This document shows positions 1-64,000 of a stretch of 64,000 nucleotides of DNA, piece after piece. The first letter of the stretch is position 1, and the number at the start of each line of letters is the position of its first letter. The notes below the pieces were generated by a model, which worked only from the letters and a program-made list of their open reading frames with translations, made no database searches and was not told the DNA's origin. Position numbers and translations under genes: made by a program. The stretch is taken from assembly GCA_025517465.1 (NCBI GenBank), contig JAOPKE010000001.1:868001-932000 (forward strand), in the 5' to 3' direction. This DNA is from Halobacteria archaeon HArc-gm2. GTDB lineage: Archaea > Halobacteriota > Halobacteria > Halobacteriales > Haloarculaceae.

Positions 1-92
1 GGTCAGACCACGGGCAGTCTGGCCCCGTTCCGCTATTTGAACCCTCGGCCGGACTGTAAGCTTGAAATGCCCCCGTGACGCACACATTCGTA

Positions 93-1292
93 ATGAACGG
101 AAACGAGTTCGGTCGTCTCTTCCGCTTTACCACCTTCGGCGAGAGTCACGGGGAAGCGATGGGCTGTACCGTCTCCGGCGTGCCCGCTGGCGTGGAACTC
201 TCCGAAGAGGACATCCAGCGCGACCTGGACCGGCGGAAGCCCGGGCAGTCGATGATAACTACCTCGCGGGGCGAACCCGACGCCGTCTCCATCAAGTCCG
301 GCGTCCAGGACGGCTACACCTCGGGGATGCCGATCGGGATGGTCATCGAGAACAAAGACGCTCGGTCGGGGAAGTACGAGCCGTTCATCACGGCACCGCG
401 GCCCTCGCACGGCGACTTCACGTACTCCGCCAAGTTCGGCACCCGAAACTGGGGCGGCGGTGGGCGGTCTTCTGCTCGGGAGACAGTCAACTGGGTCGCT
501 GCCGGAGCGGTGGCAAAACAGGTCCTCGAACAGTCCGAGTTCGATATCCAGATCAAGGCCCACGTCAACCAGCTCGGAGACATCGAAGCGCCCGAAGTCA
601 GTTTCGAGGAGATGCTCGAACACAGCGAGGAGAACGACGTCCGGTGTGGCCACCCCGAGACGGCCGAGGAGATGCGCGACCTGGCCGACAAGTACCAGCA
701 GGAGGGCAACTCCATCGGCGGGTCCATCTACTTCGAGTGCCAGGGCGTGCCCCGCGGCCTCGGCGCACCGCGGTTCGACCAGGTTCCGGCGCGACTCGGC
801 CAGGCGATGTTCGCGATTCCAGCCGTGACGGCCTTCGAGTTCGGCCTCGGGAAGGAGGCCCGCGAGGTGTCTGGACTCGACCGCAACGAGGACTGGGAGT
901 TCGACGAGGACGGTGACCCGACGCCAGTCGGTAACGACCACGGCGGCCTCCAGGGCGGCATCACGACAGGGGACCCCATCTACGGCGAGGTGACGCTCCA
1001 CGCGCCCACGTCCATCCCGTCGAAACAGCAGACCGTCGACTGGGAGACGGGCGAGAAGAAGGAGATACAGGTCGTCGGCCGACACGACCCCGTGCTCCCG
1101 CCCCGCGGCGTTCCGGTCGTCGAGGCGATGCTGTACTGCACGATCCTGGACTTCATGCTCCTGGGCGGGCGGATCAATCCGGACCGCCTCGACGGACAGC
1201 CCGGAGAATACGACACGGACTACCACCCGTCGAGTCCGCAGAACGACCCCGACGACGCCGACACCGTCGCCCGGTCCGTCGACGAGGAGTAA
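93..1292 (+). CDS. aroC: Chorismate synthase
   Basis: Catalyses the last shikimate-pathway step, 5-enolpyruvylshikimate-3-phosphate to chorismate, using reduced FMN. The 399-residue product shows FGESHG near residue 15, HGDFTYSAKFGTRNWGGGGRSSARET in the middle (two conserved family blocks) and a C-terminal block around VPVVEAMLYC. Length is normal for the family. I chose the ATG at 93, giving MNGNEFGRLF, over an in-frame GTG at 75, because chorismate synthases begin just before this block. It stands alone on the + strand; the next gene follows after about 80 bases. Confidence 0.95.
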   Translation: MNGNEFGRLFRFTTFGESHGEAMGCTVSGVPAGVELSEEDIQRDLDRRKPGQSMITTSRGEPDAVSIKSGVQDGYTSGMPIGMVIENKDARSGKYEPFITAPRPSHGDFTYSAKFGTRNWGGGGRSSARETVNWVAAGAVAKQVLEQSEFDIQIKAHVNQLGDIEAPEVSFEEMLEHSEENDVRCGHPETAEEMRDLADKYQQEGNSIGGSIYFECQGVPRGLGAPRFDQVPARLGQAMFAIPAVTAFEFGLGKEAREVSGLDRNEDWEFDEDGDPTPVGNDHGGLQGGITTGDPIYGEVTLHAPTSIPSKQQTVDWETGEKKEIQVVGRHDPVLPPRGVPVVEAMLYCTILDFMLLGGRINPDRLDGQPGEYDTDYHPSSPQNDPDDADTVARSVDEE

Positions 1293-1370
1293 TCGGCATC
1301 GAGCGTTCTCGGCCAGCACATCGACCGGCAGTCGCCGCGGTTTTACGCGACGAACTCGTCTCCGGAGTCA

Positions 1371-1997
1371 ATGGACGCGAGACAGGAATCGGCGTCGAAC
1401 CCCTTCGGGATGGACGAGGAGTGCGAGAACTGTCCCGAGCTCTGCGAGGCGCGGACGACCATCGCACACGGCTACGGCGACGTCGGCGCGGAGTTCGTCG
1501 TCCTCGGTGGTTCACCCAGCGAAGCCGCCGACGAGGCCGGAATTCCGTTCCTCGGCGACGAAGAGCGGGGCGTGCTTGACGTGCTCGCTGCGGTCGACAT
1601 GTGCGAGGACCCCGACGCGGCCGAGCCCGAGCTCTCGAACGTCTTTCTCACCTACACCGCTCGGTGTCGCCACCCAGAACGCGAGCCGACCGACCGGGAG
1701 GTCCAGAACTGCGAGCCGTACCTCAACAGCGAGATCAGGATGATCAACCCGGAGATACTCGTCCCCGTCGGCCAGCGACCGCTGAACGAACTGGCTTTCG
1801 AGTACACGACCTTCTCCCAGGACGAACTCGACGTCGAGGAGCGCCACGCGACGACCATCCGCGGGCGCGGGTTCGAGATCATGCCGATGATCGATCCCGC
1901 CGAGCAGACCGACCACCAGCGGACGGTATTCCTCGAGCACTTTAGCGAGACGCTCGGTCGCGATTACCGCCAGACCAAGGGCCGCCGCGGGCGATAG
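1371..1997 (+). CDS. Uracil-DNA glycosylase family 4-like protein (Fe-S)
   Basis: A 208-residue protein of the uracil-DNA glycosylase superfamily, likely acting in base-excision repair. It keeps four Cys in the family-4 pattern that holds a 4Fe-4S cluster: C18-x2-C21 and C99-x14-C114. A GYGD..AEFVVLGGSPS segment follows the first pair, as in the family. The catalytic motif variants were not verified, so uracil excision itself is inferred. It faces the CBS-domain gene tail to tail, 1 base apart. A Cys-depleted relative of the same length lies at 62009. Confidence 0.75.
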   Translation: MDARQESASNPFGMDEECENCPELCEARTTIAHGYGDVGAEFVVLGGSPSEAADEAGIPFLGDEERGVLDVLAAVDMCEDPDAAEPELSNVFLTYTARCRHPEREPTDREVQNCEPYLNSEIRMINPEILVPVGQRPLNELAFEYTTFSQDELDVEERHATTIRGRGFEIMPMIDPAEQTDHQRTVFLEHFSETLGRDYRQTKGRRGR

Positions 1998-1998
1998 G

Positions 1999-2433
1999 TC
2001 AGAATCGCGTTCGTGACTCCCAGCGGTCCCTCACCTGGTCGAGCCGCGTCGCCTCGTCCTCGATGTCCGAGAGGTGCCAGACGATGTCGGAGTGGGTGAC
2101 GATACCCACCAGATCCAGGTCGTCGACGACGGGCACCTTCTTGACGTCTTCGTCGGCCATCTGCCGGGCGACGCGCTGGACGGTCGCGTCCGGCGACGTC
2201 GTGACGATCGGACTGTGACTCACCTCGTCGACCGAGATTGTCGATAGCGGGCGACCGATTCGGAGCGCCACTTTCAGTGCATCCGTCTCGGTGACGATTC
2301 CCGACGGATAGCCGCTCTTGACGACGACGACCGATCCCACCCCGTTGCCGACGAGCCGTTCGACGGCGTCGTCGAGCATCGCCTCGTGGTCGACCGTGAC
2401 CACGTCGTCGGTCATCAGTTCCGCGACGAGCAT
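1999..2433 (-). CDS. CBS-domain pair protein
   Basis: A 144-residue protein made almost only of two CBS domains (about residues 5-60 and 70-125, with GIVTETDAL and GIVTHSDIV at equivalent places). CBS pairs bind adenosyl ligands such as AMP, ATP or SAM and act as sensors; with no attached enzyme domain the target cannot be named. It starts with ATG at 2433, head to head with the next gene, leaving about 95 bases for two promoters. Confidence 0.85.
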   Translation of the reverse strand: MLVAELMTDDVVTVDHEAMLDDAVERLVGNGVGSVVVVKSGYPSGIVTETDALKVALRIGRPLSTISVDEVSHSPIVTTSPDATVQRVARQMADEDVKKVPVVDDLDLVGIVTHSDIVWHLSDIEDEATRLDQVRDRWESRTRF

Positions 2434-2529
2434 ACGGAACGTCTCGCTATCGACCGGGATAAATCATCTGCCAGCGACGCGCAGTCGGGAGTGACAACTC
2501 ACAAGGCGCTACTGGCCCCACAGACGGGT

Positions 2530-3252
2530 ATGACCACAGTCGCCGTGTTTGCGAACCCGCCCGAAGAAGGCGCCGTCCTGCCGAGACTGGTCGACGACGG
2601 TGTCGTGACCGAAACCGAGGCAGCGACGCTCTACCGGGCGATGGTCGCCGACGTCTGCGAGGCTATCCAGTCGAGCGGGGCCGAACTGCTGGTGAACTAC
2701 AGACCGGCGGATCAGCTCTCAGTCGACGCCGACGACCCGGAAGAGACGCTCCGTTCCGTCCTGAAAGACGAACTCGACGACACCGACGGGATTCGCTACG
2801 AGGTACAGGTCGGGTCGACGTTCGCCGCCAGGGTCGGAAACACCGTCACCCACCTTCTGGAGCGCGAGGAAGTCCAGACCGCCGCGGCAGTCACGCCGAC
2901 CGCGGCGTTTCTCGGCCGTCAGCACGTCGACAGCGCCGCAATGAAGCTCCGGCGGAGCGAAGTGGTCCTCGGGCCGACGACCGATGGCCGGGTCTACTAC
3001 GCCGGTTTCTCGGAATCAATCGATTTCGACAGCGCGTACGACGCCCCGGCCGTCGAGTCGCTCGTGGAATCCGCTGGCGAAGCCGATCTCGACAGCGACT
3101 TCTTGCCGATGCTCCCCGTGCTCGAGTCCGCCACGGACCTCGGTACCGCGTTACCGCTACTCCGTGCGCGCGCCGATGCCGGGCTACGAGTCCCGCTCCG
3201 GACGGCTGGCGTGCTGTTCGATCTCGGGTTCGACGAATCCCGTGACCGATAG
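2530..3252 (+). CDS. DUF2064-type protein (haloarchaeal)
   Basis: A 240-residue soluble protein whose start, MTTVAVFANPPEEGAVLPRL, resembles haloarchaeal members of the DUF2064/TIGR04282 glycosyltransferase-like family. The usual bacterial Pro/Lys-rich nucleotide-binding start is not clear here, so enzymatic function is uncertain. The ATG at 2530 is preferred over an upstream in-frame start at 2386, because the extra 48 residues would overlap the divergent CBS gene and look non-coding. It is the last chromosomal gene before the integrated element. Confidence 0.65.
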   Translation: MTTVAVFANPPEEGAVLPRLVDDGVVTETEAATLYRAMVADVCEAIQSSGAELLVNYRPADQLSVDADDPEETLRSVLKDELDDTDGIRYEVQVGSTFAARVGNTVTHLLEREEVQTAAAVTPTAAFLGRQHVDSAAMKLRRSEVVLGPTTDGRVYYAGFSESIDFDSAYDAPAVESLVESAGEADLDSDFLPMLPVLESATDLGTALPLLRARADAGLRVPLRTAGVLFDLGFDESRDR

Positions 3253-3329
3253 GTCAGTCAGTCCGCCGCCCAGATTGCGGACAACCGACAGGCCTTAGAG
3301 GGGCCCGACAGTACACTTCGACGCTGACT

Positions 3330-3373
3330 GGTGGGGTGGCAGAGCGGCCCATTGCGCCTGCCTTGAAAGCAGG
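3330..3373 (+). repeat. Left att copy: 5' half of tRNA-Ser(UGA)
   Basis: These 44 bases are identical to bases 10803-10846 and cover tRNA-Ser from position 1 through the 3' side of the anticodon stem. The identity stops exactly at both ends: the flanking base differs on each side. No T-arm or acceptor 3' strand follows, so this is not a functional tRNA. It marks the left junction of the integrated element. Confidence 0.85.
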
Positions 3374-3510
3374 ACCGCCTTCGGCGGCAGTTGCCCCCCG
3401 AAATCATGCGAATTACGGCTTCTACCCTAAGTTATGTTTAGACACCCGGATAAAGCCACTGGTTCGATAATCAAGTCCTTACTGTGCCTCGCTTAATTAT
3501 ATCCAGGTAG

Positions 3511-3633
3511 TCAGCGATGATTTTTTCTCGTCGTTGCGAGGTCGTACACCGTCTGGTTGATCTGGGCAATGCGGTCTTCGATGTTCGTCTCCTCGATAAA
3601 GGATAACACGAAAGTTTCATTCAGGTAGTTGTT
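3511..3633 (-). pseudogene. Possible gene remnant (C-terminal fragment)
   Basis: On the minus strand a short open stretch reads as plausible protein (...ETNIEDRIAQINQTVYDL...) and ends in TGA at 3511, but a stop lies just upstream and no convincing start is present. It may be the end of a gene truncated at the left element junction. The rest of 3374-3760 shows no gene. The fragment is too short to name. Confidence 0.2.
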
Positions 3634-3760
3634 TTATTTCCGATCCTCTGGGACGAATCTACTGGTCGGTTAAGTATGCGTATTTATTGTAATTTTGAAA
3701 CTAACATATTCACTTATGCCATTAACCCATGCCGAGGGATAAGCAGCAGGGAGAAGGGTT

Positions 3761-4363
3761 CTATCCCAAAACCCGAGCATGGTGACGCCAGGAAAACGTG
3801 AATACGATTGCAATAAGTCCAATCCAAAAGAACAATTCGCCTGGTGAGAGAGAAACTATCTGACCGGCTGTTTCCGGATTGAGGGAGGGATTAGTAGCAA
3901 CTACATTTGACTGAGGGTCGTTAGTTGGCCGAACCAGATGGTCGATCAATTTGCTTGCGATACCCACAATCGCAATCGCCCCCAGAAATCGAGCGAGTGT
4001 TTTTCGTAGATTCGATTCATTCTTCTTTTCAGTAGCAAAGATAACAAGTGATCCATTTGTCGGGGCATATACCTTCATCTCACTTCCAGAGTCCGAGTAC
4101 CATGTATCGACGACTTCTATAAGGTCTGCGTCTCTCAGCTTGTCGAGATGGTACTTCGTGTTCTGAATAGAAGTCTCAACGGTATCAGAGAGGTCAGACG
4201 CATTCTGTGGTGTCGTATAGAGTTCTGATAAAATTTCACGGCTCATTTTCGAAGCGAGTGCTGAGAACACATCTTCTGCGGCTTCCTCATTGATGCGCAG
4301 TGCATTGAGTTCGTTGGGAGCCTCCTGTCGGATCGGTGTTCGTTGAGGGAGCAGACGCTTCAT
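3761..4363 (-). CDS. ArsR-type winged-helix protein with two C-terminal membrane segments
   Basis: 200 residues. Residues about 25-100 form a winged-helix DNA-binding domain (VFSALASKMSREILSEL, then TKYHLDKLRDADLIEVV), typical of haloarchaeal ArsR/MarR-like regulators. Two hydrophobic segments follow, about 120-142 and 172-190, ending in a basic tail, so the regulator is probably anchored in the membrane. A TATA-like box 28 bases upstream suggests a leaderless transcript. It is the first gene inside the left end of the element; its target is unknown. Confidence 0.65.
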   Translation of the reverse strand: MKRLLPQRTPIRQEAPNELNALRINEEAAEDVFSALASKMSREILSELYTTPQNASDLSDTVETSIQNTKYHLDKLRDADLIEVVDTWYSDSGSEMKVYAPTNGSLVIFATEKKNESNLRKTLARFLGAIAIVGIASKLIDHLVRPTNDPQSNVVATNPSLNPETAGQIVSLSPGELFFWIGLIAIVFTFSWRHHARVLG

Positions 4364-4390
4364 CGTCGTTACGTCTGTTCATAGAGCCAA

Positions 4391-4400
4391 GTATAATAGG
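4391..4400 (-). promoter_or_regulatory. TATA-like promoter of the winged-helix gene
   Basis: The minus strand reads CCTATTATAC about 28 bases before the ATG at 4363, the spacing expected for a leaderless haloarchaeal transcript. Confidence 0.4.
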
Positions 4401-4440
4401 AGTTGCCTCAGGTAAAATCACTTTTGTAGTTCACTGAAGG

Positions 4441-4449
4441 CATATATCC
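4441..4449 (+). promoter_or_regulatory. TATA-like promoter of the exported protein gene
   Basis: CATATATCC lies about 26-34 bases before the ATG at 4475, a spacing that fits a leaderless mRNA. Confidence 0.4.
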
Positions 4450-4474
4450 AGACCGCAGAAAACGGTGTTTTGTG

Positions 4475-4984
4475 ATGAAACGACGTACTTATCTCGGTGC
4501 AATCGGCGGTGTTGCAAGTGCTGGTGTTTTCACAACACTCATTAGAGACGATCTGACCCATGAACCGGAATTGACGGAACCAGACTCGCCATTTCAGACA
4601 ATAGAAACAGGTACCAGGGACGGCATTGCAAACCCTGGCCAGAACACCCCTCACAGAATCGCCATCTGGAATGCGTCATCAGAAGGCCATCAAATCCAGG
4701 TTGAAATTAGGTCAGTCACAAACGAGAGTAGAAGCGTAGTCCTTGACGAAACATATGAGTTTCCTGCCAATTCAGTATTAGAGGTTCGACTTCTTACTCC
4801 GGATGAGTACCTCATCGAAATGCGCCGAACAGATAACGAGGCCCAGAAGTCGATTACTGTAGCCCGTGATTGGTTCGATTGCAACAGTTCAAGACATAAA
4901 GTCACGATCCCCGAAGACGGTCACATCACAGTGACGGAATCTTCAACACTCCTCGCATGTGATGAATCCACGACTGTAAAGTAG
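4475..4984 (+). CDS. Exported hypothetical protein (Tat-like signal)
   Basis: A 169-residue protein of unknown function. It begins MKRRTYLGAIGGVASAGVF, a twin-arginine signal with a short hydrophobic core, as in most exported haloarchaeal proteins. The rest is a beta-rich extracellular-looking domain with two Cys near the C-terminus. The ATG at 4475 is preferred over the overlapping GTG at 4472. It is divergent from the winged-helix gene and shares its intergenic region, so the two may be co-regulated. Confidence 0.6.
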   Translation: MKRRTYLGAIGGVASAGVFTTLIRDDLTHEPELTEPDSPFQTIETGTRDGIANPGQNTPHRIAIWNASSEGHQIQVEIRSVTNESRSVVLDETYEFPANSVLEVRLLTPDEYLIEMRRTDNEAQKSITVARDWFDCNSSRHKVTIPEDGHITVTESSTLLACDESTTVK

Positions 4985-5038
4985 ATAGTCTGTACCTATC
5001 GAAAAGTCCCACTCCATTGAGCGGGGCGTTACACCGTT

Positions 5039-5572
5039 CTACTCGGGTAGCTCCCGCTCACCGTCTCTCACGCAGTTCCAGCAGGGGAAGTCGTCGGCGA
5101 GGTCGCGACAGTCACACTCTCTGTGTTCCTCTGCATAGAGCGGGTTGGGGCCGCCGCTGATCACCTCGGTAGCAGTACCACCGTCAGTCCGGAGTGGTTC
5201 TTCCAATGATTGCGAGGGGGTTTCCGTAGCGTCTACCCCGGGAGTTGGACAGTCAACAGCGGCTTGCAAAACCACTGGGCCACCAATTGTAGCGAGCGCG
5301 ACTTTATGCTTGCAGTCGTACTCCTCGTTATACTGGTCAGCCTTACACTCGCACTCAGAAGGCACCAGCAGCCCGTCACGGTCTTCAATGCCGACGAGGT
5401 ATGAATGGTCGTCTTTCTCAAAGCCATACGCTGCGTTCGTCACACGGACGAGATGTGGTGCTTCTACGCTAAACTCCCAGGCCTCCCAGCCCACACGCTT
5501 TGAGGTCTTCGCGCCGAAATTCAGATGGTCAACAGCGATACGCTTTTCAGCAGCTGAGTTTTTCGTATTCAT
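5039..5572 (-). CDS. SWIM zinc-finger protein
   Basis: About 177 residues with a SWIM zinc finger of the form CxC-x(n)-CxH (CECKADQYNEEYDCKH) in the middle, and a second Cys-rich cluster near the C-terminus (ECDCRDLADDFPCWNC). SWIM domains bind DNA or protein; free-standing SWIM proteins are common on haloarchaeal plasmids and proviruses, but their role is not known. Start set at ATG 5572, because residues upstream of MNTKNSAAEKR look unlike protein. An inverted-repeat operator candidate lies between this gene and the divergent gene at 5742. Confidence 0.7.
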   Translation of the reverse strand: MNTKNSAAEKRIAVDHLNFGAKTSKRVGWEAWEFSVEAPHLVRVTNAAYGFEKDDHSYLVGIEDRDGLLVPSECECKADQYNEEYDCKHKVALATIGGPVVLQAAVDCPTPGVDATETPSQSLEEPLRTDGGTATEVISGGPNPLYAEEHRECDCRDLADDFPCWNCVRDGERELPE

Positions 5573-5678
5573 GCTTCTGTGTTCCAGAAGCGCGGTCGTG
5601 TGTACCAGCACACGGCCATTTCTGCAATGGCGACACCACGCTTCGTACTAACCAGTACAACGCCCACCCACTTAGTAG

Positions 5679-5694
5679 TTAGCAGATTTGCTAA
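5679..5694. promoter_or_regulatory. Candidate operator (TTAGCA-n4-TGCTAA)
   Basis: A perfect 6-bp inverted repeat, TTAGCAGATTTGCTAA, is flanked on each side by the direct repeat TTAGTAG (5672-5678 and 5697-5703). It lies between two divergent element genes and just upstream of a TATA-like ACTTAA at 5712, about 29 bases before the ATG at 5742. This is a good place for a repressor; which protein binds it is unknown. Confidence 0.4.
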
Positions 5695-5741
5695 GGTTAG
5701 TAGATATGCAGACTTAACACGCGGGCGAGCGAAGACAGTAT

Positions 5742-5942
5742 ATGGCAAAAACTCGCGCTATCCTCACTGAAACGGAACGACAGCAGATCTCCGGGGAACA
5801 CGGGAACAACCGGAAATATCAGGCCGCCTCTCGTGTTCGCAGCCGTATCGAGGACGAATTACAGACAGATATAGAGATACTACGAAAGAACCATCCTGAG
5901 CTATACCAGGAGCTTCGAGAGGTTGTGTGTGAGCCGGAATGA
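5742..5942 (+). CDS. Small charged protein, unknown
   Basis: A 66-residue, mostly helical charged protein (MAKTRAILTETERQQISGEHGNNRKYQAASRV is its start region in two parts). I cannot name the family. It has a plausible leaderless promoter and an upstream palindrome, and is followed by a hairpin at 5950-5982. The pairing with a SWIM gene across a shared operator suggests a control or maintenance module of the element, which is inference. Confidence 0.5.
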   Translation: MAKTRAILTETERQQISGEHGNNRKYQAASRVRSRIEDELQTDIEILRKNHPELYQELREVVCEPE

Positions 5943-5949
5943 GCTACCG

Positions 5950-5982
5950 CATCGAGGCAGGGAAGGACCACAGCCCTCGATG
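5950..5982 (+). terminator. Hairpin after the small charged gene
   Basis: CATCGAGG and CCTCGATG form an 8-bp perfect stem with a 17-base loop, starting 8 bases after the stop codon at 5942. No T-run follows directly, so termination is only a guess. The next 160 bases up to 6142 show nothing I can name. Confidence 0.25.
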
Positions 5983-6142
5983 CAGTAATCCCCCCCAGTT
6001 GGAACATTCATCGACCGCACGCAAGCGCGTAATAAGTGACAACTTCTGCAGAATATCTGCTGAGAGTCAGGGTTTTCGCCATCTGGTTTTGAGTGAAACA
6101 GCCGGTAAGTGGGGTTGCGAAGTGAGCAGAGCGTTTCCTTTA

Positions 6143-6610
6143 TTATGGCGGTTTCTTTTCAGTGTTTGTTGCGGTTTCTCCGTCGCTGTCGCGGTGTGTC
6201 GCAGTGATGGAGTCAGGGACTGTGGAACGGAAGGAGACGAGAAGTTCGTACGTGTCTGTCCCGAGAGAGTCTGGACAGTTGGACCGAACTTTTTCTACTC
6301 CGATTTGTATTGTAAGTTCTGAAGTCTGCTCATCAAACGAGAGCGATTCGAGGGAAGCTTCGTGACATGGGTTCCCCGCAAGCATCGTCCCGGTAATACG
6401 AACCTGTGTCTCCTCCGGCAGATACGTGATAGTTGGCGGTTCGGGTTGATTCTCCCCTTCAGCAGTGATAGAGAAGTCAACGGTTGCGACCGTTTCTGGA
6501 AGTGTCTGTGGTGTCGTACGCCCACTTGAATCGGTATCGAACCGTGATAAACATCCCGTCGATCCGGTCAAAATCCCGACCGTGAGAAAACAGAAAGTTC
6601 GCCTGTCCAT
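6143..6610 (-). CDS. Putative lipoprotein, unknown function
   Basis: 155 residues starting MDRRTFCFLTVGILTGSTGC: a twin-arginine motif, a hydrophobic core and a lipobox-like TGC, so the mature protein would be lipid-anchored outside the cell. The rest is a beta-rich domain with two further Cys. The ATG at 6610 is chosen because it places the RR motif at residue 3-4; an upstream in-frame ATG would bury the signal. No domain recognised. Second exported protein of the element. Confidence 0.6.
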   Translation of the reverse strand: MDRRTFCFLTVGILTGSTGCLSRFDTDSSGRTTPQTLPETVATVDFSITAEGENQPEPPTITYLPEETQVRITGTMLAGNPCHEASLESLSFDEQTSELTIQIGVEKVRSNCPDSLGTDTYELLVSFRSTVPDSITATHRDSDGETATNTEKKPP

Positions 6611-7065
6611 AGAGGAGCATCGGAACTCAAACAATTACGTGTGGCGGTAGCTCAAGTGACTTTCACAGCCTTTTGTCCGTTCGGTATGTCACCTGTACTT
6701 ACCGAAGCGACTCACTACATCGAGACGGGTTCTCCTCCACTCGTCCCCACGACCGAGAGAACAACGTAGTCGTCTCCGGCTCGATGAAGTGAATCCACGG
6801 AGTGTTCCCACTCGCCTAAACCGCCGGAATTCAGGAGATAGGGGAATCGGAAAACAGGGTGACTTGGATGCTTTTCAGATTCGATGTATCGACGGCCCAC
6901 CCAGGCCATCAGTTTGCTTGCTGTTCATCTTCTCGATGATTGACCGGGGATTCATCGCGGGACGAATAGACTACGTGAGAGACTTGCTACTCCCTCAGGG
7001 GAACAATGCATAGAGGGGGAGAGTAGTCGAAAGGGATTCTACCAGCTAAACAACCGACGGTCGCT
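6611..7065. other. Element region without a supported gene
   Basis: 455 bases in which only short open stretches occur on either strand. None has a convincing start, composition or recognisable motif. A decayed gene is possible. Confidence 0.4.
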
Positions 7066-7239
7066 TCACTCCCTCTGGTTCAACTGAAACGTTTGAGCAA
7101 ACGCAACGGCAACCGCCCGCTCTATGGACTGGAACGTTGAGTAAGGAGTCAACGGTTTCTCTCGTTCCATGTTCGGGAATCTCCTGCGGAGACGAATCCA
7201 ACCCTCGATGCGGTTAACCGGTTTGAGTAGAATACTCAC
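7066..7239 (-). CDS. Small ORF downstream of the helicase, unknown
   Basis: A 57-residue open frame from a GTG at 7239 to TGA at 7066, with protein-like sequence such as LLKPVNRIEGWIRLRRRF near the start and QSIERAVAVAFAQTF later. It begins 55 bases after the helicase stop on the same strand, so it could be co-transcribed. It could also be the surviving C-terminal part of a longer gene (the frame is open only four codons upstream of the GTG). No family recognised. Confidence 0.35.
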   Translation of the reverse strand: MSILLKPVNRIEGWIRLRRRFPNMEREKPLTPYSTFQSIERAVAVAFAQTFQLNQRE

Positions 7240-7293
7240 GAAAGTCGTGGGTTATTCCACATAATAGTTTTTAGTATGGGATACCCCACGACC

Positions 7294-9216
7294 TCAGGAA
7301 TCGAAAACGACAAACGCCCCGATCTTACCGCCACCCCATCTCCATTCTGTCGCCCCCTGATACCCGGTTCCCTCTGACTTCGTGACTCTGTCTTGTTGTT
7401 CCATTTCACGGAGCCAGTCAAGAATGTACGATTTGTCACTACCAGTTTCTTCGGAGATGATTTTAGCGCTACATCCGGATGGGTGCTGTTTCAACACTTG
7501 CACGAACTGCCTCCGCTTATCAGTAGTTGAGCGATACTCCGTATTGATCTTCTCGTCAACCAGTACGTCGGGTATTGCGTCAGTCCAAACGTACACGGTC
7601 GCACCAGGGGACGAATCATCGGGATTCCGTGCGTATCGTCCGACAGCTTGCGCCACATTGTTCTCCCGGACTGACGCCAGCAGTTCCTCTGCAACACCAG
7701 CATCTGCCCCTTCAAAATCGCGTCCCGTTTCCCGTTTCACCTCCCCGTCCTCGGTTGTCATCATTACAGGTTCAGCGGCCAGATCACGGAGGGCGAGGAG
7801 ATCGAGGATGTTCTCATCGCCGGGGTCGATGCACGCGAGTGACGCACCAACTGTCTCAGCAGAGAAATCGTTGCGGCTTTTCTGCTCACCATAGTGCATC
7901 GTCTTTGGCTCCTTGATTCCTGCATCAGTCATCATTTGCTGAATATCCTGTTCGATGCTACCCGGAGTGATGCATGACTGAAAGTCCCCACCGTGTAGTC
8001 TGCGAATCTTCTCGATGAGTGCGCGACAACGTTCTTCACCAGCGCCCTTCCAGTCCCGTGTATAGGCGCGAGTTGCATCTCCGATCTGCTTGATAACCAA
8101 TCCCCGTTCGTTTCGTCTCCACCATTTGCGTTCTGCGGGAGTTAGCACCTCCACTTGGGTGAGGTCGTCAACGGTGTTGATATGCCACCGTGTTTCGGAG
8201 GGAAACGCATCGAGGCCGATGATACATCGCGCTTGGGACAGGTCAGGGGTATGCTGAACGTATCGAATATTGCCATCTTGACCGTCCATTACGACTTCGA
8301 CACGGCCATCCCTTCCGTGATAGCGCCCCCCACAGACTTCCTCCGAGTCGAGAATGGCCCGTCCGATAGCAGGGGCAAGTCGATGGGTTTCTTCACGTCC
8401 AAACAACCAGCCGTCCGTTACTTCGTCCTCGAAATACTTCGCCAGTTCTTCCTTCACCTCTGGATGGTCACGAACAACCGCGTACTTGAGATCGAGCATC
8501 GCACGAGGTTCATCTGAGCGGTAATCCAGAAGATTGGTCGTCGCCTGCTGAAATTGCTCTCTCCCCGCGCTGTTGAACGCGAATCCGTACTCCGGGCGCT
8601 CGTCAAAGATGACATTCGCCTCCTCGATGAGTTCGTCAACGTGAGCGAAATTTGCGGTGGTGTGGAGTACGTCGTAGTCCGGTTCATCCCCGCAATACTC
8701 AATATCCCACCATTGCGTGATACCGTCACAGTACTCCCCACACGGCATGTCAATATGTTGGGCCAACTCCGTGTGGGCTTTCAGAAACGTATTGTTTCGC
8801 ACGTTGCACATCCAGTTGAACCACTCTGACGGAGCAAAGCCTTGTGGTGCGGTGAACTGCTCGTCGTAGTCGCCAGCCGCTACCGGACACGTATCACTCC
8901 GACCGCGAAGGACGCGACATTCCACACCGGGTTCCGCCCGGCTTTCCTGGACTGCATTCTTTCGTGCTTTCTTCGTTTGGTGAATATGGATGATCGGTTC
9001 GCCACCGGTTATATCAGGGTAGTCCCGCCACCGAGTCGTCGCAATCTGATAGGTCTTGCCGAGTGAAGTCGGCGCGTCTATGAGCGTGTTCTCTCTCCGT
9101 TTAAGCGCCGAGAATATCGCAGCTTCCAGCTTGTCACGGGCTACGTCAGTTGTTACTTTGTTCCTGTTTGTCGGTTCGGTGCAGCAGTCGCTATTCGAGA
9201 TTGAATCTATCGTCAT
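7294..9216 (-). CDS. Helicase-like replication protein of the element
   Basis: 640 residues. IDAPTSLGKTY near residue 46 is a Walker A loop; VIFDERPEYG near 205 is a Walker B-like DE box; NNVAQAVGRYAR near 540 resembles helicase motif VI (QxxGR). The C-terminal 90 residues look like a winged helix (GCSAKIISEETGSDKSYILDWLREME). Several Cys between Walker A and B could hold an Fe-S or zinc site. This order suits a superfamily 2 helicase or helicase-type replication initiator of a haloarchaeal plasmid or virus; no primase motif was seen. Confidence 0.6.
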   Translation of the reverse strand: MTIDSISNSDCCTEPTNRNKVTTDVARDKLEAAIFSALKRRENTLIDAPTSLGKTYQIATTRWRDYPDITGGEPIIHIHQTKKARKNAVQESRAEPGVECRVLRGRSDTCPVAAGDYDEQFTAPQGFAPSEWFNWMCNVRNNTFLKAHTELAQHIDMPCGEYCDGITQWWDIEYCGDEPDYDVLHTTANFAHVDELIEEANVIFDERPEYGFAFNSAGREQFQQATTNLLDYRSDEPRAMLDLKYAVVRDHPEVKEELAKYFEDEVTDGWLFGREETHRLAPAIGRAILDSEEVCGGRYHGRDGRVEVVMDGQDGNIRYVQHTPDLSQARCIIGLDAFPSETRWHINTVDDLTQVEVLTPAERKWWRRNERGLVIKQIGDATRAYTRDWKGAGEERCRALIEKIRRLHGGDFQSCITPGSIEQDIQQMMTDAGIKEPKTMHYGEQKSRNDFSAETVGASLACIDPGDENILDLLALRDLAAEPVMMTTEDGEVKRETGRDFEGADAGVAEELLASVRENNVAQAVGRYARNPDDSSPGATVYVWTDAIPDVLVDEKINTEYRSTTDKRRQFVQVLKQHPSGCSAKIISEETGSDKSYILDWLREMEQQDRVTKSEGTGYQGATEWRWGGGKIGAFVVFDS

Positions 9217-9557
9217 ATTTTGCGTGGTAGAAGTCTCTCAGCGGTTATGTTCTATTCTCCCATCTATGCGCTTAGCCAGCCGAGGCTACAAACAGTAACG
9301 ACTAATCGACGGAGAGTCCCGCGAGAATTTGCCTTCACTGAATAGACGGCACGCACCATCTTAGTTCTACTGGTAATCGCCTGACAGCGTAGCCATTACC
9401 AGTTGAAGGTTCCAAAGATGGAAGGTATATTTCGGCCTCTGACTCCGGGGGTTCACGTCCGAGAAGTTGAGTTCTTGGAATAGGGATAGTGGGTTGTCGA
9501 TCAGCGCCTCAATGCGGCTTTCCCCTGATCCCTCTATGCTGAGTCGGATGAGTATTC
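9217..9557. other. Intergenic region between integrase and helicase
   Basis: 341 bases that should contain the helicase promoter (reading leftward; AACATAAC-like box near 9245) and the 3' end region of the integrase. No gene with a credible start was seen. Confidence 0.4.
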
Positions 9558-10661
9558 TTAGCCCATGCGATCAAGCGCGTCCCTTCGGTCTTCCACTGGT
9601 GCCTGATCGTATTTCATCGTCGTCTCTGCTCGCTTGTGACGGAGCTGGGATTGAGCAGCAGCCAAGTCTTCTTCGCGGGCCATGTATGTCCCGGTAGAAT
9701 GCCGGAGTGCATACCACGATAGCCCCCGGTCAATGTCTGCGATCTCACAAAGGTTGTCCAACAGGACACGAAGCGACGACGAACTGTAGGGATTCCCGTG
9801 TCGGGTTAACCAGAGTGCGTCGGTGTCGTCGTACTTTTCGTACATCTCGCGCTCCTCAAGCCAACGAGCGAGGTACTCTGATGTTTCCTGCCGGAGACTC
9901 ACAGTCCAGTTGTCTTCGTTCTTTGAGGATTCTCCCTCTGGGATACGGAGTGCTGCGTTTTCTACGTCAACCCAGTAAGTCTGCGCCCGCCCCACCTCTA
10001 TGGGTCGAAGCCCAGCATCGAGCGAGGCGTTGAAGATACTCGGGTATTTGAATCCGTTCGCCCGTTTGAAGTCGTCGGGTGACACTTCTTTGACGGCCTT
10101 CCCGAATCGCCGACCGAGATACAGTTTCCATTCTCGGCGTTCTTCAGGGTCCATCGAGTGATACGCAGGGACAGTCCCATACTCCAGTGCAGCCTCACGG
10201 AGTATTTTACGCTCATCCATCGTCACGTAGTCTTTCGGTTGAGAGGCACCAGAGGATGATTTGATAGTCACCTCACACTCCCACTCGTCTATATCGTTGC
10301 GAAAGCGGAAGTAGGCCAACAGCGCCAGCTTGATATTGTGAAGGTGGGAGTCGGAGTAATCGTCATCAGCGAGTAGGTTCTCCTGTAGGTAGTCGTCAGC
10401 GTGGTCGTGGTCGAGGTCAATGGTGTAGCCCCCTCGATTCTCCCAAGCCCAACGGTGGAACTTGTCGAGGATGGTTGCGTAGTTTCGCGCAGTGTCGTGA
10501 GCGTAGCCTTCCATTTTCTCTGGGTCTTTCCCCATGCGTGCAAGCCACTTGATGAGCTTCTTCCGGTGGCCTTCATATGCGATCAACTGACGCTCATTCA
10601 GATATTGGCTGCTTGGCCCGGAGATAAGAACGATACCTTCAACTTTTTCGGGTTCAGACAT
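9558..10661 (-). CDS. Tyrosine recombinase (XerC/D-like integrase)
   Basis: 367 residues. The N-terminal part is a core-binding SAM-like domain (residues about 20-135). The C-terminal catalytic domain carries the first Arg in ASLDAGLRPIEV, the HxxR-type box in SWYALRHSTG, a His in QLRHKRAETT and the nucleophile Tyr in MKYDQ, so the catalytic set looks complete. It lies 141 bases from the intact tRNA-Ser and very probably performed the integration. Start set at ATG 10661; the earlier in-frame ATG at 10700 adds 13 residues of poor quality. Confidence 0.88.
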   Translation of the reverse strand: MSEPEKVEGIVLISGPSSQYLNERQLIAYEGHRKKLIKWLARMGKDPEKMEGYAHDTARNYATILDKFHRWAWENRGGYTIDLDHDHADDYLQENLLADDDYSDSHLHNIKLALLAYFRFRNDIDEWECEVTIKSSSGASQPKDYVTMDERKILREAALEYGTVPAYHSMDPEERREWKLYLGRRFGKAVKEVSPDDFKRANGFKYPSIFNASLDAGLRPIEVGRAQTYWVDVENAALRIPEGESSKNEDNWTVSLRQETSEYLARWLEEREMYEKYDDTDALWLTRHGNPYSSSSLRVLLDNLCEIADIDRGLSWYALRHSTGTYMAREEDLAAAQSQLRHKRAETTMKYDQAPVEDRRDALDRMG

Positions 10662-10742
10662 ACGCACACACCCCAATGATGGCGATACCAGCGGTTGCAT
10701 GCCCGTTCAATTTAGGTCGGATGGGTTGAGTCGCGATCATTG

Positions 10743-10765
10743 TATTCGGTGATGGAAGCCGAATA
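10743..10765. other. Small inverted repeat next to the right junction
   Basis: TATTCGG and CCGAATA form a perfect 7-bp inverted repeat with a 9-base spacer, between the integrase gene and the tRNA. It could be an arm site for the integrase or a promoter element. Confidence 0.25.
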
Positions 10766-10802
10766 ATCGCATGAAGGCGACGGGGTGGAGATTATCCATG
10801 AG

Positions 10803-10885
10803 GGTGGGGTGGCAGAGCGGCCCATTGCGCCTGCCTTGAAAGCAGGTGGCGTTATGCCTCCTGGGTTCAAATCCCAGCCCCACCG
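10803..10885 (+). tRNA. tRNA-Ser (anticodon UGA)
   Basis: The 83-base cloverleaf has acceptor GGTGGGG/CCCCACC with discriminator G, D-stem GCA/TGC, anticodon stem CCTGC/GCAGG with loop CTTGAAA (anticodon TGA), a long variable arm, and T-arm CTGGG-TTCAAAT-CCCAG. The 5' 44 bases repeat at 3330, so this gene is a hybrid: its 5' half and promoter come from one side of the recombination and its 3' half from the other. Confidence 0.95.
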
Positions 10886-11276
10886 CATTTTGCTGCGAAC
10901 AGTTCGTGAGCAGCAAATGCAACAAGCTGGGATTTGAATCCTGCCAGTTGCAGCGCTCGAACGAAGTGAGAGCGACCATCTGGGTCCGGTTCAAATCCCA
11001 GCCCCACCGCTTCTGAACGAACGGACGTGAGTGAAGAGCGGTGCAACTGGATTTGAACCCTGGAAGTCGCAGCCCCGGAATGGCCGAACAGAGTGAGGCC
11101 ACAGCCCGGAACGTCTTCCTCCGGTTCAAATCCCAGCCCCACCGTTTTACTCCGAGCGACTACGCGAGGAGCAAACGGTATCCGCTGGGATTTGAAGTAG
11201 ACGAGTCACAGCCCGCACAGGGAGTGAAGCGACCGAGCAGGAATGTCTCGGCGTGGTTCAAATCCCAGCCCCACCG
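10864..11276 (+). repeat. Tandem tRNA-Ser 3'-tail array with palindromic units
   Basis: The last 22 bases of tRNA-Ser (from GGTTCAAATC to CCCCACCG) recur identically at 10988-11009, 11123-11144 and 11255-11276, spaced 124, 135 and 132 bases. After the first three copies a hairpin follows and then an inverted T-arm copy (GCTGGGATTTGAATCC at 10925, CTGGATTTGAACC near 11047, GCTGGGATTTGAA near 11183), so each unit is one long imperfect palindrome. Between units lie further hairpins, such as CGCTC/GAGCG at 10954-10974 and TGGCC/GGCCA at 11081-11101, each with an 11-base GA...GA loop. Confidence 0.85.
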
Positions 11277-11420
11277 CTTCTTCGAGGCACGAATCTATAT
11301 GCAGCAAAGATGCGACGAAAGTTCAGTCCCGGAGAGTCGTAACCGGCCGCGACAGATCCGATCGAAAAACGCGAGACTGGAGTCGGTTCAGTGAAGTGAT
11401 CACGGAGATAACACGCACAT

Positions 11421-11427
11421 TTATATT
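11421..11427 (+). promoter_or_regulatory. TATA-like promoter of the surface protein gene
   Basis: TTATATT lies 39 bases before the ATG at 11466, in a short A/T-rich patch; the predicted start of transcription would leave a leader of about 13 bases. Confidence 0.45.
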
Positions 11428-11465
11428 CCGGTGCTAACATTCGAAACGTAGGCATCTGGTCAACA

Positions 11466-12782
11466 ATGTGGTCCCACACAACATCGAAGAAACGGCTCAT
11501 CGCCCTCCCACTCCTGGCTATACTGCTAGCCAACGCCGCCTTCGCCGGCACGGCCGTCGCGGAACCGCGTATCTGGATGTCGAGCGCGAGTCTGGAACGC
11601 GACGCGACGCTGGTCGGCGAATCGGTCGGCGTGCAGGTACAGTTACACAACCGCGGTGACGGCGGCGTCATCGGCATCGACGTGTTGGCCAACGGCTCCG
11701 ACGTGGCGTCGGAACGCATCCACGTTGAGTCGGACACTGACAGGAAGGCCGTGATCAACGTCTCCTTCGACGAACCGGGGACGTACAAGATCAAGGCCAA
11801 CGACAAAACAGCGGGAACGCTCACCGTGACGCGGCTCCGGGTTGCGTCGGTCACCGAACGCGACGACGGCCAGACGGCCATCGTCCGCGCCGGTGGCGTC
11901 GCGGCCGGAGAACCGATGACCGCGAACCTTCCCGCCCAGGACGGTCAGCCGTTCGCCCTCCAGCGAGTGACCATGACCGGGCCGGGGTCGTCGTTCAACC
12001 GCAGCGTCGCGACCTACGCACCGGCCGACGGCGCGTCGTTCTCGGTCCCCGGGGGTCAGGGTGCGTCGCTCGTCGGCGCGGTCGAGATGGACGCCATCTC
12101 GGGCGTCAACACGAGTTCGCTCCGACTCGCGGTCGACCGGGACGCGCTGAACGAGAACGGACTGGAGTCAGACGGCGTCATCGTCTATCGGAAGACCGGC
12201 GATAGTTTCACACCGCTGACGACCGAGCAGGCCGCCACGACCGAGGACGCCATCGTCTACGAGGCGTCGACCGACGGCGGTAACCAGTTCGTCGTCGGCG
12301 CGCTGACCCCCGAGTTCGCGGTCCGCTCCGCGGACGTCGGGACCGAGGACGCGAGCGACGGCCAGCGGGTCACGCTAACGGCCACCGTCGCCAACGAGGG
12401 ACAGGTCGCCGGTGACTACGAGGCCGAGATGCGCGTCGACGGGGTGACCGTCGACCGGCAGAACGTGACGCTCCGGCCCGGCGAGTCGAAGACGGTCGAA
12501 CTGGACCACGTCGTCACGAGCAAGGGCGAGTACGACGTCGGTCTCGGGGCCGAAAGAGTGAGTTCGGTCATCCTCACGAGCGACGCGATATCCGGCACGG
12601 AACAGTCGGACCGTTCGGACACGTCGAAAGACGACGCGGACTCGACGGACGACGGATTGCTGGATGCCGAACCGTCCCTCCCATCCCTCCCGGCAATCGG
12701 CGACGTCGGAACGCTGGAGGTCGGTATCGGCGCAGGAATCGTCCTCCTCGGCGGCGGCCTGCTCCTGTTCGTCCGACGGTAA
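11466..12782 (+). CDS. Exported CARDB-like surface protein with C-terminal membrane anchor
   Basis: 438 residues. An N-terminal signal peptide (LIALPLLAILLANAAFAGTAVA) is followed by beta-rich Ig-like domains. The first, about residues 36-120, and the last, about 295-375, have the VxNxGxxxG... and LxPGESKTVEL pattern of CARDB adhesion-like domains. An acidic Ser/Asp linker (about 380-405) precedes a C-terminal hydrophobic helix and RR, which is an anchor or archaeosortase-type tail; a clear PGF tripeptide is absent. Likely displayed on the cell surface; ligand unknown. Confidence 0.7.
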   Translation: MWSHTTSKKRLIALPLLAILLANAAFAGTAVAEPRIWMSSASLERDATLVGESVGVQVQLHNRGDGGVIGIDVLANGSDVASERIHVESDTDRKAVINVSFDEPGTYKIKANDKTAGTLTVTRLRVASVTERDDGQTAIVRAGGVAAGEPMTANLPAQDGQPFALQRVTMTGPGSSFNRSVATYAPADGASFSVPGGQGASLVGAVEMDAISGVNTSSLRLAVDRDALNENGLESDGVIVYRKTGDSFTPLTTEQAATTEDAIVYEASTDGGNQFVVGALTPEFAVRSADVGTEDASDGQRVTLTATVANEGQVAGDYEAEMRVDGVTVDRQNVTLRPGESKTVELDHVVTSKGEYDVGLGAERVSSVILTSDAISGTEQSDRSDTSKDDADSTDDGLLDAEPSLPSLPAIGDVGTLEVGIGAGIVLLGGGLLLFVRR

Positions 12783-12825
12783 CCAGGAGAGAAACCCTTT
12801 TGCGTCACCTGGGCAACGCTGAAGT

Positions 12826-13125
12826 ATGGACTGGCCCCACGACCCCGACGGCGAGCAGGGCAGCGAAGGGCGCCGCAAGTACGGACACGCCGTTCTGGCG
12901 AAGAAAATCGACGAGGACGAGGACTTCCCGCTCTCGGCGGCAGGGTACGTCGACGAGTTCGGTGACCACCCCGTTCGCATCGACTTCGAGCGCGTCGTCA
13001 GCGTCTCCGAGATCTTCGACTACGTCGACCAGGAGGAGTTCGAGGACTTCCCGGACTTCCACAAGGCGGTCGGCCGCGCGCTCCGGGAGGCAGGTTACTG
13101 GCCATACGAACTCGAACACGCCTGA
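12826..13125 (+). CDS. DUF5785-type small haloarchaeal protein
   Basis: A 99-residue acidic soluble protein (MDWPHDPDGEQGSEGRRKYGH start) that looks like the haloarchaeal family DUF5785. No catalytic motif. Function unknown. It stands 43 bases after the surface protein gene on the same strand, with room for a promoter of its own. Confidence 0.65.
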   Translation: MDWPHDPDGEQGSEGRRKYGHAVLAKKIDEDEDFPLSAAGYVDEFGDHPVRIDFERVVSVSEIFDYVDQEEFEDFPDFHKAVGRALREAGYWPYELEHA

Positions 13126-13345
13126 GCAGTTCCACGAAGTCGCGTCAGCTGCTTTTATCAGCTCAGTGTGAGCTCAGCGTGAGTTCGTTCACAAGCGGCT
13201 GCAGGTTCGAATCGAGACTGCGCCCAGAGGACGTCGTCGTCGACATGCGGGATTCAGACCGACGGCGACGCACTCGGTGAGGAGAGACCCCCAGTTGGAC
13301 GTTTCGACAGAACAATACCGGGCCGTGTCGAACGCGGAGACAACA

Positions 13346-14107
13346 GTGACGAACACGCAGGTGACGCACATACAGATCGACAACTACGGCCCCTGGACCG
13401 TCACGCCGGAACCGCGGCGGGAAGTCGACCTCCAGACGCTGCAGTCCCGGCTCTTCGCCGACCTCTCGCAGCTGTTCGGGAACCGCGACGGCTACGTCTT
13501 CTTCACCAGGTTCGACAACATGATCGCCGTCTCGAACGGGCTCGATATGGACGACCACGCCCTCATCCAGGAGTCCGTCGGGAACCGGTATCCGGTGACG
13601 ATGAGCCTCAGCGTCGCCACGGGAACCGACCCCGTCAGCGCGCTCGGAACGGCGACAGAGCAACTCCAGGACGCGGGGAGCGCCCAGGACGAACACCGCC
13701 GGGAGATACTCCGCGGTCGACACATCGAAGCGGAGTTCAGAACGCCCGAGGACCTCCAGATCGCCCACTTCGACGTCAACGACGCGACCGAGGAGTACAC
13801 CGACCAGCTCAACGAGTTCGACACGTTCATCCACATCGAACAGGGGTACGCGGAGCTCATGCGGTACATGCGCCAGGCCCACGACTCGCTGTCTTTCTTC
13901 GTCGGCGGCGACAACGTCATCGCGGTCTGCCCAGACCTCGATGAGCCCGACTATCGAGATGCGATCGACCACGTCCACGACGAGGTCGACGTCGACCTCA
14001 AGGTCGGTGTCGGACACGGTCGGGTCGCATCGGACGCGGGGATGGTCGCCAAACACGCGCTGGAACGGTGCCGCGCGACGGGCGCGAACGTGGAAATCGG
14101 CGACTGA
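13346..14107 (+). CDS. GTP cyclohydrolase III (GTP to formylamino-pyrimidine)
   Basis: 253 residues. The protein is two similar alpha/beta halves, with DGYVFFTRFDNMIAVSNG near 50 and SLSFFVGGDNVIAVCPD near 200, typical of archaeal GTP cyclohydrolase III (ArfA). The enzyme forms 2-amino-5-formylamino-6-ribosylamino-4(3H)-pyrimidinone 5'-phosphate, the entry to riboflavin and F420 synthesis in archaea. I chose GTG 13346 (MTNTQVTHIQIDNYGPW) because family members start close to this strand; an in-frame GTG at 13277 adds a poor 23-residue leader. Confidence 0.85.
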   Translation: MTNTQVTHIQIDNYGPWTVTPEPRREVDLQTLQSRLFADLSQLFGNRDGYVFFTRFDNMIAVSNGLDMDDHALIQESVGNRYPVTMSLSVATGTDPVSALGTATEQLQDAGSAQDEHRREILRGRHIEAEFRTPEDLQIAHFDVNDATEEYTDQLNEFDTFIHIEQGYAELMRYMRQAHDSLSFFVGGDNVIAVCPDLDEPDYRDAIDHVHDEVDVDLKVGVGHGRVASDAGMVAKHALERCRATGANVEIGD

Positions 14108-14188
14108 GCGAAGCCCCTGATCTTCGCCGCGTACCGGCATAAGCGTGGTGCAGGTAATTTTTAGACTGTTCCACTGGTAACACGCGAC

Positions 14189-14776
14189 ATGAACAGGGAC
14201 GTGACAGTGCAGGAGGTGATGGACCGGGAGTTCGTCGCCGCCAGCGAGTCGGACAACGCGCTCGAAACAGTCGAACTGATGATCCGCGAGGAGGCCGAAC
14301 CGGCTGTCGTTCTCCGTGGGTCGGAGCCGGTCGGTGTCCTCTCCGACCGCGACGTCCTCGAAGTGGTGGTCGACGACGACACGAATCCGACGACGGTTAG
14401 CGTCGGCGACGCGATGATGGAGTCGGTGCCGACCATCACTCCCGAGTACACGCTCGCCGAGGCGCGCGACCGGATGGCCGCCCGGTCGACGAAGTGGCTC
14501 GTCGTCTCCAGCGGGGGGAAGCCGGACGGTATCGTCACCGAGCACGACGTCCTCAGCAGTTCGACCATCGGCACCGAAATCGACGCCGCCAACGGGGCGA
14601 GCGAGGAGGACTCCCACCTCGTCGACGCCAGCACCAGCACGACAGCCACTGACGCGGGTTCCGCTGAAGCCGGTGGGTTCGAAGACCAGGGGATCTGTGA
14701 GAAGTGCGGGTCGCTCAGCCGCGACCTCTCGGCGTTCAACGGCCAGCTTCTCTGTGCCGACTGTCGCGACATCTGA
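14189..14776 (+). CDS. CBS-pair protein with C-terminal zinc ribbon
   Basis: 195 residues. Two CBS domains (about 5-62 and 70-130; GVLSDRDVLEVV and GIVTEHDVLSS) are followed by a flexible Ser/Thr/Asp linker and a C-terminal zinc ribbon with CxxC (ICEKCGS) and CxxC (LCADCRD). CBS pairs sense adenine nucleotides; a ribbon next to them may mediate binding to nucleic acid or protein. Haloarchaea have several such fusions. The gene is single, between GTP cyclohydrolase III and an acetyltransferase. Confidence 0.8.
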   Translation: MNRDVTVQEVMDREFVAASESDNALETVELMIREEAEPAVVLRGSEPVGVLSDRDVLEVVVDDDTNPTTVSVGDAMMESVPTITPEYTLAEARDRMAARSTKWLVVSSGGKPDGIVTEHDVLSSSTIGTEIDAANGASEEDSHLVDASTSTTATDAGSAEAGGFEDQGICEKCGSLSRDLSAFNGQLLCADCRDI

Positions 14777-14878
14777 GCGATCGCGGTTTCTGGACGGGCC
14801 GTCCCGAACGCGGGCGCGTCTCGTCCGCGGGACAACGCCTTTGACGGGTCCGGTCGAATCCCGGAGCGATACGGGCCG

Positions 14879-15346
14879 ATGGAGATAACCACGAGTACGG
14901 TCGACGACGTCGACGCCGTCGTCGACCAGTGGGTCTCGCTCGCGCGTGGCCAGCGCGAGTACGACTCCCACATTACCCCCGAGCGCAACCGGGCCACTAT
15001 CAGGGAGGCGACGCTCCGGCGGATCGTCGCCGACGAACTGCTGGTGGCCCGCGAGGACGAGGAACTGGCTGGTTTCGTCATGTTCACCGTCGAGTCCGGA
15101 CAGTACGAACAGGACGTCCAGCGTGGCGTCGTCCAGAACCTCTACGTCGCCCCGACTCACCGGCGACGGGGAATCGGGACGCGACTACTCGCTGCGGCCG
15201 AAGAGCGTCTCGCCGACAACGGTGTCGACCGCGTCGCGCTCAACGTGATGGCCGCCAACGAGGGCGCCCGTCGATTCTATCGTCGTCACGGGTACGAACC
15301 CCACCGCGTCGAACTGGAGAAGCCGGTCGAAAGCGATACCCTCTAA
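14879..15346 (+). CDS. GNAT-family N-acetyltransferase
   Basis: 155 residues covering one GNAT domain. The acetyl-CoA binding signature R/Q-x-x-G-x-G/A is seen in VAPTHRRRGIGTRLL (about residues 92-106), and the C-terminal NEGARRFYRRHGYEPHRVELEK is the usual final strand block (about 125-147). Substrate cannot be read from sequence. It precedes tRNA-Thr. Confidence 0.85.
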   Translation: MEITTSTVDDVDAVVDQWVSLARGQREYDSHITPERNRATIREATLRRIVADELLVAREDEELAGFVMFTVESGQYEQDVQRGVVQNLYVAPTHRRRGIGTRLLAAAEERLADNGVDRVALNVMAANEGARRFYRRHGYEPHRVELEKPVESDTL

Positions 15347-15372
15347 ACGGAGTGTGCGCTATCGTCGAGTGC

Positions 15373-15446
15373 GCCAGGGGAGCTTGGGTGGTTCAAGCAC
15401 TCGACTTGTAATCGAGAGTTCGTGGGTTCAAATCCCACCCCTGGCT
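15373..15446 (+). tRNA. tRNA-Thr (anticodon UGU)
   Basis: 74-base cloverleaf: acceptor GCCAGGG/CCCTGGC with discriminator T as in archaeal tRNA-Thr, anticodon stem CTCGA/TCGAG with loop CTTGTAA (anticodon TGT), T-arm GTGGG-TTCAAAT-CCCAC. The gene is intact, and no second copy of its 3' end was found downstream. Confidence 0.95.
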
Positions 15447-16638
15447 TACATCAAATTCCAAACAATCTAACGGAAATCTGCGCCCGTTAGGCCTGGAGCA
15501 TCAATATTATGCGATTTATGCTCGCTAAAGAGTCGTTCACGCCGAATCTTGCAGCCGGGCGTTCTACGATTGATTCGCGCGCGGAGGGGTCCCGGCAATG
15601 ACGCGGAAGTTCGCTAAACTAATCCCGACTCTCATAAACGGCCAGATGTCTCCCAGATCGGGGTCGGGAATTTTCTCCCCAGAGAATTTTTCCATTCATT
15701 AACAATAATCCCATATTGAAATGGTTCGGTAACGATAAGGGCGTGTATCCACAACAATATTACACCGATTGACCACAATCGGTATTAAGTTGTCCACCAA
15801 CGGCACCAACAACTTATTCGGACCAGCCGCGGAATCACTTGATTCCACCACCACACGGCTGGCCTTTTCGTATGCACTCAGTAGCGACTCGACTCTTCGG
15901 TGTCGCCCGGCTCGGCCGGCCTCACTGCTGGGAGTTTCCGCACCTTTGGGATCGTGTGGACCAACGGCCATGCTCACTTGCCACGCCGCCCTGGGTACCG
16001 ATAAGCTTCGAGGAGAGGTCTCCGCTAGCGTGTTTGGTCACTCGGACGCAGTGGCCCAATAACGTCACGTGCCGGTGATACACATCTGTCACACCGAGGA
16101 GCCCTATGGTGTCGCTGAACTCGGGATAGTTTTTACAGTCCCATTCGTCGTCGAACATCCGTTCACCCACTATGAGTTTCTGATGGAGCGATCCGCCTTG
16201 TCTGGTGCTCCCCGAACCATGCTATACATCCGATAGCTACGAACCAATTGACCCGAATTAGACCTATGGATTGTTTCATTCGGTCCAAATCAAGGCGTCG
16301 TCTGTCGGTTCCGGTCTCGTGTACGCCGGAGAACCCAAAACAGTTTGGCTTGCTTCGTATCAGTCCTGAGCCCCAACGTGTCGTTGGCGGATACGATCCG
16401 CCCGACAAACCACCCCACCCCCACACCCTGCGCGGCCGTGCCTCCTCCTTGGCCGCGTGGAGTTTTCGATACGTCGCTGAACGACAGTGCTCGCGGCGGG
16501 ACCAGTCGCCGTCGGCGAGCGGACACGACGACGGCCGGGAAAACGTCTCGGTCGAGTGATCAGTCCTCCGCAGTCTGTTAGTTTCACTTCCGCTCCACCC
16601 TAGGCTGGCTACTTAGTCGCTACTCGCCGTCCGCTTCC
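15447..16638. other. 1.2 kb region without a supported gene
   Basis: No open frame here has a convincing start, codon bias or known motif. The first 400 bases, up to about 15830, are clearly more A/T-rich than the surroundings and hold several inverted repeats. The position, directly 3' of a tRNA gene, is typical of integration scars, but no att repeat is present. A non-coding RNA or decayed insertion are both possible. Confidence 0.45.
15764..15846. other. Cluster of three perfect inverted repeats
   Basis: Three short hairpins follow each other: ACCGATT/AATCGGT (15764-15783), TAAGTTGT/ACAACTTA (15786-15816) and GGAATCA/TGATTCC (15831-15846). They lie in the A/T-rich stretch 3' of tRNA-Thr. 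Confidence 0.35.
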
Positions 16639-16644
16639 GTGCGG

Positions 16645-16842
16645 ATGGGAACCAGTATCGACGCAGCTGCGACCACGGCCGAACGACGGCAGGTCCGCGG
16701 CCGGACGACGATAGCGCTGGAGATGGCGAGAGACGGCGGCTGGCGGGCGACCCAGGACGGCGTGGACGTCGTCGGCCGGGGAGAGACGGCCGCCCTGGCC
16801 GCCGCGGATTACTGCCGACGCGTGGAGGAGGCAGATGAGTGA
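16645..16842 (+). CDS. HicB-like small protein
   Basis: 65 residues. The centre (IALEMARDGGWRATQDG, then GETAALAAADYCRRVEE) resembles the small HicB-type fold, strand-strand-helix, common in haloarchaea without a HicA partner. The ATG at 16645 is preferred over the GTG at 16639. The stop overlaps the start of the next micro-ORF, which suggests translational coupling. An antitoxin role is not supported by context. Confidence 0.5.
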   Translation: MGTSIDAAATTAERRQVRGRTTIALEMARDGGWRATQDGVDVVGRGETAALAAADYCRRVEEADE

Positions 16843-16942
16843 CGCTCGTCGGAAGGTGCCGCGAGTGCGGTACCGTTGTTGTGTCTACTGGCACGAACCA
16901 GTGACGACGCTCCCGTGTGGAGGTGCACTCGATGTCGAATGA
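16835..16942 (+). CDS. 35-residue micro-ORF with Cys/His residues
   Basis: An ATG at 16835 opens a 35-residue frame (MSDARRKVPRVRYRCCVYWH at the start) ending at TGA 16942. It overlaps the gene before by 8 bases and the gene after by 11. The sequence has a Cys-Cys pair, His, and a later Cys, as might bind a metal. Such overlaps on both sides suggest it is translated, but there is no other evidence. Confidence 0.3.
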   Translation: MSDARRKVPRVRYRCCVYWHEPVTTLPCGGALDVE

Positions 16943-17120
16943 CGGCTATCGGATCCGGGAGAAACTCGACTCGGAGTATCGCGTCGTCTGCCCCAGCGGG
17001 CACACGAGCCTCTCGGCCGCCGACACGACCGAGACTGCGTACTGTCGGGCCTGCGGCCGAGCCTACCCGTTCGGCGAACTGGTGGACCAGCGCTGGGACG
17101 ACGCCGACGGGGACCCGTAA
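16932..17120 (+). CDS. Small zinc-ribbon protein
   Basis: 62 residues with a single zinc-binding knot: CPSGH near residue 20 and CRACG near 40, the second knuckle followed by RAYPFGELV. Haloarchaea encode many zinc micro-proteins of this size with regulatory roles; this one has no assigned role. Start is ATG 16932; an upstream GTG at 16917 adds only five residues. It forms an overlapping run with the two preceding small frames. Confidence 0.6.
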   Translation: MSNDGYRIREKLDSEYRVVCPSGHTSLSAADTTETAYCRACGRAYPFGELVDQRWDDADGDP

Positions 17121-17166
17121 CCAGGAGAGCCCGCAGTATATACTCCTCCAGAACGTACGGTGGCCC

Positions 17167-17577
17167 ATGAGCGAAACAGACACGGACGACCTGCCGACGG
17201 ACGACGCGGAGTGGCGCGAGCGACTCACCGACGAGGAGTACCGCATCCTCCGGGAGGCCGGAACGGAGCCGAAGTTCAGCAGCGACCTCATCGACGTGAA
17301 AGACGAGGGCACGTTCACCTGTGCCGCTTGTGACACTGTCCTCTTCGAGAGCGACGTGAAGTTCGAGTCGGGTACCGGGTGGCCCAGCTTCTCGGACGTC
17401 TACGACGAAGGCAACGTCGAGACCCGTCGGGACACCAGCCACGGGATGGACCGAACCGAAGTCGTCTGTGCCAACTGCGGTGGCCACCTCGGCCACGTCT
17501 TCGACGACGGCCCAGAGCCGACGGGCAAGCGCTACTGCATCAACGGCGCCGCGCTCGACTTCGACCCGGAAGAGTAA
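17167..17577 (+). CDS. msrB: Peptide methionine-R-sulfoxide reductase
   Basis: 136 residues, full MsrB length. Two CxxC pairs (CAAC near 55, CANC near 100) form the structural zinc site; the catalytic Cys is in GKRYCINGAALDF near the C-terminus, and the substrate pocket block GTGWPSF is present. The enzyme repairs R-methionine sulfoxide in proteins with thioredoxin or glutaredoxin as donor. A glutaredoxin gene faces it tail to tail 23 bases away, a sensible neighbour for this chemistry. Confidence 0.93.
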   Translation: MSETDTDDLPTDDAEWRERLTDEEYRILREAGTEPKFSSDLIDVKDEGTFTCAACDTVLFESDVKFESGTGWPSFSDVYDEGNVETRRDTSHGMDRTEVVCANCGGHLGHVFDDGPEPTGKRYCINGAALDFDPEE

Positions 17578-17600
17578 CTCGTAGACGCTCGAACCCCGTT

Positions 17601-17840
17601 TCAGGCGTAGCTGTGCTCCAGATACTCCAGAATTTTCTCGGACTCCGCCATCGTGACGCCCGCGTCCTCGTCGACGAGGACCGGCACGCCGCGCTGGCCG
17701 GAGACGCGCTTGACCTCGTCGCGCTTCGAGTGGAGCCCCTCGACCCACTCGCTCTCGTAGTCGAGGTCGAGTTCCTGCAGCCGTTCGTGGACCTTCTCGC
17801 AGTACGGACAGCCGTCTAGCTCGTAGAGCGTGAAGCTCAT
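17601..17840 (-). CDS. Glutaredoxin
   Basis: 79 residues with thioredoxin fold. The active site CPYC is at residues 11-14, followed by the conserved VPVLVDEDAGVTMAESEKILEYL block with cis-Pro and the GSH-binding end. Transfers electrons by dithiol exchange; haloarchaea use gamma-glutamylcysteine in place of glutathione, so the low-molecular-weight partner is inferred. Next to msrB in convergent orientation. Confidence 0.88.
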   Translation of the reverse strand: MSFTLYELDGCPYCEKVHERLQELDLDYESEWVEGLHSKRDEVKRVSGQRGVPVLVDEDAGVTMAESEKILEYLEHSYA

Positions 17841-18511
17841 GGTGATACCATCGGACGGGGGTGGAAAGGGGTTTTCGGCGACTCAGCAAGGACCGGCGTG
17901 GCGCGTGCGGTCGTGCGTGCCGGAACGCCAGTGGAGGCCGCACGTCGAATCCGCGCGAGGGATGAGGAGCGGAACGAAGTGAGCACCGCAATCGGCTGGG
18001 GAGGTGCGTGGCCGTCGTGCGGTGCTGTCCTGGTGTCCTCGTGAGCGAAGCGAACGAGGGCTCAGGAGAGTTTGCTCTCCTGGTGGACTGAAAGGGCGAG
18101 GTCCGCTCGCGCCATCGGGCATGCGCTCGTCGGCAGGGTTCCCGCGAACGGAGTGAGCGGGATGTCGACGAGCGTGCGCGAGCGGGCCGAGGGCTTTCTT
18201 TTCCCGTCAGGTCCCCAGTAGTGGGGAGTACCGTCTCGAAAGCCCTCGGTCCGCCAGGAAACGAACTATCGCAACCACGAGCCTCCCCAGCCGATTCCCT
18301 CAGTCACTCCGTTCCTTCGGTCATCCACCGAAAGACTCGCTGCGCTCGCGAAACCCTCGCGGGTTCGCCGTGCGGTCCTCGCTGTCGCTCGGACACGCAC
18401 GAACGCACGCGCCGACCCGAAGGACTCATCGTCCAGATACAGACGCCACTGCTGGAGTCCGTTCGTCACCGAAAGATGAAAACCGCGAAAACCGGATTCG
18501 AGACCGGAGCG
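17841..18511. repeat. Non-coding inverted-repeat region
   Basis: No gene is supported. Nested perfect or near-perfect inverted repeats fill the region: AATCGGCTGGGGAGG (17990-18004) with its complement at 18282-18296; a 17-bp pair with one mismatch, GCGGGCCGAGGGCTTTC (18182-18198) and 18238-18254. Hairpins CCTCGT/ACGAGG (18037-18059) and CCCGC/GCGGG (18141-18161) have 11-base loops GAGCGAAGCGA and GAACGGAGTGA. TGAAAGGGCGAGG at 18089 and the CCGAGGGCTTT motif recur at 57.3-57.7 kb. Confidence 0.7.
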
Positions 18512-18976
18512 TTACTCGTAGAGCCAGGTCTCGTCGGCCTGCTCCCAGTCGACGAGTTCGTCCTCGTCGAAGAAGAGGTCGATCTCTCGCTCGTTGGAGC
18601 CCTCGTCCTCGTGGTCCGAACCGTGGATGACGTTGCGACCCAGGTCGAGACCGAAGTCGCCGCGGATGGTACCGAGCGCGGACTCGGCGGGGTCGGTCTC
18701 GCCCATCATGCGGCGGACCTGGCGGATGGCGTCCTGGCCTTCCCAGACCATCGCGAACACCGGACCGGAGGTGATGAAGTCCACGAGGCCCTCGAAGAAG
18801 GGTTTGCCCTCGTGTTCACCGTAGTGGTCCTCGGCCAGGTCCCGGTCGATCTGCATGAACTTGCCGCCGACCATCTTCAGGCCGCGGTCCTCGAGGCGGC
18901 CGACGACCTCGCCGATGAGGCCGCGCTGGACGCCGTCGGGCTTGACCATCACGAAGGTTCGCTCGCGGTCGGCCAT
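18512..18976 (-). CDS. ndk: Nucleoside diphosphate kinase
   Basis: 154 residues. Transfers phosphate from ATP to NDPs through a phospho-His; the catalytic His is in [12 protein letters not shown]. The N-terminal block [21 protein letters not shown] and the C-terminal block [11 protein letters not shown] are typical. Last gene of the rpl7ae-rps28e-rpl24e-ndk operon; its ATG touches the rpl24e stop. This gene order is conserved among archaea. Confidence 0.95.
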
Positions 18977-19437
18977 CAGGCTTCGGCCTCCTCGGTCTCC
19001 TCTTCGTCTTCCTCGTCGGATTCCTCGTCGGAAGCCGCTTCGTCAGCTTCGGCGTCCTCGGACTCGGCTTCCTCAGCTTCCTGGGCATCCTCCTCGGAGT
19101 CTTCGTCGTCAGATTCGGCCTCGGTGGCCTCCTCCTCGGCTTCAGCCTCTTCGGCTTCCTCGGAGTCGACGTCCTCGGTGACGTCCTCCTCGTCGGCCTG
19201 GTCCGCGTCGGCAGCGGACTCGGTGGTCTCCTCCTCGGTGATGGTCTCGGCGGCACCGCCCTCGGCCTGTCCGGCCTCGGTCCACTCGAGGTTGCGCGCC
19301 TCGCGGCCGAGGTCGGCGTTCTTCTCGCACTTCGAGGAGCAGAAGTGGACGGTCGTGCCGTCCGTGCGGACGAACATCGTCCCGGTACCGGGCTCGATGT
19401 CGGCGCCGCAGTAGTCACATTCTCTGGATCGAGGCAT
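18976..19437 (-). CDS. rpl24e: Ribosomal protein eL24 with long acidic tail
   Basis: 153 residues. Residues 1-57 are a normal eL24 zinc protein ([13 protein letters not shown] at 7-19, [10 protein letters not shown] at 31-40), a subunit of the large ribosome. Residues about 60-153 are a run of Glu, Asp, Ala and Ser without predicted fold. Haloarchaeal eL24 is usually about 60-70 residues, so the tail more than doubles it. The frame is continuous with no frameshift signs. The ATG at 19437 gives the standard [11 protein letters not shown] start. Confidence 0.9.
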
Positions 19438-19439
19438 CG

Positions 19440-19667
19440 TTACTGCCCTCCGATGGTGTCGGCCTCGCGAGCCGTCTCGCGAAGCTGGAGCACGTCGCCC
19501 TCGCGAACCGGCCCGAGGACGTTGCGCGTGATGATACGGCCCTGGTTCGAGCCCTCCTGGATGCGGCACTTGACCTGCATGGCCTCGCCGTGCATCCCGG
19601 TGCGGCCCACGACCTCGATGACCTCGGCGGGCGTGGACCCTCCGTCTTCGGATTCCTCAGCACTCAT
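19440..19667 (-). CDS. rps28e: Ribosomal protein eS28
   Basis: 75 residues; OB-fold protein of the small subunit, near the mRNA exit channel. [13 protein letters not shown] and [26 protein letters not shown] are the conserved eS28 blocks. A short acidic N-terminal leader (SAEESEDGG) precedes the fold. It sits 2 bases before rpl24e and 10 after rpl7ae. Confidence 0.94.
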
Positions 19668-19677
19668 CGTTGATCAC

Positions 19678-20040
19678 TTACCGGAGTTCCTCGACCTTGC
19701 CGGCGATGTCCTCGATGTCCTCCTCGGCCTCACCGGCGTCGGTGACGGCCGCGGCGGCGCTGCCGACTTCCAGGCCGGCGGCGTGACCGACGTCGTCCTG
19801 GGACTCGACGAAAAGGAAGGGGACGCCCTTCTCGTCGGCCAGCTCGGGGATGTGCATGACGATCTCCTCGGGCTGGACGTCCTCGGCGACGACGACGAGT
19901 TCGGCGTTGCCGCGCTCGATGGCCTTGGTCGATTCGTTGGTACCTTTCTTTACCGTCCCTGTGTCCCGTGCGACCTCGAGGGCCTCGAGGGCGTCCTCTG
20001 CGAGGTCGGCCGGAACGTCGAAATCTACGTATACTGGCAT
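19678..20040 (-). CDS. rpl7ae: Ribosomal protein eL8 (L7Ae)
   Basis: 120 residues. Kink-turn RNA-binding protein, part of the large ribosomal subunit, box C/D and H/ACA particles and RNase P in archaea. Blocks [26 protein letters not shown] and [16 protein letters not shown] are intact. ATG 20040 gives [13 protein letters not shown]; the longer upstream frame is not protein-like. First gene of the operon ending in ndk; divergent from tmcA. Confidence 0.95.
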
Positions 20041-20368
20041 TGGTGGATCACCTCCTGCACACGGGCTCGGGCTCCCCCGCCAGTGCGAGAACGCGGTTGT
20101 CCGGGACCTCCACGTGAGGCGTGCGGAGACCGGGGCACGTTCCCGCCTCCGTCCGCGACGGACGGCATAGTCCTTGAGAAGGCTGGGAGCTTCATCAACC
20201 CGGCGCAGGCTGTATACCACGGTTGCACATCACTCCTTAAAAGCGCTTTCAAACGCCGTACGGCGTGTCACGCCGGAACACGCCAGGGAAGCGCCCGGAA
20301 ACGATCTGATCAGTACGGTCGCCCATCGGACCGTCACGCCCATGACGCTCCACGGTGGAATCACCAGC

Positions 20369-22621
20369 ATGAACGACCTCGCACGCGCGGTACGGGACGA
20401 GGCACGGCGGACGGACGAGCGCAGGGTGCTCGTCCTGGCCGGGTCCCCGGACGCGACGCGCGAGGCTGCACGGAGAGCCCTCTCGGCCGCCGATGTTCCC
20501 ATCGAGGAGACGACCGTCGTCGGCACCGAAGGTTTCCTGGCCTGCGAGCACCTCGAACCAGTCCACGCCGGCACCCTGCTCGGACGAACGCGGACCGCGG
20601 TCGTCCTCGACGCCCACGACTCGTTCCGGCCGAACGCGCTCGGCGCGTCGGTCGGTGCGGTGGACGGCGGTGGACTCCTGATCCTCCTCACGCCGCCGCT
20701 CGACAGGTGGCCGGACCGCCGAGACGACTTCGACGACTCCCTGGCCGTCCCGCCCTTCCACGTCGACGACGTCACCGGGAACTTCCGGCGACGAGTCGTC
20801 GAGACGCTCCGCGCTCATCCGGGGGTCGCCGTCGTCGACGCCGACGAGGACCGGGTCGAGACGGACGGGCTTACCGACCCGGCACCGCGCCTTTCCCGCG
20901 GTCCCTCTGCCCCGCCTGCGGACCACGAATTCCCCGCAACGGCCTACGAGGCCTGCCTCACCGAGGATCAGACCGACGCCGTCCGCGCGTTCGAGCGGTT
21001 TCGAGACGACGGAGAGCCGACAACCCACGAGCAGGCCCTCGTCGTCGAGGCCGACCGGGGCCGGGGCAAATCGAGCGCCGCCGGACTCGCCGCCGCGAGC
21101 CTCGCTCTGGACGGTGAAGACGTGCTGGTGACGGCCCCACAGTACAAGAGCGCCAGCGAGGTGTTCGCCAGGGCCGTCGACCTGCTGGACGAACTGGACG
21201 CGCTCGAAGCCGTCGACCACGAGGACGCGCCACAGCACCTCCAGACCCCGGCCGGACGAGTCAGGTTCGAATTGCCGGACGAAGCGACGGCCCTGCCGGC
21301 GGACCCCGACGTCGTCATCGTGGACGAAGCGGCGGCCCTTCCCGTCCGGGTCCTCGAACAGTTCCTCGACGCGCCGAATGTGGCGTTCACGACGACGGTC
21401 CACGGGTACGAGGGCGCGGGCCGGGGATTCTCCGTTCGCTTCCGTGACCGACTGGCCGATAGCGACCACGAGGTTACGGACGTAGCGATGACCACACCGA
21501 TCAGGTACGCCGCCGGTGACCCGGTCGAGTCCTGGGCGTTTCGAGCACTCATGCTCGACGCGCGACCGGCAGTCGAGCCACTCGTCGACGGCGCGACGCC
21601 GGAGTCAGTGGCGTATCGTCGGCTCACCGCCGCCGAGTTCCTGGCCGACGAACACCTGCTTCGGGAGGCGTTCGGCCTGCTCGTCCTCGCTCACTACCGC
21701 ACCGAGCCCGACGACCTGGCGCGTCTCCTCGACGCGCCGAACGTCAGCGCCCGCGCACTCACCCACGACGGTCACGTCGTCTCCGTCGCACTGCTCGCCC
21801 GCGAAGGAGACCTGCCCGCCGACCTGCGCGCGGACATGTACGAAGGGAGGCGCGTTCGGGGGAACATGATCCCCGACGTGCTGACCACACAGTTGCGCGA
21901 CGAAGCGGCGGCCATCCCCGTCGGCCAGCGCGTCCTCCGCATCGCGACTCATCCCGCCGTCCAGTCGCGGGGCATCGGGTCGAGACTGCTCACGGAGATA
22001 CGCCGGGAGTTCGCCGATTCGGTCGACTGGCTCGGCGTCGGCTACGGTGCGACTCCGGAACTCGTCCGGTTCTGGGCCGCCAACGGCTTTCGAACGGTTC
22101 ACCTCTCGACGACTCGCAACGACGCCAGCGGCGAGTACTCGGCCATCATGCTCGACCCGTGTTCGGACGCGGGGACCGACCTGGCCGAACGCCACGGCGG
22201 GTGGTTCCTGGACCGCGTCGCGAGCGTCCTCTCGGACCCGGTCGACGACCTGGGCCCCCCCGTCGCGCGTGCCGTGCTCGCGTCCGCGAGTGGGACGCCC
22301 CCGCTCGACCTCTCGGCGTGGGAGTGGCGCGTCGTCGCGGGCGTCCCCGGCGGCGCCACGACGTTCGACACGAACCCGGCGCCCTTCCGTCAGCTGGCGC
22401 TCCGTCACCTCGTCGACCCGGCAGACCCGGACACTCTGTCGTCCGACGAGGAGCGCGTCCTCGTCCGGAAAGTCCTCCAGGGCCACGAGTGGGAGGCGGT
22501 CGCCGCGGAGTTCGATTTCGTCTCGACGGCCGAATGTATGCGTTCCGTGGCCCGAACCGTCGAAAGTTTAGTACGCCTCTACGCCGACGATCTGACAATG
22601 GAGGAACTCGACGACCGATGA
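20369..22621 (+). CDS. tmcA: tRNA(Met) cytidine acetyltransferase
   Basis: About 750 residues. TmcA uses ATP and acetyl-CoA to make N4-acetylcytidine; archaeal homologues also modify other RNAs. Domain order: N-terminal RNA-binding domain, RecD-type ATPase (Walker A VVEADRGRGKSSAAGL, Walker B VVIVDEAAALPV), then GNAT domain (RIATHPAVQSRGIGSRLL) and a C-terminal tail. An in-frame ATG at 20342 would add 9 residues; MNDLARAVRDEARRTDERRV at 20369 looks like the family start. The stop overlaps the next gene by ATGA. Confidence 0.93.
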   Translation: MNDLARAVRDEARRTDERRVLVLAGSPDATREAARRALSAADVPIEETTVVGTEGFLACEHLEPVHAGTLLGRTRTAVVLDAHDSFRPNALGASVGAVDGGGLLILLTPPLDRWPDRRDDFDDSLAVPPFHVDDVTGNFRRRVVETLRAHPGVAVVDADEDRVETDGLTDPAPRLSRGPSAPPADHEFPATAYEACLTEDQTDAVRAFERFRDDGEPTTHEQALVVEADRGRGKSSAAGLAAASLALDGEDVLVTAPQYKSASEVFARAVDLLDELDALEAVDHEDAPQHLQTPAGRVRFELPDEATALPADPDVVIVDEAAALPVRVLEQFLDAPNVAFTTTVHGYEGAGRGFSVRFRDRLADSDHEVTDVAMTTPIRYAAGDPVESWAFRALMLDARPAVEPLVDGATPESVAYRRLTAAEFLADEHLLREAFGLLVLAHYRTEPDDLARLLDAPNVSARALTHDGHVVSVALLAREGDLPADLRADMYEGRRVRGNMIPDVLTTQLRDEAAAIPVGQRVLRIATHPAVQSRGIGSRLLTEIRREFADSVDWLGVGYGATPELVRFWAANGFRTVHLSTTRNDASGEYSAIMLDPCSDAGTDLAERHGGWFLDRVASVLSDPVDDLGPPVARAVLASASGTPPLDLSAWEWRVVAGVPGGATTFDTNPAPFRQLALRHLVDPADPDTLSSDEERVLVRKVLQGHEWEAVAAEFDFVSTAECMRSVARTVESLVRLYADDLTMEELDDR

Positions 22622-23109
22622 TGGAACTTCTCGTCCTCGCCGCCGCGTTCGTCTTGTTGATCGCCGGCGTCGTCGGGAGCATCACACCGCAGCTCCCGGG
22701 CGCGCCCTTTTCCATCGCCGGCGTGCTCGTCTACTGGTGGGGCAGCGGCTTCTCCGAGCCCGGCACCGTCGTCCTCGCACTGCTCGTCCTCGCGGGCGTC
22801 GTGACGTGGGCAGTCGACTGGCTAGGTGGCGTCGTCGGTGCGAAGGTCGGTGGCGCGTCGACGAAGACCGCTATCGCAGCCGGCCTAGTCGGGTTGATCC
22901 TGTTCTTCGTGACGGGCCTCGGCCCCATCGGGCTGGTGCTCGGCGTCGCCGGCACCGTGTTCGCCCTGGAGTTCTACCGCCAGCAGGACGCCCGCGCCAG
23001 CGCGAAGGCGGCGGCCGTCACGACCGCTGCGATGCTCGGCTCGGCCGTCGTGCAGGCGCTCCTCACCGGGAGCATCCTCCTGGCGATGGTCGCCGTGTGG
23101 GCGTTCTAA
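22618..23109 (+). CDS. DUF456 family membrane protein
   Basis: 163 residues and about five hydrophobic segments, with Gly-rich turns (GSITPQLPGAPFSIAGVL, WLGGVVGAKVGGASTKTAI) typical of DUF456, a family that contains glycine-zipper-like repeats. Function unknown. The start overlaps the tmcA stop, so it is translated from the same message. Confidence 0.8.
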   Translation: MMELLVLAAAFVLLIAGVVGSITPQLPGAPFSIAGVLVYWWGSGFSEPGTVVLALLVLAGVVTWAVDWLGGVVGAKVGGASTKTAIAAGLVGLILFFVTGLGPIGLVLGVAGTVFALEFYRQQDARASAKAAAVTTAAMLGSAVVQALLTGSILLAMVAVWAF

Positions 23110-23143
23110 GAAGCGATAAGGGTCGCGCGTTCGAAGCCCACGC

Positions 23144-23305
23144 ATGGAGTGCGAAGAGGAGGGTTGCGATGCCGAGGCCGCAGTCGAGTTGCACGTCCCG
23201 TGGGACGCGAACATGCGCGTCTGTCCCGGGCACGCACGGACGTGGGCCCAGAAGGACGGCGTCGTCCCGGCGCCGATGGAGGGGCACGAGGATGCCTGGC
23301 CGTAG
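23144..23305 (+). CDS. Small Cys/His-rich protein (zinc micro-protein)
   Basis: 53 residues starting MECEEEGCDAEAAVELHVPW and containing a CPGHARTW box: C3, C8, C27 and H30 could bind one zinc ion. Haloarchaea have many conserved proteins of this kind. It lies 34 bases after the DUF456 gene on the same strand. Too short for family assignment by eye. Confidence 0.5.
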   Translation: MECEEEGCDAEAAVELHVPWDANMRVCPGHARTWAQKDGVVPAPMEGHEDAWP

Positions 23306-23377
23306 CGGTCGCTCGCGAGCTGCGACACCTGCGGAAAACGGAGGACTCGCCGACTGAACTGGCCAGTGCTGCCGATT

Positions 23378-24109
23378 CTACAGCTGCTTGGCCAGCATCA
23401 CTTCGTCGATGTACTCACCCTCCAGCTTGTAGTGGTCCGGGCGGACGGCCTCCGTCTCCCAGCCGTGGGTCTCCAGGAACTCGATGCCCTCCTCGTTCGT
23501 CGAGGGAACGGAGTTGTATATCTTCTCGTAGCCCTGCGACCCGGCCCACTCCAGGCCGCGTTCGAGCAGGTGGCTCCCGATGCCGTGGCCGCGGTAGCGC
23601 TCGAGGACGCCCACCGTCAGTTCCGCAGTGTGGGAGAGTTTGTCGATTTCGGGGTGTTTGAGGTGGACCCAGCCGACGACCTCGTCCTCGACGGAGGCGA
23701 CGAAGAAGATGCGCGACTCCAGTTCGTTGTGCCGGAGGAGCACCCCCTCGTTGTCGACGACGTCGGCGACCGTCTCGGCGTCGACGTAGGTCTTCCCGCC
23801 GATGGCCTCCCGGATGGCGCCCACGAGCCCAGTGAGGTCCTCCTGGCGGGCCTGCCGGATGACGAACTCGACGCCGTCCTCGTCGAACTCCTCCTCGGCC
23901 GTATCCTCGTAGGCGATCCGTAATTCGCCCTCGACTTCCGCGAGCACGCCGTCGCGTTTGAGGATCGCCACGTGGTGACCGAACGGTCGTGGCTCCATGT
24001 GCAACGACGTCCGCATCTCCTCGGGGTCGACGGACCCGTGGCTCTCCACGTACTCGTAGACGTCCTTGCGGTCCCTGTGGTCGAACTGCGGTGGCTCGGC
24101 GAGCTCCAT
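23378..24109 (-). CDS. Winged-helix / GNAT acetyltransferase fusion
   Basis: 243 residues. Residues about 8-75 form a winged helix (RKDVYEYVESHGSVDPEEM, then PFGHHVAILKRDGVLAEVEGELRIAY); residues 85-243 form a GNAT domain with ELTVGVLERYRGHGIGSHLLERGLEW and IEFLETHGWETEAVRPDHY. The fusion suggests an acetyltransferase that binds DNA or is recruited to it. ATG 24109 (MELAEPPQF) is preferred over 24124. Single gene, convergent with the small zinc gene. Confidence 0.85.
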   Translation of the reverse strand: MELAEPPQFDHRDRKDVYEYVESHGSVDPEEMRTSLHMEPRPFGHHVAILKRDGVLAEVEGELRIAYEDTAEEEFDEDGVEFVIRQARQEDLTGLVGAIREAIGGKTYVDAETVADVVDNEGVLLRHNELESRIFFVASVEDEVVGWVHLKHPEIDKLSHTAELTVGVLERYRGHGIGSHLLERGLEWAGSQGYEKIYNSVPSTNEEGIEFLETHGWETEAVRPDHYKLEGEYIDEVMLAKQL

Positions 24110-24195
24110 GACACTCGGTAACACGCGACTATACTTAACTGTTTATCACGATCGACTCGCTTGCCGTGTGGTTCGGAGTGACTCGAACGCGGCCG

Positions 24196-24570
24196 TCACG
24201 CTCGTTCCGGGACGCCCGTGAGAATCTGGGCGACGTCACGGGCGTTGTGCGTGTCGACCAGCAGTTGCGCAGCGTTACGTAACTCGTAGTCCGCGTCCAG
24301 CTCGACGCCGTAACAGCGTGCGTACAGCGCCAGCCAGTCGTTCATCGCGTCCTCCAGCCGGTCGTACGGTGCCGGTGGCAGGTGCACCGACCGTCCACCG
24401 GTCCTTATCTCGACGAACAGCGACGCCGTCGGACCGAACCCTTCCCGGACGAGACGCATTGCCTCGTCCTCGTCCGGCGGGTCGGGGGGCGAGTCGAATC
24501 GTTTGCGGGCGTCGCTGGCGGCGGCCGCGAGATCGTCGATACGTTCCTCGACTGCATCGTCGGTTTCCAT
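24196..24570 (-). CDS. Haloarchaeal hypothetical protein
   Basis: 124 residues, acidic N-terminal half rich in Asp and Pro, then a compact mixed domain (ASLFVEIRTGGRSVHLPPAPYDRLEDAMNDW). No motif recognised; the residues SVHLPPAPYD might form a ligand-binding turn. Lies just downstream of fixC on the same strand, 30 bases apart, so it may be read through from the fix operon. Confidence 0.6.
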   Translation of the reverse strand: METDDAVEERIDDLAAAASDARKRFDSPPDPPDEDEAMRLVREGFGPTASLFVEIRTGGRSVHLPPAPYDRLEDAMNDWLALYARCYGVELDADYELRNAAQLLVDTHNARDVAQILTGVPERA

Positions 24571-24600
24571 GAAGCGTGCTCCGGGGCGCGTTCGCCGCGA

Positions 24601-26271
24601 TCAGCCCTGTTTGTACTCGACGCCCTTGCCGCCGTCGGGGTGTTCCCAGTGCGTGTCGGCGACGACGGCACAGGTGCCACACTCGACGCAGGGCTGGGTG
24701 TCGAGGCTCACGAGGTGTTCCTCGCTCCCGTTGGTCTTGACGTGCTCGTCGCGGTAACAGCCGCCGCCGAAGTCCTTCGCGCTGACCGGGCAGGCGGTGA
24801 CGGCGGTACCCGACGCTTCGAAGCTGTTGTCCACCAGTTCGATGTGCGGGTCGCCGACGTCGTAGGTCAGGTCGCCGATGCGGTCGTCGAGCTCCGGCGG
24901 TTCGACCGTGTTGTCGGCGTCGACTCGCTCGCCGAGTTCCTCCGCGATGATGGTGGGGATAGTGACGTACGGCGTCCGGGTATCCGGCATCACCGCCATC
25001 ATCCGCGGCGAGGAGAACAGGCGTTCGAGGATACCAGGCCCGAGGAGGTTGACGCCGGCGCGGCCGATGGCCGAGTCCGCCACGGCGTCGGTCACCTTCG
25101 ATATCGGATCGGCCTCCGCGAGTTTGCCGAGCGTCCGGTAGCTCCGCGGTCGGAGCTTCTCCATCACGCCTTCGTCGCGGAGCTTCTGTTCGTACAGGTC
25201 GCCAGCGGCGTGGGGGTCGTTGCGCGCCTTCGCGTCGACGAACGCCTCCGCGGCCAGCGCGCCCGCCGTGACGGCGTGGTTCATCCCCTTGATGATCGGT
25301 CCCTGGGCCTGCATCTGGCCGGCGGCGTCGCCGACCAGGACGAGCCGGTCCTGGTGGGGCGATGGGTGGGCCGCCTTCTTCGAGTCCGGGACGAGTTTGG
25401 CCGAGTACTCCAGTTCCTCGTAGTCGTCGCCGAGCCACTGGGCCAGCAGCGGGTGGGTGAGCAGGTTGTCGAGCAGTTCGTGTGGCTCTGCCTCCTCCTC
25501 GGTGAGGGAATCGAGGTGGAAGACGGTCCCGATGGACAGCGAGTCCTCGTTCGTGTAGAGGAACCCGCCGCCGCGGACGCCGTCGAACAGGTCGCCGGAG
25601 AAGAGGTGGGCGTGCCCCTCACCTTCCTCGATACCGAAGCGCTCGTTGATGTCCTCGGGATCCATCTCGACGACGGCCTTGACGCCCTGGAACCACTCGT
25701 CGGGGTCCTCCCAGTCCATCAGCCCGGCGTCCCGGGCGAGTTCGGAGTTGACGCCGTCGGCGGCGACGACGAGGTCCGCCTTGATCGGGTCGAGTTCCGA
25801 CGTCGTGACGCCGACGATCTCCCCGTTCTCGCGCAGGAGCCCGTTGACGCGAACCTCGGTCAGCAGGCCGCCACCGGTCTCCCGGGTCATCTCGTGCACT
25901 CGCTCGGCCAGCCAGGAGTCCATCTTCCGGCGAAGGACGGCGTCGGACCACTCGCTGTCGTGGTGGTGAAGACTGGAGATGTCGAACGACGCCACCTGGT
26001 CGCCGGCGACGTTGTGGATGTAGTTCTCCGTGGTGGGTCGCTCCGTCGCCTCCTCGCGGAAGTCCGGGAAGAGGTCGTCGATGGTGTACGGCGAGGACTC
26101 CTCGGCGTAGACGAGTCCCCCCGACACGTTCTTCGACCCGGCGTCGACCCCCCGTTCCAGGACCAGGGTCTCGACGTCGTTGTTCGCCAGTGCCGCTGCC
26201 GCCGCCGCGCCGCCGGGGCCGCACCCGACGACGACGGCCTCGTAGTGTTCGTAGTCGTCTGTCTCAGTCAT
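24601..26271 (-). CDS. fixC: FixC-type flavoprotein:quinone oxidoreductase with C-terminal Fe-S part
   Basis: 556 residues. N-terminal Rossmann FAD motif (AVVVGCGPGGAAAAAAL), second FAD motif (RLVLVGDAAGQMQAQGPIIKG), as in the FixC/ETF-QO family passing electrons from the ETF to quinone. The last 65 residues hold a FixX-like ferredoxin segment (CPVSAKDFGGGC, then PCVECGTCAVV), so FixC and FixX appear fused. The ATG 26271 is within the fixB end (8-base overlap). Last gene of the ferredoxin-fixA-fixB-fixC operon. Confidence 0.85.
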   Translation of the reverse strand: MTETDDYEHYEAVVVGCGPGGAAAAAALANNDVETLVLERGVDAGSKNVSGGLVYAEESSPYTIDDLFPDFREEATERPTTENYIHNVAGDQVASFDISSLHHHDSEWSDAVLRRKMDSWLAERVHEMTRETGGGLLTEVRVNGLLRENGEIVGVTTSELDPIKADLVVAADGVNSELARDAGLMDWEDPDEWFQGVKAVVEMDPEDINERFGIEEGEGHAHLFSGDLFDGVRGGGFLYTNEDSLSIGTVFHLDSLTEEEAEPHELLDNLLTHPLLAQWLGDDYEELEYSAKLVPDSKKAAHPSPHQDRLVLVGDAAGQMQAQGPIIKGMNHAVTAGALAAEAFVDAKARNDPHAAGDLYEQKLRDEGVMEKLRPRSYRTLGKLAEADPISKVTDAVADSAIGRAGVNLLGPGILERLFSSPRMMAVMPDTRTPYVTIPTIIAEELGERVDADNTVEPPELDDRIGDLTYDVGDPHIELVDNSFEASGTAVTACPVSAKDFGGGCYRDEHVKTNGSEEHLVSLDTQPCVECGTCAVVADTHWEHPDGGKGVEYKQG

Positions 26272-27925
26272 CACTCGCCTCCTGCGCTACCGCGCTCAGT
26301 TCTCCCGCCTCGACGGCCTCGGTGAGGCGGGGCAACACTTCGAACAGGTCACCCTGGATGAAGTAGTCCGAGAAGTCCCTGATGTCGGCGTCCGGGTCGT
26401 CGTTGATGGCGATGATCGTCTCCGACTCGTCCATCCCGACCTTGTGCTGGATCGCCCCGGAGATGCCGGCGGCGATGTACACCTCCGGTTCGACGACCTG
26501 CCCGGACTCGCCGATCTGTCGCTCCATGTTCACGTACTGTTCGACGTGGCCGGCGAACTGGTACGAGGCCGTGAGGACGCCACGTGAAAAGCCCAGATCG
26601 GCGTTCTCGAACTGGTCGACGAGGTCGACCCCGAGTTCGATGCCCGCCGTCGGGTCGTCGCCGATACCGCGGCCGAGCGCGACGACGACGTCGTTGCCCG
26701 TCAGGTCGACGCCCTCGTCTAGCTGGTCGGCCTCGAGAATCTCGATCTGGAACCACTCCTCGGGCAGGTCGAGGTCGTGTTCGACGAGTTCGCCCTCGCG
26801 GTCGTGGTTCGGCTCGGGCAGGTCGAACGCACCGGGGATGACGCTGGCGCCCTGCGGGTGGAAGTCCCGGTGTGGCTTGTCGATACAGAGGATCGTCGAG
26901 TACTCGAACCCGGAGAAGTCGGGCCGGGGCATGTGGAGGACGCGCTCGAACTCCCTGGAGTCCCCAGGCGTCCCGGTCTTGGCCGGGTTCGAGATCATCG
27001 CGTTCTCGATGTACAGGTCCGAGCAGTCCGAAGCGAGCCCCGAATCGAGTTCGCCCTGGACGAGCGCCGAGAGGTCCCGGCCGTTGTTCGTCGCCGGGAA
27101 GACGTTGTACCGGGGTTCGTGGTAGTCGCGCCAGTCGGCCTCGAAGTCCCGGCACATGTGCGCGTATATCTCGGTGTAGGGCTTGTGCCGGAAGCGTTCG
27201 AGGCGTTCGTCGTCGTGGTAGACGACGCGGTCGGCGCCGTAGGCGACGGCCTCCTCGGCCAGATCCTCGACGTCGCTGCCGATGACGACGGCGACGACGT
27301 CCTCGGGTTCGCCGTCCTCGTCGCCGCCGTAGGCCCCCTCGGCGTCCGAGTCGCTGTTGTACTCGTCCATCAGCTCGCGGGCCTTCCCGAGCATCTCCTT
27401 CGCGACGTCTATCAGTTCGCCCTGCTGGGTCTCGCAGTAGACCCACATGTCGCGGTACCTCTCGCCGGAGACGCCCTCGACGTACTGCTTGTCCGCGGTC
27501 GGGTGGTCGAGGTCCGGGTACTTCTCCTCCGGCGGGACGTACTCGACTTCGGTCGGCTCCTCGTCGCCGCTCCCCTCGAGGGAGTCGATGCGGTTCTCGA
27601 TCTGCTCTTTCGCGCCTTTCCGGTCGTTGCCGCCCGCCTCGCGCTCGAGCATGTCCTCGAGCACGTCGACGTCGTCGACGTCGCGGACGAGGTTCGCGAT
27701 GTCGGCGATGGTCAGGTCGGTGAGGTCGACGGTCTCCGGGTCCACCGCCTCGTCGTCCGCCTCGAGCGTCTCGATCCGGCTCTCGATGAGCGTCTTGACC
27801 GGCTGGCGGTCCTCACCGTCTTCCTCCAGGGCGAGCATCGCCTCGAGTTCGTCGACGTCGTCGATCTGGTTGACCTCCGGTCCGAGCTCCGCGATCTCGT
27901 GTTCGGTCGGGTCGATGTCGACCAC
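26264..27925 (-). CDS. fixB: Electron transfer flavoprotein alpha subunit (FixB) with N-terminal repeats
   Basis: 553 residues, clearly longer than a standard ETF alpha (about 310-330). Residues 150-553 are ETF alpha-like, ending in the FAD-binding block VYIAAGISGAIQHKVGMDESETIIAINDDPDADIRDFSDYFIQGDL. Residues 21-55 and 83-117 are two similar 35-residue helical repeats (IDDVDELEAML / VDDVDVLEDML). GTG start at 27925 follows fixA by 2 bases. It pairs with FixA to carry FAD and AMP or two FADs; bifurcation is possible but not proven. Confidence 0.88.
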   Translation of the reverse strand: MVDIDPTEHEIAELGPEVNQIDDVDELEAMLALEEDGEDRQPVKTLIESRIETLEADDEAVDPETVDLTDLTIADIANLVRDVDDVDVLEDMLEREAGGNDRKGAKEQIENRIDSLEGSGDEEPTEVEYVPPEEKYPDLDHPTADKQYVEGVSGERYRDMWVYCETQQGELIDVAKEMLGKARELMDEYNSDSDAEGAYGGDEDGEPEDVVAVVIGSDVEDLAEEAVAYGADRVVYHDDERLERFRHKPYTEIYAHMCRDFEADWRDYHEPRYNVFPATNNGRDLSALVQGELDSGLASDCSDLYIENAMISNPAKTGTPGDSREFERVLHMPRPDFSGFEYSTILCIDKPHRDFHPQGASVIPGAFDLPEPNHDREGELVEHDLDLPEEWFQIEILEADQLDEGVDLTGNDVVVALGRGIGDDPTAGIELGVDLVDQFENADLGFSRGVLTASYQFAGHVEQYVNMERQIGESGQVVEPEVYIAAGISGAIQHKVGMDESETIIAINDDPDADIRDFSDYFIQGDLFEVLPRLTEAVEAGELSAVAQEASDD

Positions 27926-27927
27926 GG

Positions 27928-28809
27928 TCAGTCACCCCCCGCGTACGGCGTGACCGCCTCGAGCACGTCGTTCATCCCCTCCTCGTCGCCGGGTTCGACC
28001 ACCTGTGCTTCCCGTTCGGACGGCGCCTTCGGTATCGGGTCGACGCCGGAGACGATAGTCGGTGACCCGTCGAGGCCGATAAAGTCCGGGTCGAGGTTCA
28101 GGTCCTCGTGGTTCCAGACCGTGACGTCCTCCTCGAGGTCGATGTCGTCTGCCCGCGCCTGGGTCTCCTCGCGCAGATCCTTGTACGTCAGGCGTTGACT
28201 GGCGGTCCGATAACTCGACTCGAACTCGCCGTCGGTCACGACGAACGCCGGGAGGTCGGCCTCGACTGTCTCGATTTCCGAGACGTCGCCTTCGACGAGT
28301 CGTTTCGCCCGCACGGTGCCGGCCTCCTCGTCGACGTCCATGGCGATGACGTGGGTGATCAGCGGTCGGTCGGCGAGGTTCTCGTTGATGTCGAAACACC
28401 AGTTGGTCTGTGGACCGGTGTGTCCGGTCTCCCCGTCAGCGGTCTTGAACCCGGCGACGATCAGGTCCGGTTCCTCGCCGAGGTGCTCGATGCCGGTCGC
28501 GATAGTCATCGCCGTCGCCCAGGTGTCGGCCGCCCCCATCTCGCGGTCCGAGAACAGGTAGAGGTCGTCCGCGTAGACGTCGCGCATCCCCTCCTCGAGA
28601 ACCTCCTTGTACCCCGGCGGCCCCATACTCATCAGCGAGACGGTCCCCCCGTGGCGGACCTTGGTCTGGAATGCTGCGCGGAGCGCTTGTTTGTCGTTCG
28701 GATTCATCACTGTCGGCGTCTTCCCGCGCTCGAGGTGGCCGTCCTCGTCGAAGGAGACCTGCCCCTCGCGGAAGTCCGGAACGCCTTTCGTCAGTACTAC
28801 CGTGCGCAT
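27928..28809 (-). CDS. fixA: Electron transfer flavoprotein beta subunit (FixA)
   Basis: 293 residues. ETF beta fold: MRTVVLTKGVPDF start, MNPNDKQALRAAF, VSLMSMGPPGYKEVLEEGMRDVYADDLYLFSD and PDLIVAGFKTADGETGHTGPQ are the conserved adenine-nucleotide/FAD blocks. ATG 28809 is preferred over 28818, three residues up. Forms the heterodimer with FixB; the operon order and FixC partner indicate a FixABCX-type complex in the cytoplasm and at the membrane. Confidence 0.88.
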   Translation of the reverse strand: MRTVVLTKGVPDFREGQVSFDEDGHLERGKTPTVMNPNDKQALRAAFQTKVRHGGTVSLMSMGPPGYKEVLEEGMRDVYADDLYLFSDREMGAADTWATAMTIATGIEHLGEEPDLIVAGFKTADGETGHTGPQTNWCFDINENLADRPLITHVIAMDVDEEAGTVRAKRLVEGDVSEIETVEADLPAFVVTDGEFESSYRTASQRLTYKDLREETQARADDIDLEEDVTVWNHEDLNLDPDFIGLDGSPTIVSGVDPIPKAPSEREAQVVEPGDEEGMNDVLEAVTPYAGGD

Positions 28810-28954
28810 CGATATCAAATGCCTCGTGGGGAGTGGTGACTAACGGCTCGGTAATAGTCTTTTGTGCTCGTTTTCCGAAGAGAGCCCCTCGAATCGTCCC
28901 GGCGGACGGGTAGCAGTAGCTACTGAGCGGCGAACGGCGAGAAACAGATCCGCG

Positions 28955-29293
28955 TCAGATCCGGCCAGCGCGGCTCGGGTCGACGTCGATGGCGTCGACG
29001 GGACAGACGTCGACACAGAGCATGCAGTCGATGCACTGGTCCTCGTGGGTGGGGTCGGCCTTGATCTCCGACTCGGGGTGGCCGGGCGTGTCGACCCACT
29101 CGAAGACGTCGACCGGACAGTCCTCCAGGCACGCGCCGTCGGCGATGCAGATATCGAAGTCGACGGCCACGTGGGTGCCGTGGATCCCCTGTTTCTCCTC
29201 GGTCGTGTCCTCACCGTCGGGCGTCCACACCCGATGCCCCTCGTGACGCTCGACTTCCTCGTAGTTGTCCTCGAACTCCGGATCTATGGCCAT
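28955..29293 (-). CDS. Zinc-type 7Fe ferredoxin
   Basis: 112 residues. The cluster blocks CIADGACLEDCPVDVFEW and CIDCMLCVDVCPVDAIDV match archaeal zinc-containing ferredoxins: the first, with C-x5-C-x3-C, likely binds 3Fe-4S, the second 4Fe-4S. N-terminal His residues (HEGH, HGTH) are placed as the zinc ligands seen in Sulfolobus ferredoxin. It stands 145 bases before fixA in the same direction and is the likely acceptor of ETF-derived electrons. Confidence 0.88.
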   Translation of the reverse strand: MAIDPEFEDNYEEVERHEGHRVWTPDGEDTTEEKQGIHGTHVAVDFDICIADGACLEDCPVDVFEWVDTPGHPESEIKADPTHEDQCIDCMLCVDVCPVDAIDVDPSRAGRI

Positions 29294-29384
29294 TGATATC
29301 TAGACTCAGCGTCGGGAGCCTACTTAAGCTTTTGACAGGGGGTATCGTTCGTCGTCGTGGCGTCGGTCACAGCCCGTGACGCCG

Positions 29385-30170
29385 TCAGAGATGTGACCCC
29401 AGGAACTCGGCGGTGAGTTCGACCGTCTCGTCGAAGGCGTCCGTCGGGAAGCCGTGGCCAGCGTCCTCGAGTGGTTCGAAGCGTGCCTCAGTGACCGAAT
29501 CGAGGTCTCGGTAGAACAGGTCGGCCTGTTCGATCGGGAGCACGTCGTCCTCGGTTCCGTGAACCAGGAGCGTCGGGGGCGTCTCGAAGGTGGCCTGCCC
29601 GACCGGCGAGGCGAGATCGTAGGCCGTCGGCCGATCCTCGCGAGTGCCGCCGAGGTAGTTCAGATGGGGTTCCGGGTCGTCGTCCCACCACTCGAAGTCG
29701 TAGACGCCGGCGTAGCCGACGACGGCGTGGAGCTCCGAGGAGGCGCCGGGGTACACCTCGGGCTCGAAGCCCGGTTCGTCCGCCGTCACCGCGGCCAGCG
29801 ACGCCAGGTTGGCGCCTGCCGACCAGCCCACGGCACCGATTCGACGTCCGTCCACGGCGTGGCCCTCGCCCTCCGACCGGAGCCACTCGATGGCCGCCTT
29901 CACGTCGACGAGCGCCGCCGGGAACGTCGCCTCGTCGGCCAGCCGATACTGGCACGTGGCGGTGACGTACCCGCGCCCGGCGAACTCGCGTGCGTACCGC
30001 TCTAGCTGGTCCTTGTCGCCCTCCACGAACGCACCGCCGTGGACGAACAGAATCGTCGGACGCGGTCCCGATTCGACGGGCTCGAACAGGTCGATGTGGA
30101 GCGTCCGCTCTGGCGTCTCGTGAAACGGGAGGTCGCGATGAACCGTAATTTCGTCCGGTGGCGGACTCAT
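29385..30170 (-). CDS. Alpha/beta hydrolase (esterase, HSL-like)
   Basis: 261 residues. Oxyanion motif HGGAF near residue 45, nucleophile elbow GWSAG near 117, Asp in HGTEDDVLP near 210 and His in DAGHGFP near 243 complete the Ser-Asp-His triad. This is the BD-FAE/hormone-sensitive lipase type acting on short-chain or acylated substrates. No signal peptide. Located just downstream of gltX, 8 bases away on the same strand. Confidence 0.85.
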   Translation of the reverse strand: MSPPPDEITVHRDLPFHETPERTLHIDLFEPVESGPRPTILFVHGGAFVEGDKDQLERYAREFAGRGYVTATCQYRLADEATFPAALVDVKAAIEWLRSEGEGHAVDGRRIGAVGWSAGANLASLAAVTADEPGFEPEVYPGASSELHAVVGYAGVYDFEWWDDDPEPHLNYLGGTREDRPTAYDLASPVGQATFETPPTLLVHGTEDDVLPIEQADLFYRDLDSVTEARFEPLEDAGHGFPTDAFDETVELTAEFLGSHL

Positions 30171-30178
30171 CTGTGGGA

Positions 30179-31909
30179 TCAGGGATGTGCGTAGTAGGCG
30201 ACGGCGGGGTCGCTCTCGAGGTCGTCGAGCCGTGCGAAACCGATCCGGACGAACTGGACCACGTCGTCGACGTCCGCGTCGACGATTCCGGGTTCGGCCA
30301 CGCCGTCGACGTCCCCCTCCATCGTCCTGAGCCGAAGTCGGGGGCCGTCGGCCGGTGCCCAGTGGACGACGTCGACGTCACCGTCGCGGACGACGTCGAT
30401 GTCGTCACCGGTGAACTCCAGGGCGTCGCGAGTGTGCCGGACGCAGCCGTACCCTTTCAGCCAGACGCGCTCGTCGTGGGCCGGCAGGTCGTCGCCTTCC
30501 AGCACCACGGCGCCCTCGACCGGGATCTCGCGAGTGCCGCGGTCCTCGTGGTCCGGGTGGACCGGTGGTTCGGCGACGTCGGGACCGCCGACGACCTGCC
30601 GCTCGACGAGGCCCCCGGTGTCGGGGTCGTCACGGACGAAGAACGCCCGCGGAGCGGCGTCGTCGACGAGCTCCCTGTTGTTCGCGTAGATGGCGGACAT
30701 CGCCAGATCGACGTTCGACGTCGACGTGCCGAGTTCGACCATCGCGTCGACGATGGCCTCGCCGCGGATACCCCGGCGGCGGAGGCTGGCGATGGTCGGG
30801 GCGCGCGGGTCGTCCCAGCCGGACAGATCGCCAGCCTCGATCAGTTCGATGATGGACGAGGTCGACATCGGCACGTCGTAGGCGTCTATCTGGACGTGGC
30901 CCCAGTGCATGACCTCGGGGTACTCCCAGCCGAAGTAGTCGTAGACGAATCCCTGGCGTTTGGCGGAGTCCTGTAGGTCGATGCCGCGGATGATGTGGGT
31001 GACGCCGGTGAGGTGGTCGTCGACGCCGCTCTGGAAGTCCAGCATCGGCCAGCAGCGGAACTCGCTGGCTTCTTCGCGCGGGTGGGGCGTGTCGATCATC
31101 CGGAAAGCGACCCAGTCCCGCAGCGCGGGGTTCTTGTGCTCGATGTCGGTCTTCACCCGGAGCACCATCTCGCCGGAGCTGTACTCGCCATCGACCATCG
31201 CCTCGAACTCCTCGCGGATCGTCTCCTGGTCCTTGTCCCGGTGCGGACACGGTTCAGCGGAGTTCTTCAGCTCGGAGAAGGTCTCTCCGGAACAGGAGCA
31301 GGTGTACGCCCCGCCCATGTCGATCAGTTCGCGGGCGTGCTCGTAGTAGGTCTCGACGCGGTCGCTCGCCTTCAGGACCTCGCTCGGTTCGAAGCCGAGG
31401 TAATCGATGGCGTCGAGGATCTGGTCGTAGGCGTCCAGGTCCGGCCGCTTGGTCTCCGGGTCGGTGTCGTCGAACCGGCAGACGAACGAACCGTCGTAGC
31501 GCTCGGCGTAGGTGCCGATGACCGCCGGCATCCGGGCGTGGCCGACGTGCCAGGGGCCGTTCGGGTTCGGCGCGACGCGCATCTTGATCTCGTCGTACGC
31601 CTCGACGTCCGGGAGGTCGGGCAGCGGGTGGTCCTCGCCCTCGTCCTCGCTCTCGAGTTCTTCGAGGCGCTCGGGTGCGAGTTCGGCGAGGCGGTCGCGG
31701 CGTTCATCGGCGGACATCCCGTTGACGCGCTCGATGACCGGCGAAATGATCCCGGGAATCTGGTCGCCGTGCTCGCGAAACTCGGGGTTCTGGCCCATCA
31801 GCGGCCCCATTATCGCCCCGACCTGCGCCTCACTGTCGTGTTTGACCGCGTTGAGGAGCGCGTCGGCCTCGGCGGCCTCGCGCACGCGGTCTTTGAGATC
31901 GTCGTCCAT
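30179..31909 (-). CDS. gltX: Glutamyl-tRNA synthetase (archaeal type)
   Basis: 576 residues, archaeal/eukaryotic-type GluRS/GlnRS. The HIGH motif appears as NPNGPWHVGHAR near residue 110, the KMSKS-equivalent as PMSTSS near 350, with the C-terminal beta-barrel domain typical of this class. Haloarchaea use it non-discriminatingly, charging tRNA-Gln with Glu for GatDE. The ATG at 31909 gives MDDDLKDRVREAAEADALL; the upstream 46 codons read as junk. Follows idsA after a 447-base gap. Confidence 0.95.
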   Translation of the reverse strand: MDDDLKDRVREAAEADALLNAVKHDSEAQVGAIMGPLMGQNPEFREHGDQIPGIISPVIERVNGMSADERRDRLAELAPERLEELESEDEGEDHPLPDLPDVEAYDEIKMRVAPNPNGPWHVGHARMPAVIGTYAERYDGSFVCRFDDTDPETKRPDLDAYDQILDAIDYLGFEPSEVLKASDRVETYYEHARELIDMGGAYTCSCSGETFSELKNSAEPCPHRDKDQETIREEFEAMVDGEYSSGEMVLRVKTDIEHKNPALRDWVAFRMIDTPHPREEASEFRCWPMLDFQSGVDDHLTGVTHIIRGIDLQDSAKRQGFVYDYFGWEYPEVMHWGHVQIDAYDVPMSTSSIIELIEAGDLSGWDDPRAPTIASLRRRGIRGEAIVDAMVELGTSTSNVDLAMSAIYANNRELVDDAAPRAFFVRDDPDTGGLVERQVVGGPDVAEPPVHPDHEDRGTREIPVEGAVVLEGDDLPAHDERVWLKGYGCVRHTRDALEFTGDDIDVVRDGDVDVVHWAPADGPRLRLRTMEGDVDGVAEPGIVDADVDDVVQFVRIGFARLDDLESDPAVAYYAHP

Positions 31910-32356
31910 TAGCGGTACCGTCGCCTGCCGGAGTGAAAACGGGTTCGGGTTCCGACGCGGGTCGAACGGTTCGTCAAATCTCCGGAAACCGACGCTCGTG
32001 AACGGCTTAGCATCCCCGTAACGATCGAAACGGTCGCCGAACCGCACGTGAAACAGTCGAAACTGTAGTGGAGGAACGAAACGAACGCCGTGAACTGATG
32101 CAACGACGTCCCCCGTTTATCTCGTCCCAACGTGTCTATTGGAATGCGACCGGCGGTGGCCTTCCCACCCTGGGCCACCCTGCCGGACGCACGTGAGAGC
32201 GGATCGACCACCGCTGACGACATCGACCCTCCATCGACGCAGGGGTGAGTGATCTCGCTCGCAACGGGTACGGACGCTGCCGGACGACGCCAGCGTGACC
32301 ACTGACGAACACGACGGACCCGCAGAAAACGAGAGAGAACGGAACGACCGGGTGCT
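31910..32356. other. Intergenic region between idsA and gltX
   Basis: 447 bases without a supported gene. It must hold the gltX promoter and the idsA 3' end. A perfect hairpin, GGTGGCC/GGCCACC, lies at 32155-32179. No array of GA-loop hairpins is seen here. Confidence 0.5.
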
Positions 32357-33397
32357 TCAGTACTCGCGCTCGACCAGGTAGTCCGCGATACCTTCGAGCA
32401 GCCGTCGCGATTCGTTGTCGGGGAGCACTTCCAGCCGACCCTTCCCGTTGTCGATGAGGTCGTGGGCCGTCTCCCGGGCGAACGCGATGCTGCCAGCGTC
32501 TTCGAGTTCGGCAACGGCGTCCTCGACCGCTTCCTCCGAGACCGTCTCGACGGAGTCGGCGTCGACCAGCGAGTCCACGTCGACGCCCTGCTGGCGCGCG
32601 TGGAGCGTGATGATCGTCTGTTTGTTCTCGACGAGGTCCGATCCACGCTGCTTGCCGAGTTTCTCCGAGGGCGTCGTCAGATCGAGCAGGTCGTCCTGGA
32701 TCTGGAACGCGCGGCCGACGTCGAGGCCGTAGCCGTGGACCGCCTCGACCGTCTCGTCGTCGGCGCCGAGCAGCATCGCCGGGATGGCCGCCGATGCACC
32801 GTACAGAACGGCGGTCTTCAGTTCGACCATCTCCAGGTACTCCTCGGTCGTCACCTCGTCGGCCTGTTCGAACGCGATGTCGAACGACTGGCCCTCGCAG
32901 ATCTTGGTACACGAAGAGGCGAGTTCCGAAACGGCCGCCACCGAGCGCTCGGGCTCCGCCCCGGTCTCCAGGATGTTCTCGAAGGCCTTCGAGTACAGCG
33001 TGTCGCCGGCCAGTATGGCCGTCGAGAGGTCGTATTCGCGGTGGACAGACGGAACGCCCCGGCGCAAATCGTCGTCGTCCATGATGTCGTCGTGGATCAG
33101 CGTGAACGACTGGATAGTCTCGACGGCGACGGCCGCGGCCATCACGTCCACGTCGTCCCCGTCCAGCGTCGGGAACGAACGGTAGTCCTCGGAGAGCGGT
33201 TCCACGTCGGCCAGCGCCTCGGCGACGAGCAGGAACATCGTCGGTCGGAGCCGCTTCCCACCCGCGTCCAGCAGGTAGCGCGCCGCTTCGTAGAGTTTCT
33301 CCGGTCGCGTGACCGGGAGCTCCTCCGGGATGGCGTCGTTGACCCGGTCGCGACGGGCGACGATGGCGTCTTCGACCTGCTGTTGAAGTTCTGTCAT
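32357..33397 (-). CDS. idsA: Geranylgeranyl/farnesyl diphosphate synthase
   Basis: 346 residues, all-alpha trans-prenyltransferase. First Asp-rich motif DDIMDDDD near residue 95, second DDLLD near 225; KTAVLYGASAAIPAML and GKRLRPTMFLLVAEAL are conserved blocks. Makes C15/C20 chains from IPP and DMAPP for archaeal ether lipids, so it uses the product of the mvk and ipk genes just upstream. Its start is one base after the rnj stop. Confidence 0.93.
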   Translation of the reverse strand: MTELQQQVEDAIVARRDRVNDAIPEELPVTRPEKLYEAARYLLDAGGKRLRPTMFLLVAEALADVEPLSEDYRSFPTLDGDDVDVMAAAVAVETIQSFTLIHDDIMDDDDLRRGVPSVHREYDLSTAILAGDTLYSKAFENILETGAEPERSVAAVSELASSCTKICEGQSFDIAFEQADEVTTEEYLEMVELKTAVLYGASAAIPAMLLGADDETVEAVHGYGLDVGRAFQIQDDLLDLTTPSEKLGKQRGSDLVENKQTIITLHARQQGVDVDSLVDADSVETVSEEAVEDAVAELEDAGSIAFARETAHDLIDNGKGRLEVLPDNESRRLLEGIADYLVEREY

Positions 33398-33398
33398 C

Positions 33399-34745
33399 CT
33401 ACTCGGTGAGCTTGATCATGTTCCCGTTCTGGGTCACGTGGAGGTCCCGGCCGAGTTCGTAGCCCTGACTGGAACAGAGGTCCACGTAGGGCGCGAACCC
33501 TTTCATGTCCTGGTGGGCCGGGATGATGTTCTGGGGCTGGAGCGCGTCGATCATCTCGTAGTGACCCTCCTCGCGGAGGTGGCCCGAGACGTGGATGTCG
33601 TCGTAGATGCGGGCGCCCTGCATGCCCAGCAGTTTCTCGGACTGGTAGCGCTGGCCCTCGTTCGTCGGCTCCGGGATGACCCGGGCGGAGAAGATGACCT
33701 TGTCACCGTTCTCGAGTTCGTACGGCGTCTCGCCCCGTCCCATCCGGGTGAGCATGGCGCGCGGTTCCCCCTGGTGGCCGGTGACGATGGGCAGGAAGTT
33801 CTCCTTGCCGTCGTTCATGATCCGCTTGAACGTCCGGTCGACGGACTTCCGGTGACCGTACATTCCCAGGTCCTCCGGGAAGTCGACGAAGTCGAGGCGC
33901 TCCGCGGTACCGGAGTACTTCTCCATCGACCGACCGAGGAGCACGGGCTGGCGGCCGATGTCGTCGGCGAACTCGACGAGCGACTTCACACGAGCGATGT
34001 GGGAGGAGAACGTGGTGGCGACGATGCCGCCGTCGTAGTCCTCGACGCTCGTCATGACGTCCTTGAGGTGGCGACGCGCGACGGACTCGGAGGGCGTGCG
34101 GCCCTTCCGGCCGGCGTTGGTACAGTCCTCGATGTAACAGAGGACGCCCTCGCCCTCGCGACCGATCTCGCGGAAGCGTTTCATGTCGATGGGGTCGCCG
34201 ATGACCGGCGTGTGGTCCATGCGCTTGTCCAGCCCGTAGACGACGGCGCCTTCGGGCGTGTGGAGGACCGGGTTGATCGCGTCGATGATCGAGTGCGTGA
34301 CGTTGACGAACTCCAGTTCGGTCCGCTCGCCGATCTGCATCGTCTCGCCGGCGGACATCTTCTGGAGGTCGTTCTGGACGCCGAACTTCTCCTCGCCCTT
34401 GATCTGCTGTTTGACGAGTTCGATGGTGAACGGCGTCGCGACGATGGGCGCGTCGTAGCGGTGTGCCAGCTTGGAGATGGCGCCGATGTGGTCCAGGTGA
34501 CCGTGGGTCGGCACGATGGCCTTGACGTCGCCCTCCAGTTCGGACATGACGCGGTCGTCCGGGATGGCGCCCATGTCGATGAGGTCGAGCGAGTGCATTC
34601 GCTCGGTCTCGACGTTGTCGTGAATCAGTACCTTCGAGAGGTTCAGGCCCATGTCGAAGACGACCACGTCGTCTCCGGCACGGACTGCCGTCATCTGTCG
34701 GCCGACCTCTTCGTACCCGCCGATTGTTGCGATTTCGACTTCCAT
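33399..34745 (-). CDS. rnj: Archaeal RNase J (beta-CASP nuclease)
   Basis: 448 residues. Metallo-beta-lactamase signature THGHLDHIG near residue 75 and later beta-CASP blocks ([58 protein letters not shown]) define the 5'-3' exoribonuclease of euryarchaea. In this superoperon it lies between the isoprenoid genes and idsA, a known archaeal arrangement. Upstream, 34746-35476 holds the hairpin array rather than a gene. Confidence 0.92.
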
Positions 34746-35109
34746 GGTTGTAGGTCCGAGGGAAGCCGTCCGCCTGCGGGGGAGTCCGACGCTACGACAG
34801 TGGACGGGTCGGTGCGCGTTGCACGCGACGCGTCCACCGAACTCGGAGGCCGTCCGGGTCGACCCGTAGCCCCCGAGTCGTTCGCTTGGGCCGGGGATCC
34901 GGTGATCCCCGTGACGGAAGCGTCCGTCGTCCGCCGGCCGTCTCCCGCATCCACGGACGGCCGTGCGCTCGGTTACGAGGGGCTACGTGGCCGGGTGATA
35001 AAAACGCTGGTGGTTCCGGCGACGGGGAGTTCCACCGGCCAGTAGCCGCCGTATTCGACGGGACAGATTCGGAAAACAGCGAACCGTCGTGTGGTTCAGT
35101 CGCCGCCCG
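34746..35109. other. Gap upstream of rnj without a gene
   Basis: 364 bases between the rnj start and the hairpin array. No gene is supported on either strand; it probably contains the rnj promoter. Confidence 0.45.
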
Positions 35110-35476
35110 ATAGTGGTGGTTGTAAGCCCGTACCGGCGTCCACGCGAACGAAGTGAGCGTGGGCTCGTTGGACGAGAGGAACGAGTCCAACGGCGTCCAG
35201 CCGAACTGCGTGAGGCCGGGCTCGATAGACGAACGGAGTGAGTCTATCGGCGTCCTGTCGAGCGTAGCGAGACAGGGCTCATCGGATGAGCAGCGCGAAT
35301 CCGATGGCGTCCCGACGAGCATGGCGAGTCGGGGCCCGGGAGACGAGTGCAGCGAGTCTCCCGGCGTCCACGGGAACGGAGTGAGCGTGGGCTCGATAGA
35401 CGAACGGAGTGAGTCTATCGGCGTTCGACGTGGCCGGTGCCGGCGAACGTCGGTAAAAAGTTACAACCACCACTAT
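35110..35476. repeat. Tandem array of ten GA-loop hairpins inside a 16-bp inverted repeat
   Basis: The outer ends are a perfect inverted repeat, ATAGTGGTGGTTGTAA at 35110-35125 and its complement at 35461-35476. Inside are ten hairpins with 5-7 bp stems, each with an 11-base apical segment: 35141-35161, 35167-35191, 35198-35218, 35224-35248, 35254-35276, 35281-35305, 35311-35333, 35338-35362, 35368-35390, 35395-35419. Two contain one mismatch. Many units alternate with GGCTC and GGCGTC linkers. All loops start with GA and end with GA; stems differ from unit to unit but remain complementary. Confidence 0.9.
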
Positions 35477-36753
35477 GAGAGGCGGTCACCGAGCGGGTCG
35501 TCGTCGCCATCGACTTCGAAGGACGACACGCCCTCGTCGGCGAGGGTCAGGTCGTCGTCTTCGTCGTCTTCGTCGTCTTCGGGAGTGGCGCCGTCGTCGT
35601 CGCCGGTTTCGTCCGGCTCCGGGTCGGTAAAGTTCGGTTCGTCCTGCGCGAACAGATCGTCCGAGCCGTCGTCGTCAGGCAGGTCGACAGCGTCCGTCGA
35701 CTCGCTGGCGGCGGGTTCGGTCTGGCCGACGTCCGTCGTCTCGCGTTCCGTCTCGATGCCGTTTCCGTCGGAGGCGCTCTGGACGTCGTCCCACGTCCTG
35801 ACGGCGTCGTCGGAGCTAGAGTCGGCGTCCACCGCACCGACTGGCTCGTCCGTAGCAGTCTCGGCCCTCCTGTCGGGAGCCGGGTCCTCCGCCGGCTCGG
35901 ACGACTGTTCGAACTCGGCCGGGTCCGGCGGCGTCCACTCGGCGCGGTCCTGATCCGCCGTCTCCGACACGGCGTCGCCGGTATCGTCGCCGGGGCTCCC
36001 AGAGTCAGTGGACGCCGCCGGTTCCTCGACGTCTCCGGCCTGGGTGCCGGTGGCGTACTTCGAGTCCGTCCAGTCGTCGGCGGCCGAGGATTCGTCCACG
36101 AAGTCGTCGGCGTAGGGATGGCTCTCGACGTCAGTCCGGGACGGCGACGGGCCGGCACCGTCCATCGCCTGTTGGTCCGGTCCCTCGGCACCGGACGGCG
36201 GTCCCCCGTCGGGCTGTCCGGCAGACGGCGCCGGCTCGCTCGTCGGTGGTTCCGGTGGGTCCCGGTGGGCCGCGTCGTCTACCGGGCGATCCGTCGCCGG
36301 TTCCCCGGTCACGGTCCCCGTGGTGTCTTCGCCGTCGAGCGGCGTTTCGTCCGCCTCGGGGGCCGCCGCGGGCTGGTCGGCGTCGGGAGACTCGTCGTCC
36401 GCCGCCGCTTCGTCCGCGTCGACGTCGCCCTCGCCCTCGATCGAGGTGTCAGTCACCGTCGTTCCAGTCGTCGACGCGACGGCGACGGCCGCCGCGTCCG
36501 CGAGCAGTTTATGCACAAGGCCGAACAGCCCCGACAGGCCGACGACGACACCGAGCAATGCGAGTAGCGCACCCGCGATGGCGCTTCCCGTCGCGAGAGA
36601 CGCGAGTGACGGAGCCGCCAGATTCAGGCCGCCGGTCGCCGCGACCGCGACGCCGGCGACGACGAAAACGCCGGCCACCACGACGACGGCGACGAGATAT
36701 CCCAGAAATTTGGCCCCGTACTTGAACACGCCGGGGAGCCCTACAGCTACCAT
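35473..36753 (-). CDS. Membrane protein with long acidic disordered tail
   Basis: About 426 residues. Two or three hydrophobic helices fill residues 10-100 (YLVAVVVVAGVFVVAGVAVA, GALLALLGVVVGLSGLFGLVHKLLAD); the remaining 320 are a low-complexity acidic region of Asp, Glu, Pro, Thr, Ser. The nearest family cannot be named. An in-frame start at 36771 is six residues longer. The stop codon lies within the right arm of the hairpin-array inverted repeat. Sits between ipk and rnj in the superoperon. Confidence 0.6.
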   Translation of the reverse strand: MVAVGLPGVFKYGAKFLGYLVAVVVVAGVFVVAGVAVAATGGLNLAAPSLASLATGSAIAGALLALLGVVVGLSGLFGLVHKLLADAAAVAVASTTGTTVTDTSIEGEGDVDADEAAADDESPDADQPAAAPEADETPLDGEDTTGTVTGEPATDRPVDDAAHRDPPEPPTSEPAPSAGQPDGGPPSGAEGPDQQAMDGAGPSPSRTDVESHPYADDFVDESSAADDWTDSKYATGTQAGDVEEPAASTDSGSPGDDTGDAVSETADQDRAEWTPPDPAEFEQSSEPAEDPAPDRRAETATDEPVGAVDADSSSDDAVRTWDDVQSASDGNGIETERETTDVGQTEPAASESTDAVDLPDDDGSDDLFAQDEPNFTDPEPDETGDDDGATPEDDEDDEDDDLTLADEGVSSFEVDGDDDPLGDRLS

Positions 36754-36805
36754 GTCTGTGACAATCATCAACGTCGGTCAAATATGTTACGCCCGCTCGA
36801 CCGAC

Positions 36806-37579
36806 TTACCGTGTCTCGATGGTCGTTCCCGGCGACTCGCCCGCGACGAAGGCGTCCAGGGCGTCGGGAGCGAAAATCTGGGCCGGGACCCCCAGGTCAA
36901 GTAGAGCGCGGACCTTGCCCGCCATCCCGCCGGTGACGTCCGTCGCCTCACTCGCACCGAGGAGATCGGCCACCTCGTCGAAGGCCCCGATCCGGTCGAC
37001 GACGGCGTCGTCACCGTCCAGCACGCCGGGTACGGTCGAACAGACGCCGACGCGGGTCGCTCCCACTGCTGGCGCGAGTTCGACGACGAGTTCGTCCCCC
37101 GAGAGGACGGTGACGCCCTCGCCAGCGTGGACGACGCCGTCGCCGTGGAGGACCGGGACGAACTCCTCGTCGAGCATGCCCGTGATCTGCGCCGTCGGGA
37201 GTGAGAGTTGGCCGTCGTTGTCCCTGGACGCGGCCGAGAGCGGGTGGACGGGCAACGCCGGGACGCCTTCGTCCTGAAGCGCGTCCACCACGACCCGGTT
37301 CAGTTCGACCATCGCGCCGTGGATGGCCAGTGCACTGCTCGCGTCTCGGGTTCCCTCGTCCGTACTCACTCCGTGTTGCGCCGCGTGGTGGTGCCCGAAG
37401 CTCCCACCGCCGTGGACGACGACCAGCGATCCGTCGAACGCGGCGAGGGCGCGCGCCGCGTCCGCGAGCGCGTCGTCGTCGACGGTCTCCCGTTCCGTCT
37501 TCTCCGTGACGACGCTCCCGCCGAGTTTGACGACGAGCGTCTCGTTCTCGGTGGACCGGCCGGCGTTCGGCCCACTCAT
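36806..37579 (-). CDS. ipk: Isopentenyl phosphate kinase
   Basis: 257 residues, amino-acid kinase fold. N-terminal VVKLGGSVVTEK, then VVVHGGGSFGHHHA with the catalytic His of archaeal IPK, and the C-terminal ATDVTGGMAGKVRALLDLGV block. Phosphorylates isopentenyl phosphate to IPP in the archaeal mevalonate route. Its ATG 37579 overlaps the mvk stop by 4 bases, so the two are one transcript. Confidence 0.93.
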   Translation of the reverse strand: MSGPNAGRSTENETLVVKLGGSVVTEKTERETVDDDALADAARALAAFDGSLVVVHGGGSFGHHHAAQHGVSTDEGTRDASSALAIHGAMVELNRVVVDALQDEGVPALPVHPLSAASRDNDGQLSLPTAQITGMLDEEFVPVLHGDGVVHAGEGVTVLSGDELVVELAPAVGATRVGVCSTVPGVLDGDDAVVDRIGAFDEVADLLGASEATDVTGGMAGKVRALLDLGVPAQIFAPDALDAFVAGESPGTTIETR

Positions 37580-38559
37580 TCGATCCGGACCCCTTCCGTA
37601 TCGAGTTCGGCTCTGAACGCGTCCTCGCAGCCCGGCGTGTAGCTCAGCGCGGTCAGGGCGTCCTCGCTCTCGTCGAGGGCGACGATGCAGCCACCGCCGC
37701 CCGCGCCCGTCAGTTTCGCCCCGAGCGCGTCGGCGTCGCGAGCAGCCCAGACCATGCTGTCGAGCGAGCGCGAGGAGACCCCCAGCGCGGAGAGCAACCC
37801 GTGATTGAAGTTCATCAACCGGCCGACTTCTTCGACGTCTCCTTCGACGAGTGCGCGTTCGCCCTGCCGGACGAGGTCGCCGATGGCGGTGACGGTGTCC
37901 GCCGCGAAGTCGTAGCGGTCTTTGACGTCTCGAACCCCGGCCACGAGCGCTCCCGTGTCGCCGGCACCGCCGTCGTATCCCACGACGAGCGGGAGGTTGT
38001 CCACGCCGTCGATGGTCCGGCAATCGTCCCCCTCGACGCGGACGGCGCCACCCATCGCCGAGCAGAACGTGTCCGCTCGCGAGGCCTCGCCCTGCTGGAC
38101 GGCGTGTTCGACCTGATACGCCCGTGCAGCGACCTCCCGGCCATCCAGTTCGATGCCGAGTTCAGCCGTCGCGGCCCTGATGGCGGCCACGGCGACGGCC
38201 GCGGACGAGCCCAGCCCCGCCCCGAGCGGAATGTCGCCCTCGACGGTGATGTCGAAGCCCGCGTCCGGCGCGCCCGCGGCTTCCCGGGCCTGTTCGATGG
38301 CCTCGTTGACGTACCCCATGCCCGCGTCCACGAGCGAGTCCGAGACGTCGACGTCCGGTCTGTCGTCGTCCGAACTGTCGTACTCGACGGTGAAGCCGTC
38401 GATGGTGAGGTCCTGCAGGTTGACGCGGACCCCCTCGTCGCGTTCCTCGACGGTCACCTGCGCCCGACGTTCGATGGCGCAGGGCACCGCCGGTTCCCCG
38501 TAGACGACCGCGTGCTCCCCGAACAGATACACTTTGGCGGGAGCGCTCGCTGTTACCAT
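37576..38559 (-). CDS. mvk: Mevalonate kinase
   Basis: 327 residues, GHMP kinase. N-terminal APAKVYLFGEHAVVYG, ATP motif DIPLGAGLGSSAAVAVAA (near residue 105), and C-terminal GAKLTGAGGGGCIVAL are intact. First step after mevalonate in archaeal isoprenoid synthesis, feeding phosphomevalonate decarboxylase (not in the window) and IPK next door. A short hairpin array lies upstream between this gene and the P450. Confidence 0.94.
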   Translation of the reverse strand: MVTASAPAKVYLFGEHAVVYGEPAVPCAIERRAQVTVEERDEGVRVNLQDLTIDGFTVEYDSSDDDRPDVDVSDSLVDAGMGYVNEAIEQAREAAGAPDAGFDITVEGDIPLGAGLGSSAAVAVAAIRAATAELGIELDGREVAARAYQVEHAVQQGEASRADTFCSAMGGAVRVEGDDCRTIDGVDNLPLVVGYDGGAGDTGALVAGVRDVKDRYDFAADTVTAIGDLVRQGERALVEGDVEEVGRLMNFNHGLLSALGVSSRSLDSMVWAARDADALGAKLTGAGGGGCIVALDESEDALTALSYTPGCEDAFRAELDTEGVRIE

Positions 38560-38600
38560 GGGCGGTGCTGTGTTGCGAGGGGGTTAGGCGTTTTCGGGTG

Positions 38601-38829
38601 CAGGTCGGGGCGCGAGCGAAGCGAGCGGCCCGACGTTTGAGCGAACGGCGACCAGCGGGAGCCGTGAGCAGGTCGGGCTCGAACGAAGTGAGAGGCCGAC
38701 AAATGTGCGAGCGGGAGCCGAGCGGGCGCGAAGCGTCCGCGTTGCTCGAACGGGGAGGAACGACCCGTGAGAGCGACCGAAGGGAGCGACACGCGAGCAG
38801 GTCGGCGCCGAGCGCAGCGAGGGGGCGAC
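38601..38829. repeat. Three GA-loop hairpin units between P450 and mvk
   Basis: Three units begin CAGGTCGG at 38601, 38669 and 38798. Their stems (about 9-10 bp, one to two mismatches) enclose loops GAGCGAAGCGA (38614-38624), GAACGAAGTGA (38681-38691) and GAGCGCAGCGA (38810-38820). The first and third are followed by CGACGTTTGA, the second by a close variant. Between units two and three a shorter hairpin occurs (ACGGG-GAGGAACGA-CCCGT). Same family as the 35 kb array. Confidence 0.8.
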
Positions 38830-38861
38830 GTTTGATTGAACGGCAACACGTCGAACTACCC

Positions 38862-40205
38862 CTACGAGTCGCGTTCTTCGACCCGCATCCGCATCGTCTG
38901 CCGGGGATGGATAGTCAGGGACGGCTGGAGCTCCAGCGGTGTCTCCCCGAGAAACTTCAGGGAGTAGTCGCTCGCGATGGTCGCGAGAATGAGTTGCGCT
39001 TCGAGCATCGCGAGGTGTTTCCCGATACAGTGGCGCGGGCCGCCGCCGAACGGGAAGTAGGTGAAGCGGTGTCGATCCACCTGCCGCTCCGGCCGCCAGC
39101 GGTCGGGGTCGAACGTCTCCGGATCGTCCCAGAAGCGGTCCGAACGGTGGACGGCCCACTGGGGTAGCATGATCGACGCCCCCTCCGGGATCTGATAGCC
39201 CGACAGCTCCACCGGCTCCGTCGGCGTCCGGAAGAGCGTATACACCGGCGGGTAGAGCCGCATCGCCTCGTTGATCACCCGCTCCACGTACTCGAACTCG
39301 CGTACGTGCGCCATCGCCGGCCGCTCACCTGCGAGGACGTCGTCGACTTCCTCGTGGACTCGCCGCTCGACGTCCGGGTGCTCGGAGAGGAGGAACCACG
39401 TGTACGTCAGGGTCAGCGCCGTCGTGTCGTGGCCGGCGAGCAGCATCGTCATCAGTTCGTCGCGCAGTTGCTCCGGGGACTGCTCGCCCCGGTCGCGAGC
39501 CCGGAGCAGGACCGACAGGAAGTCCATCGGGCCGTCGTCCTCCGTCCCCGTCTCCCTCTCGCGCTGTGCAATGATATCGTCGAGCACGTCCTCGAGGTTC
39601 GCTATCGCCGTGGAAAACTCACCGTCGCCGGGTAGCGGCATCCACGACGGGGCCGCGAAGCGGAACGGATTCGGTTCGAAGCGCCGACCCAGCGGGACGA
39701 GCTGGTCCTGGATGGTTCGAACACGCTCCTCGGGGAGTTCGACCCCCAGCATGAGGTCGAGGATGACGTCGAGCGTGACCGTGGTCATGGCTCGCTCGAC
39801 GTCCATCTCGTCGCCGGGCACCCAGTGCGCGACGAGATCCTCGGCGTGATCGGTGATACGGTCGCCCACGCCCGCCAATCTGGACATGCTGAACGCGGGA
39901 TTCGCCAGCGTTCGCTGGCGTTCCCACGTCTCACCCTCGCTGAGCAACAGGCCAGAGCCGAGCAGGTCGCCGAGCGCGTCGTTCTGGAAGTCCGGCTTCC
40001 GGAACCGGTCGGCCTCGGAGACGAGGACCTGCTCGATGGCGACTGGATCGGCGAGCATGTACGTGTCGAGGGGGCCCATGTCGAACCTCGCGACGTCGCC
40101 GTAGGCCGACTCCACTGCCTCCACGAAGCGAAACGGATCGCGGGAGTAGGTCCGGCTGCTCCCGAAGAGCGGTTCGCCGTTCGGTCCCGGCGGAGTGTGA
40201 CGCAT
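38862..40205 (-). CDS. Cytochrome P450
   Basis: 447 residues. I-helix oxygen motif AGHDTT near 248, K-helix ExxR in NEAMRLYP near 308, and heme-binding FGGGPRHCIGKHLA near 390 with the proximal Cys. No signal or membrane helix, so soluble. Substrate unknown; closest in style to bacterial CYP147/CYP102-like class. It separates the ribosomal/enolase part of the superoperon from the mvk-ipk part, together with two DUF5518 genes. Confidence 0.92.
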   Translation of the reverse strand: MRHTPPGPNGEPLFGSSRTYSRDPFRFVEAVESAYGDVARFDMGPLDTYMLADPVAIEQVLVSEADRFRKPDFQNDALGDLLGSGLLLSEGETWERQRTLANPAFSMSRLAGVGDRITDHAEDLVAHWVPGDEMDVERAMTTVTLDVILDLMLGVELPEERVRTIQDQLVPLGRRFEPNPFRFAAPSWMPLPGDGEFSTAIANLEDVLDDIIAQRERETGTEDDGPMDFLSVLLRARDRGEQSPEQLRDELMTMLLAGHDTTALTLTYTWFLLSEHPDVERRVHEEVDDVLAGERPAMAHVREFEYVERVINEAMRLYPPVYTLFRTPTEPVELSGYQIPEGASIMLPQWAVHRSDRFWDDPETFDPDRWRPERQVDRHRFTYFPFGGGPRHCIGKHLAMLEAQLILATIASDYSLKFLGETPLELQPSLTIHPRQTMRMRVEERDS

Positions 40206-40259
40206 CGGACGTCCTTCGTGCTGTACAGGTATGAACGGCAGGCCGGACTGATCCGGTTC

Positions 40260-40646
40260 TCAGATCCGTTCGAGCGGGTCGAGGTCCCACGTCGTGTTCG
40301 CGCGTATCCAGACGCCGACGACGCCGCCGAGCGCGCTCAGACCGACCGTGTACAGCAGGAACAGTAGCGCGACGATGGTCAGATAGAGGTCGTACGCCGG
40401 CGAGGACGGCGGGACGCCGAAGCCCAGAAACGCCACGACTGCGAACGCGGCCGCGAAGAGAATTCCCAGCGGAAGCGCCGCGGCGACGCCGGCGGCGGTC
40501 CCGATCCCGAGTCCCCACAGATAGCCGTCATTGCGACGCGAAGCGGCCGCGATGCCGCCGAGCACCGACGAGAACGGGACGAACGAGAATGCGACGGTGA
40601 TCGCCGCGCCGACACCGACGGCAACGAGCGCGCTATCGCGGTCCAT
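40260..40646 (-). CDS. DUF5518-type membrane protein
   Basis: 128 residues, four hydrophobic segments (AITVAFSFVPFSSVLGGIAAA, GIGTAAGVAAALPLGILFAAAFAVVAFLGF, TIVALLFLLYTVGLSALGGVVGVWI) and Gly-rich turns. Haloarchaeal family of unknown role. It begins one base before the stop of a close paralogue at 40647, so the two are a tandem duplication. Confidence 0.75.
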   Translation of the reverse strand: MDRDSALVAVGVGAAITVAFSFVPFSSVLGGIAAASRRNDGYLWGLGIGTAAGVAAALPLGILFAAAFAVVAFLGFGVPPSSPAYDLYLTIVALLFLLYTVGLSALGGVVGVWIRANTTWDLDPLERI

Positions 40647-41036
40647 TCACAGGTCGACGTCCGTGTCGTACTTGATGTAGTTACCGACCCAGCCGCCGAG
40701 CGTGCTGAGACCCACCATGACGACGGTGACGGCGAGTACGAAGACGGCGACGAAGGTGAAACTGAACAGTCCCAGGCCGATACCGTCCATTCCGGGACCC
40801 ATCCCGAGCAGAAGCGATCCGAAGATGCCGAAGACGAGCATGCCCAGGAGCGCCCCGGGAACGACGGCGATGAGGCCAGAGATGAGTCCGACCCGGAGCC
40901 CGTCCGAGCGCGTCCCGCCCTGGAGGTAGCCCGCGACGGCGCCGCCGAGGAACGGCGCGACCGGGACCACCGTGCTGCCCACTACGGAGACGACGGCACC
41001 GACGACGGCGTTGACGAGCGTCGCGCCTTCTTCCAT
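40647..41036 (-). CDS. DUF5518-type membrane protein, paralogue
   Basis: 129 residues with the same plan as the next gene downstream: membrane segments GAVVSVVGSTVVPVAPFLGGAVAG, GLISGLIAVVPGALLGMLVFGIFGSLL and FTFVAVFVLAVTVVMVGLSTLGGWVGNYI. The shared ending LGG-(W/V)VG-W/N-YIK matches the paralogue. Function unknown. Confidence 0.75.
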   Translation of the reverse strand: MEEGATLVNAVVGAVVSVVGSTVVPVAPFLGGAVAGYLQGGTRSDGLRVGLISGLIAVVPGALLGMLVFGIFGSLLLGMGPGMDGIGLGLFSFTFVAVFVLAVTVVMVGLSTLGGWVGNYIKYDTDVDL

Positions 41037-41262
41037 GGCGTACTGTTGCCGTGGCAGGCAGAAATGCGTTCCTCCCTCACCAGCGGCTCCTCACTCGCGT
41101 TCGATGCACCGGCGAGTCGTTCGGGAGGGACGTACCAGGCGCTCGTCGGCGAGCGGCGGGGCTAAAAGTGGTCGCGGAGCGACGACTCATCGAACCATCG
41201 GGACGAACGTACCGGCTGGTCGGCGGACGCGTACCGGGAAAAGTGACGAAGTTGCGCGCGAA

Positions 41263-42054
41263 CTAGAGGTCGCTCTCGAAGTCCTCGAGGCCGTAGACGG
41301 TGTCGGAACCGCGGCGGTCGAGGGTCTCGTTGGCGAGCAACCAGTAGACGACGGAGAGGGCCTTTCGACCCTTGTTGTTCGTCGGGACCACGAGATCGAC
41401 GTTCGACGTCGTGTTGTTGGAGTCGCACATCGCGATGACCGGGATGCCGACCGTGATGGCCTCCTTGACGGCCTGGGAGTCACCGATGGGGTCGGTGACG
41501 ACCACGACGTCCGGTTCGATGTAGCCGTCGTAGTCGGGGTTGGTCAGCGTGCCCGGGATGAAGCGGCCGGTGCGGGCGCGGGCGCCCACGGACTCGGCGA
41601 ACTTCTCGGCCGGGAACCGACCGTACTGGCGCGAGGAGGCGACCAGAATCTGTTCGGGCTGGTAGTTGGCCAGGAAGTCCGCGGCGGTGCGGATTCGCTG
41701 GTCCGTCATCGAGACGTCCAGCACGTAGAGACCGTCGGTCCGGACGCGGTGGATGAACCGCTCCATGTCCTTGGTCTTCTGCTGGGTCCCGATGTGGACC
41801 CCGGCGCCGAGGTACTCCTCGACGGGGATGAGGAGGTCCGCCTCTTCGTCGGGCATGACGTCCTCGTCCAGGCTGGGGCCTGACTCGGGCTCCTCGATCT
41901 CTTGTTCGGCCTCGGCGTCGGCCTCGTCGGCGTCGGCGTCGGCGGGCGTTTCCTCGGTGTCTGGGGTCTCCTCGGCGTCCGGCGTCTCCTCGACGACCTC
42001 GTCCTCGTCGTCGGGTTCTGACGCGTCGAGACCCTCGTTTTCGTTGCCGCTCAT
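41263..42054 (-). CDS. rps2: Ribosomal protein uS2 with acidic N-terminal extension
   Basis: 263 residues. Residues from about 75 ([26 protein letters not shown]) onward are normal archaeal uS2, including [28 protein letters not shown] and [23 protein letters not shown]. The first 70 residues are a Glu/Asp/Pro-rich extension. The start overlaps the eno stop by 4 bases, the standard eno-rps2 arrangement. Confidence 0.94.
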
Positions 42055-43256
42055 ACAGCGTTGTCCTCGATTCGGATCAGTTCGTTCAGCTTGGCGGTGC
42101 GCTCGCCCCCGACCGCGCCCGTCTTGATGAACGGGGCCGCGGTCGCGGTGGCGAGGTGTGCGATGGTCGTGTCCTCCGTCTCGCCAGACCGATGGGAGAC
42201 GACGGGCTCGTACCCGCTCTCCACGGCGAGTTCGATGGCGTCGACCGTGTCGGTCAGCGTGCCGATCTGGTTGGGCTTGATGAGGATGCTGTTGGCCGCA
42301 CCCTGCTGGATGCCCTGGGAGAGCCGTTCGACGTTCGTGACGAACAGGTCGTCCCCGCAGACCAGCGTCTGGTCGCCGACTCGTTCCGTGAGGTCGGCGA
42401 ACGCCTCGTAATCGTTCTCGTCGAGCGGGTCCTCGACGTAGACCAGGTCGTACTCCTCGACGAGATCGGCGATGTAGTCGATCTGCTCCTCGGTGGAACG
42501 GACCTCGTCGCCGTAGACGTAGCCGTCCTCGTCCTCGTCGTACAGTTCGGCGCCGGCGACGTCCAGGCCGAACTGGATGGCGAAGCCGACGTCGTCCGCG
42601 ACGGTCTCGACTGCCTCGTCGACGATCTCGAACGCCTCGGCGTCGTCGATGGACGGCGCCCAGGCACCCTCGTCGCCCTTGCCGGCGGCGATGCCGCGCT
42701 CGTTCAGGACGTCGTGGACTTCCTGGTGGACCGCGGCGTTGGCGAAGATGGCCTCGGAGACGCTCGGTGCCCCGATGGGCGCCGAGAGGAACTCCTGGAT
42801 GTGCGTCGCGTCCGCGGCGTGTTCGCCGCCGCCGACGACGTTACCCAGCGGGGTCGGGAGCTCGTTGCCCCGGAAGGTCCCGCCGAGGTGCTGGAACAGT
42901 GGCGCGCCGAGTACGTCGGCGCCCGCCTTCGCAGCGGCCATCGAGATGGCGACGGCGCTGTTGGCGCCGATGCCGGAGAAGTCGTCCGTGCCGTCGGCGG
43001 CGTGAAGCGCCGCGTCGACGTCGCGCTGGTTACCGGCGTGAACCTCGCCGACGAGTCGCGGGATGGCGTCCTCGCGAGCGTTGGCGATGGCCTCGCTGGC
43101 CGGCAGTTCGATGGCTTCGTACTCCCCGGTACTCGCGCCGCTCGGGGCCTTGCCGCGTCCGAAGCCGCCCGATTCCGTCAGCACGTCGGCCTCGACGGTC
43201 GCGTTGCCGCGTGAGTCGAGGACGCGACGGAGCCGGACGTCGGTAATCAGCGTCAT
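42051..43256 (-). CDS. eno: Enolase
   Basis: 401 residues. Converts 2-phosphoglycerate to phosphoenolpyruvate with Mg2+. Signatures: ALRP-type region replaced by [21 protein letters not shown], metal ligands in [11 protein letters not shown] and CGDDLFVTN, and the hallmark [11 protein letters not shown] then [17 protein letters not shown]. Full length. Part of the rpoN-rpoK-eno-rps2 block of archaea. Confidence 0.96.
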
Positions 43257-43432
43257 TGGTTCTCGCCTCGTCGGACGGTGAAGGGCAGGACGCCAGCGTC
43301 GTACTCCTCGGCCGCGATGAGGATCGGCTGGGTCTGATCGGAGTCGATGAGGACGGGCGCACCGTAGGCGACCTGCAGCGCTCGCGCCCCGATGATCCGC
43401 GCCTTCTCGTAGCGATTTTCCTGCGCCATCAT
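43253..43432 (-). CDS. rpoK: RNA polymerase subunit K (Rpo6)
   Basis: 59 residues, archaeal omega/RPB6 homologue that stabilises the largest polymerase subunit. [23 protein letters not shown] and [20 protein letters not shown] are the family blocks. Two ATGs (43432, 43429) stand in tandem; the first overlaps the rpoN stop by ATGA. Confidence 0.93.
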
Positions 43433-43629
43433 TGATACGGTGCCACGATGTCGACCAGATCCTTGTGCGAGACGAGCATCCGGCGACAGCAGTGTCGTTC
43501 GACGCCGAGTTCGTCGAGGACCATCTCGGGGTCCTCCGGATCCTCGGCCTCGCGCGTCCGTGCCTTGAATTCTTCCCAGTGCTCGCCGACGACGTTGCCG
43601 CACGTGAAACACCGGACCGGTACCATCAT
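43429..43629 (-). CDS. rpoN: RNA polymerase subunit N (Rpo10)
   Basis: 66 residues. The zinc bundle has Cys in [10 protein letters not shown] and HCCRRM, the archaeal RPB10 pattern CxxC...CC. Located between rps9 and rpoK in the archaeal operon. Confidence 0.95.
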
Positions 43630-43640
43630 ATCATATCACC

Positions 43641-44039
43641 TTAGCGGTAGGATTTCTGGTAGCGGGCCCGCGCGCCGGGGCCGCCCCACTTCTTGGATTC
43701 GGACTGGCGAACGTCGTTGACCAGCAGCGAACGGTCGAACTCCATGAACGCGTCGCGGAGTTCGGCGTCGTTCGTGTGGTCGACGAGCGCACGTGCGATG
43801 GCGGTGCGGGCCGCGTCGGCCTGCCCCATCACGCCGCCGCCCTCGACGTCGACGTCGACGTCGACCGTCTCGCGGAGCTCGTCGTCCGCGATGCGGAACG
43901 GTTCCAGCATCTTGAGCTGTGCCAGCTCCGGCTCGACCAGTTCGACCGGCCGGGAGTCGACGCGTACGCGGCCCTCGCCGTCGCTGATCGTCGCGCGGGC
44001 GATGGCCGTCTTCTTCTTGCCAGAGGTGTTCGTTACCAT
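43641..44039 (-). CDS. rps9: Ribosomal protein uS9
   Basis: 132 residues. Small-subunit protein reaching the P-site tRNA with its C-terminal tail. [21 protein letters not shown] at the start and [22 protein letters not shown] at the end are the family signatures. Overlaps rpl13 by 7 bases. Confidence 0.95.
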
Positions 44040-44482
44040 GTTACGTTCGCTCCGATAGATTCGCTGACGTCTCCCAGCGAGACGAACTTGATGTTCGACA
44101 GTCGGTCGAGCGAGGTGTCTTCGAGGACCTCCGCCTCGTGGTCGTCGTCGCCCTCGTAGGGGTTGCCGACGTAGACGCGGACGTTCTCGAAGGCCTCGCG
44201 GCCGCGGGGTTTCTTGTGTGGCACCATGCCGCGGATGGACCGCTTGAAGATGCCGTCCGGTCGCTTCGGGTAGTACGGTCCGCGGTCGGAGCCGATTTCC
44301 CGTCGCTTCTGGAACTTCGCGACGACGTCGTCCTCGTTGCCCGTGATGACGGACTGCTCGGCGTTGACCACGGCGACGCGGTCTCCGTCGAGGGCGCGCT
44401 GGGCGACGTTCGAGGCGACGCGACCGAAGATGCAGTCGCGGGCGTCGACGACGAGGTCGGCGTCGAATTCGGCGACGCTCAT
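44033..44482 (-). CDS. rpl13: Ribosomal protein uL13
   Basis: 149 residues. [22 protein letters not shown] and the [42 protein letters not shown] segment are those of archaeal uL13. Coupled by overlap to rpl18e before and rps9 after. Confidence 0.95.
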
Positions 44483-44829
44483 CGGATCACCCGTACCTGT
44501 GAGCCTTCGGGGTTGTTTTCGATTGCCTGTTCGAGTGATACGGCATCTCCGACCTGGTCGATCTTCTGCTCGGCGGTACCGGAGAAGTCGACGGCTGCGA
44601 CGGTGACGTCCTTCTGCAGGACGCCGGAGCCGAGCACCTTGCCCGGCACGACCACGGTCTCGTCCTCCCGGGCGTAGCGCTCGATGCGCCCCAGGTTGAC
44701 TTCCGCGTGGGTTCGCCGCGGCTTTTCGAGCCGCTGTGCGATGTCGCCCCAGACGTCGCCGCCCTGACTGCGGGCGGCCGACTTCAGGTCGGCGATGAGA
44801 CTACTGAGTCTCGGATTGGTCTTGCTCAT
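44479..44829 (-). CDS. rpl18e: Ribosomal protein eL18
   Basis: 116 residues. [50 protein letters not shown] is the typical eL18 start. Follows tRNA-Leu by 21 bases in the same direction; the tRNA is thus inside the operon between rpoD and rpl18e. Confidence 0.95.
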
Positions 44830-44850
44830 GACGTTCCTCCTGTGGAAAAG

Positions 44851-44935
44851 TGCAGGGAGCAGGATTTGAACCTGCGGACCCCTACGGGACAGCGCCCTGA
44901 ACGCTGCGCCGTTGGCCAGACTTGGCTATCCCTGC
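44851..44935 (-). tRNA. tRNA-Leu (anticodon CAG)
   Basis: 85-base class II tRNA: acceptor GCAGGGA/TCCCTGC with discriminator A, GCCAAG D-region, anticodon stem CAGCG/CGCTG with loop TTCAGGG (anticodon CAG), long variable arm, T-arm GCAGG-TTCAAAT-CCTGC. Lies between rpoD and rpl18e, transcribed the same way. Confidence 0.95.
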
Positions 44936-45041
44936 GCGTAGTAGTTCGTTCTGGATGCCCCCTAAAACCGCTTTCGGTCCTCACGCTAGAGCCGTGGGGC
45001 GTCGCGGTCATCGGTGCGGTGGGGGCAGGGGTCATTCTCGC

Positions 45042-45788
45042 TTACAGTTGGACTGCTTCGCGCAGTTCGTCCGCGCGGTCGCGAATCGACTCGACGGCGC
45101 GGAGGGTCAGTTCGTCCACGGTGAAGGATCCGTCAGTCTCGACGTGGAACACGAACGCGTTCTCGACGTCGGTGACTTCCAGTTCCTTCCCGGGATAGCG
45201 GTTCGTGAGGTCGTTGCCGAACTCGTCGGTGAGGATCAACTCACCGTCGTCCTCGATAACGCCTCGCAGGATGTGGGGTTCCTCGTCCTCGAACTCGCCC
45301 GTGTCGCCGACGACCTCCACCTGCTGGAGGTGCCGGTAGCCGACCGCGACGCCGCCCTGATGCTTGGCGTGTTCGCGGCCGCGGTCGAGGACGGCGTCGG
45401 CCTCGACTTCGAGGCGCTGGCCGTCTTTCAGGTCGATGATCGGGACGTTTTCGTCGGCCGGCTGGACGTAGTCGTCGCTGGTGACCAGGTCACCCGAGTA
45501 GGCCGTCTCCGGCCCCTCGACGTCGATGGACAGCGTGACCTCGTCGCCGACCTCGAAGTCGCCGAGATCGGTCGTCAGCGGGACGAGCCCCAGCCGAAGG
45601 CCGATCTGTTCGTCGAACATGACGCTCGAGTTCTCGATGACGCGGACCTGGTCGACGCTGAACGTCGGCACGTCCGCGACCATCGCCCGGCGGATGCCGT
45701 TGGCGAACGCGGGCGTGATGCCGCGCACGAGGAACCGGGCCTCGCGGTCGGTGCGTTCGACGAACTCGACTTCGTATTCTCCAGCCAT
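45042..45788 (-). CDS. rpoD: RNA polymerase subunit D (Rpo3)
   Basis: 248 residues. Archaeal alpha/RPB3 homologue that pairs with subunit L in assembly; [35 protein letters not shown] is the alpha-motif. The protein has no Cys at all, so it cannot hold the Fe-S cluster some archaeal RpoD have. Order rps11-rpoD is standard. Confidence 0.95.
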
Positions 45789-45791
45789 AGG

Positions 45792-46181
45792 TCAGAATCC
45801 TGCGTTCTTGGGACCGCGGGTCCCGTCGTGGGGGATCGGGGTCACGTCCTCGATGCGGCCGATCTCGAGGCCGGCACGTGCCAGCGCCCGGATCGTCGCC
45901 TGTGCACCGGGGCCGGGGGACTTCTGCTGGTTCCCACCAGGTCCGCGCACGCGAACGTGCACGCCCTCGACGTTCTGGGCCTTGGCCTCCTCGGCCACGA
46001 CCTCGGCCATCTGCATCGCCGCGTACGGCGACGCCTCGTCACGGTTCTGCTTGACGACCGTCCCGCCGCTGGACTTGGCCAGCGTCTCGGCGCCCGTCTG
46101 GTCCGTGATGGTGATGATGGTGTTGTTGAACGATGCGTACACGTGGGCGATGCCCCACTTGTCGTCTTCAGATTCGCTCAT
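45792..46181 (-). CDS. rps11: Ribosomal protein uS11
   Basis: 129 residues. [33 protein letters not shown] and the Gly/Arg-rich platform segment [20 protein letters not shown] then [14 protein letters not shown] identify it. Overlaps the rps4 stop by 4 bases. Confidence 0.96.
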
Positions 46182-46699
46182 TCTTGGTCCTCCGCCCGGG
46201 CGGGGTGCAGTTCGTCCGCCAGCGAGCTGTTTTCGTCGAAGCCGAGTTCGCCTTCCTCGTCGACCTCGACCGTCTTGCCCGGTCGCGTGACGCGGGCGTC
46301 GCCGACCGTGATGTGGCCGTGCGTGATGAACTGCCGCGCCTGGTCGGGCGTGTTGCCCAGCCCCTTGCGGTACGCGACGGTCTGGAGACGGCGCTCCAGG
46401 ACGTCGGTCACGTCGAGCGACAGGACGTCGTCGAGCGCGTCCTGCTCGTCGAGGACGCCGTAGCGCTGGAGACGGGCCAGGAACTCCGCGGCCTCGTCCG
46501 CTGCGCCCTCGCCCTCGGCACGACCCAGAAGCTTCCGGGCCTCGCGGCGGTAGCCACGAAGCTCGGACTGGGCGCGCCAGAGCTCTTCCTTGTTCTTCAG
46601 GCCGTAGCGCCCGACGAGGTTGGACTCGTCGGCGATGCGCTCGCCCTGGTAGGGGTGGTTCGGCGTCTCGTAGAACTTGGTGTTGCTACCGAGCGCCAT
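46178..46699 (-). CDS. rps4: Ribosomal protein uS4
   Basis: 173 residues. S4 RNA-binding domain ([33 protein letters not shown]) in the second half; N-terminal block [25 protein letters not shown] is archaeal. Binds 16S rRNA early in assembly. Its ATG meets the rps13 stop. Confidence 0.96.
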
Positions 46700-47235
46700 T
46701 ATTCGTCACCCTCCTCGCCGGCGGCCTCGTCCTCGGCCATGTCCTCTTTGATGGCCTCGACGTTGACGCCGATGGTGCCTTCGGTACGACCGGTGGACTT
46801 GGTGCGCTGCCCGCGGACCTTCTGGCCGCGCTGGTGGCGAACGCCCTTGTAGGAGTCGATCATCTGCATCCGGTTGATGTCCTGCCGACGCTGCATCTGC
46901 AGGTCGTTACCCACTTCGTGGGTCGTCTCACCGGTGTAGAAGTCGTTCTGGTGGTTAGCGAGCCATTCCGGGACCTCGTCAGCGTAGCCCTGCACGAGGT
47001 CGACGATCGTGTCGATCTCGTCGTCCTCGAGCCGGCCGAGCGTTGCCTGGCGGTCGATCCCCGACTTGTCGGAGATGATCCGCGCGGCGCGTCGCCCGAT
47101 GCCGTTCATATCAGTGAGGGCTCGCTCGACACTCTTCGTGCCGTCGAGGTCCGTCTGTCCGATACGGACGAAGTAGCGGATGTCCTCCTCCTCATCCGCT
47201 TCCTCTTCCGTGTTCTCGGGTTCTTCTGCACTCAT
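46699..47235 (-). CDS. rps13: Ribosomal protein uS13
   Basis: 178 residues. First ribosomal gene of the operon. An acidic leader (AEEPENTEEEADEEED) precedes RYFVRIGQTDLDGTKSVERALTDMNGIGRRAA; the C-terminal HQRGQKVRGQRTKSTGRTEGTIGVN tail reaches the subunit interface. ATG 47235 chosen, 19 bases after tRNA-Ser; the upstream frame runs into the tRNA. Confidence 0.95.
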   Translation of the reverse strand: MSAEEPENTEEEADEEEDIRYFVRIGQTDLDGTKSVERALTDMNGIGRRAARIISDKSGIDRQATLGRLEDDEIDTIVDLVQGYADEVPEWLANHQNDFYTGETTHEVGNDLQMQRRQDINRMQMIDSYKGVRHQRGQKVRGQRTKSTGRTEGTIGVNVEAIKEDMAEDEAAGEEGDE

Positions 47236-47253
47236 GTGTTGTTGTGTTGTGAG

Positions 47254-47338
47254 CGTCGTGGCGGGGATTCGAACCCCGGAGGCTGTACGCCACAGAGTTA
47301 GCAACCCTGCGCCTTGGGCCAGGCTTGGCTACCACGAC
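47254..47338 (-). tRNA. tRNA-Ser (anticodon GCU)
   Basis: 85-base class II tRNA: acceptor GTCGTGG/CCACGAC with discriminator G, anticodon stem CAGGG/CTCTG with loop TTGCTAA (anticodon GCT), long variable arm, T-arm CGGGG-TTCGAAT-CCCCG. It heads the rps13-rps4-rps11-rpoD transcript. Confidence 0.95.
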
Positions 47339-47446
47339 ACTTCGGCGTGCGTCCAACGGACACACAGTCGGTTGTACTCGCGCCCGCTCGTACGGACTCG
47401 GGACCCGACGCCCCTACACGAGTTGTATCTGTGACTCCACGCCCCC

Positions 47447-47457
47447 CATATTTAAAC
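47447..47457. promoter_or_regulatory. A/T-rich promoter candidate for both flanking transcripts
   Basis: CATATTTAAAC is the only A/T-rich patch between tRNA-Ser and the divergent gene at 47516. On either strand it resembles a TATA box (TTTAAATA / TATTTAAA), and could serve the tRNA-rps13 operon, the rightward gene, or both. Confidence 0.4.
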
Positions 47458-47515
47458 GCAACGAAACGCCGGATCGGGCGTGAACCACTTGCACGCGGCG
47501 GGACTATACTCCGGT

Positions 47516-47800
47516 ATGGCACCCACCGTGGTCGACCCCACAGACAGAGCGGCACTCGCCGAAGCACTCGAACAGTTCGCCGACCTCGTCACGGAACGAG
47601 GCGACGGGACGCTCGTCGCCGAGTTCGGTGCCACCGCGCACTTCGCCGTGGAACCTGACGGCAGCGTCGACGCCGGAATGCCGCTGCACGACTTCGACGG
47701 ACCCGCCGACAGGCTCGCCTTCGACCACGACGGCGGATCCGTCGACGTCGAGTTCGACGCCGACTCGCAGACCGTCGTCTACACCTTCCGTCGACCCTGA
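47516..47800 (+). CDS. Small haloarchaeal hypothetical protein
   Basis: 94 residues, acidic, with an alpha helix (PTDRAALAEALEQFADLVTERG) and a beta-strand half (TLVAEFGATAHFAVEPDG, GSVDVEFDADSQTVVYTF). Looks like a compact conserved haloarchaeal protein; family not recognised. ATG 47516 is preferred over 47480. Confidence 0.55.
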   Translation: MAPTVVDPTDRAALAEALEQFADLVTERGDGTLVAEFGATAHFAVEPDGSVDAGMPLHDFDGPADRLAFDHDGGSVDVEFDADSQTVVYTFRRP

Positions 47801-47890
47801 GTGGCATCGGCCTGTCGACACCATCGCCCCACCGACGTCGTCGTACGCACGTCACAATCCTTTTCGCCGGCCGACTACCTACCCTACTCC

Positions 47891-48946
47891 ATGAACGAAG
47901 CGGACGTACGCGAGCGCCTGCGCGTGGTCGACGACCCGGACCTCGGGGACGACATCGTCTCTCTCGGTCTGGTCAACGAGGTCGAAATGGGGGACGACAG
48001 CATCGACATCGACCTCGCGCTGGGCGCACCCTACTCCCCCACCGAGAGCGCCATCGCCGCCGACGTGCGGCAGGCGCTCGACGACACTGACAAACAGATC
48101 AACCTCACCGCCACGGTCGACCGGGGCGTCGACCCCGAAGACCAGGTCCTTCCGGGCGTCAAGAACATCATCGCCGTCGCCTCCGGCAAGGGCGGGGTCG
48201 GCAAGAGTACCCTCGCCGTGAACCTCGCGGCGGGCCTCTCCAAGATGGGTGCCCGTGTCGGCCTCTTCGACGGCGACATCTACGGTCCGAACGTCCCCCG
48301 GATGGTCGACGCGGACGAACACCCGAAGGCCACCGAGGAAGACGAGATCGTCCCGCCCGAGAAGTACGGGATGAAGCTGATGAGCATGGATTTCCTCGTC
48401 GGCGAGGACGACCCGGTCATCTGGCGCGGCCCGATGGTCCACAGCGTCCTCACCCAGCTCTGGGAGGACGTCCTCTGGGGGAGCCTCGACTACATGATCG
48501 TCGACCTGCCGCCGGGCACTGGCGACACGCAACTCACCCTGCTCCAGAGCGTCCCGGTCTCCGGCGCGGTCATCGTCACGACGCCCCAGGACGTCGCGCT
48601 CGACGACGCCCGGAAGGGGCTCCAGATGTTCGGCCGCCACGACACGCCGGTCCTCGGCGTCGTCGAGAACATGTCGACCTTCCACTGCCCGGACTGCGGC
48701 TCCGACCACGACATCTTCGGCAGCGGCGGCGGCCGCGACTTCGCCGAAGAGACGGAGATGCCGTTCCTCGGCGAGATTCCCCTCGACCCGTCGGTCAGGG
48801 AGGGCGGCGACGACGGGAAACCGATGGTCCTCGACGAGGACAGTGAGACGGGGGAGGCCTTCCGCCAGTTCGTCTACCGGACGGCGAACAACCAGGGAAT
48901 CGTCCATCGCAAGCGACACTCCGACCGCGCTAAAGTCGAACAGTAG
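47891..48946 (+). CDS. Mrp/NBP35-type Fe-S carrier ATPase
   Basis: 351 residues. N-terminal DUF59/MIP18 domain (about 1-85), then a P-loop deviant Walker A GKGGVGKST near 103, Walker B-type DLPPGTGDTQ, and a CPDCGSDHDIFGSGGG block near 265 whose CxxC binds a shared Fe-S cluster in the dimer. Such ATPases assemble and deliver Fe-S clusters; the window has several clients (UDG, ferredoxin, FixC). ATG 47891. Confidence 0.9.
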   Translation: MNEADVRERLRVVDDPDLGDDIVSLGLVNEVEMGDDSIDIDLALGAPYSPTESAIAADVRQALDDTDKQINLTATVDRGVDPEDQVLPGVKNIIAVASGKGGVGKSTLAVNLAAGLSKMGARVGLFDGDIYGPNVPRMVDADEHPKATEEDEIVPPEKYGMKLMSMDFLVGEDDPVIWRGPMVHSVLTQLWEDVLWGSLDYMIVDLPPGTGDTQLTLLQSVPVSGAVIVTTPQDVALDDARKGLQMFGRHDTPVLGVVENMSTFHCPDCGSDHDIFGSGGGRDFAEETEMPFLGEIPLDPSVREGGDDGKPMVLDEDSETGEAFRQFVYRTANNQGIVHRKRHSDRAKVEQ

Positions 48947-49021
48947 TCGCGGTCAGATCGACCGAGAGAGCCGCCACTCGCCGAGATTCGCACGAACGAG
49001 CGAACTGCGAGAAGACAGAAC

Positions 49022-49213
49022 TTACGCTTCGACCGTCGCGCCCTGCTTGCTGGTGACGTAGCCCGCGATGCGGTTGCGAACGCCCTTGGACTCGATGTTG
49101 GTCAGTTCGGTGACGACGTCCTTGTTGTGCTCGAAGTCGTCGCCGAACGCGTCGGGGTATCGCTCCATCAGGATCTTGGCCGTCTTCTTGACGTATGCCG
49201 GTTTGATTGCCAT
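49022..49213 (-). CDS. rps17e: Ribosomal protein eS17
   Basis: 63 residues. [32 protein letters not shown] and [11 protein letters not shown] define archaeal eS17. Single gene, convergent with the Mrp gene. The following 203 bases to 49416 show no gene. Confidence 0.93.
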
Positions 49214-49416
49214 GCGGGAGAGTTTCCTCGTTGGCCCCTAAAAGGATTCGAATCGGACTGGCCGAGTGCGGACGTTTATCACGGAAGACGGGGCCAGCAC
49301 GCGACGTGAGCTGAGAATTGCTCCGCAGTGGCCAGCGATAGCGCGACACACCACTGCGGAGTACCGAACATCGTCGCCTGTTCGCCCCAAACCCATACAC
49401 AGTCACACCGCTGACG

Positions 49417-50016
49417 TCACCACTCGGCGTCGACGTGGTCGGTGAGCACCGCGAACGCTGCCTCCTCACGCTCGCCGCCGCAGGTCTCGACGACCGACTC
49501 CAGATGGGCGAGTCGTTCGAGCAACGCCGCGGTGTCGTAGGTAGGGACGTCCAGCCGTGAAGCCGCCACAGTCGCCTCGATTACGGCGTTGAACCCCCGG
49601 TTGATCGTCGGGACGATCTCGCGCTCGATGGCGGATTCGATCGGTCGGAGTTCCCACTCGACCCACTGCGTCTCTCCGTCGGTCCCCTCGTCCCGACGGG
49701 ACACGTCGACGCGAGCCCAGGCGTCCGCGCTCGCGAGCACTGGGTCGTCTTCTTCCCGAACGGTCATCGCTGCCTCGACGAAGTCGACGGGGTCGGCGAC
49801 GAACTGGACGTACCCTTCGCCGCGCTCGCGGAAGTTCCGCCAGGTCCGCGTTCGTCCCCACGTCCGCGCCGTCACAGACCCGGCGCCGCCGTCGGGGGCG
49901 TGGAGACCCAGCGCGGCGACGTTCCACCGTTCGTTCGGCCCGAGCGTCGTCACGACGGACTCGGTGACGCCACGCAGTTCGACCGGCCAGTCCGCGTCGC
50001 CATCGAGCTCCGTCAC
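49417..50016 (-). CDS. DUF447 family protein
   Basis: 199 residues of the DUF447 type, related to flavin-binding split-barrel proteins; GVTESVVTTLGPNERWNVAALGLH at the start and FNAVIEATVAASRLD near 150 are the recognisable parts. In methanogens and methylotrophs the family is linked to H4MPT-type C1 gene clusters. Last gene of a four-gene operon with cofD; the start overlaps the stop of the CitG-like gene. Confidence 0.7.
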   Translation of the reverse strand: MTELDGDADWPVELRGVTESVVTTLGPNERWNVAALGLHAPDGGAGSVTARTWGRTRTWRNFRERGEGYVQFVADPVDFVEAAMTVREEDDPVLASADAWARVDVSRRDEGTDGETQWVEWELRPIESAIEREIVPTINRGFNAVIEATVAASRLDVPTYDTAALLERLAHLESVVETCGGEREEAAFAVLTDHVDAEW

Positions 50017-50846
50017 ACCTGGAGCCCCCGTTCGAGCGCGATGAACAACGCTGCGGCGATTATGTCGGCCGTCGTCCCCGGGTTGACGTCGCGTTCAACG
50101 AACTCGTCGGCCAGGTCGGCAGCAGCTTCCTCGCCGTCGAGGACCGCCCGGGCCCGACGCATCACTTCCTCGGCCGTCTCGCGGTCGTTCCGGGTCACGA
50201 CGAACGTGTCGACCTCCTCGGCGAGCAATTCGAGGAAGACGTGTGCCGCGCGGTCCGGGACCGGTCCGTCGCGTCGCTCGATGGCAGCGGCCGCCTCGAA
50301 ACTCCGGGTGAATCCGTCGACCCACTCGGCCGCCACACCGTCGACGTCCGAACTGAGTTCCATCACGTCTTCGAGCGTGAGGCGTCGGGCTTCGAGTTCC
50401 GGGATAGCGTCGGTTCCGCGACGGACGTCCAGCCCGTCGAGGTCGTCTGGCGGTTCGTCGACCGCGACGTCGACGTGCTCGAACGCCCGGTAGAAGTTCG
50501 CCGCGTCTTCGACGGTCGTTCCCGAGACGACGTCGCTGGCCCGCTCGGGAGTTAGTTCACCGGACGCCCCGGTCGCGACGAGCGGCGTCACCAGCAACAG
50601 CGCTCCGAACTGGGTGTTGCCGCCCTCCTGGTCGGCCATTCCCTCGACGGATCGTTCGAAGGCTTCGCCGACTGGGCCACCGTCGGCGGCGAGCCGAAAT
50701 CCCGACTGCGCGCCGACCGCGCCGGCGACGAAGTGCTCGAATCGCAGGTCGTCGTACTCGTGGCGACGGTCGACGTTACCGGGTTTCGGCGTGCTCGTCA
50801 CCTCCAGCAGGAGGGCCAGTTCGGCGTTCTGGGCGAGGGACCTCAC
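50013..50846 (-). CDS. CitG/triphosphoribosyl-dephospho-CoA synthase-like protein
   Basis: 277 residues, CitG-type fold. VTSTPKPGNVDRRHEYDDLRFEHFVAGAVGA near residue 16 is the family block (T-PKPGxVD). Real citrate lyase genes are absent, so true citrate lyase prosthetic-group synthesis is unlikely; homologues in archaea occur with C1-cofactor genes. GTG 50846 overlaps the stop of the gene before (GTGA). Confidence 0.7.
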   Translation of the reverse strand: MRSLAQNAELALLLEVTSTPKPGNVDRRHEYDDLRFEHFVAGAVGAQSGFRLAADGGPVGEAFERSVEGMADQEGGNTQFGALLLVTPLVATGASGELTPERASDVVSGTTVEDAANFYRAFEHVDVAVDEPPDDLDGLDVRRGTDAIPELEARRLTLEDVMELSSDVDGVAAEWVDGFTRSFEAAAAIERRDGPVPDRAAHVFLELLAEEVDTFVVTRNDRETAEEVMRRARAVLDGEEAAADLADEFVERDVNPGTTADIIAAALFIALERGLQV

Positions 50847-51604
50847 GGCGGTGCCTCCTCTCGGAACCACGCGTCGGTCGCCTCGCGGACGCGCCGGAGA
50901 ACCCGTGGATCGTCGCTCGGTCGGCCGACGCTGACGGCGTCGGCACCGTATTCCAGGTACTCCCGCACCGACGCCTCGTCCCGAACCTCGTTGTTTGCGA
51001 CGACGAAGGCGTCCACCGCATCGGCGACGTCGGCCACGACTGGCTCGGAGTCCATCGCGTCGACGTGAATCAGGTCGGCGCCAACCGCGTCGAGGTCCGC
51101 GGCCAGCGCCGGCAGATCGACACCGTCGACCTCGGCGCGTACCTTGACGCCGACCGTGGCGCCGGTCGCCGTGGCGGCCTCGACCTGCTTGCACAGCCGA
51201 CCCGGCTGGTGGAGCAACGCTTCGCCCGCGCGTGCGTCGCACATCTCCTCCTGGCGACAGTGGGCGTTTATCTCAAGGATCGCATCGTGGTCGCGACAGA
51301 GGTCGGCCGCGTCCTCCAGCGGAACCAGCGTCGAACTGCGCACGTTCACCGCCGGCCGGATCGGGACGTCGTCGAGGGCCCGGAGCTGTGAGTTGACGAA
51401 GTGGTGCGGGTCGGCCGGGAGGAACTCCTCGCGGTCGCGGTCGACCAGCTGCCTGGCCGCCCGACGAGTCGGCTCGTCGAGGGCGACGCCACCGAGGAAC
51501 GCACAGCCGACGTAGTCGGCGGCTGCCTCGGCCCATTCGGCGTCGGAGGCCCCGCTGAGACTGGCCGCGGCGACGCGGGGCTCGAACAGGGGCCGGGAGT
51601 TCAC
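50843..51604 (-). CDS. Dihydrouridine synthase-like (TIM-barrel, FMN) protein
   Basis: 253 residues, TIM barrel like Dus family. [23 protein letters not shown] near 125 and later [20 protein letters not shown] and [12 protein letters not shown] (phosphate/FMN-binding end) resemble Dus. A tRNA role is uncertain: the typical C-terminal tRNA-binding helical domain is missing, so another redox role is possible. Located between cofD and the CitG-like gene. Confidence 0.65.
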
Positions 51605-52593
51605 GAAGCCACCTCCAGCGCGTCGGCGGCCGCTCGCGCGACGCGCTCGGCGTCGGCAGCGTCGTCCATCGTCGTGTCGGACCTGACGACGGGCCGGTCG
51701 AGGTCAGTCCCGTCATCGTCGTCGAGGACGAACGCGTCCGCAAAGGGGTACGCCTCCGCGACGCCGGCCGTGCTGGGTTCGCGTCCCGTCGCGGCCATCA
51801 GGTCCGCGGCCGGGCCGGAGAACACCTCGTCCTCGACGAACGGGGAGACGGCGACGACGGGCGTTTGCTGAAGACGCTCCTCGAACCCCGGCAGCGCGAG
51901 CATCGGCCCGATGCTCGTGACGGGGTTCGACGGACCGACGACGACTGGATCGTCGAGTGCGGTCAGCACGGCGTCGGTCGGCCGGGCCTCGTCGGCGCCG
52001 CGGAACTCGACGCGCTCGACGGCGGGGTCGCCGCCGCGGGCGACCCACCACTCCTGGAAGTGCTGAGGGCCGTCTGGCGTGTGGACGATAGTCGCGACGG
52101 CGTCGTCGGCCATCGGCAGGAGCGTCCGTTCGAGGCCGAACGCGTCGGCGAGCGACCCCGTCGCTTCGGTGAGCGAGTGGCCTTCGTCGACGAGTCCGGT
52201 CCGGGTGAGGTGGACCGCACGGTCGCGGTCGCCGATGTGCATGAACTCCGCCACGCCGGAGAATCGGCGCCATCGCGAGAGAGGGCGTCCGGCGGTCTGG
52301 GCGTCCTCCGGGAGGTATCGCGGTCCGGCGTCGAGGCCGGCTGTTTCGGCCAGCCGGTGGAGTTCGTCGTGCGTGGCAGCCGTGTCGTCCGCGATGCCCC
52401 ACCAGCGGTTCCGGTCGATGACCTCACCGTCGAGAAAGAGGACGGTGTCGAGGTCCGGACAGACGAGGTGGCCCGCGAGTTCGACGTCGTCACCGGTGTT
52501 GCCGACGACCGTCGTCTCGGCGGGCGGGAAGACCGGGGCGGCGCCGGCGAGTAGCTTGGGGGTCCCCGTGCCACCGGAGAGGAACGTCACCAT
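51601..52593 (-). CDS. cofD: 2-phospho-L-lactate transferase
   Basis: 330 residues. Joins activated phospholactate (or PEP) to FO in F420 synthesis. [13 protein letters not shown] at the start, [22 protein letters not shown] and [16 protein letters not shown] near 215 are the typical CofD blocks. ATG 52593 gives MVTFLSGG; upstream codons are not conserved. First gene of the operon cofD-DUS-like-CitG-like-DUF447; F420 precursor FO relates to the GTP cyclohydrolase III product at 13.3 kb. Confidence 0.92.
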
Positions 52594-52726
52594 AGAGCGA
52601 CGTAGGGGGTAGCGTCGTGATAAAACGTTACACAATCGGTCGGCTATCCCCACCGTCCAGCCCCAGTTGTCAGGCTTGAGAACTGCGGTGTTACCTTCAA
52701 GTCAGTCGAGGGAGACTTTCGCCCTA

Positions 52727-53278
52727 ATGCCCGACGCACGAAACGGGTCCCCCACCGACGTCCACCGGTTCGCACCGGCGGCGCCCGAAGAGGAACACGT
52801 CTATGGCGCCTGTTGCCCCGGCTGGCACTCGACGGCGGACCACGACCACGCCGTCGACGAGTGGGCCGACTTCATGCTCGAACGGGGCATCGACCGGGTG
52901 TGCTATCTCCTCTCGGGCGATCAACTCGACAGCTCCGACGCGGACCAGGGGCGATACGAGCGAGCGTTCGATCCGGAGAACGTCCGACACGTCCCGATAG
53001 CGGACCACCACCTCGCCGATGCGAAGACGCTGGAGACGGAGTTGTTTCCCTTCCTCGACGACGCCGTCGCGAACGACGAACGGGTGGTGGTCCACTGTCT
53101 CGCCGGTATCGGTCGCACCGGCCACGTCCTCGCCGCGTGGCTCGTCCACGGCCGGGATTACGACCCAGTCGACGCCATCGAGACGGTCGAGGAGATGGGG
53201 CGCTCGCCCGCGGAAGCCGAGGAGAAGGGCAACGCGCGCCGCGGTGAACTGTACGAACTGCTCGCACACTTCGCCTGA
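52727..53278 (+). CDS. Dual-specificity / tyrosine phosphatase-like protein
   Basis: 183 residues. The P-loop HCLAGIGRTGHVLAAWLV near 124 has the catalytic Cys and Arg of the CX5R class; an upstream Asp in VPIADHHLADA can be the general acid. Could act on phosphotyrosine or on phosphorylated small molecules. Starts a rightward run phosphatase, HD hydrolase, amidohydrolase, UspA. Confidence 0.85.
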   Translation: MPDARNGSPTDVHRFAPAAPEEEHVYGACCPGWHSTADHDHAVDEWADFMLERGIDRVCYLLSGDQLDSSDADQGRYERAFDPENVRHVPIADHHLADAKTLETELFPFLDDAVANDERVVVHCLAGIGRTGHVLAAWLVHGRDYDPVDAIETVEEMGRSPAEAEEKGNARRGELYELLAHFA

Positions 53279-53382
53279 TCCGGGTGGGATCGGGCGGTCA
53301 CGGGGCCGGCCAGTCAGGGGGCGAGCAATCGCAGGCCGTTCGAGGAACGCATTTTAAAGCGAGACGGCCCGAACGACCAGCC

Positions 53383-54606
53383 ATGACCACCATAAAGGAC
53401 AGCGTGCACGACCACATCGAACTCGATGGGGTCGCCGAGGCGCTGCTCGACACCGCGCCCATCCAGCGGTTGCGCCACGTCAAGCAACTGGGGACGGTGA
53501 CACTCGTCTATCCGTCGGCCAATCACACGCGCTTCGAGCACTCGCTGGGGGTGTACTACCTCGCCGACCAGGCACTGACCCACCTGGGGATCGAAGGCCA
53601 GCAGGCCGAACGCGTCCGCGCGGCGGCCATCCTCCACGACGTCGGCCACTCGCCGTACAGCCACAACATCGAGGAACTCGTCTACCGCGAGACGGGGCTG
53701 TACCACGACGACGTCGACGAACTGCTCGGGACGGGCGACGTCGCCCGCGTCCTCTCCGAGCACGGCCTCAACCCCGACAGCGTCGCCGGTCTGGTCGCTG
53801 GAGAGGGCGAACTCGGCCAGCTGGTCTCCGGCGAACTCGACGTCGACCGGATGGACTACCTCGTCCGAGATGCCCACCACACCGGCGTTCCTTACGGGAC
53901 CATCGACCACGAGCGGCTGGTCCGTGAACTCCGCTTCGTCGACGGTGACCTGGTCCTCGACGAGGGGAACGTCCAGACGGCCGAGTCGCTCCTGCTCGCA
54001 CGCGCGCTGATGAACCCCACCGTCTACCAGCACCACGTCGCACGCATCGCGAAATCGATGCTGCGACGGGCGACGGAACGGTTGCTCACAGAGACCCAGA
54101 CTGACGCATCGGAACTTCGCCGCTGGGACGACAGCGACCTCCTCGTCGCGCTCCGGAACTGCGAGGCGACGGCCGACCTCGCCGGCCGATTGAGCCGGCG
54201 AACCCTCTACAAGCGCTCCGTCTGGGCCGAGATGGACGCCGTCCCGGACCCGCTGCTCGAAAGCGACCACGAACGAGTGCGGTCGCTGGAGCGCGAGGTG
54301 GCGGACTCGGCCAACGTCGACCCCGAACACGTCGTCCTCGACGTCCCGGACGAACCGTCGATGACGGAGTCGACGAGCCGCGTCGTCGTCAACGGGCAGG
54401 TCCGCCCGCTCGCGGAACAGTCGACGCTCGTGAGCGCGCTCCGGGCCGCACAGCACGACCAGTGGCGCCTCGGGGTGTACGCGCCACCGGACGTCGCCGA
54501 CCGGGTCGGTGACGCGGCCATCCGTGTACTCGGGCTGGAACTGGAGGGAGCTCGCGTGCGCGACGTACGTCCGGGCATCCACGCCACTCTCGACGAGTTC
54601 AACTGA
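53383..54606 (+). CDS. HD-domain phosphohydrolase (SAMHD/dGTPase-like)
   Basis: 407 residues. HD motifs: H in TRFEHSLGVYYLA near 53, HD in AILHDVGHSPYSHN near 82, and the late Asp in LDVDRMDYLVRDAHHTG near 160, arranged as in dNTP triphosphohydrolases of the HD family. Substrate probably (d)NTP-type. ATG 53383 gives MTTIKDSVHDHIEL, the usual family start; an in-frame ATG at 53284 is less likely. Confidence 0.87.
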   Translation: MTTIKDSVHDHIELDGVAEALLDTAPIQRLRHVKQLGTVTLVYPSANHTRFEHSLGVYYLADQALTHLGIEGQQAERVRAAAILHDVGHSPYSHNIEELVYRETGLYHDDVDELLGTGDVARVLSEHGLNPDSVAGLVAGEGELGQLVSGELDVDRMDYLVRDAHHTGVPYGTIDHERLVRELRFVDGDLVLDEGNVQTAESLLLARALMNPTVYQHHVARIAKSMLRRATERLLTETQTDASELRRWDDSDLLVALRNCEATADLAGRLSRRTLYKRSVWAEMDAVPDPLLESDHERVRSLEREVADSANVDPEHVVLDVPDEPSMTESTSRVVVNGQVRPLAEQSTLVSALRAAQHDQWRLGVYAPPDVADRVGDAAIRVLGLELEGARVRDVRPGIHATLDEFN

Positions 54607-54626
54607 CCGTGACGGGAACCACGACT

Positions 54627-55652
54627 ATGGAACTCGAAGGGACGATTCTACGCGGGCGATCGTTCGAACCGATGGAGGGACGCGTCGTCGTCGAGGACGG
54701 CGAGATAGCGGCTGTCGAGGCCGCCGACGTCGATAGCGACCGGATAATCCTGCCTGCGTTCGTCAACGCGCACACGCACGTCGGTGACTCGATCGCCAAG
54801 GAGGCGGGGGGCGGCCTCTCGCTGGAAGAACTCGTCGCGCCGCCTGACGGGCTCAAACACCGGCTGCTCCGCGAGGCGAGCCACGAGGAACTCGTCGCGG
54901 CGATGGAGCGGTCGTTCGCGTTCATGGAGCAGTCCGGGACGGGCTCGTTCGTCGAGTTCCGCGAGGGCGGCGTCGAGGGCGTCCGGGCCATCGAGGACGC
55001 GCTGGCCGGGTCGGAACTCGAATCGGTCGTCCTGGGACGCGAGACGGTCGAGGCGATGGACGCCAGCGACGGCTTCGGCGCGAGCGGCGCGAACGACGCC
55101 GAGTTCGGCCGAGAGCGCAAGGCGACGGCTGACGCGGGGAAACTGTTCGGCATCCACGCCGGCGAGGTCGACCCGTCGGACATCAACCCCGCGCTGGACC
55201 TGGACCCGGACTTCCTGGTCCACATGGTGTACGCCGACGACGTCCACCTCGACCGCGTCGCGGACAGCGAGATTCCGGTCGCGGTCTGCCCGCGCTCGAA
55301 CCTCGTCACCGGCGTCGGCGTCCCGCCCATCGCCGAACTCGCCGAACGGACGACCGTGGCGCTGGGGACGGACAACGTGTTCCTGAACAGCCCGTCGATG
55401 TTCCGCGAGATGGAGTTCACCGCGAAACTCGCCGACGTTCCGGCCGCCGAAGTTCTGCGGATGGCCACCGTCAACGGAGCCGAGATGGCGGGGTTGAACT
55501 GCGGTCTCGTCGAGGAGGGCCGCGACGCCCGCCTGCTCGTACTCGACGGCGACTCCCACAACCTCGCCGGTGCGCGCGAGGTCGTCCGCGCGGTCGTCCG
55601 TCGCGCCGGTGTCTCCGACGTGGACCGCGTCGTCGCCCCCGGCAACGCTTAA
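54627..55652 (+). CDS. Amidohydrolase (deaminase-like)
   Basis: 341 residues. AHTHVGDS near 50 (HxH metal ligands), HAGEVD near 178 and GTDNVF near 250 (Asp ligand) fit the amidohydrolase superfamily, cytosine/guanine deaminase branch. A GTG at 54609 gives six more residues. It begins 20 bases after the HD gene. A nucleobase or aryl substrate is inferred from the similarity class only. Confidence 0.85.
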   Translation: MELEGTILRGRSFEPMEGRVVVEDGEIAAVEAADVDSDRIILPAFVNAHTHVGDSIAKEAGGGLSLEELVAPPDGLKHRLLREASHEELVAAMERSFAFMEQSGTGSFVEFREGGVEGVRAIEDALAGSELESVVLGRETVEAMDASDGFGASGANDAEFGRERKATADAGKLFGIHAGEVDPSDINPALDLDPDFLVHMVYADDVHLDRVADSEIPVAVCPRSNLVTGVGVPPIAELAERTTVALGTDNVFLNSPSMFREMEFTAKLADVPAAEVLRMATVNGAEMAGLNCGLVEEGRDARLLVLDGDSHNLAGAREVVRAVVRRAGVSDVDRVVAPGNA

Positions 55653-55685
55653 CCGCTCCCCCGCGTAACTTGTTAGCATAGGACG

Positions 55686-56168
55686 ATGTACGACCGCATA
55701 CTGCTCCCGACGGACGGCTCCGCGGGGATGACGCGGGTGATAGACCACGCGGGTGAACTCGCCCACATCCACGACGCGTCGGTTCACGCCCTCTACGTGG
55801 TCGACACGGCGAGCCTGACGACGATGCCGATGGACGTGTCGCTCGACAGCCTGCACGGACTGATGCAAGAGGAAGGGGAGAACGCCGTGGCGGAAGCTCG
55901 GCGTCGCATGCCCGACGGCGTCGACGTCGACCGGACGATCACCGATGGCGCGCCCGCGACGCAGATCATCGATTGCGCCGACGAGGCCGACTGCGACGTC
56001 GTCGTGATGGGAACACACGGCCGCGGCGGCCTGAACCGCCTGCTACTGGGTAGCGTCGCCGAGCACGTCGTCCGCCGTTCGTCGGTCCCCGTCGTCACCG
56101 TCCGCGTCGGCGAAGAGGTGGACCCGGAGTCCGGCGAAGAATCGCCGCTCCAGCAGGTCGAGAACTAG
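55686..56168 (+). CDS. Universal stress protein (UspA)
   Basis: 160 residues. Rossmann-like Usp fold; start MYDRILLPTDGSAGMTRVI and ATP motif GTHGRGGLNRLLLGSVAEHVVRRSSVPVVTV (G-x2-G-x9-G-S/T) are complete, so it should bind ATP. Role in stress response only by family. Last gene of the rightward run, convergent with birA. Confidence 0.9.
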   Translation: MYDRILLPTDGSAGMTRVIDHAGELAHIHDASVHALYVVDTASLTTMPMDVSLDSLHGLMQEEGENAVAEARRRMPDGVDVDRTITDGAPATQIIDCADEADCDVVVMGTHGRGGLNRLLLGSVAEHVVRRSSVPVVTVRVGEEVDPESGEESPLQQVEN

Positions 56169-56183
56169 TCGCGTCGGGGGAGA

Positions 56184-57116
56184 TTAGACCGGACGCAGGT
56201 GTTCGCAGTCGCCGGCGGTGACGCTCACTCGTTCGTCGCCCGTCTCGATAACCAGGGCACCGGGGAACTCGACGTCGACGGCCTCCCCCTCGACGGTCCC
56301 ACCGGGCGTCTCCACGCGGACTCGCTTGCCCAGCGTCGACGCGTACTCGGTCCACTCGTCCACCGCGCCGGGAAGGTCCCCCTGCAATTCGTCGAGCGCT
56401 TCGAGCACCCGCTGGGTGAACACCCGCCGGTCGACGTCGCCGACCTGCTCTCTGATGCTCGTCACGCCCCGCTCCGCCGGGAGTGCAGACACGTCGACGT
56501 TGGCGTTGATTCCGACGCCGACGACGACCCACGAGACCCGGTCGGCCTCGCCCTGCGTTTCGGTGAGAATCCCCGCGAGTTTGTTCTCGTCGTCATCGAC
56601 CACGACGTCGTTTGGCCACTTGATCCGTGCGTCGACGCCCGCCTCGCGGGCCGCGCGGGTGACCGCGACGGCGGTCGCGAGCGTGAACGCCGGCACGTGA
56701 GCGGCGGGGACTTCGGGCTCGAGAACCAGGCTGAGCCAGATTCCACCGCTCGGCGAGGACCAGGCCCGGTCGAGTCTGCCCTTCCCGCCGGTCTGCTCGT
56801 CGGCGAGGACGACCACGTCGCCGGCGCCGTCCTGGGCCAGTTCACGAGCGCGCCGGTTCGTGCTGTCGATGCTGTCGTGGTACTCGACGTCGAACGGCGC
56901 GTCCAGGCCGAACTCCACGGCCTCGGCGCCGAACTCGGGGACGCCGTCGAGCACGTAGCCCGCGTCGTCGCTCACTATCGTGAATCCGGCCTCGCGGAGC
57001 GCCTCGACGTGTTTCCACACCGCCGCCCGCGAGACGTCCAGCGAGTCGGCCAGTTCGGGGCCCGTGACGGGCCCGTCAGCGAGGGCGTCCAGCACGCGGC
57101 GGCGCGTTGCTTGCAT
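56184..57116 (-). CDS. birA: Biotin-protein ligase with N-terminal winged helix
   Basis: 310 residues. N-terminal winged helix (residues 3-65, RRRVLDALADGPVTGPELADSLDVSRAAVWKHV), catalytic domain with EQTGGKGRLDRAWSSPSGGIWLSLVL, KWPNDVVVDDDENKLAGIL and GVGINANV, and the C-terminal SH3-like domain. Bifunctional BirA: biotinylates carrier protein and may repress biotin genes. The biotin carboxylase operon is next to it upstream, its clear target. ATG 57116; upstream frame is the repeat region. Confidence 0.93.
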   Translation of the reverse strand: MQATRRRVLDALADGPVTGPELADSLDVSRAAVWKHVEALREAGFTIVSDDAGYVLDGVPEFGAEAVEFGLDAPFDVEYHDSIDSTNRRARELAQDGAGDVVVLADEQTGGKGRLDRAWSSPSGGIWLSLVLEPEVPAAHVPAFTLATAVAVTRAAREAGVDARIKWPNDVVVDDDENKLAGILTETQGEADRVSWVVVGVGINANVDVSALPAERGVTSIREQVGDVDRRVFTQRVLEALDELQGDLPGAVDEWTEYASTLGKRVRVETPGGTVEGEAVDVEFPGALVIETGDERVSVTAGDCEHLRPV

Positions 57117-57848
57117 ATCAATCGGTGTTCGCCCGACGACCAAAAACGCATCCAAGGCGGGCTGGCGAACGGGTGGGATGGTTCTGTTGAAATTCACCTG
57201 GTTCACCCACTCTGTCGTGAAATGACTGTTAGGTTCGTTTGCTTCTGTAACGATCAGATGGTTCTGTGATTTGAGTGCTGGACGGGACTGTGGGGACAAC
57301 AACCAGAAAACCCTCGGCGCGCTGGAGTCGCGCGGACCACGCTGCGCGCCGTGGGTACTTGCGGGTCCGTGCTTCCTCCACCCCGCCTCGCCCTTTCATC
57401 CACCAGGCCCGCACCGCAGCCCTGCCCTTCCCCTGGTCGGCCGACGGGACGGCCTCCCGGCCGAGCGGTTGCGGGGCGGTCAGGACGCGTGTCGCTCGCC
57501 GGACGGCGAGCGACCGGGGAGGGGTGGCGGAGTCAATCGTGAGTGCGTTTCATCGCACGAGCGAGGCTGCCCTGGAGGAATGAAAGGGCGAGGCGGGCTC
57601 CGGGAACCCCGGACCGATAAGCACCGCAGCGGAGCCAGGAGCGCAGTCGGTCCGCGGGACCGGAGCGCGCCGAGGGCTTTCGACGTGTTCGCGTCGTCAT
57701 TGGCACCAGTCTCACTGAGACACCAAATCGTTACAGACACGCCCTATATCGAACGAATAGACGTCCCGAACCGAGCAGTCGCTTGCAGTCTCAAAACAGC
57801 CGGCACGAAGAGAGAAACACACTACAGCGCACACCCGACGACTTCCCG
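57117..57848. repeat. Inverted-repeat region between birA and pccA
   Basis: No gene is supported. Two nested inverted repeats stand out: CCCTCGGCGCGC (57311-57322) with its complement at 57665-57676 (flanked by AAAA and CTTT), and a perfect 18-bp pair at 57382-57399 (CCCGCCTCGCCCTTTCAT) and 57580-57597. TGAAAGGGCGAGG and the CCGAGGGCTTT box also occur at 18.0-18.25 kb. The 195 bases between 57117 and 57310 have no repeat and probably hold the birA promoter. Confidence 0.7.
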
Positions 57849-59687
57849 TTACTCGATCACGACGAGTCGGTCGCCCATGTCGACGGAGTCGCCCTCGCCG
57901 ACGGCGACGTCGGTGACGGTGCCGCCGCGTTCGGCGACGATGTCGTTCTCCATCTTCATCGCCTCCAGAACGCAGAGGACGTCGCCGGACTCCACTTCGT
58001 CGCCCTCGGCGACGTTCACTTCGAGGATAGTGCCCTGCATCTCAGCGGCCACCTCGTCGCCGGCAGCGCTCGACCCGCCGCCACCGCCAGAGTCACCACC
58101 GCCGCCGGGCCGGTCGGGTCGCTGGGCGCCGCCGGACTGGTCGAGATCGCCGACGGGAATGGCGGGCGCGCCGCGCTCTTCGAGTTCGACCTGGAAACGC
58201 TTGCCGTTGACCTCGACGGTGAACTCGCGCTCGACGACTTCTTCGTCGTCGCCGTCGGCGGGTGCGGGCTCGGTGCCCCACTGTTCCTGGGCCTCCTCGA
58301 TGCGTTCGGGGTCGAGGTTCTCGTCGAGGTACTTCGTCGTGTGCCGGCCCGCGAGGAACTCCTCGTCGGTGAGCATCAACTGGTGGAAGGGGATGATGGT
58401 CGGGAAGCCCTGGATGTCGTAGTCGGGGAGGGCCCGCTTCCCGCGGGCGATGCACTCGCCGCGGTCCGACCCGTAGGTGATGAGCTTCGCGATCATCGAG
58501 TCGTAGTCGGTCACGAGCGAGTCGCCCTGTCGGGCGGCGTCGTCGACGCGGACGCCGATACCGCCCGGCGGGTCGTACACGTCGAACTCGCCGCCCGTCG
58601 CAGGCGCGAAGTCGTTGGCGGCGTTCTCCGCGTTGATGCGGAACTCCATCGCGTGGCCCTCCAGTTCGACGTCGTCCTGGGCGAAGGTGAGTTCCTGGCC
58701 GGCGGCGACCCGGATCTGCCACTTCACGATGTCGATGTCCGTCAGTTCCTCCGTGACGGTGTGTTCGACCTGGATGCGCGTGTTGACCTCGAGGAAGTAG
58801 AAGTCCGAATCCGCGTCGAGCAGGCCCTCCTCGTTCCGGTCCTCGTCCTCGACGAGGAACTCGAAGGTGCCGGCGTTGTAGTAGTTCCCGGCGTCGGCGC
58901 CGCGACGGGCGGCCTCGCCGATCTTCTCCCTGAGTTCGTCGGTTATCGCGGGGCTGGGGCCCTCCTCGATGACCTTCTGCTGGCGGCGCTGGAGCGAACA
59001 GTCACGTTCGCCGAGGTGGCGCACGTTGCCCTGCCTGTCCCCGAGGATCTGCACTTCGATGTGGCGCGGGTTGTCGAGGAACCGTTCCAGGTAGACCGAG
59101 GCGTTCGAGAAGTACGCCTCACCCTCGCGCTGGGCGGTCTCCAACTGCTCTTCGGCCTCGTCGGGGCCCTCGACGACTTTCTGGCCCATCCCGCCGCCCC
59201 CGCCCTCGGCCTTGATCAGAATCGGATAGCCGTGTTCCTCGCCGAACGCCTTGATCTGGTCGACGTCCTCGACTGGTTCGGTCGTCCCCGGGACGATGGG
59301 GACGTCGGCCTCCCGCATGATCGTCCGGGCCTTGGTCTTCTCGCCGAGGGACTCCATCGCGTCGCTCGCGGGCCCGATCCACGTGATCCCCTCGGTCTCT
59401 TCGACCCGGCCGGCGAACTCGGCGTTCTCGGCCAGGAAGCCGTATCCGGGGTGGATCGCGTCCGCGTCGGCCTTCTGTGCCGCCTCGATGATCGCCTCCT
59501 GGTCGGTGTAGGAGTCGGCCGCCCGGGCGGGGCCGACGTTGTAGGCCTCGTCGGCGTACCGCACGTGCCCCGAGTGTTTGTCCGCCTCGGAGTAGACGGC
59601 GACCGTGCCGACTCCGAGTTCCTCGCAGGCCCGCATCACGCGAACCGCGATCTCGCCCCGGTTGGCCACGAGCACTTTGTCGAACAT
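57849..59687 (-). CDS. pccA: Acyl-CoA carboxylase alpha subunit (biotin carboxylase + BCCP)
   Basis: 612 residues. Biotin carboxylase (1-450): [21 protein letters not shown]-grasp loop [48 protein letters not shown] Gly/Ser linker follows, then a C-terminal biotin carrier domain with the biotin Lys in LEAMKMEND. Carboxylates propionyl- or acetyl-CoA with PccB. 233 bases after pccX; operon order pccB-pccX-pccA. Confidence 0.94.
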
Positions 59688-59920
59688 CAGACCGACCTCC
59701 TCGGTGTGTTCGGACGTGGACGGTCGGGCGACCCAGCGCGAGGGGTCCGACGTCGTCCGTACAAATCCGCACGTCCAGTCCGGGATTTGTCAAACATACC
59801 ACTCTGTACCGACAGTCCGACCTTAAAACTATGCGGAGCGGCGTCGTCGAAACGGCCGCTCTGTGGTCCAGAACCGGTGCCTTCGCCTGACGTTGTGTCC
59901 TCGGTCATAGTCGATTGGAT

Positions 59921-60223
59921 CTACATTCGGTCCGTCCGCCCTGCTGCCGTCCATTCGTCGCCCGGTGCGTCGTCTCGAATCCGGATCGTTCGCTGCTGGG
60001 TCGCCTCGATGCGGCCGGCGAAGGTCCACTCCCGACCGTTCCAGTCCGGTTCCTCGCTGCCCGACGAGGCGGCGGCCGCCGCGGCCGCCAGTTCCCCGTC
60101 TCGCACGTGGGCGCCGATAGCGACGGCGATAGCGGCCGCCTCGTCGGGACTCGCCGACGGCACTGCCCGCGTGACGGCGTCGACGAGCGCCGGTTCGACG
60201 GCGCCTGCACTGTCCGTCGACAT
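59921..60223 (-). CDS. PccX-type small subunit of acyl-CoA carboxylase
   Basis: 100 residues; helical, acidic start ([29 protein letters not shown]) and a strand-rich end ([17 protein letters not shown]). Position between pccB and pccA fits the third subunit PccX described in Haloferax, which helps assembly and activity. Assignment is mainly by context. Starts one base after the pccB stop. Confidence 0.75.
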
Positions 60224-60224
60224 G

Positions 60225-61775
60225 TTAGAGCGGGATATTTCCGTGTTTCCGGTCCGGGCGGTCCGTTCGTTTGCCCCGGAGCGTCTCCAGGTCGCCGATC
60301 AGACGCGAACGGGTCTCCCGCGGTTCGAGCACGTCGTCGACGAACCCGCGCTCCGCCGCCGTGTAGGGGTTGGCGAAGGCGTCGCGGTACTCCTCGATGA
60401 GCTCCGCGCGACGCTGTTCGACGTTCTCCGCCGCGTCGAGCTCGTCGTCGTAGAGGACGTTGACCGCGCCCTGTGGCCCCATCACCGCGATCTCGGCCGA
60501 CGGCCAGGCGTAGTTCACGTCCGCGCCGACGTGCTTCGATGCCATGACGTCGTACGCCCCGCCGTAGGCCTTCCGGGTGATGACGGTCAAGAGCGGCACC
60601 GTCGCCTCCGAGTAGGCGTACAGCAGCTTCGCGCCGTGCTTGATGATGCCACCCGTCTCCTGGTCCTTGCCGGGCATGAACCCGGGCACGTCGACGAAGG
60701 TGACGATGGGGATGTTGAACGCGTCGCAGAAGCGAACGAAGCGCGCGCCCTTCATCGACGAGTCGATGTCGAGCGTCCCGGCGTTGACCCGGGGCTGGTT
60801 GCCGACGACGCCGACGCTGTGACCGTCCAGTCGGGCGAAGCCGGTGACGATGTTCCGGGCGAAGGAGTCGGCCACCTCGAAGAAGGATCCCTCGTCCATC
60901 ACCCCCTCGACGACCCGGACGATGTCGTAGGGCTTCTGTGGCTCGTCCGGAACGACGTCGATCAGTTCCTCGTCGGCTCGGTCGGGGTCGTCCCAGGGCT
61001 CGACGCGCGGGGGGTCCTGGACGTTGTTCTGCGGGAGGTACGAGAGGAGGTACCGGATGTCGTCCATCGCCGCCTTCTCGTCGTCGGCGGTGAAGTGGGC
61101 GACGCCCGATTCGGTGGCGTGGGTCTGGGCGCCGCCGAGTTCGTCGAAACCGACTTCCTCGCCGGTGACCGTCTCGATGACGTCCGGGCCGGTGATGAAC
61201 ATGTGGCTCGTCTCGTTCACCATGTAGACGAAGTCGGTGATGGCTGGGGAGTACACCGCACCACCGGCGCAGGGCCCCATGATGGCAGAGATCTGGGGGA
61301 CGACGCCGCTGGCCTGCTGATTCCGGTGGAAGATGTCGGCGTAGCCCGCCAGCGAGTCGATTCCCTCCTGGATGCGGGCGCCTGCAGAGTCGTTGAGTCC
61401 GATGATCGGTGAGCCCGTCTCGACAGCCTTGTCCATCACCTTGCACACCTTCTGGGCGAACACTTCACCCAGCGACCCACCGAAGACGGTGAAGTCGTGG
61501 GCGAAGACGAACACCTTGCGCCCGTCGACTTCGCCGTAGCCCGTGACGACGCCGTCGCCGGGCACCTTCTTCTCGGCCATGTCGAAGTTGGTGCTCCGGT
61601 GTTCACGCAACTGGTCGAACTCGACGAAACTGTCGTCGTCGAGAAAGTAGTCGATGCGCTCGCGCGCGGTCAGTTTGCCCTTCTCGTGCTGGGACTCGAT
61701 GCGTTCCTCGCCGCCACCCCGCTCCGCTGCCGCCTTGCGTTCGCGGAGGTCATCGACGCGGTCTTCGTGAGTCAC
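60225..61775 (-). CDS. pccB: Acyl-CoA carboxylase beta subunit (carboxyltransferase)
   Basis: 516 residues. Crotonase-fold carboxyltransferase: GFGG-like [16 protein letters not shown] near 90, [13 protein letters not shown] near 125, [13 protein letters not shown] near 150, later [48 protein letters not shown]. Transfers carboxyl from biotin to propionyl/acetyl-CoA; substrate is not certain. GTG 61775 start. Confidence 0.94.
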
Positions 61776-62008
61776 GACACACCAGCCCTCCTGCGCTCGT
61801 CCATGTACCAGGCCAGGGGAGGGGACGAGAAAAGCGTTATCGGAAACCGAACGATCAAAAATGTAAAATACGGTTCCACCCCCTCCGCCACCACCTATAT
61901 TGAACTAGTGATTCCCGCAATACTGTCGCAGTCGTCGCCGAGCGCCTCCGATGCGTGGACCAGCACCAGACCGTCGGAGTTTTGACGCCCAGTCGCCTCA
62001 GTCCGTGC

Positions 62009-62635
62009 GTGAAGAACGTCGCAGAGTCCCTCTCGAACCCCTTCGGCTTCGACCCCGGCTGTGACCGGTTCGTCCCCGGATACGGCGACGCCAACGCCCA
62101 CTTCCACGTCGTCGGCGACCACCCGGGCGTCCACGGCGGCGTCGACTCCGGCATCCCGTTCACCGGGTCCGAGAGCGGCGAGCGACTCCAGCGAGCACTC
62201 GCCGACGCCGGCCTGCTCGACGCCGCGGGGTCACCCCCGGAAGTGGGCAAGACCTACCTCTCCTACCTCCACATGTGCGGAGCCGACGGAACGCCCTCGC
62301 AGACGTCCTACGACGACCTCGAACCGCTGTTCGACTCGGAGTTCCGCGCCATCACCGCCCACGTCATCCTCCCCGTCGGCGAGCGGGCGACGCGTCACGT
62401 CTTTTCCGTCGCGACGGCCGAGTCAGCGGACGACGTCGACATGGACGCCCTGCACGCGACCGAGGTGATGGGGTCGGGGTGGCTCGTCTACCCGATCAAG
62501 GAACCGATGGCGTGGACCGACGAGGACGAGACCGCACTGGTCGACGCACTCGTGGCCCTCCAGGAAACGGATTACCGGCGCGAGGCCGACCTCGGCCGGT
62601 TCGGGCCCACCGGTGAGTCGTACCTCGTGAGGTAG
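62009..62635 (+). CDS. UDG-superfamily protein with depleted Fe-S cysteines
   Basis: 208 residues, same length as the family-4-like gene at 1371. Shared layout: NPFG-x(4)-C at residues 10-18, PGYGDANAHFHVVGDHPG near 23-40, and LPVGERATRHVFSV near 121-135. Only C18 and C90 of the four Cys remain (C21 and C114 positions are Phe and non-Cys), so a 4Fe-4S cluster is unlikely. GTG 62009 gives MKNVAESLSNPFG; upstream frame not protein-like. Function may have drifted. Confidence 0.65.
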   Translation: MKNVAESLSNPFGFDPGCDRFVPGYGDANAHFHVVGDHPGVHGGVDSGIPFTGSESGERLQRALADAGLLDAAGSPPEVGKTYLSYLHMCGADGTPSQTSYDDLEPLFDSEFRAITAHVILPVGERATRHVFSVATAESADDVDMDALHATEVMGSGWLVYPIKEPMAWTDEDETALVDALVALQETDYRREADLGRFGPTGESYLVR

Positions 62636-62709
62636 CCCGGGCCGCGAGTCGGGACGGCGCACCTCGCGCACCGATAGAATTTTGACGGACTGCCGAGGAC
62701 ACGTCGTCT

Positions 62710-63156
62710 ATGCGACGTATCGTCGAGCGATACGGTCCGAACTCCCCGCGCGGCCGCGCCGTCGCGTCGGCCGTCTTCGGGTCCATCGGCTTCACCGCGC
62801 TGTTCACGGTCCTCGCGCACCTGTTCGCCGTTCAGTTCCAGTTCACGGAGTCGGCGTCGTTCCTCCTGACGCTGACCGTCGGCCTCGTCTTCACGACGCT
62901 CGCCTACTGGGAGGCGGAAGCGGTCGTGCGTCGCGCGGAAGCGGCGCCCGAACCGGCGCGAGACTCGACGCGTGAGACCGGGTACGGGCAGGCGTCCACC
63001 GACGGCGACGCGGATCCTATCGCCGACCTCCAGCACCGATACGCTCAAGGAGAACTATCCACGGAGGAGTTCGAGGAGCGCGTCGAACGACTGGTCGAGA
63101 CTGACAACCGGGTCGAGGCGAGCGACGTCCGTGATCTAGAACTGGACCGGGCCTGA
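62710..63156 (+). CDS. Membrane protein with SHOCT domain
   Basis: 148 residues. Two membrane helices (about 16-36 and 44-66), a charged linker, and a SHOCT domain near 100-128 (DPIADLQHRYAQGELSTEEFEERVERL). SHOCT motifs often sit at the ends of membrane or exported proteins; function unknown. Confidence 0.8.
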   Translation: MRRIVERYGPNSPRGRAVASAVFGSIGFTALFTVLAHLFAVQFQFTESASFLLTLTVGLVFTTLAYWEAEAVVRRAEAAPEPARDSTRETGYGQASTDGDADPIADLQHRYAQGELSTEEFEERVERLVETDNRVEASDVRDLELDRA

Positions 63157-63194
63157 GACCACGGTCCCCGTTCCAGAAAGACCGATCGGGTACT

Positions 63195-63200
63195 TTATAC
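63195..63200 (+). promoter_or_regulatory. TATA-like promoter of the CPBP protease gene
   Basis: TTATAC lies 23 bases before the ATG at 63223, spacing that suits a leaderless haloarchaeal transcript. Confidence 0.4.
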
Positions 63201-63222
63201 AATTCTCGTTGACATTACCGGC

Positions 63223-64000
63223 ATGGCTCAACTATCGAGCGGTGAGGGGGCGTCCCGGCGAATCACCTTCGAGGGCGGGGTGACGTGGCTCGCGTTCTTC
63301 CTCGTCGTTGCTGCTCTAGAAGTGGCAGCAGGTAACCTGATCGCGAACGTCTGGGCCATCGGTCCCCCAATTCCGGTCGTCGAGTCCAACGCCATCACGA
63401 CCGGGCAGTCCATGCTGTTCGTCGGATTCGTCTGGTGGGTGCTTCGATCCGAAGGGGTAGCATTCGGCGAGATCGGTCTCTCACCACGGCTCCTGGTGCC
63501 AGCGACCGTCGCCGTCGCCGGATCCTACGTCGCTATCAACGCCCTCGGTATCGGACTCGCATTCGCGACGGAGAGACTCGCGTCGGTCGGGTACCACTGG
63601 ACAGTCCCGCCGGGAGAGGCCGTCGTCGAGTTCCTGCTCCAGCTCGTCACCGTCGCGTTCGTCGAAGAACTGACCTACCGCGGGTATCTCCAGACCAAGG
63701 TCGTCGGCCTCCTCACGGACGCGACCAGGAAGCGAATCGCGCTCGGAATCGGTCTCGCGGGCGCTCTCTTCGCGCTGGCGCATATACCGCGAATACTCAC
63801 GGACGGGTCACCGGGGGGGATGACGCCGCTGGTCTACCTCGTCACGCTCACCCTGAGCGGGATGACCTACGGGGCCCTCTACGAAGCGACCCAGAACCTG
63901 TACGTCCCAATCATATTCCACGCCGCGGGGAACATGCCGGGAACCGCTGGCATTCTCTTCTACGACACCGGCGGGTGGCCGGCGTGGGCTACGGCCGTCG
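63223..64000 (+). CDS. CPBP intramembrane protease (partial, cut by window end)
   Basis: At least 259 residues; the stop lies beyond the window. Several hydrophobic helices with the CPBP (Abi) motifs: EELTYRGYLQ (EExxxR), FALAHIPR (FxxxH) and HAAGN (HxxxN) at the end. The family includes prenyl-type proteases and bacteriocin-self-immunity proteins. Substrate unknown. No stop in the visible part, and the frame stays open to base 64000. Confidence 0.85.
   Translation, partial: MAQLSSGEGASRRITFEGGVTWLAFFLVVAALEVAAGNLIANVWAIGPPIPVVESNAITTGQSMLFVGFVWWVLRSEGVAFGEIGLSPRLLVPATVAVAGSYVAINALGIGLAFATERLASVGYHWTVPPGEAVVEFLLQLVTVAFVEELTYRGYLQTKVVGLLTDATRKRIALGIGLAGALFALAHIPRILTDGSPGGMTPLVYLVTLTLSGMTYGALYEATQNLYVPIIFHAAGNMPGTAGILFYDTGGWPAWATAV

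Follow-up and report, generated by a model that had tools for sequence, protein, structure and literature searches.

The hairpin array between positions 35110 and 35476 of the analysed window (the whole stretch of 64,000 nucleotides from Halobacteria archaeon HArc-gm2) probably represents two nested mobile elements, i.e. a recently spread outer MITE and, within it, a hairpin-pair module that assembles itself into arrays at CGGYG. The outer element, with its 15-bp ends (TAGTGGTGGTTGTAA) and 3-bp target duplication, is a MITE. The first-pass annotation had treated array and inverted repeat as a single cassette, a reading that was abandoned, as the array was shown to be a second, separately occurring module that sits in the middle of the 82-bp MITE.

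Anatomy of the window element and its locus

As originally described, the array was shown to contain ten hairpins, all of which carry an 11-base loop of the form GA-N7-GA. Loop positions 3 and 9 are complementary in 10/10 hairpins (A-T in five, G-C in five), positions 4 and 8 form C-G in eight, T.G in one and A.A in one, and seven of the ten loops have GNA in the middle. The stems are paired, with a single mismatch in two of them (hairpins 3 and 9), and A-type stems also hold a T.G wobble (GTCC/GGGC) that had previously been overlooked. Consecutive loops are spaced 28 and 29 nt apart by turns, indicating that the real period is 57 nt, or two hairpins. Each 57-nt unit is composed of a type A hairpin (GTCC-stem-loop-stem-GGGCTC) followed by a type B hairpin (stem-loop-stem-GGCG). 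Five such units, all on the + strand, were delineated: unit 1 at 35139-35195 (hairpin A loop 35146-35156, hairpin B loop 35174-35184, ending in GGCG), unit 2 at 35196-35252 (loops starting at 35203 and 35231), unit 3 at 35253-35309 (35260 and 35288), unit 4 at 35310-35366 (35317 and 35345) and unit 5 at 35367-35423 (35374 and 35402).

The 16-bp inverted-repeat arms reported around the array match exactly; as the 3-bp target duplication accounts for their outermost bases, the element itself spans 35111-35475 and has 15-bp ends. Based on inverted-repeat matches, the left terminal repeat was placed at 35111-35125 (+) and the right one at 35461-35475 (-). The target duplication, assigned from those of the family and from the empty site CGAGAG in G006, is represented by CGA on the left (35108-35110) and TGA on the right (35476-35478), the two copies differing by one mismatch. 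According to an alignment of ~50 copies, the left half of the 82-bp core occupies 35126-35138 (+) and ends in the presumed landing site CGGCG, while the right half (35424-35460, +) comprises a TTCGACG hairpin and an A-rich stretch (CTTTTT on the - strand); the five units are placed exactly between CGGCG and TTCGACG.

The number of hairpins far exceeds chance expectation, in line with the shuffle check that had been proposed: eight window hairpins have a perfect stem of >=6, compared with a mean of 0.004 (maximum 1) among 2000 shuffles of the 367 bases of the array in which dinucleotide composition was kept. Folding z-scores of the array were -6.0 for DNA (+ strand), -10.4 for RNA (+) and -9.4 for RNA (-). 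Rfam covariance models returned nothing at E<=1 for positions 34700-35900.

The position occupied by the window MITE is uninterrupted (CGAGAG) in G006, a near relative, and the element is also lacking from this interval in the remaining genus members compared. Loops missing from homologous intervals had been named in advance as evidence against the array, and they are indeed missing at this locus; this reflects the recent insertion in the window, as the motif itself is present elsewhere. The insertion also modified the adjoining predicted membrane-protein gene (35473-36771, -), whose TAG stop codon is supplied by the MITE and whose last three codons were replaced, such that the protein ends in ...DRLS, compared with ...DRLSGGD in the relative that lacks the insertion. 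A further rnj gene, with 86% identity, is located at G000:C13:180655-181992 and is also found in G006 and G004.

Several other positions within the window contain related hairpins. GA-loop hairpins also follow one another at 38560-38850, between a P450 gene and a mevalonate kinase gene; this run has linkers of its own (AGGTCGG...GCCGAC) and no MITE ends. In the region 17950-18350, an A-type module (GTCCTCGTGAGCGAAGCGAACGAGGGCTC) at 18035-18063 precedes a second hairpin and GGTGGACTGAAAGGGCGAGG, and this downstream context recurs in other genera (L304, L311, L392).

The MITE family and the hairpin-pair module

The inverted repeat bounding the array had been likened to the ends of a miniature mobile element, and this proposal was corroborated by the identification of ~50 copies in the genome. 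Matches to TAGTGGTGGTTGTAA in HArc-gm2 number 53 in forward and 55 in reverse orientation (<=2 mismatches), nearly all of them forming inward-facing pairs. The commonest copy measures 82 bp and represents one long palindrome (28 copies), while other lengths are 139, 196, 310 and 367 bp, equal to 82+57n, besides variants of 60-109 and 167 bp. Copies hold zero to five hairpin-pair units, the window copy being the 82-bp palindrome with five. With sizes of 42-367 bp, the copies are non-coding and too small for a transposase gene. Their 3-bp target duplication is TCA/TGA within the target CTSAG, and both of its copies are identical in 40/49 cases. At least 29 of 49 MITE copies adjoin a gene, predicted by composition only, whose in-frame stop is the TGA of the duplication.

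G006 also harbours array forms of the MITE (137, 250/251 and 364 bp), and only 4 of 49 sites are common to the two genomes, indicative of recent movement. No transposase for either the MITE or the inner module emerged from a search with PF01609, which identified two genes, neither of which has TAGTGGTGGTTGTAA ends, and a search for the inverted repeat in 242 genomes of the class returned almost only single matches outside the genus. A 947-bp TIR-like pair in G006 was dismissed as the parent transposon, as it encloses a signal-peptidase-like gene and no transposase. The T-run of the MITE was likewise rejected as a terminator, because orientation relative to the abutting gene is mixed. Another type of MITE, 106-118 bp long, has the same ends and an unrelated interior (L021, L023 and L037 in G000; L158, L161 and L169 in G006). 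In addition, a dispersed repeat of ~470 bp (G000:C1:300481-300950; L202:481-950) is present in ~40 copies in HArc-gm2 and G006, and none was seen in the five other genus members searched.

The inner module has no common inverted ends, and its two hairpins are located near its ends. Arrays or pairs without MITE ends were also found in Halorientalis pallida and Haloarchaeobius iranensis, and one such array in HArc-gm2 (C1:304652) and its ortholog in G006 differ by precisely one 57-nt unit, a difference that could reflect loss by recombination instead of insertion. A contig search with the exact array signature yielded mostly Nocardia matches, which were taken as a conserved coding coincidence. 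A different hairpin-pair family (GTCCGAGAGAGC..GCTCTCTCG..ATCACGAAA..TTTCG) was observed in two genera (L303, and L369 at ~1700-1760); the pair in L369 apparently truncates a tnpB gene at its 3' end.

The co-variation of stems and loop pairs, first noticed in the window, was shown by a Halobacteria-wide pattern search to extend far beyond this locus. The GA-loop motif is present in 145/145 haloarchaeal genomes counted, and in almost every one of them GARCGNAGYGA is more frequent than its reversed control, with an excess of ~2-fold in most genomes and ~4-fold in HArc-gm2 (619 compared with 149); in G006, GAACGNAGTGA was found 197 times and its control once. Among 102 loops of this motif in a 464-kb sample, 38% are flanked by >=4 perfect pairs; the corresponding figures are 0/20 for control motifs and 0.9% for the remaining GA-N7-GA loops. 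Genome-wide figures derive from pattern counts and from this sample, which, having been chosen around motif matches, inflates motif density but not the stem test. Furthermore, the pattern GTCC-N4-GANCNNNGNGA-N4-GGGCTC, which places no constraint on stem or loop pairs, matches 141/391 Halobacteria genomes, with three control matches in all.

In the 93 distinct modules among the matches listed, 334 of 372 free stem pairs are Watson-Crick, compared with 157 after shuffling, and loop positions 3 and 9 are paired in 84/93 modules, compared with 48; these counts are inflated by shared ancestry, yet the variety of stems is plain, with 24 different perfect stems, the conserved parts being GTCC, GGGCTC and the GA loop. 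Mismatches on the GA strand are more often G.T/T.G than A.C/C.A (22 compared with 9), and the T.G pair is retained in 22/25 modules of the own genus, which suggests that folding of the GA strand, as either DNA or RNA, probably matters. With regard to the fold suggested by the first-pass annotation (stem, tandem G.A pairs, two further pairs and a GNA triloop), its paired parts agree with the covariation counts, while the sheared geometry of the G.A pairs is putative. Literature searches with the MITE end or loop sequences returned nothing relevant, and the hairpin repeat is described nowhere in the literature searched.

Insertion sites, proposed mechanism and alternative explanations

Filled and empty sites of the module were identified in tnpB genes (IS200/IS605). 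Four of these, from Halovenus salina, Halalkaliarchaeum, a Natrialbaceae archaeon and G188, contain an in-frame module of 48 or 54 bp at one site just 5' of the RuvC-I motif, while six other, related tnpB genes are without a module at that site. The clearest copy, when aligned, exhibits an 8-12-bp direct repeat on both flanks. In G188, the module has CTAYCGGCGTCC at each side and is bounded by CTATCGGCGTCC and CTACCGGCGTCC, whereas the empty site in Haloarcula sinaiiensis contains a single CTATCGGCGTCC; comparison of the two identifies the array linker CGGCGTCC as the repeated target.

Modules were also found to be associated with tRNA genes: 17 of 30 module loci in other genera, several of them from the same genus, have a tRNA gene within 1.5 kb, compared with 0/44 other loci. 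Five modules at tRNA-Gly are flanked by an exact 9-bp repeat (GCGCCGGTG), and weaker repeats occur at Thr and Glu. Across 70 modules, the flanking repeat scored a mean of 6.34 of 9, modestly above the 5.75 obtained by permutation, indicating that most copies show just the CGGYG core. As the exact 9-bp repeats are all located at tRNA-Gly, and as a single insertion may underlie all four tnpB copies, few independent duplications are represented. In hairpin B, the 3' arm is the target copy and the 5' arm is complementary to it; this match of the 5' arm to the target is not accounted for by simple transposition. Repeated tRNA 3' ends with GA-loop hairpins between them were also observed at window positions 10850-11200 and in L081 (G000:C1:330400-331400), in the latter with a period of 259 bp.

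These observations are consistent with the following model of nested mobility. The outer element is a non-autonomous MITE, presumably moved in trans by a DDE transposase, that spread recently in HArc-gm2 and in the sister species, where most copies landed on TGA stop codons. The inner element is a module of ~45-50 nt, consisting of hairpin A (TCC-stem-GA..GA-stem-GGGCTC) and hairpin B (stem-loop-stem with GGYG at its end); it would insert next to CGGYG, with its target left as a direct repeat of 8-12 bp. As the end of the module is the very sequence beside which it inserts, each insertion would regenerate the target, so that exact 57-nt units would accumulate head to tail, either by serial insertion or by exchange of modules. 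The MITE's own palindromic centre contains CGGCG and would have served as a landing pad, the window copy having received five modules. Stems vary freely yet remain paired, which suggests that the mobile unit is most likely recognised by its hairpin fold and GA/GNA loop, be it as single-stranded DNA, cruciform or RNA.

Alternatively, a single hairpin pair within the MITE may have been duplicated locally in tandem, so that the window array grew where it now lies. The regular 57-nt spacing would fit such growth, but adjacent same-type units are only 63% alike, compared with 68% between units of different arrays, and identical hairpins turn up in many arrays and in both species, rendering this origin highly improbable. 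The same recurrence of identical hairpins is expected if the modules are not mobile at all and if units in polyploid haloarchaea are copied, reshuffled and lost through homologous recombination and through template switching driven by microhomology at CGGCGTCC. Such a process would also explain the exact 57-nt differences, and the inverted target copies beside the target (the B arm matches tRNA 5' ends) resemble fold-back synthesis. However, the clean in-frame tnpB insertion with a duplicated target, as well as the occurrence at unrelated sites in 141/391 genomes, is more easily explained by an insertion reaction, and this possibility is considered a serious but unlikely one. Less likely still is an origin of the modules from IS200/IS605 elements of which only the ends remain (PATEs), with a Y1 transposase moving them. 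In size and in having two hairpins, the modules match Haloquadratum PATEs (PMC3119063), yet the latter lack a target duplication (PMC3119063), whereas the tnpB and tRNA cases display 8-12-bp repeats; moreover, no hairpin of the A/B type was found at the ends of ISNma12-like elements, and the hairpins around these IS605 genes are without the GTCC/GGGCTC/GA-loop signature.

A functional RNA, with the hairpins acting as 3'-UTR stabilisers, terminators or tRNA leaders, appears about as improbable as PATE ancestry. The wobble excess and retained T.G pair noted above agree with such a role, as do the RNA folding z-score of -10, the mostly sense direction of modules near tRNA genes and the intergenic location of the majority of hairpins, many of them between convergent genes. 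Conversely, the GA strand of the window array is antisense to both flanking genes, which makes the suggested mRNA role in the window operon unlikely, and the interval is empty in G006 and the other genus members. Orientations are also mixed elsewhere: MITEs lie in either orientation relative to the host gene, and hairpins beside tandem genes are sense and antisense about equally. Outside coding sequence, the hairpins prefer convergent gene gaps and avoid divergent ones; this placement, combined with the mixed orientation, fits tolerated mobile DNA, presumably without a host role, better than an mRNA element. A replication-strand bias of the hairpins was considered and discarded (runs test on G006, p=0.88).

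The model of nested MITE and module may be taken further, albeit with considerable doubt, to a ~50-bp mobile element defined by shape and not by sequence. A protein would recognise two GA/GNA hairpins and insert the module by CGGYG, stems would be free to drift if they remain paired, and arrays would assemble themselves because the module's own end is its target, and in this way the element would have come to populate transposons, tnpB genes and the borders of tRNA genes throughout Halobacteria. Should the hairpin pair be mobile, it would be among the smallest transposing units, a module regenerating its own target would explain ordered hairpin arrays, and the stems would serve as a natural record of covariation from which to read what an enzyme that recognises structure tolerates. 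Filled and empty sites and a defined anatomy are now on hand for a hairpin repeat. Stem co-variation alone is no proof of a conserved functional RNA, as mobile DNA seems here to retain structure from copy to copy.

Comparison with known systems

Similar to the haloarchaeal MITEs (ISH2, MITEHsal and the Haloquadratum MITEs; Halobacterium MITEs have also been described, PMC10264941), the outer element is short, non-coding, bounded by TIRs and a target duplication and presumably moved in trans, but it differs from them in its varying number of internal 57-nt units and its location mostly at TGA stops. With the SMRs of Haloquadratum walsbyi it shares a size of ~80-110 bp, prominent inverted ends and nesting with mobile elements (PMC3119063); however, SMRs make no target duplication (PMC3119063), whereas the outer element makes one of 3 bp.

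The inner module resembles the Haloquadratum PATEs, which are non-coding, shrink to ~52 bp and possess two near-terminal palindromes, no inverted ends and no target duplication (PMC3119063), yet it differs from these in the 8-12-bp direct repeats that flank it in clear cases. REP, REPIN and BIME sequences are likewise minute, mostly intergenic and paired, sometimes form ordered tandem arrays and exhibit compensatory hairpin changes (PMC3116915, PMC2817692, PMC8266576). In contrast, REP sequences are conserved and tandem REPIN units nearly identical, whereas module stems vary widely and neighbouring units are dissimilar; unlike in REPINs, it is the loops and linkers of the modules that are conserved, and their hairpins all point in the same direction. 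The conserved palindrome with a GTAG/CGTC-type tag that characterizes REPs is absent from the inner module; lacking this feature and, owing to its flanking repeats, one PATE feature (no duplication), the module was placed under neither. Its loop shares the core RCGNAGY, closed by C-G, with the d(GCGAAGC) GNA mini-hairpin, although the latter is a biophysical motif and not a genetic element, and the fold of the module is predicted from sequence. Overall, the outer element displays the terminal inverted repeats, the target duplication and the short, non-coding body of a MITE, and MITEs, PATEs, SMRs and REP/REPIN sequences represent the nearest kinds among known elements.
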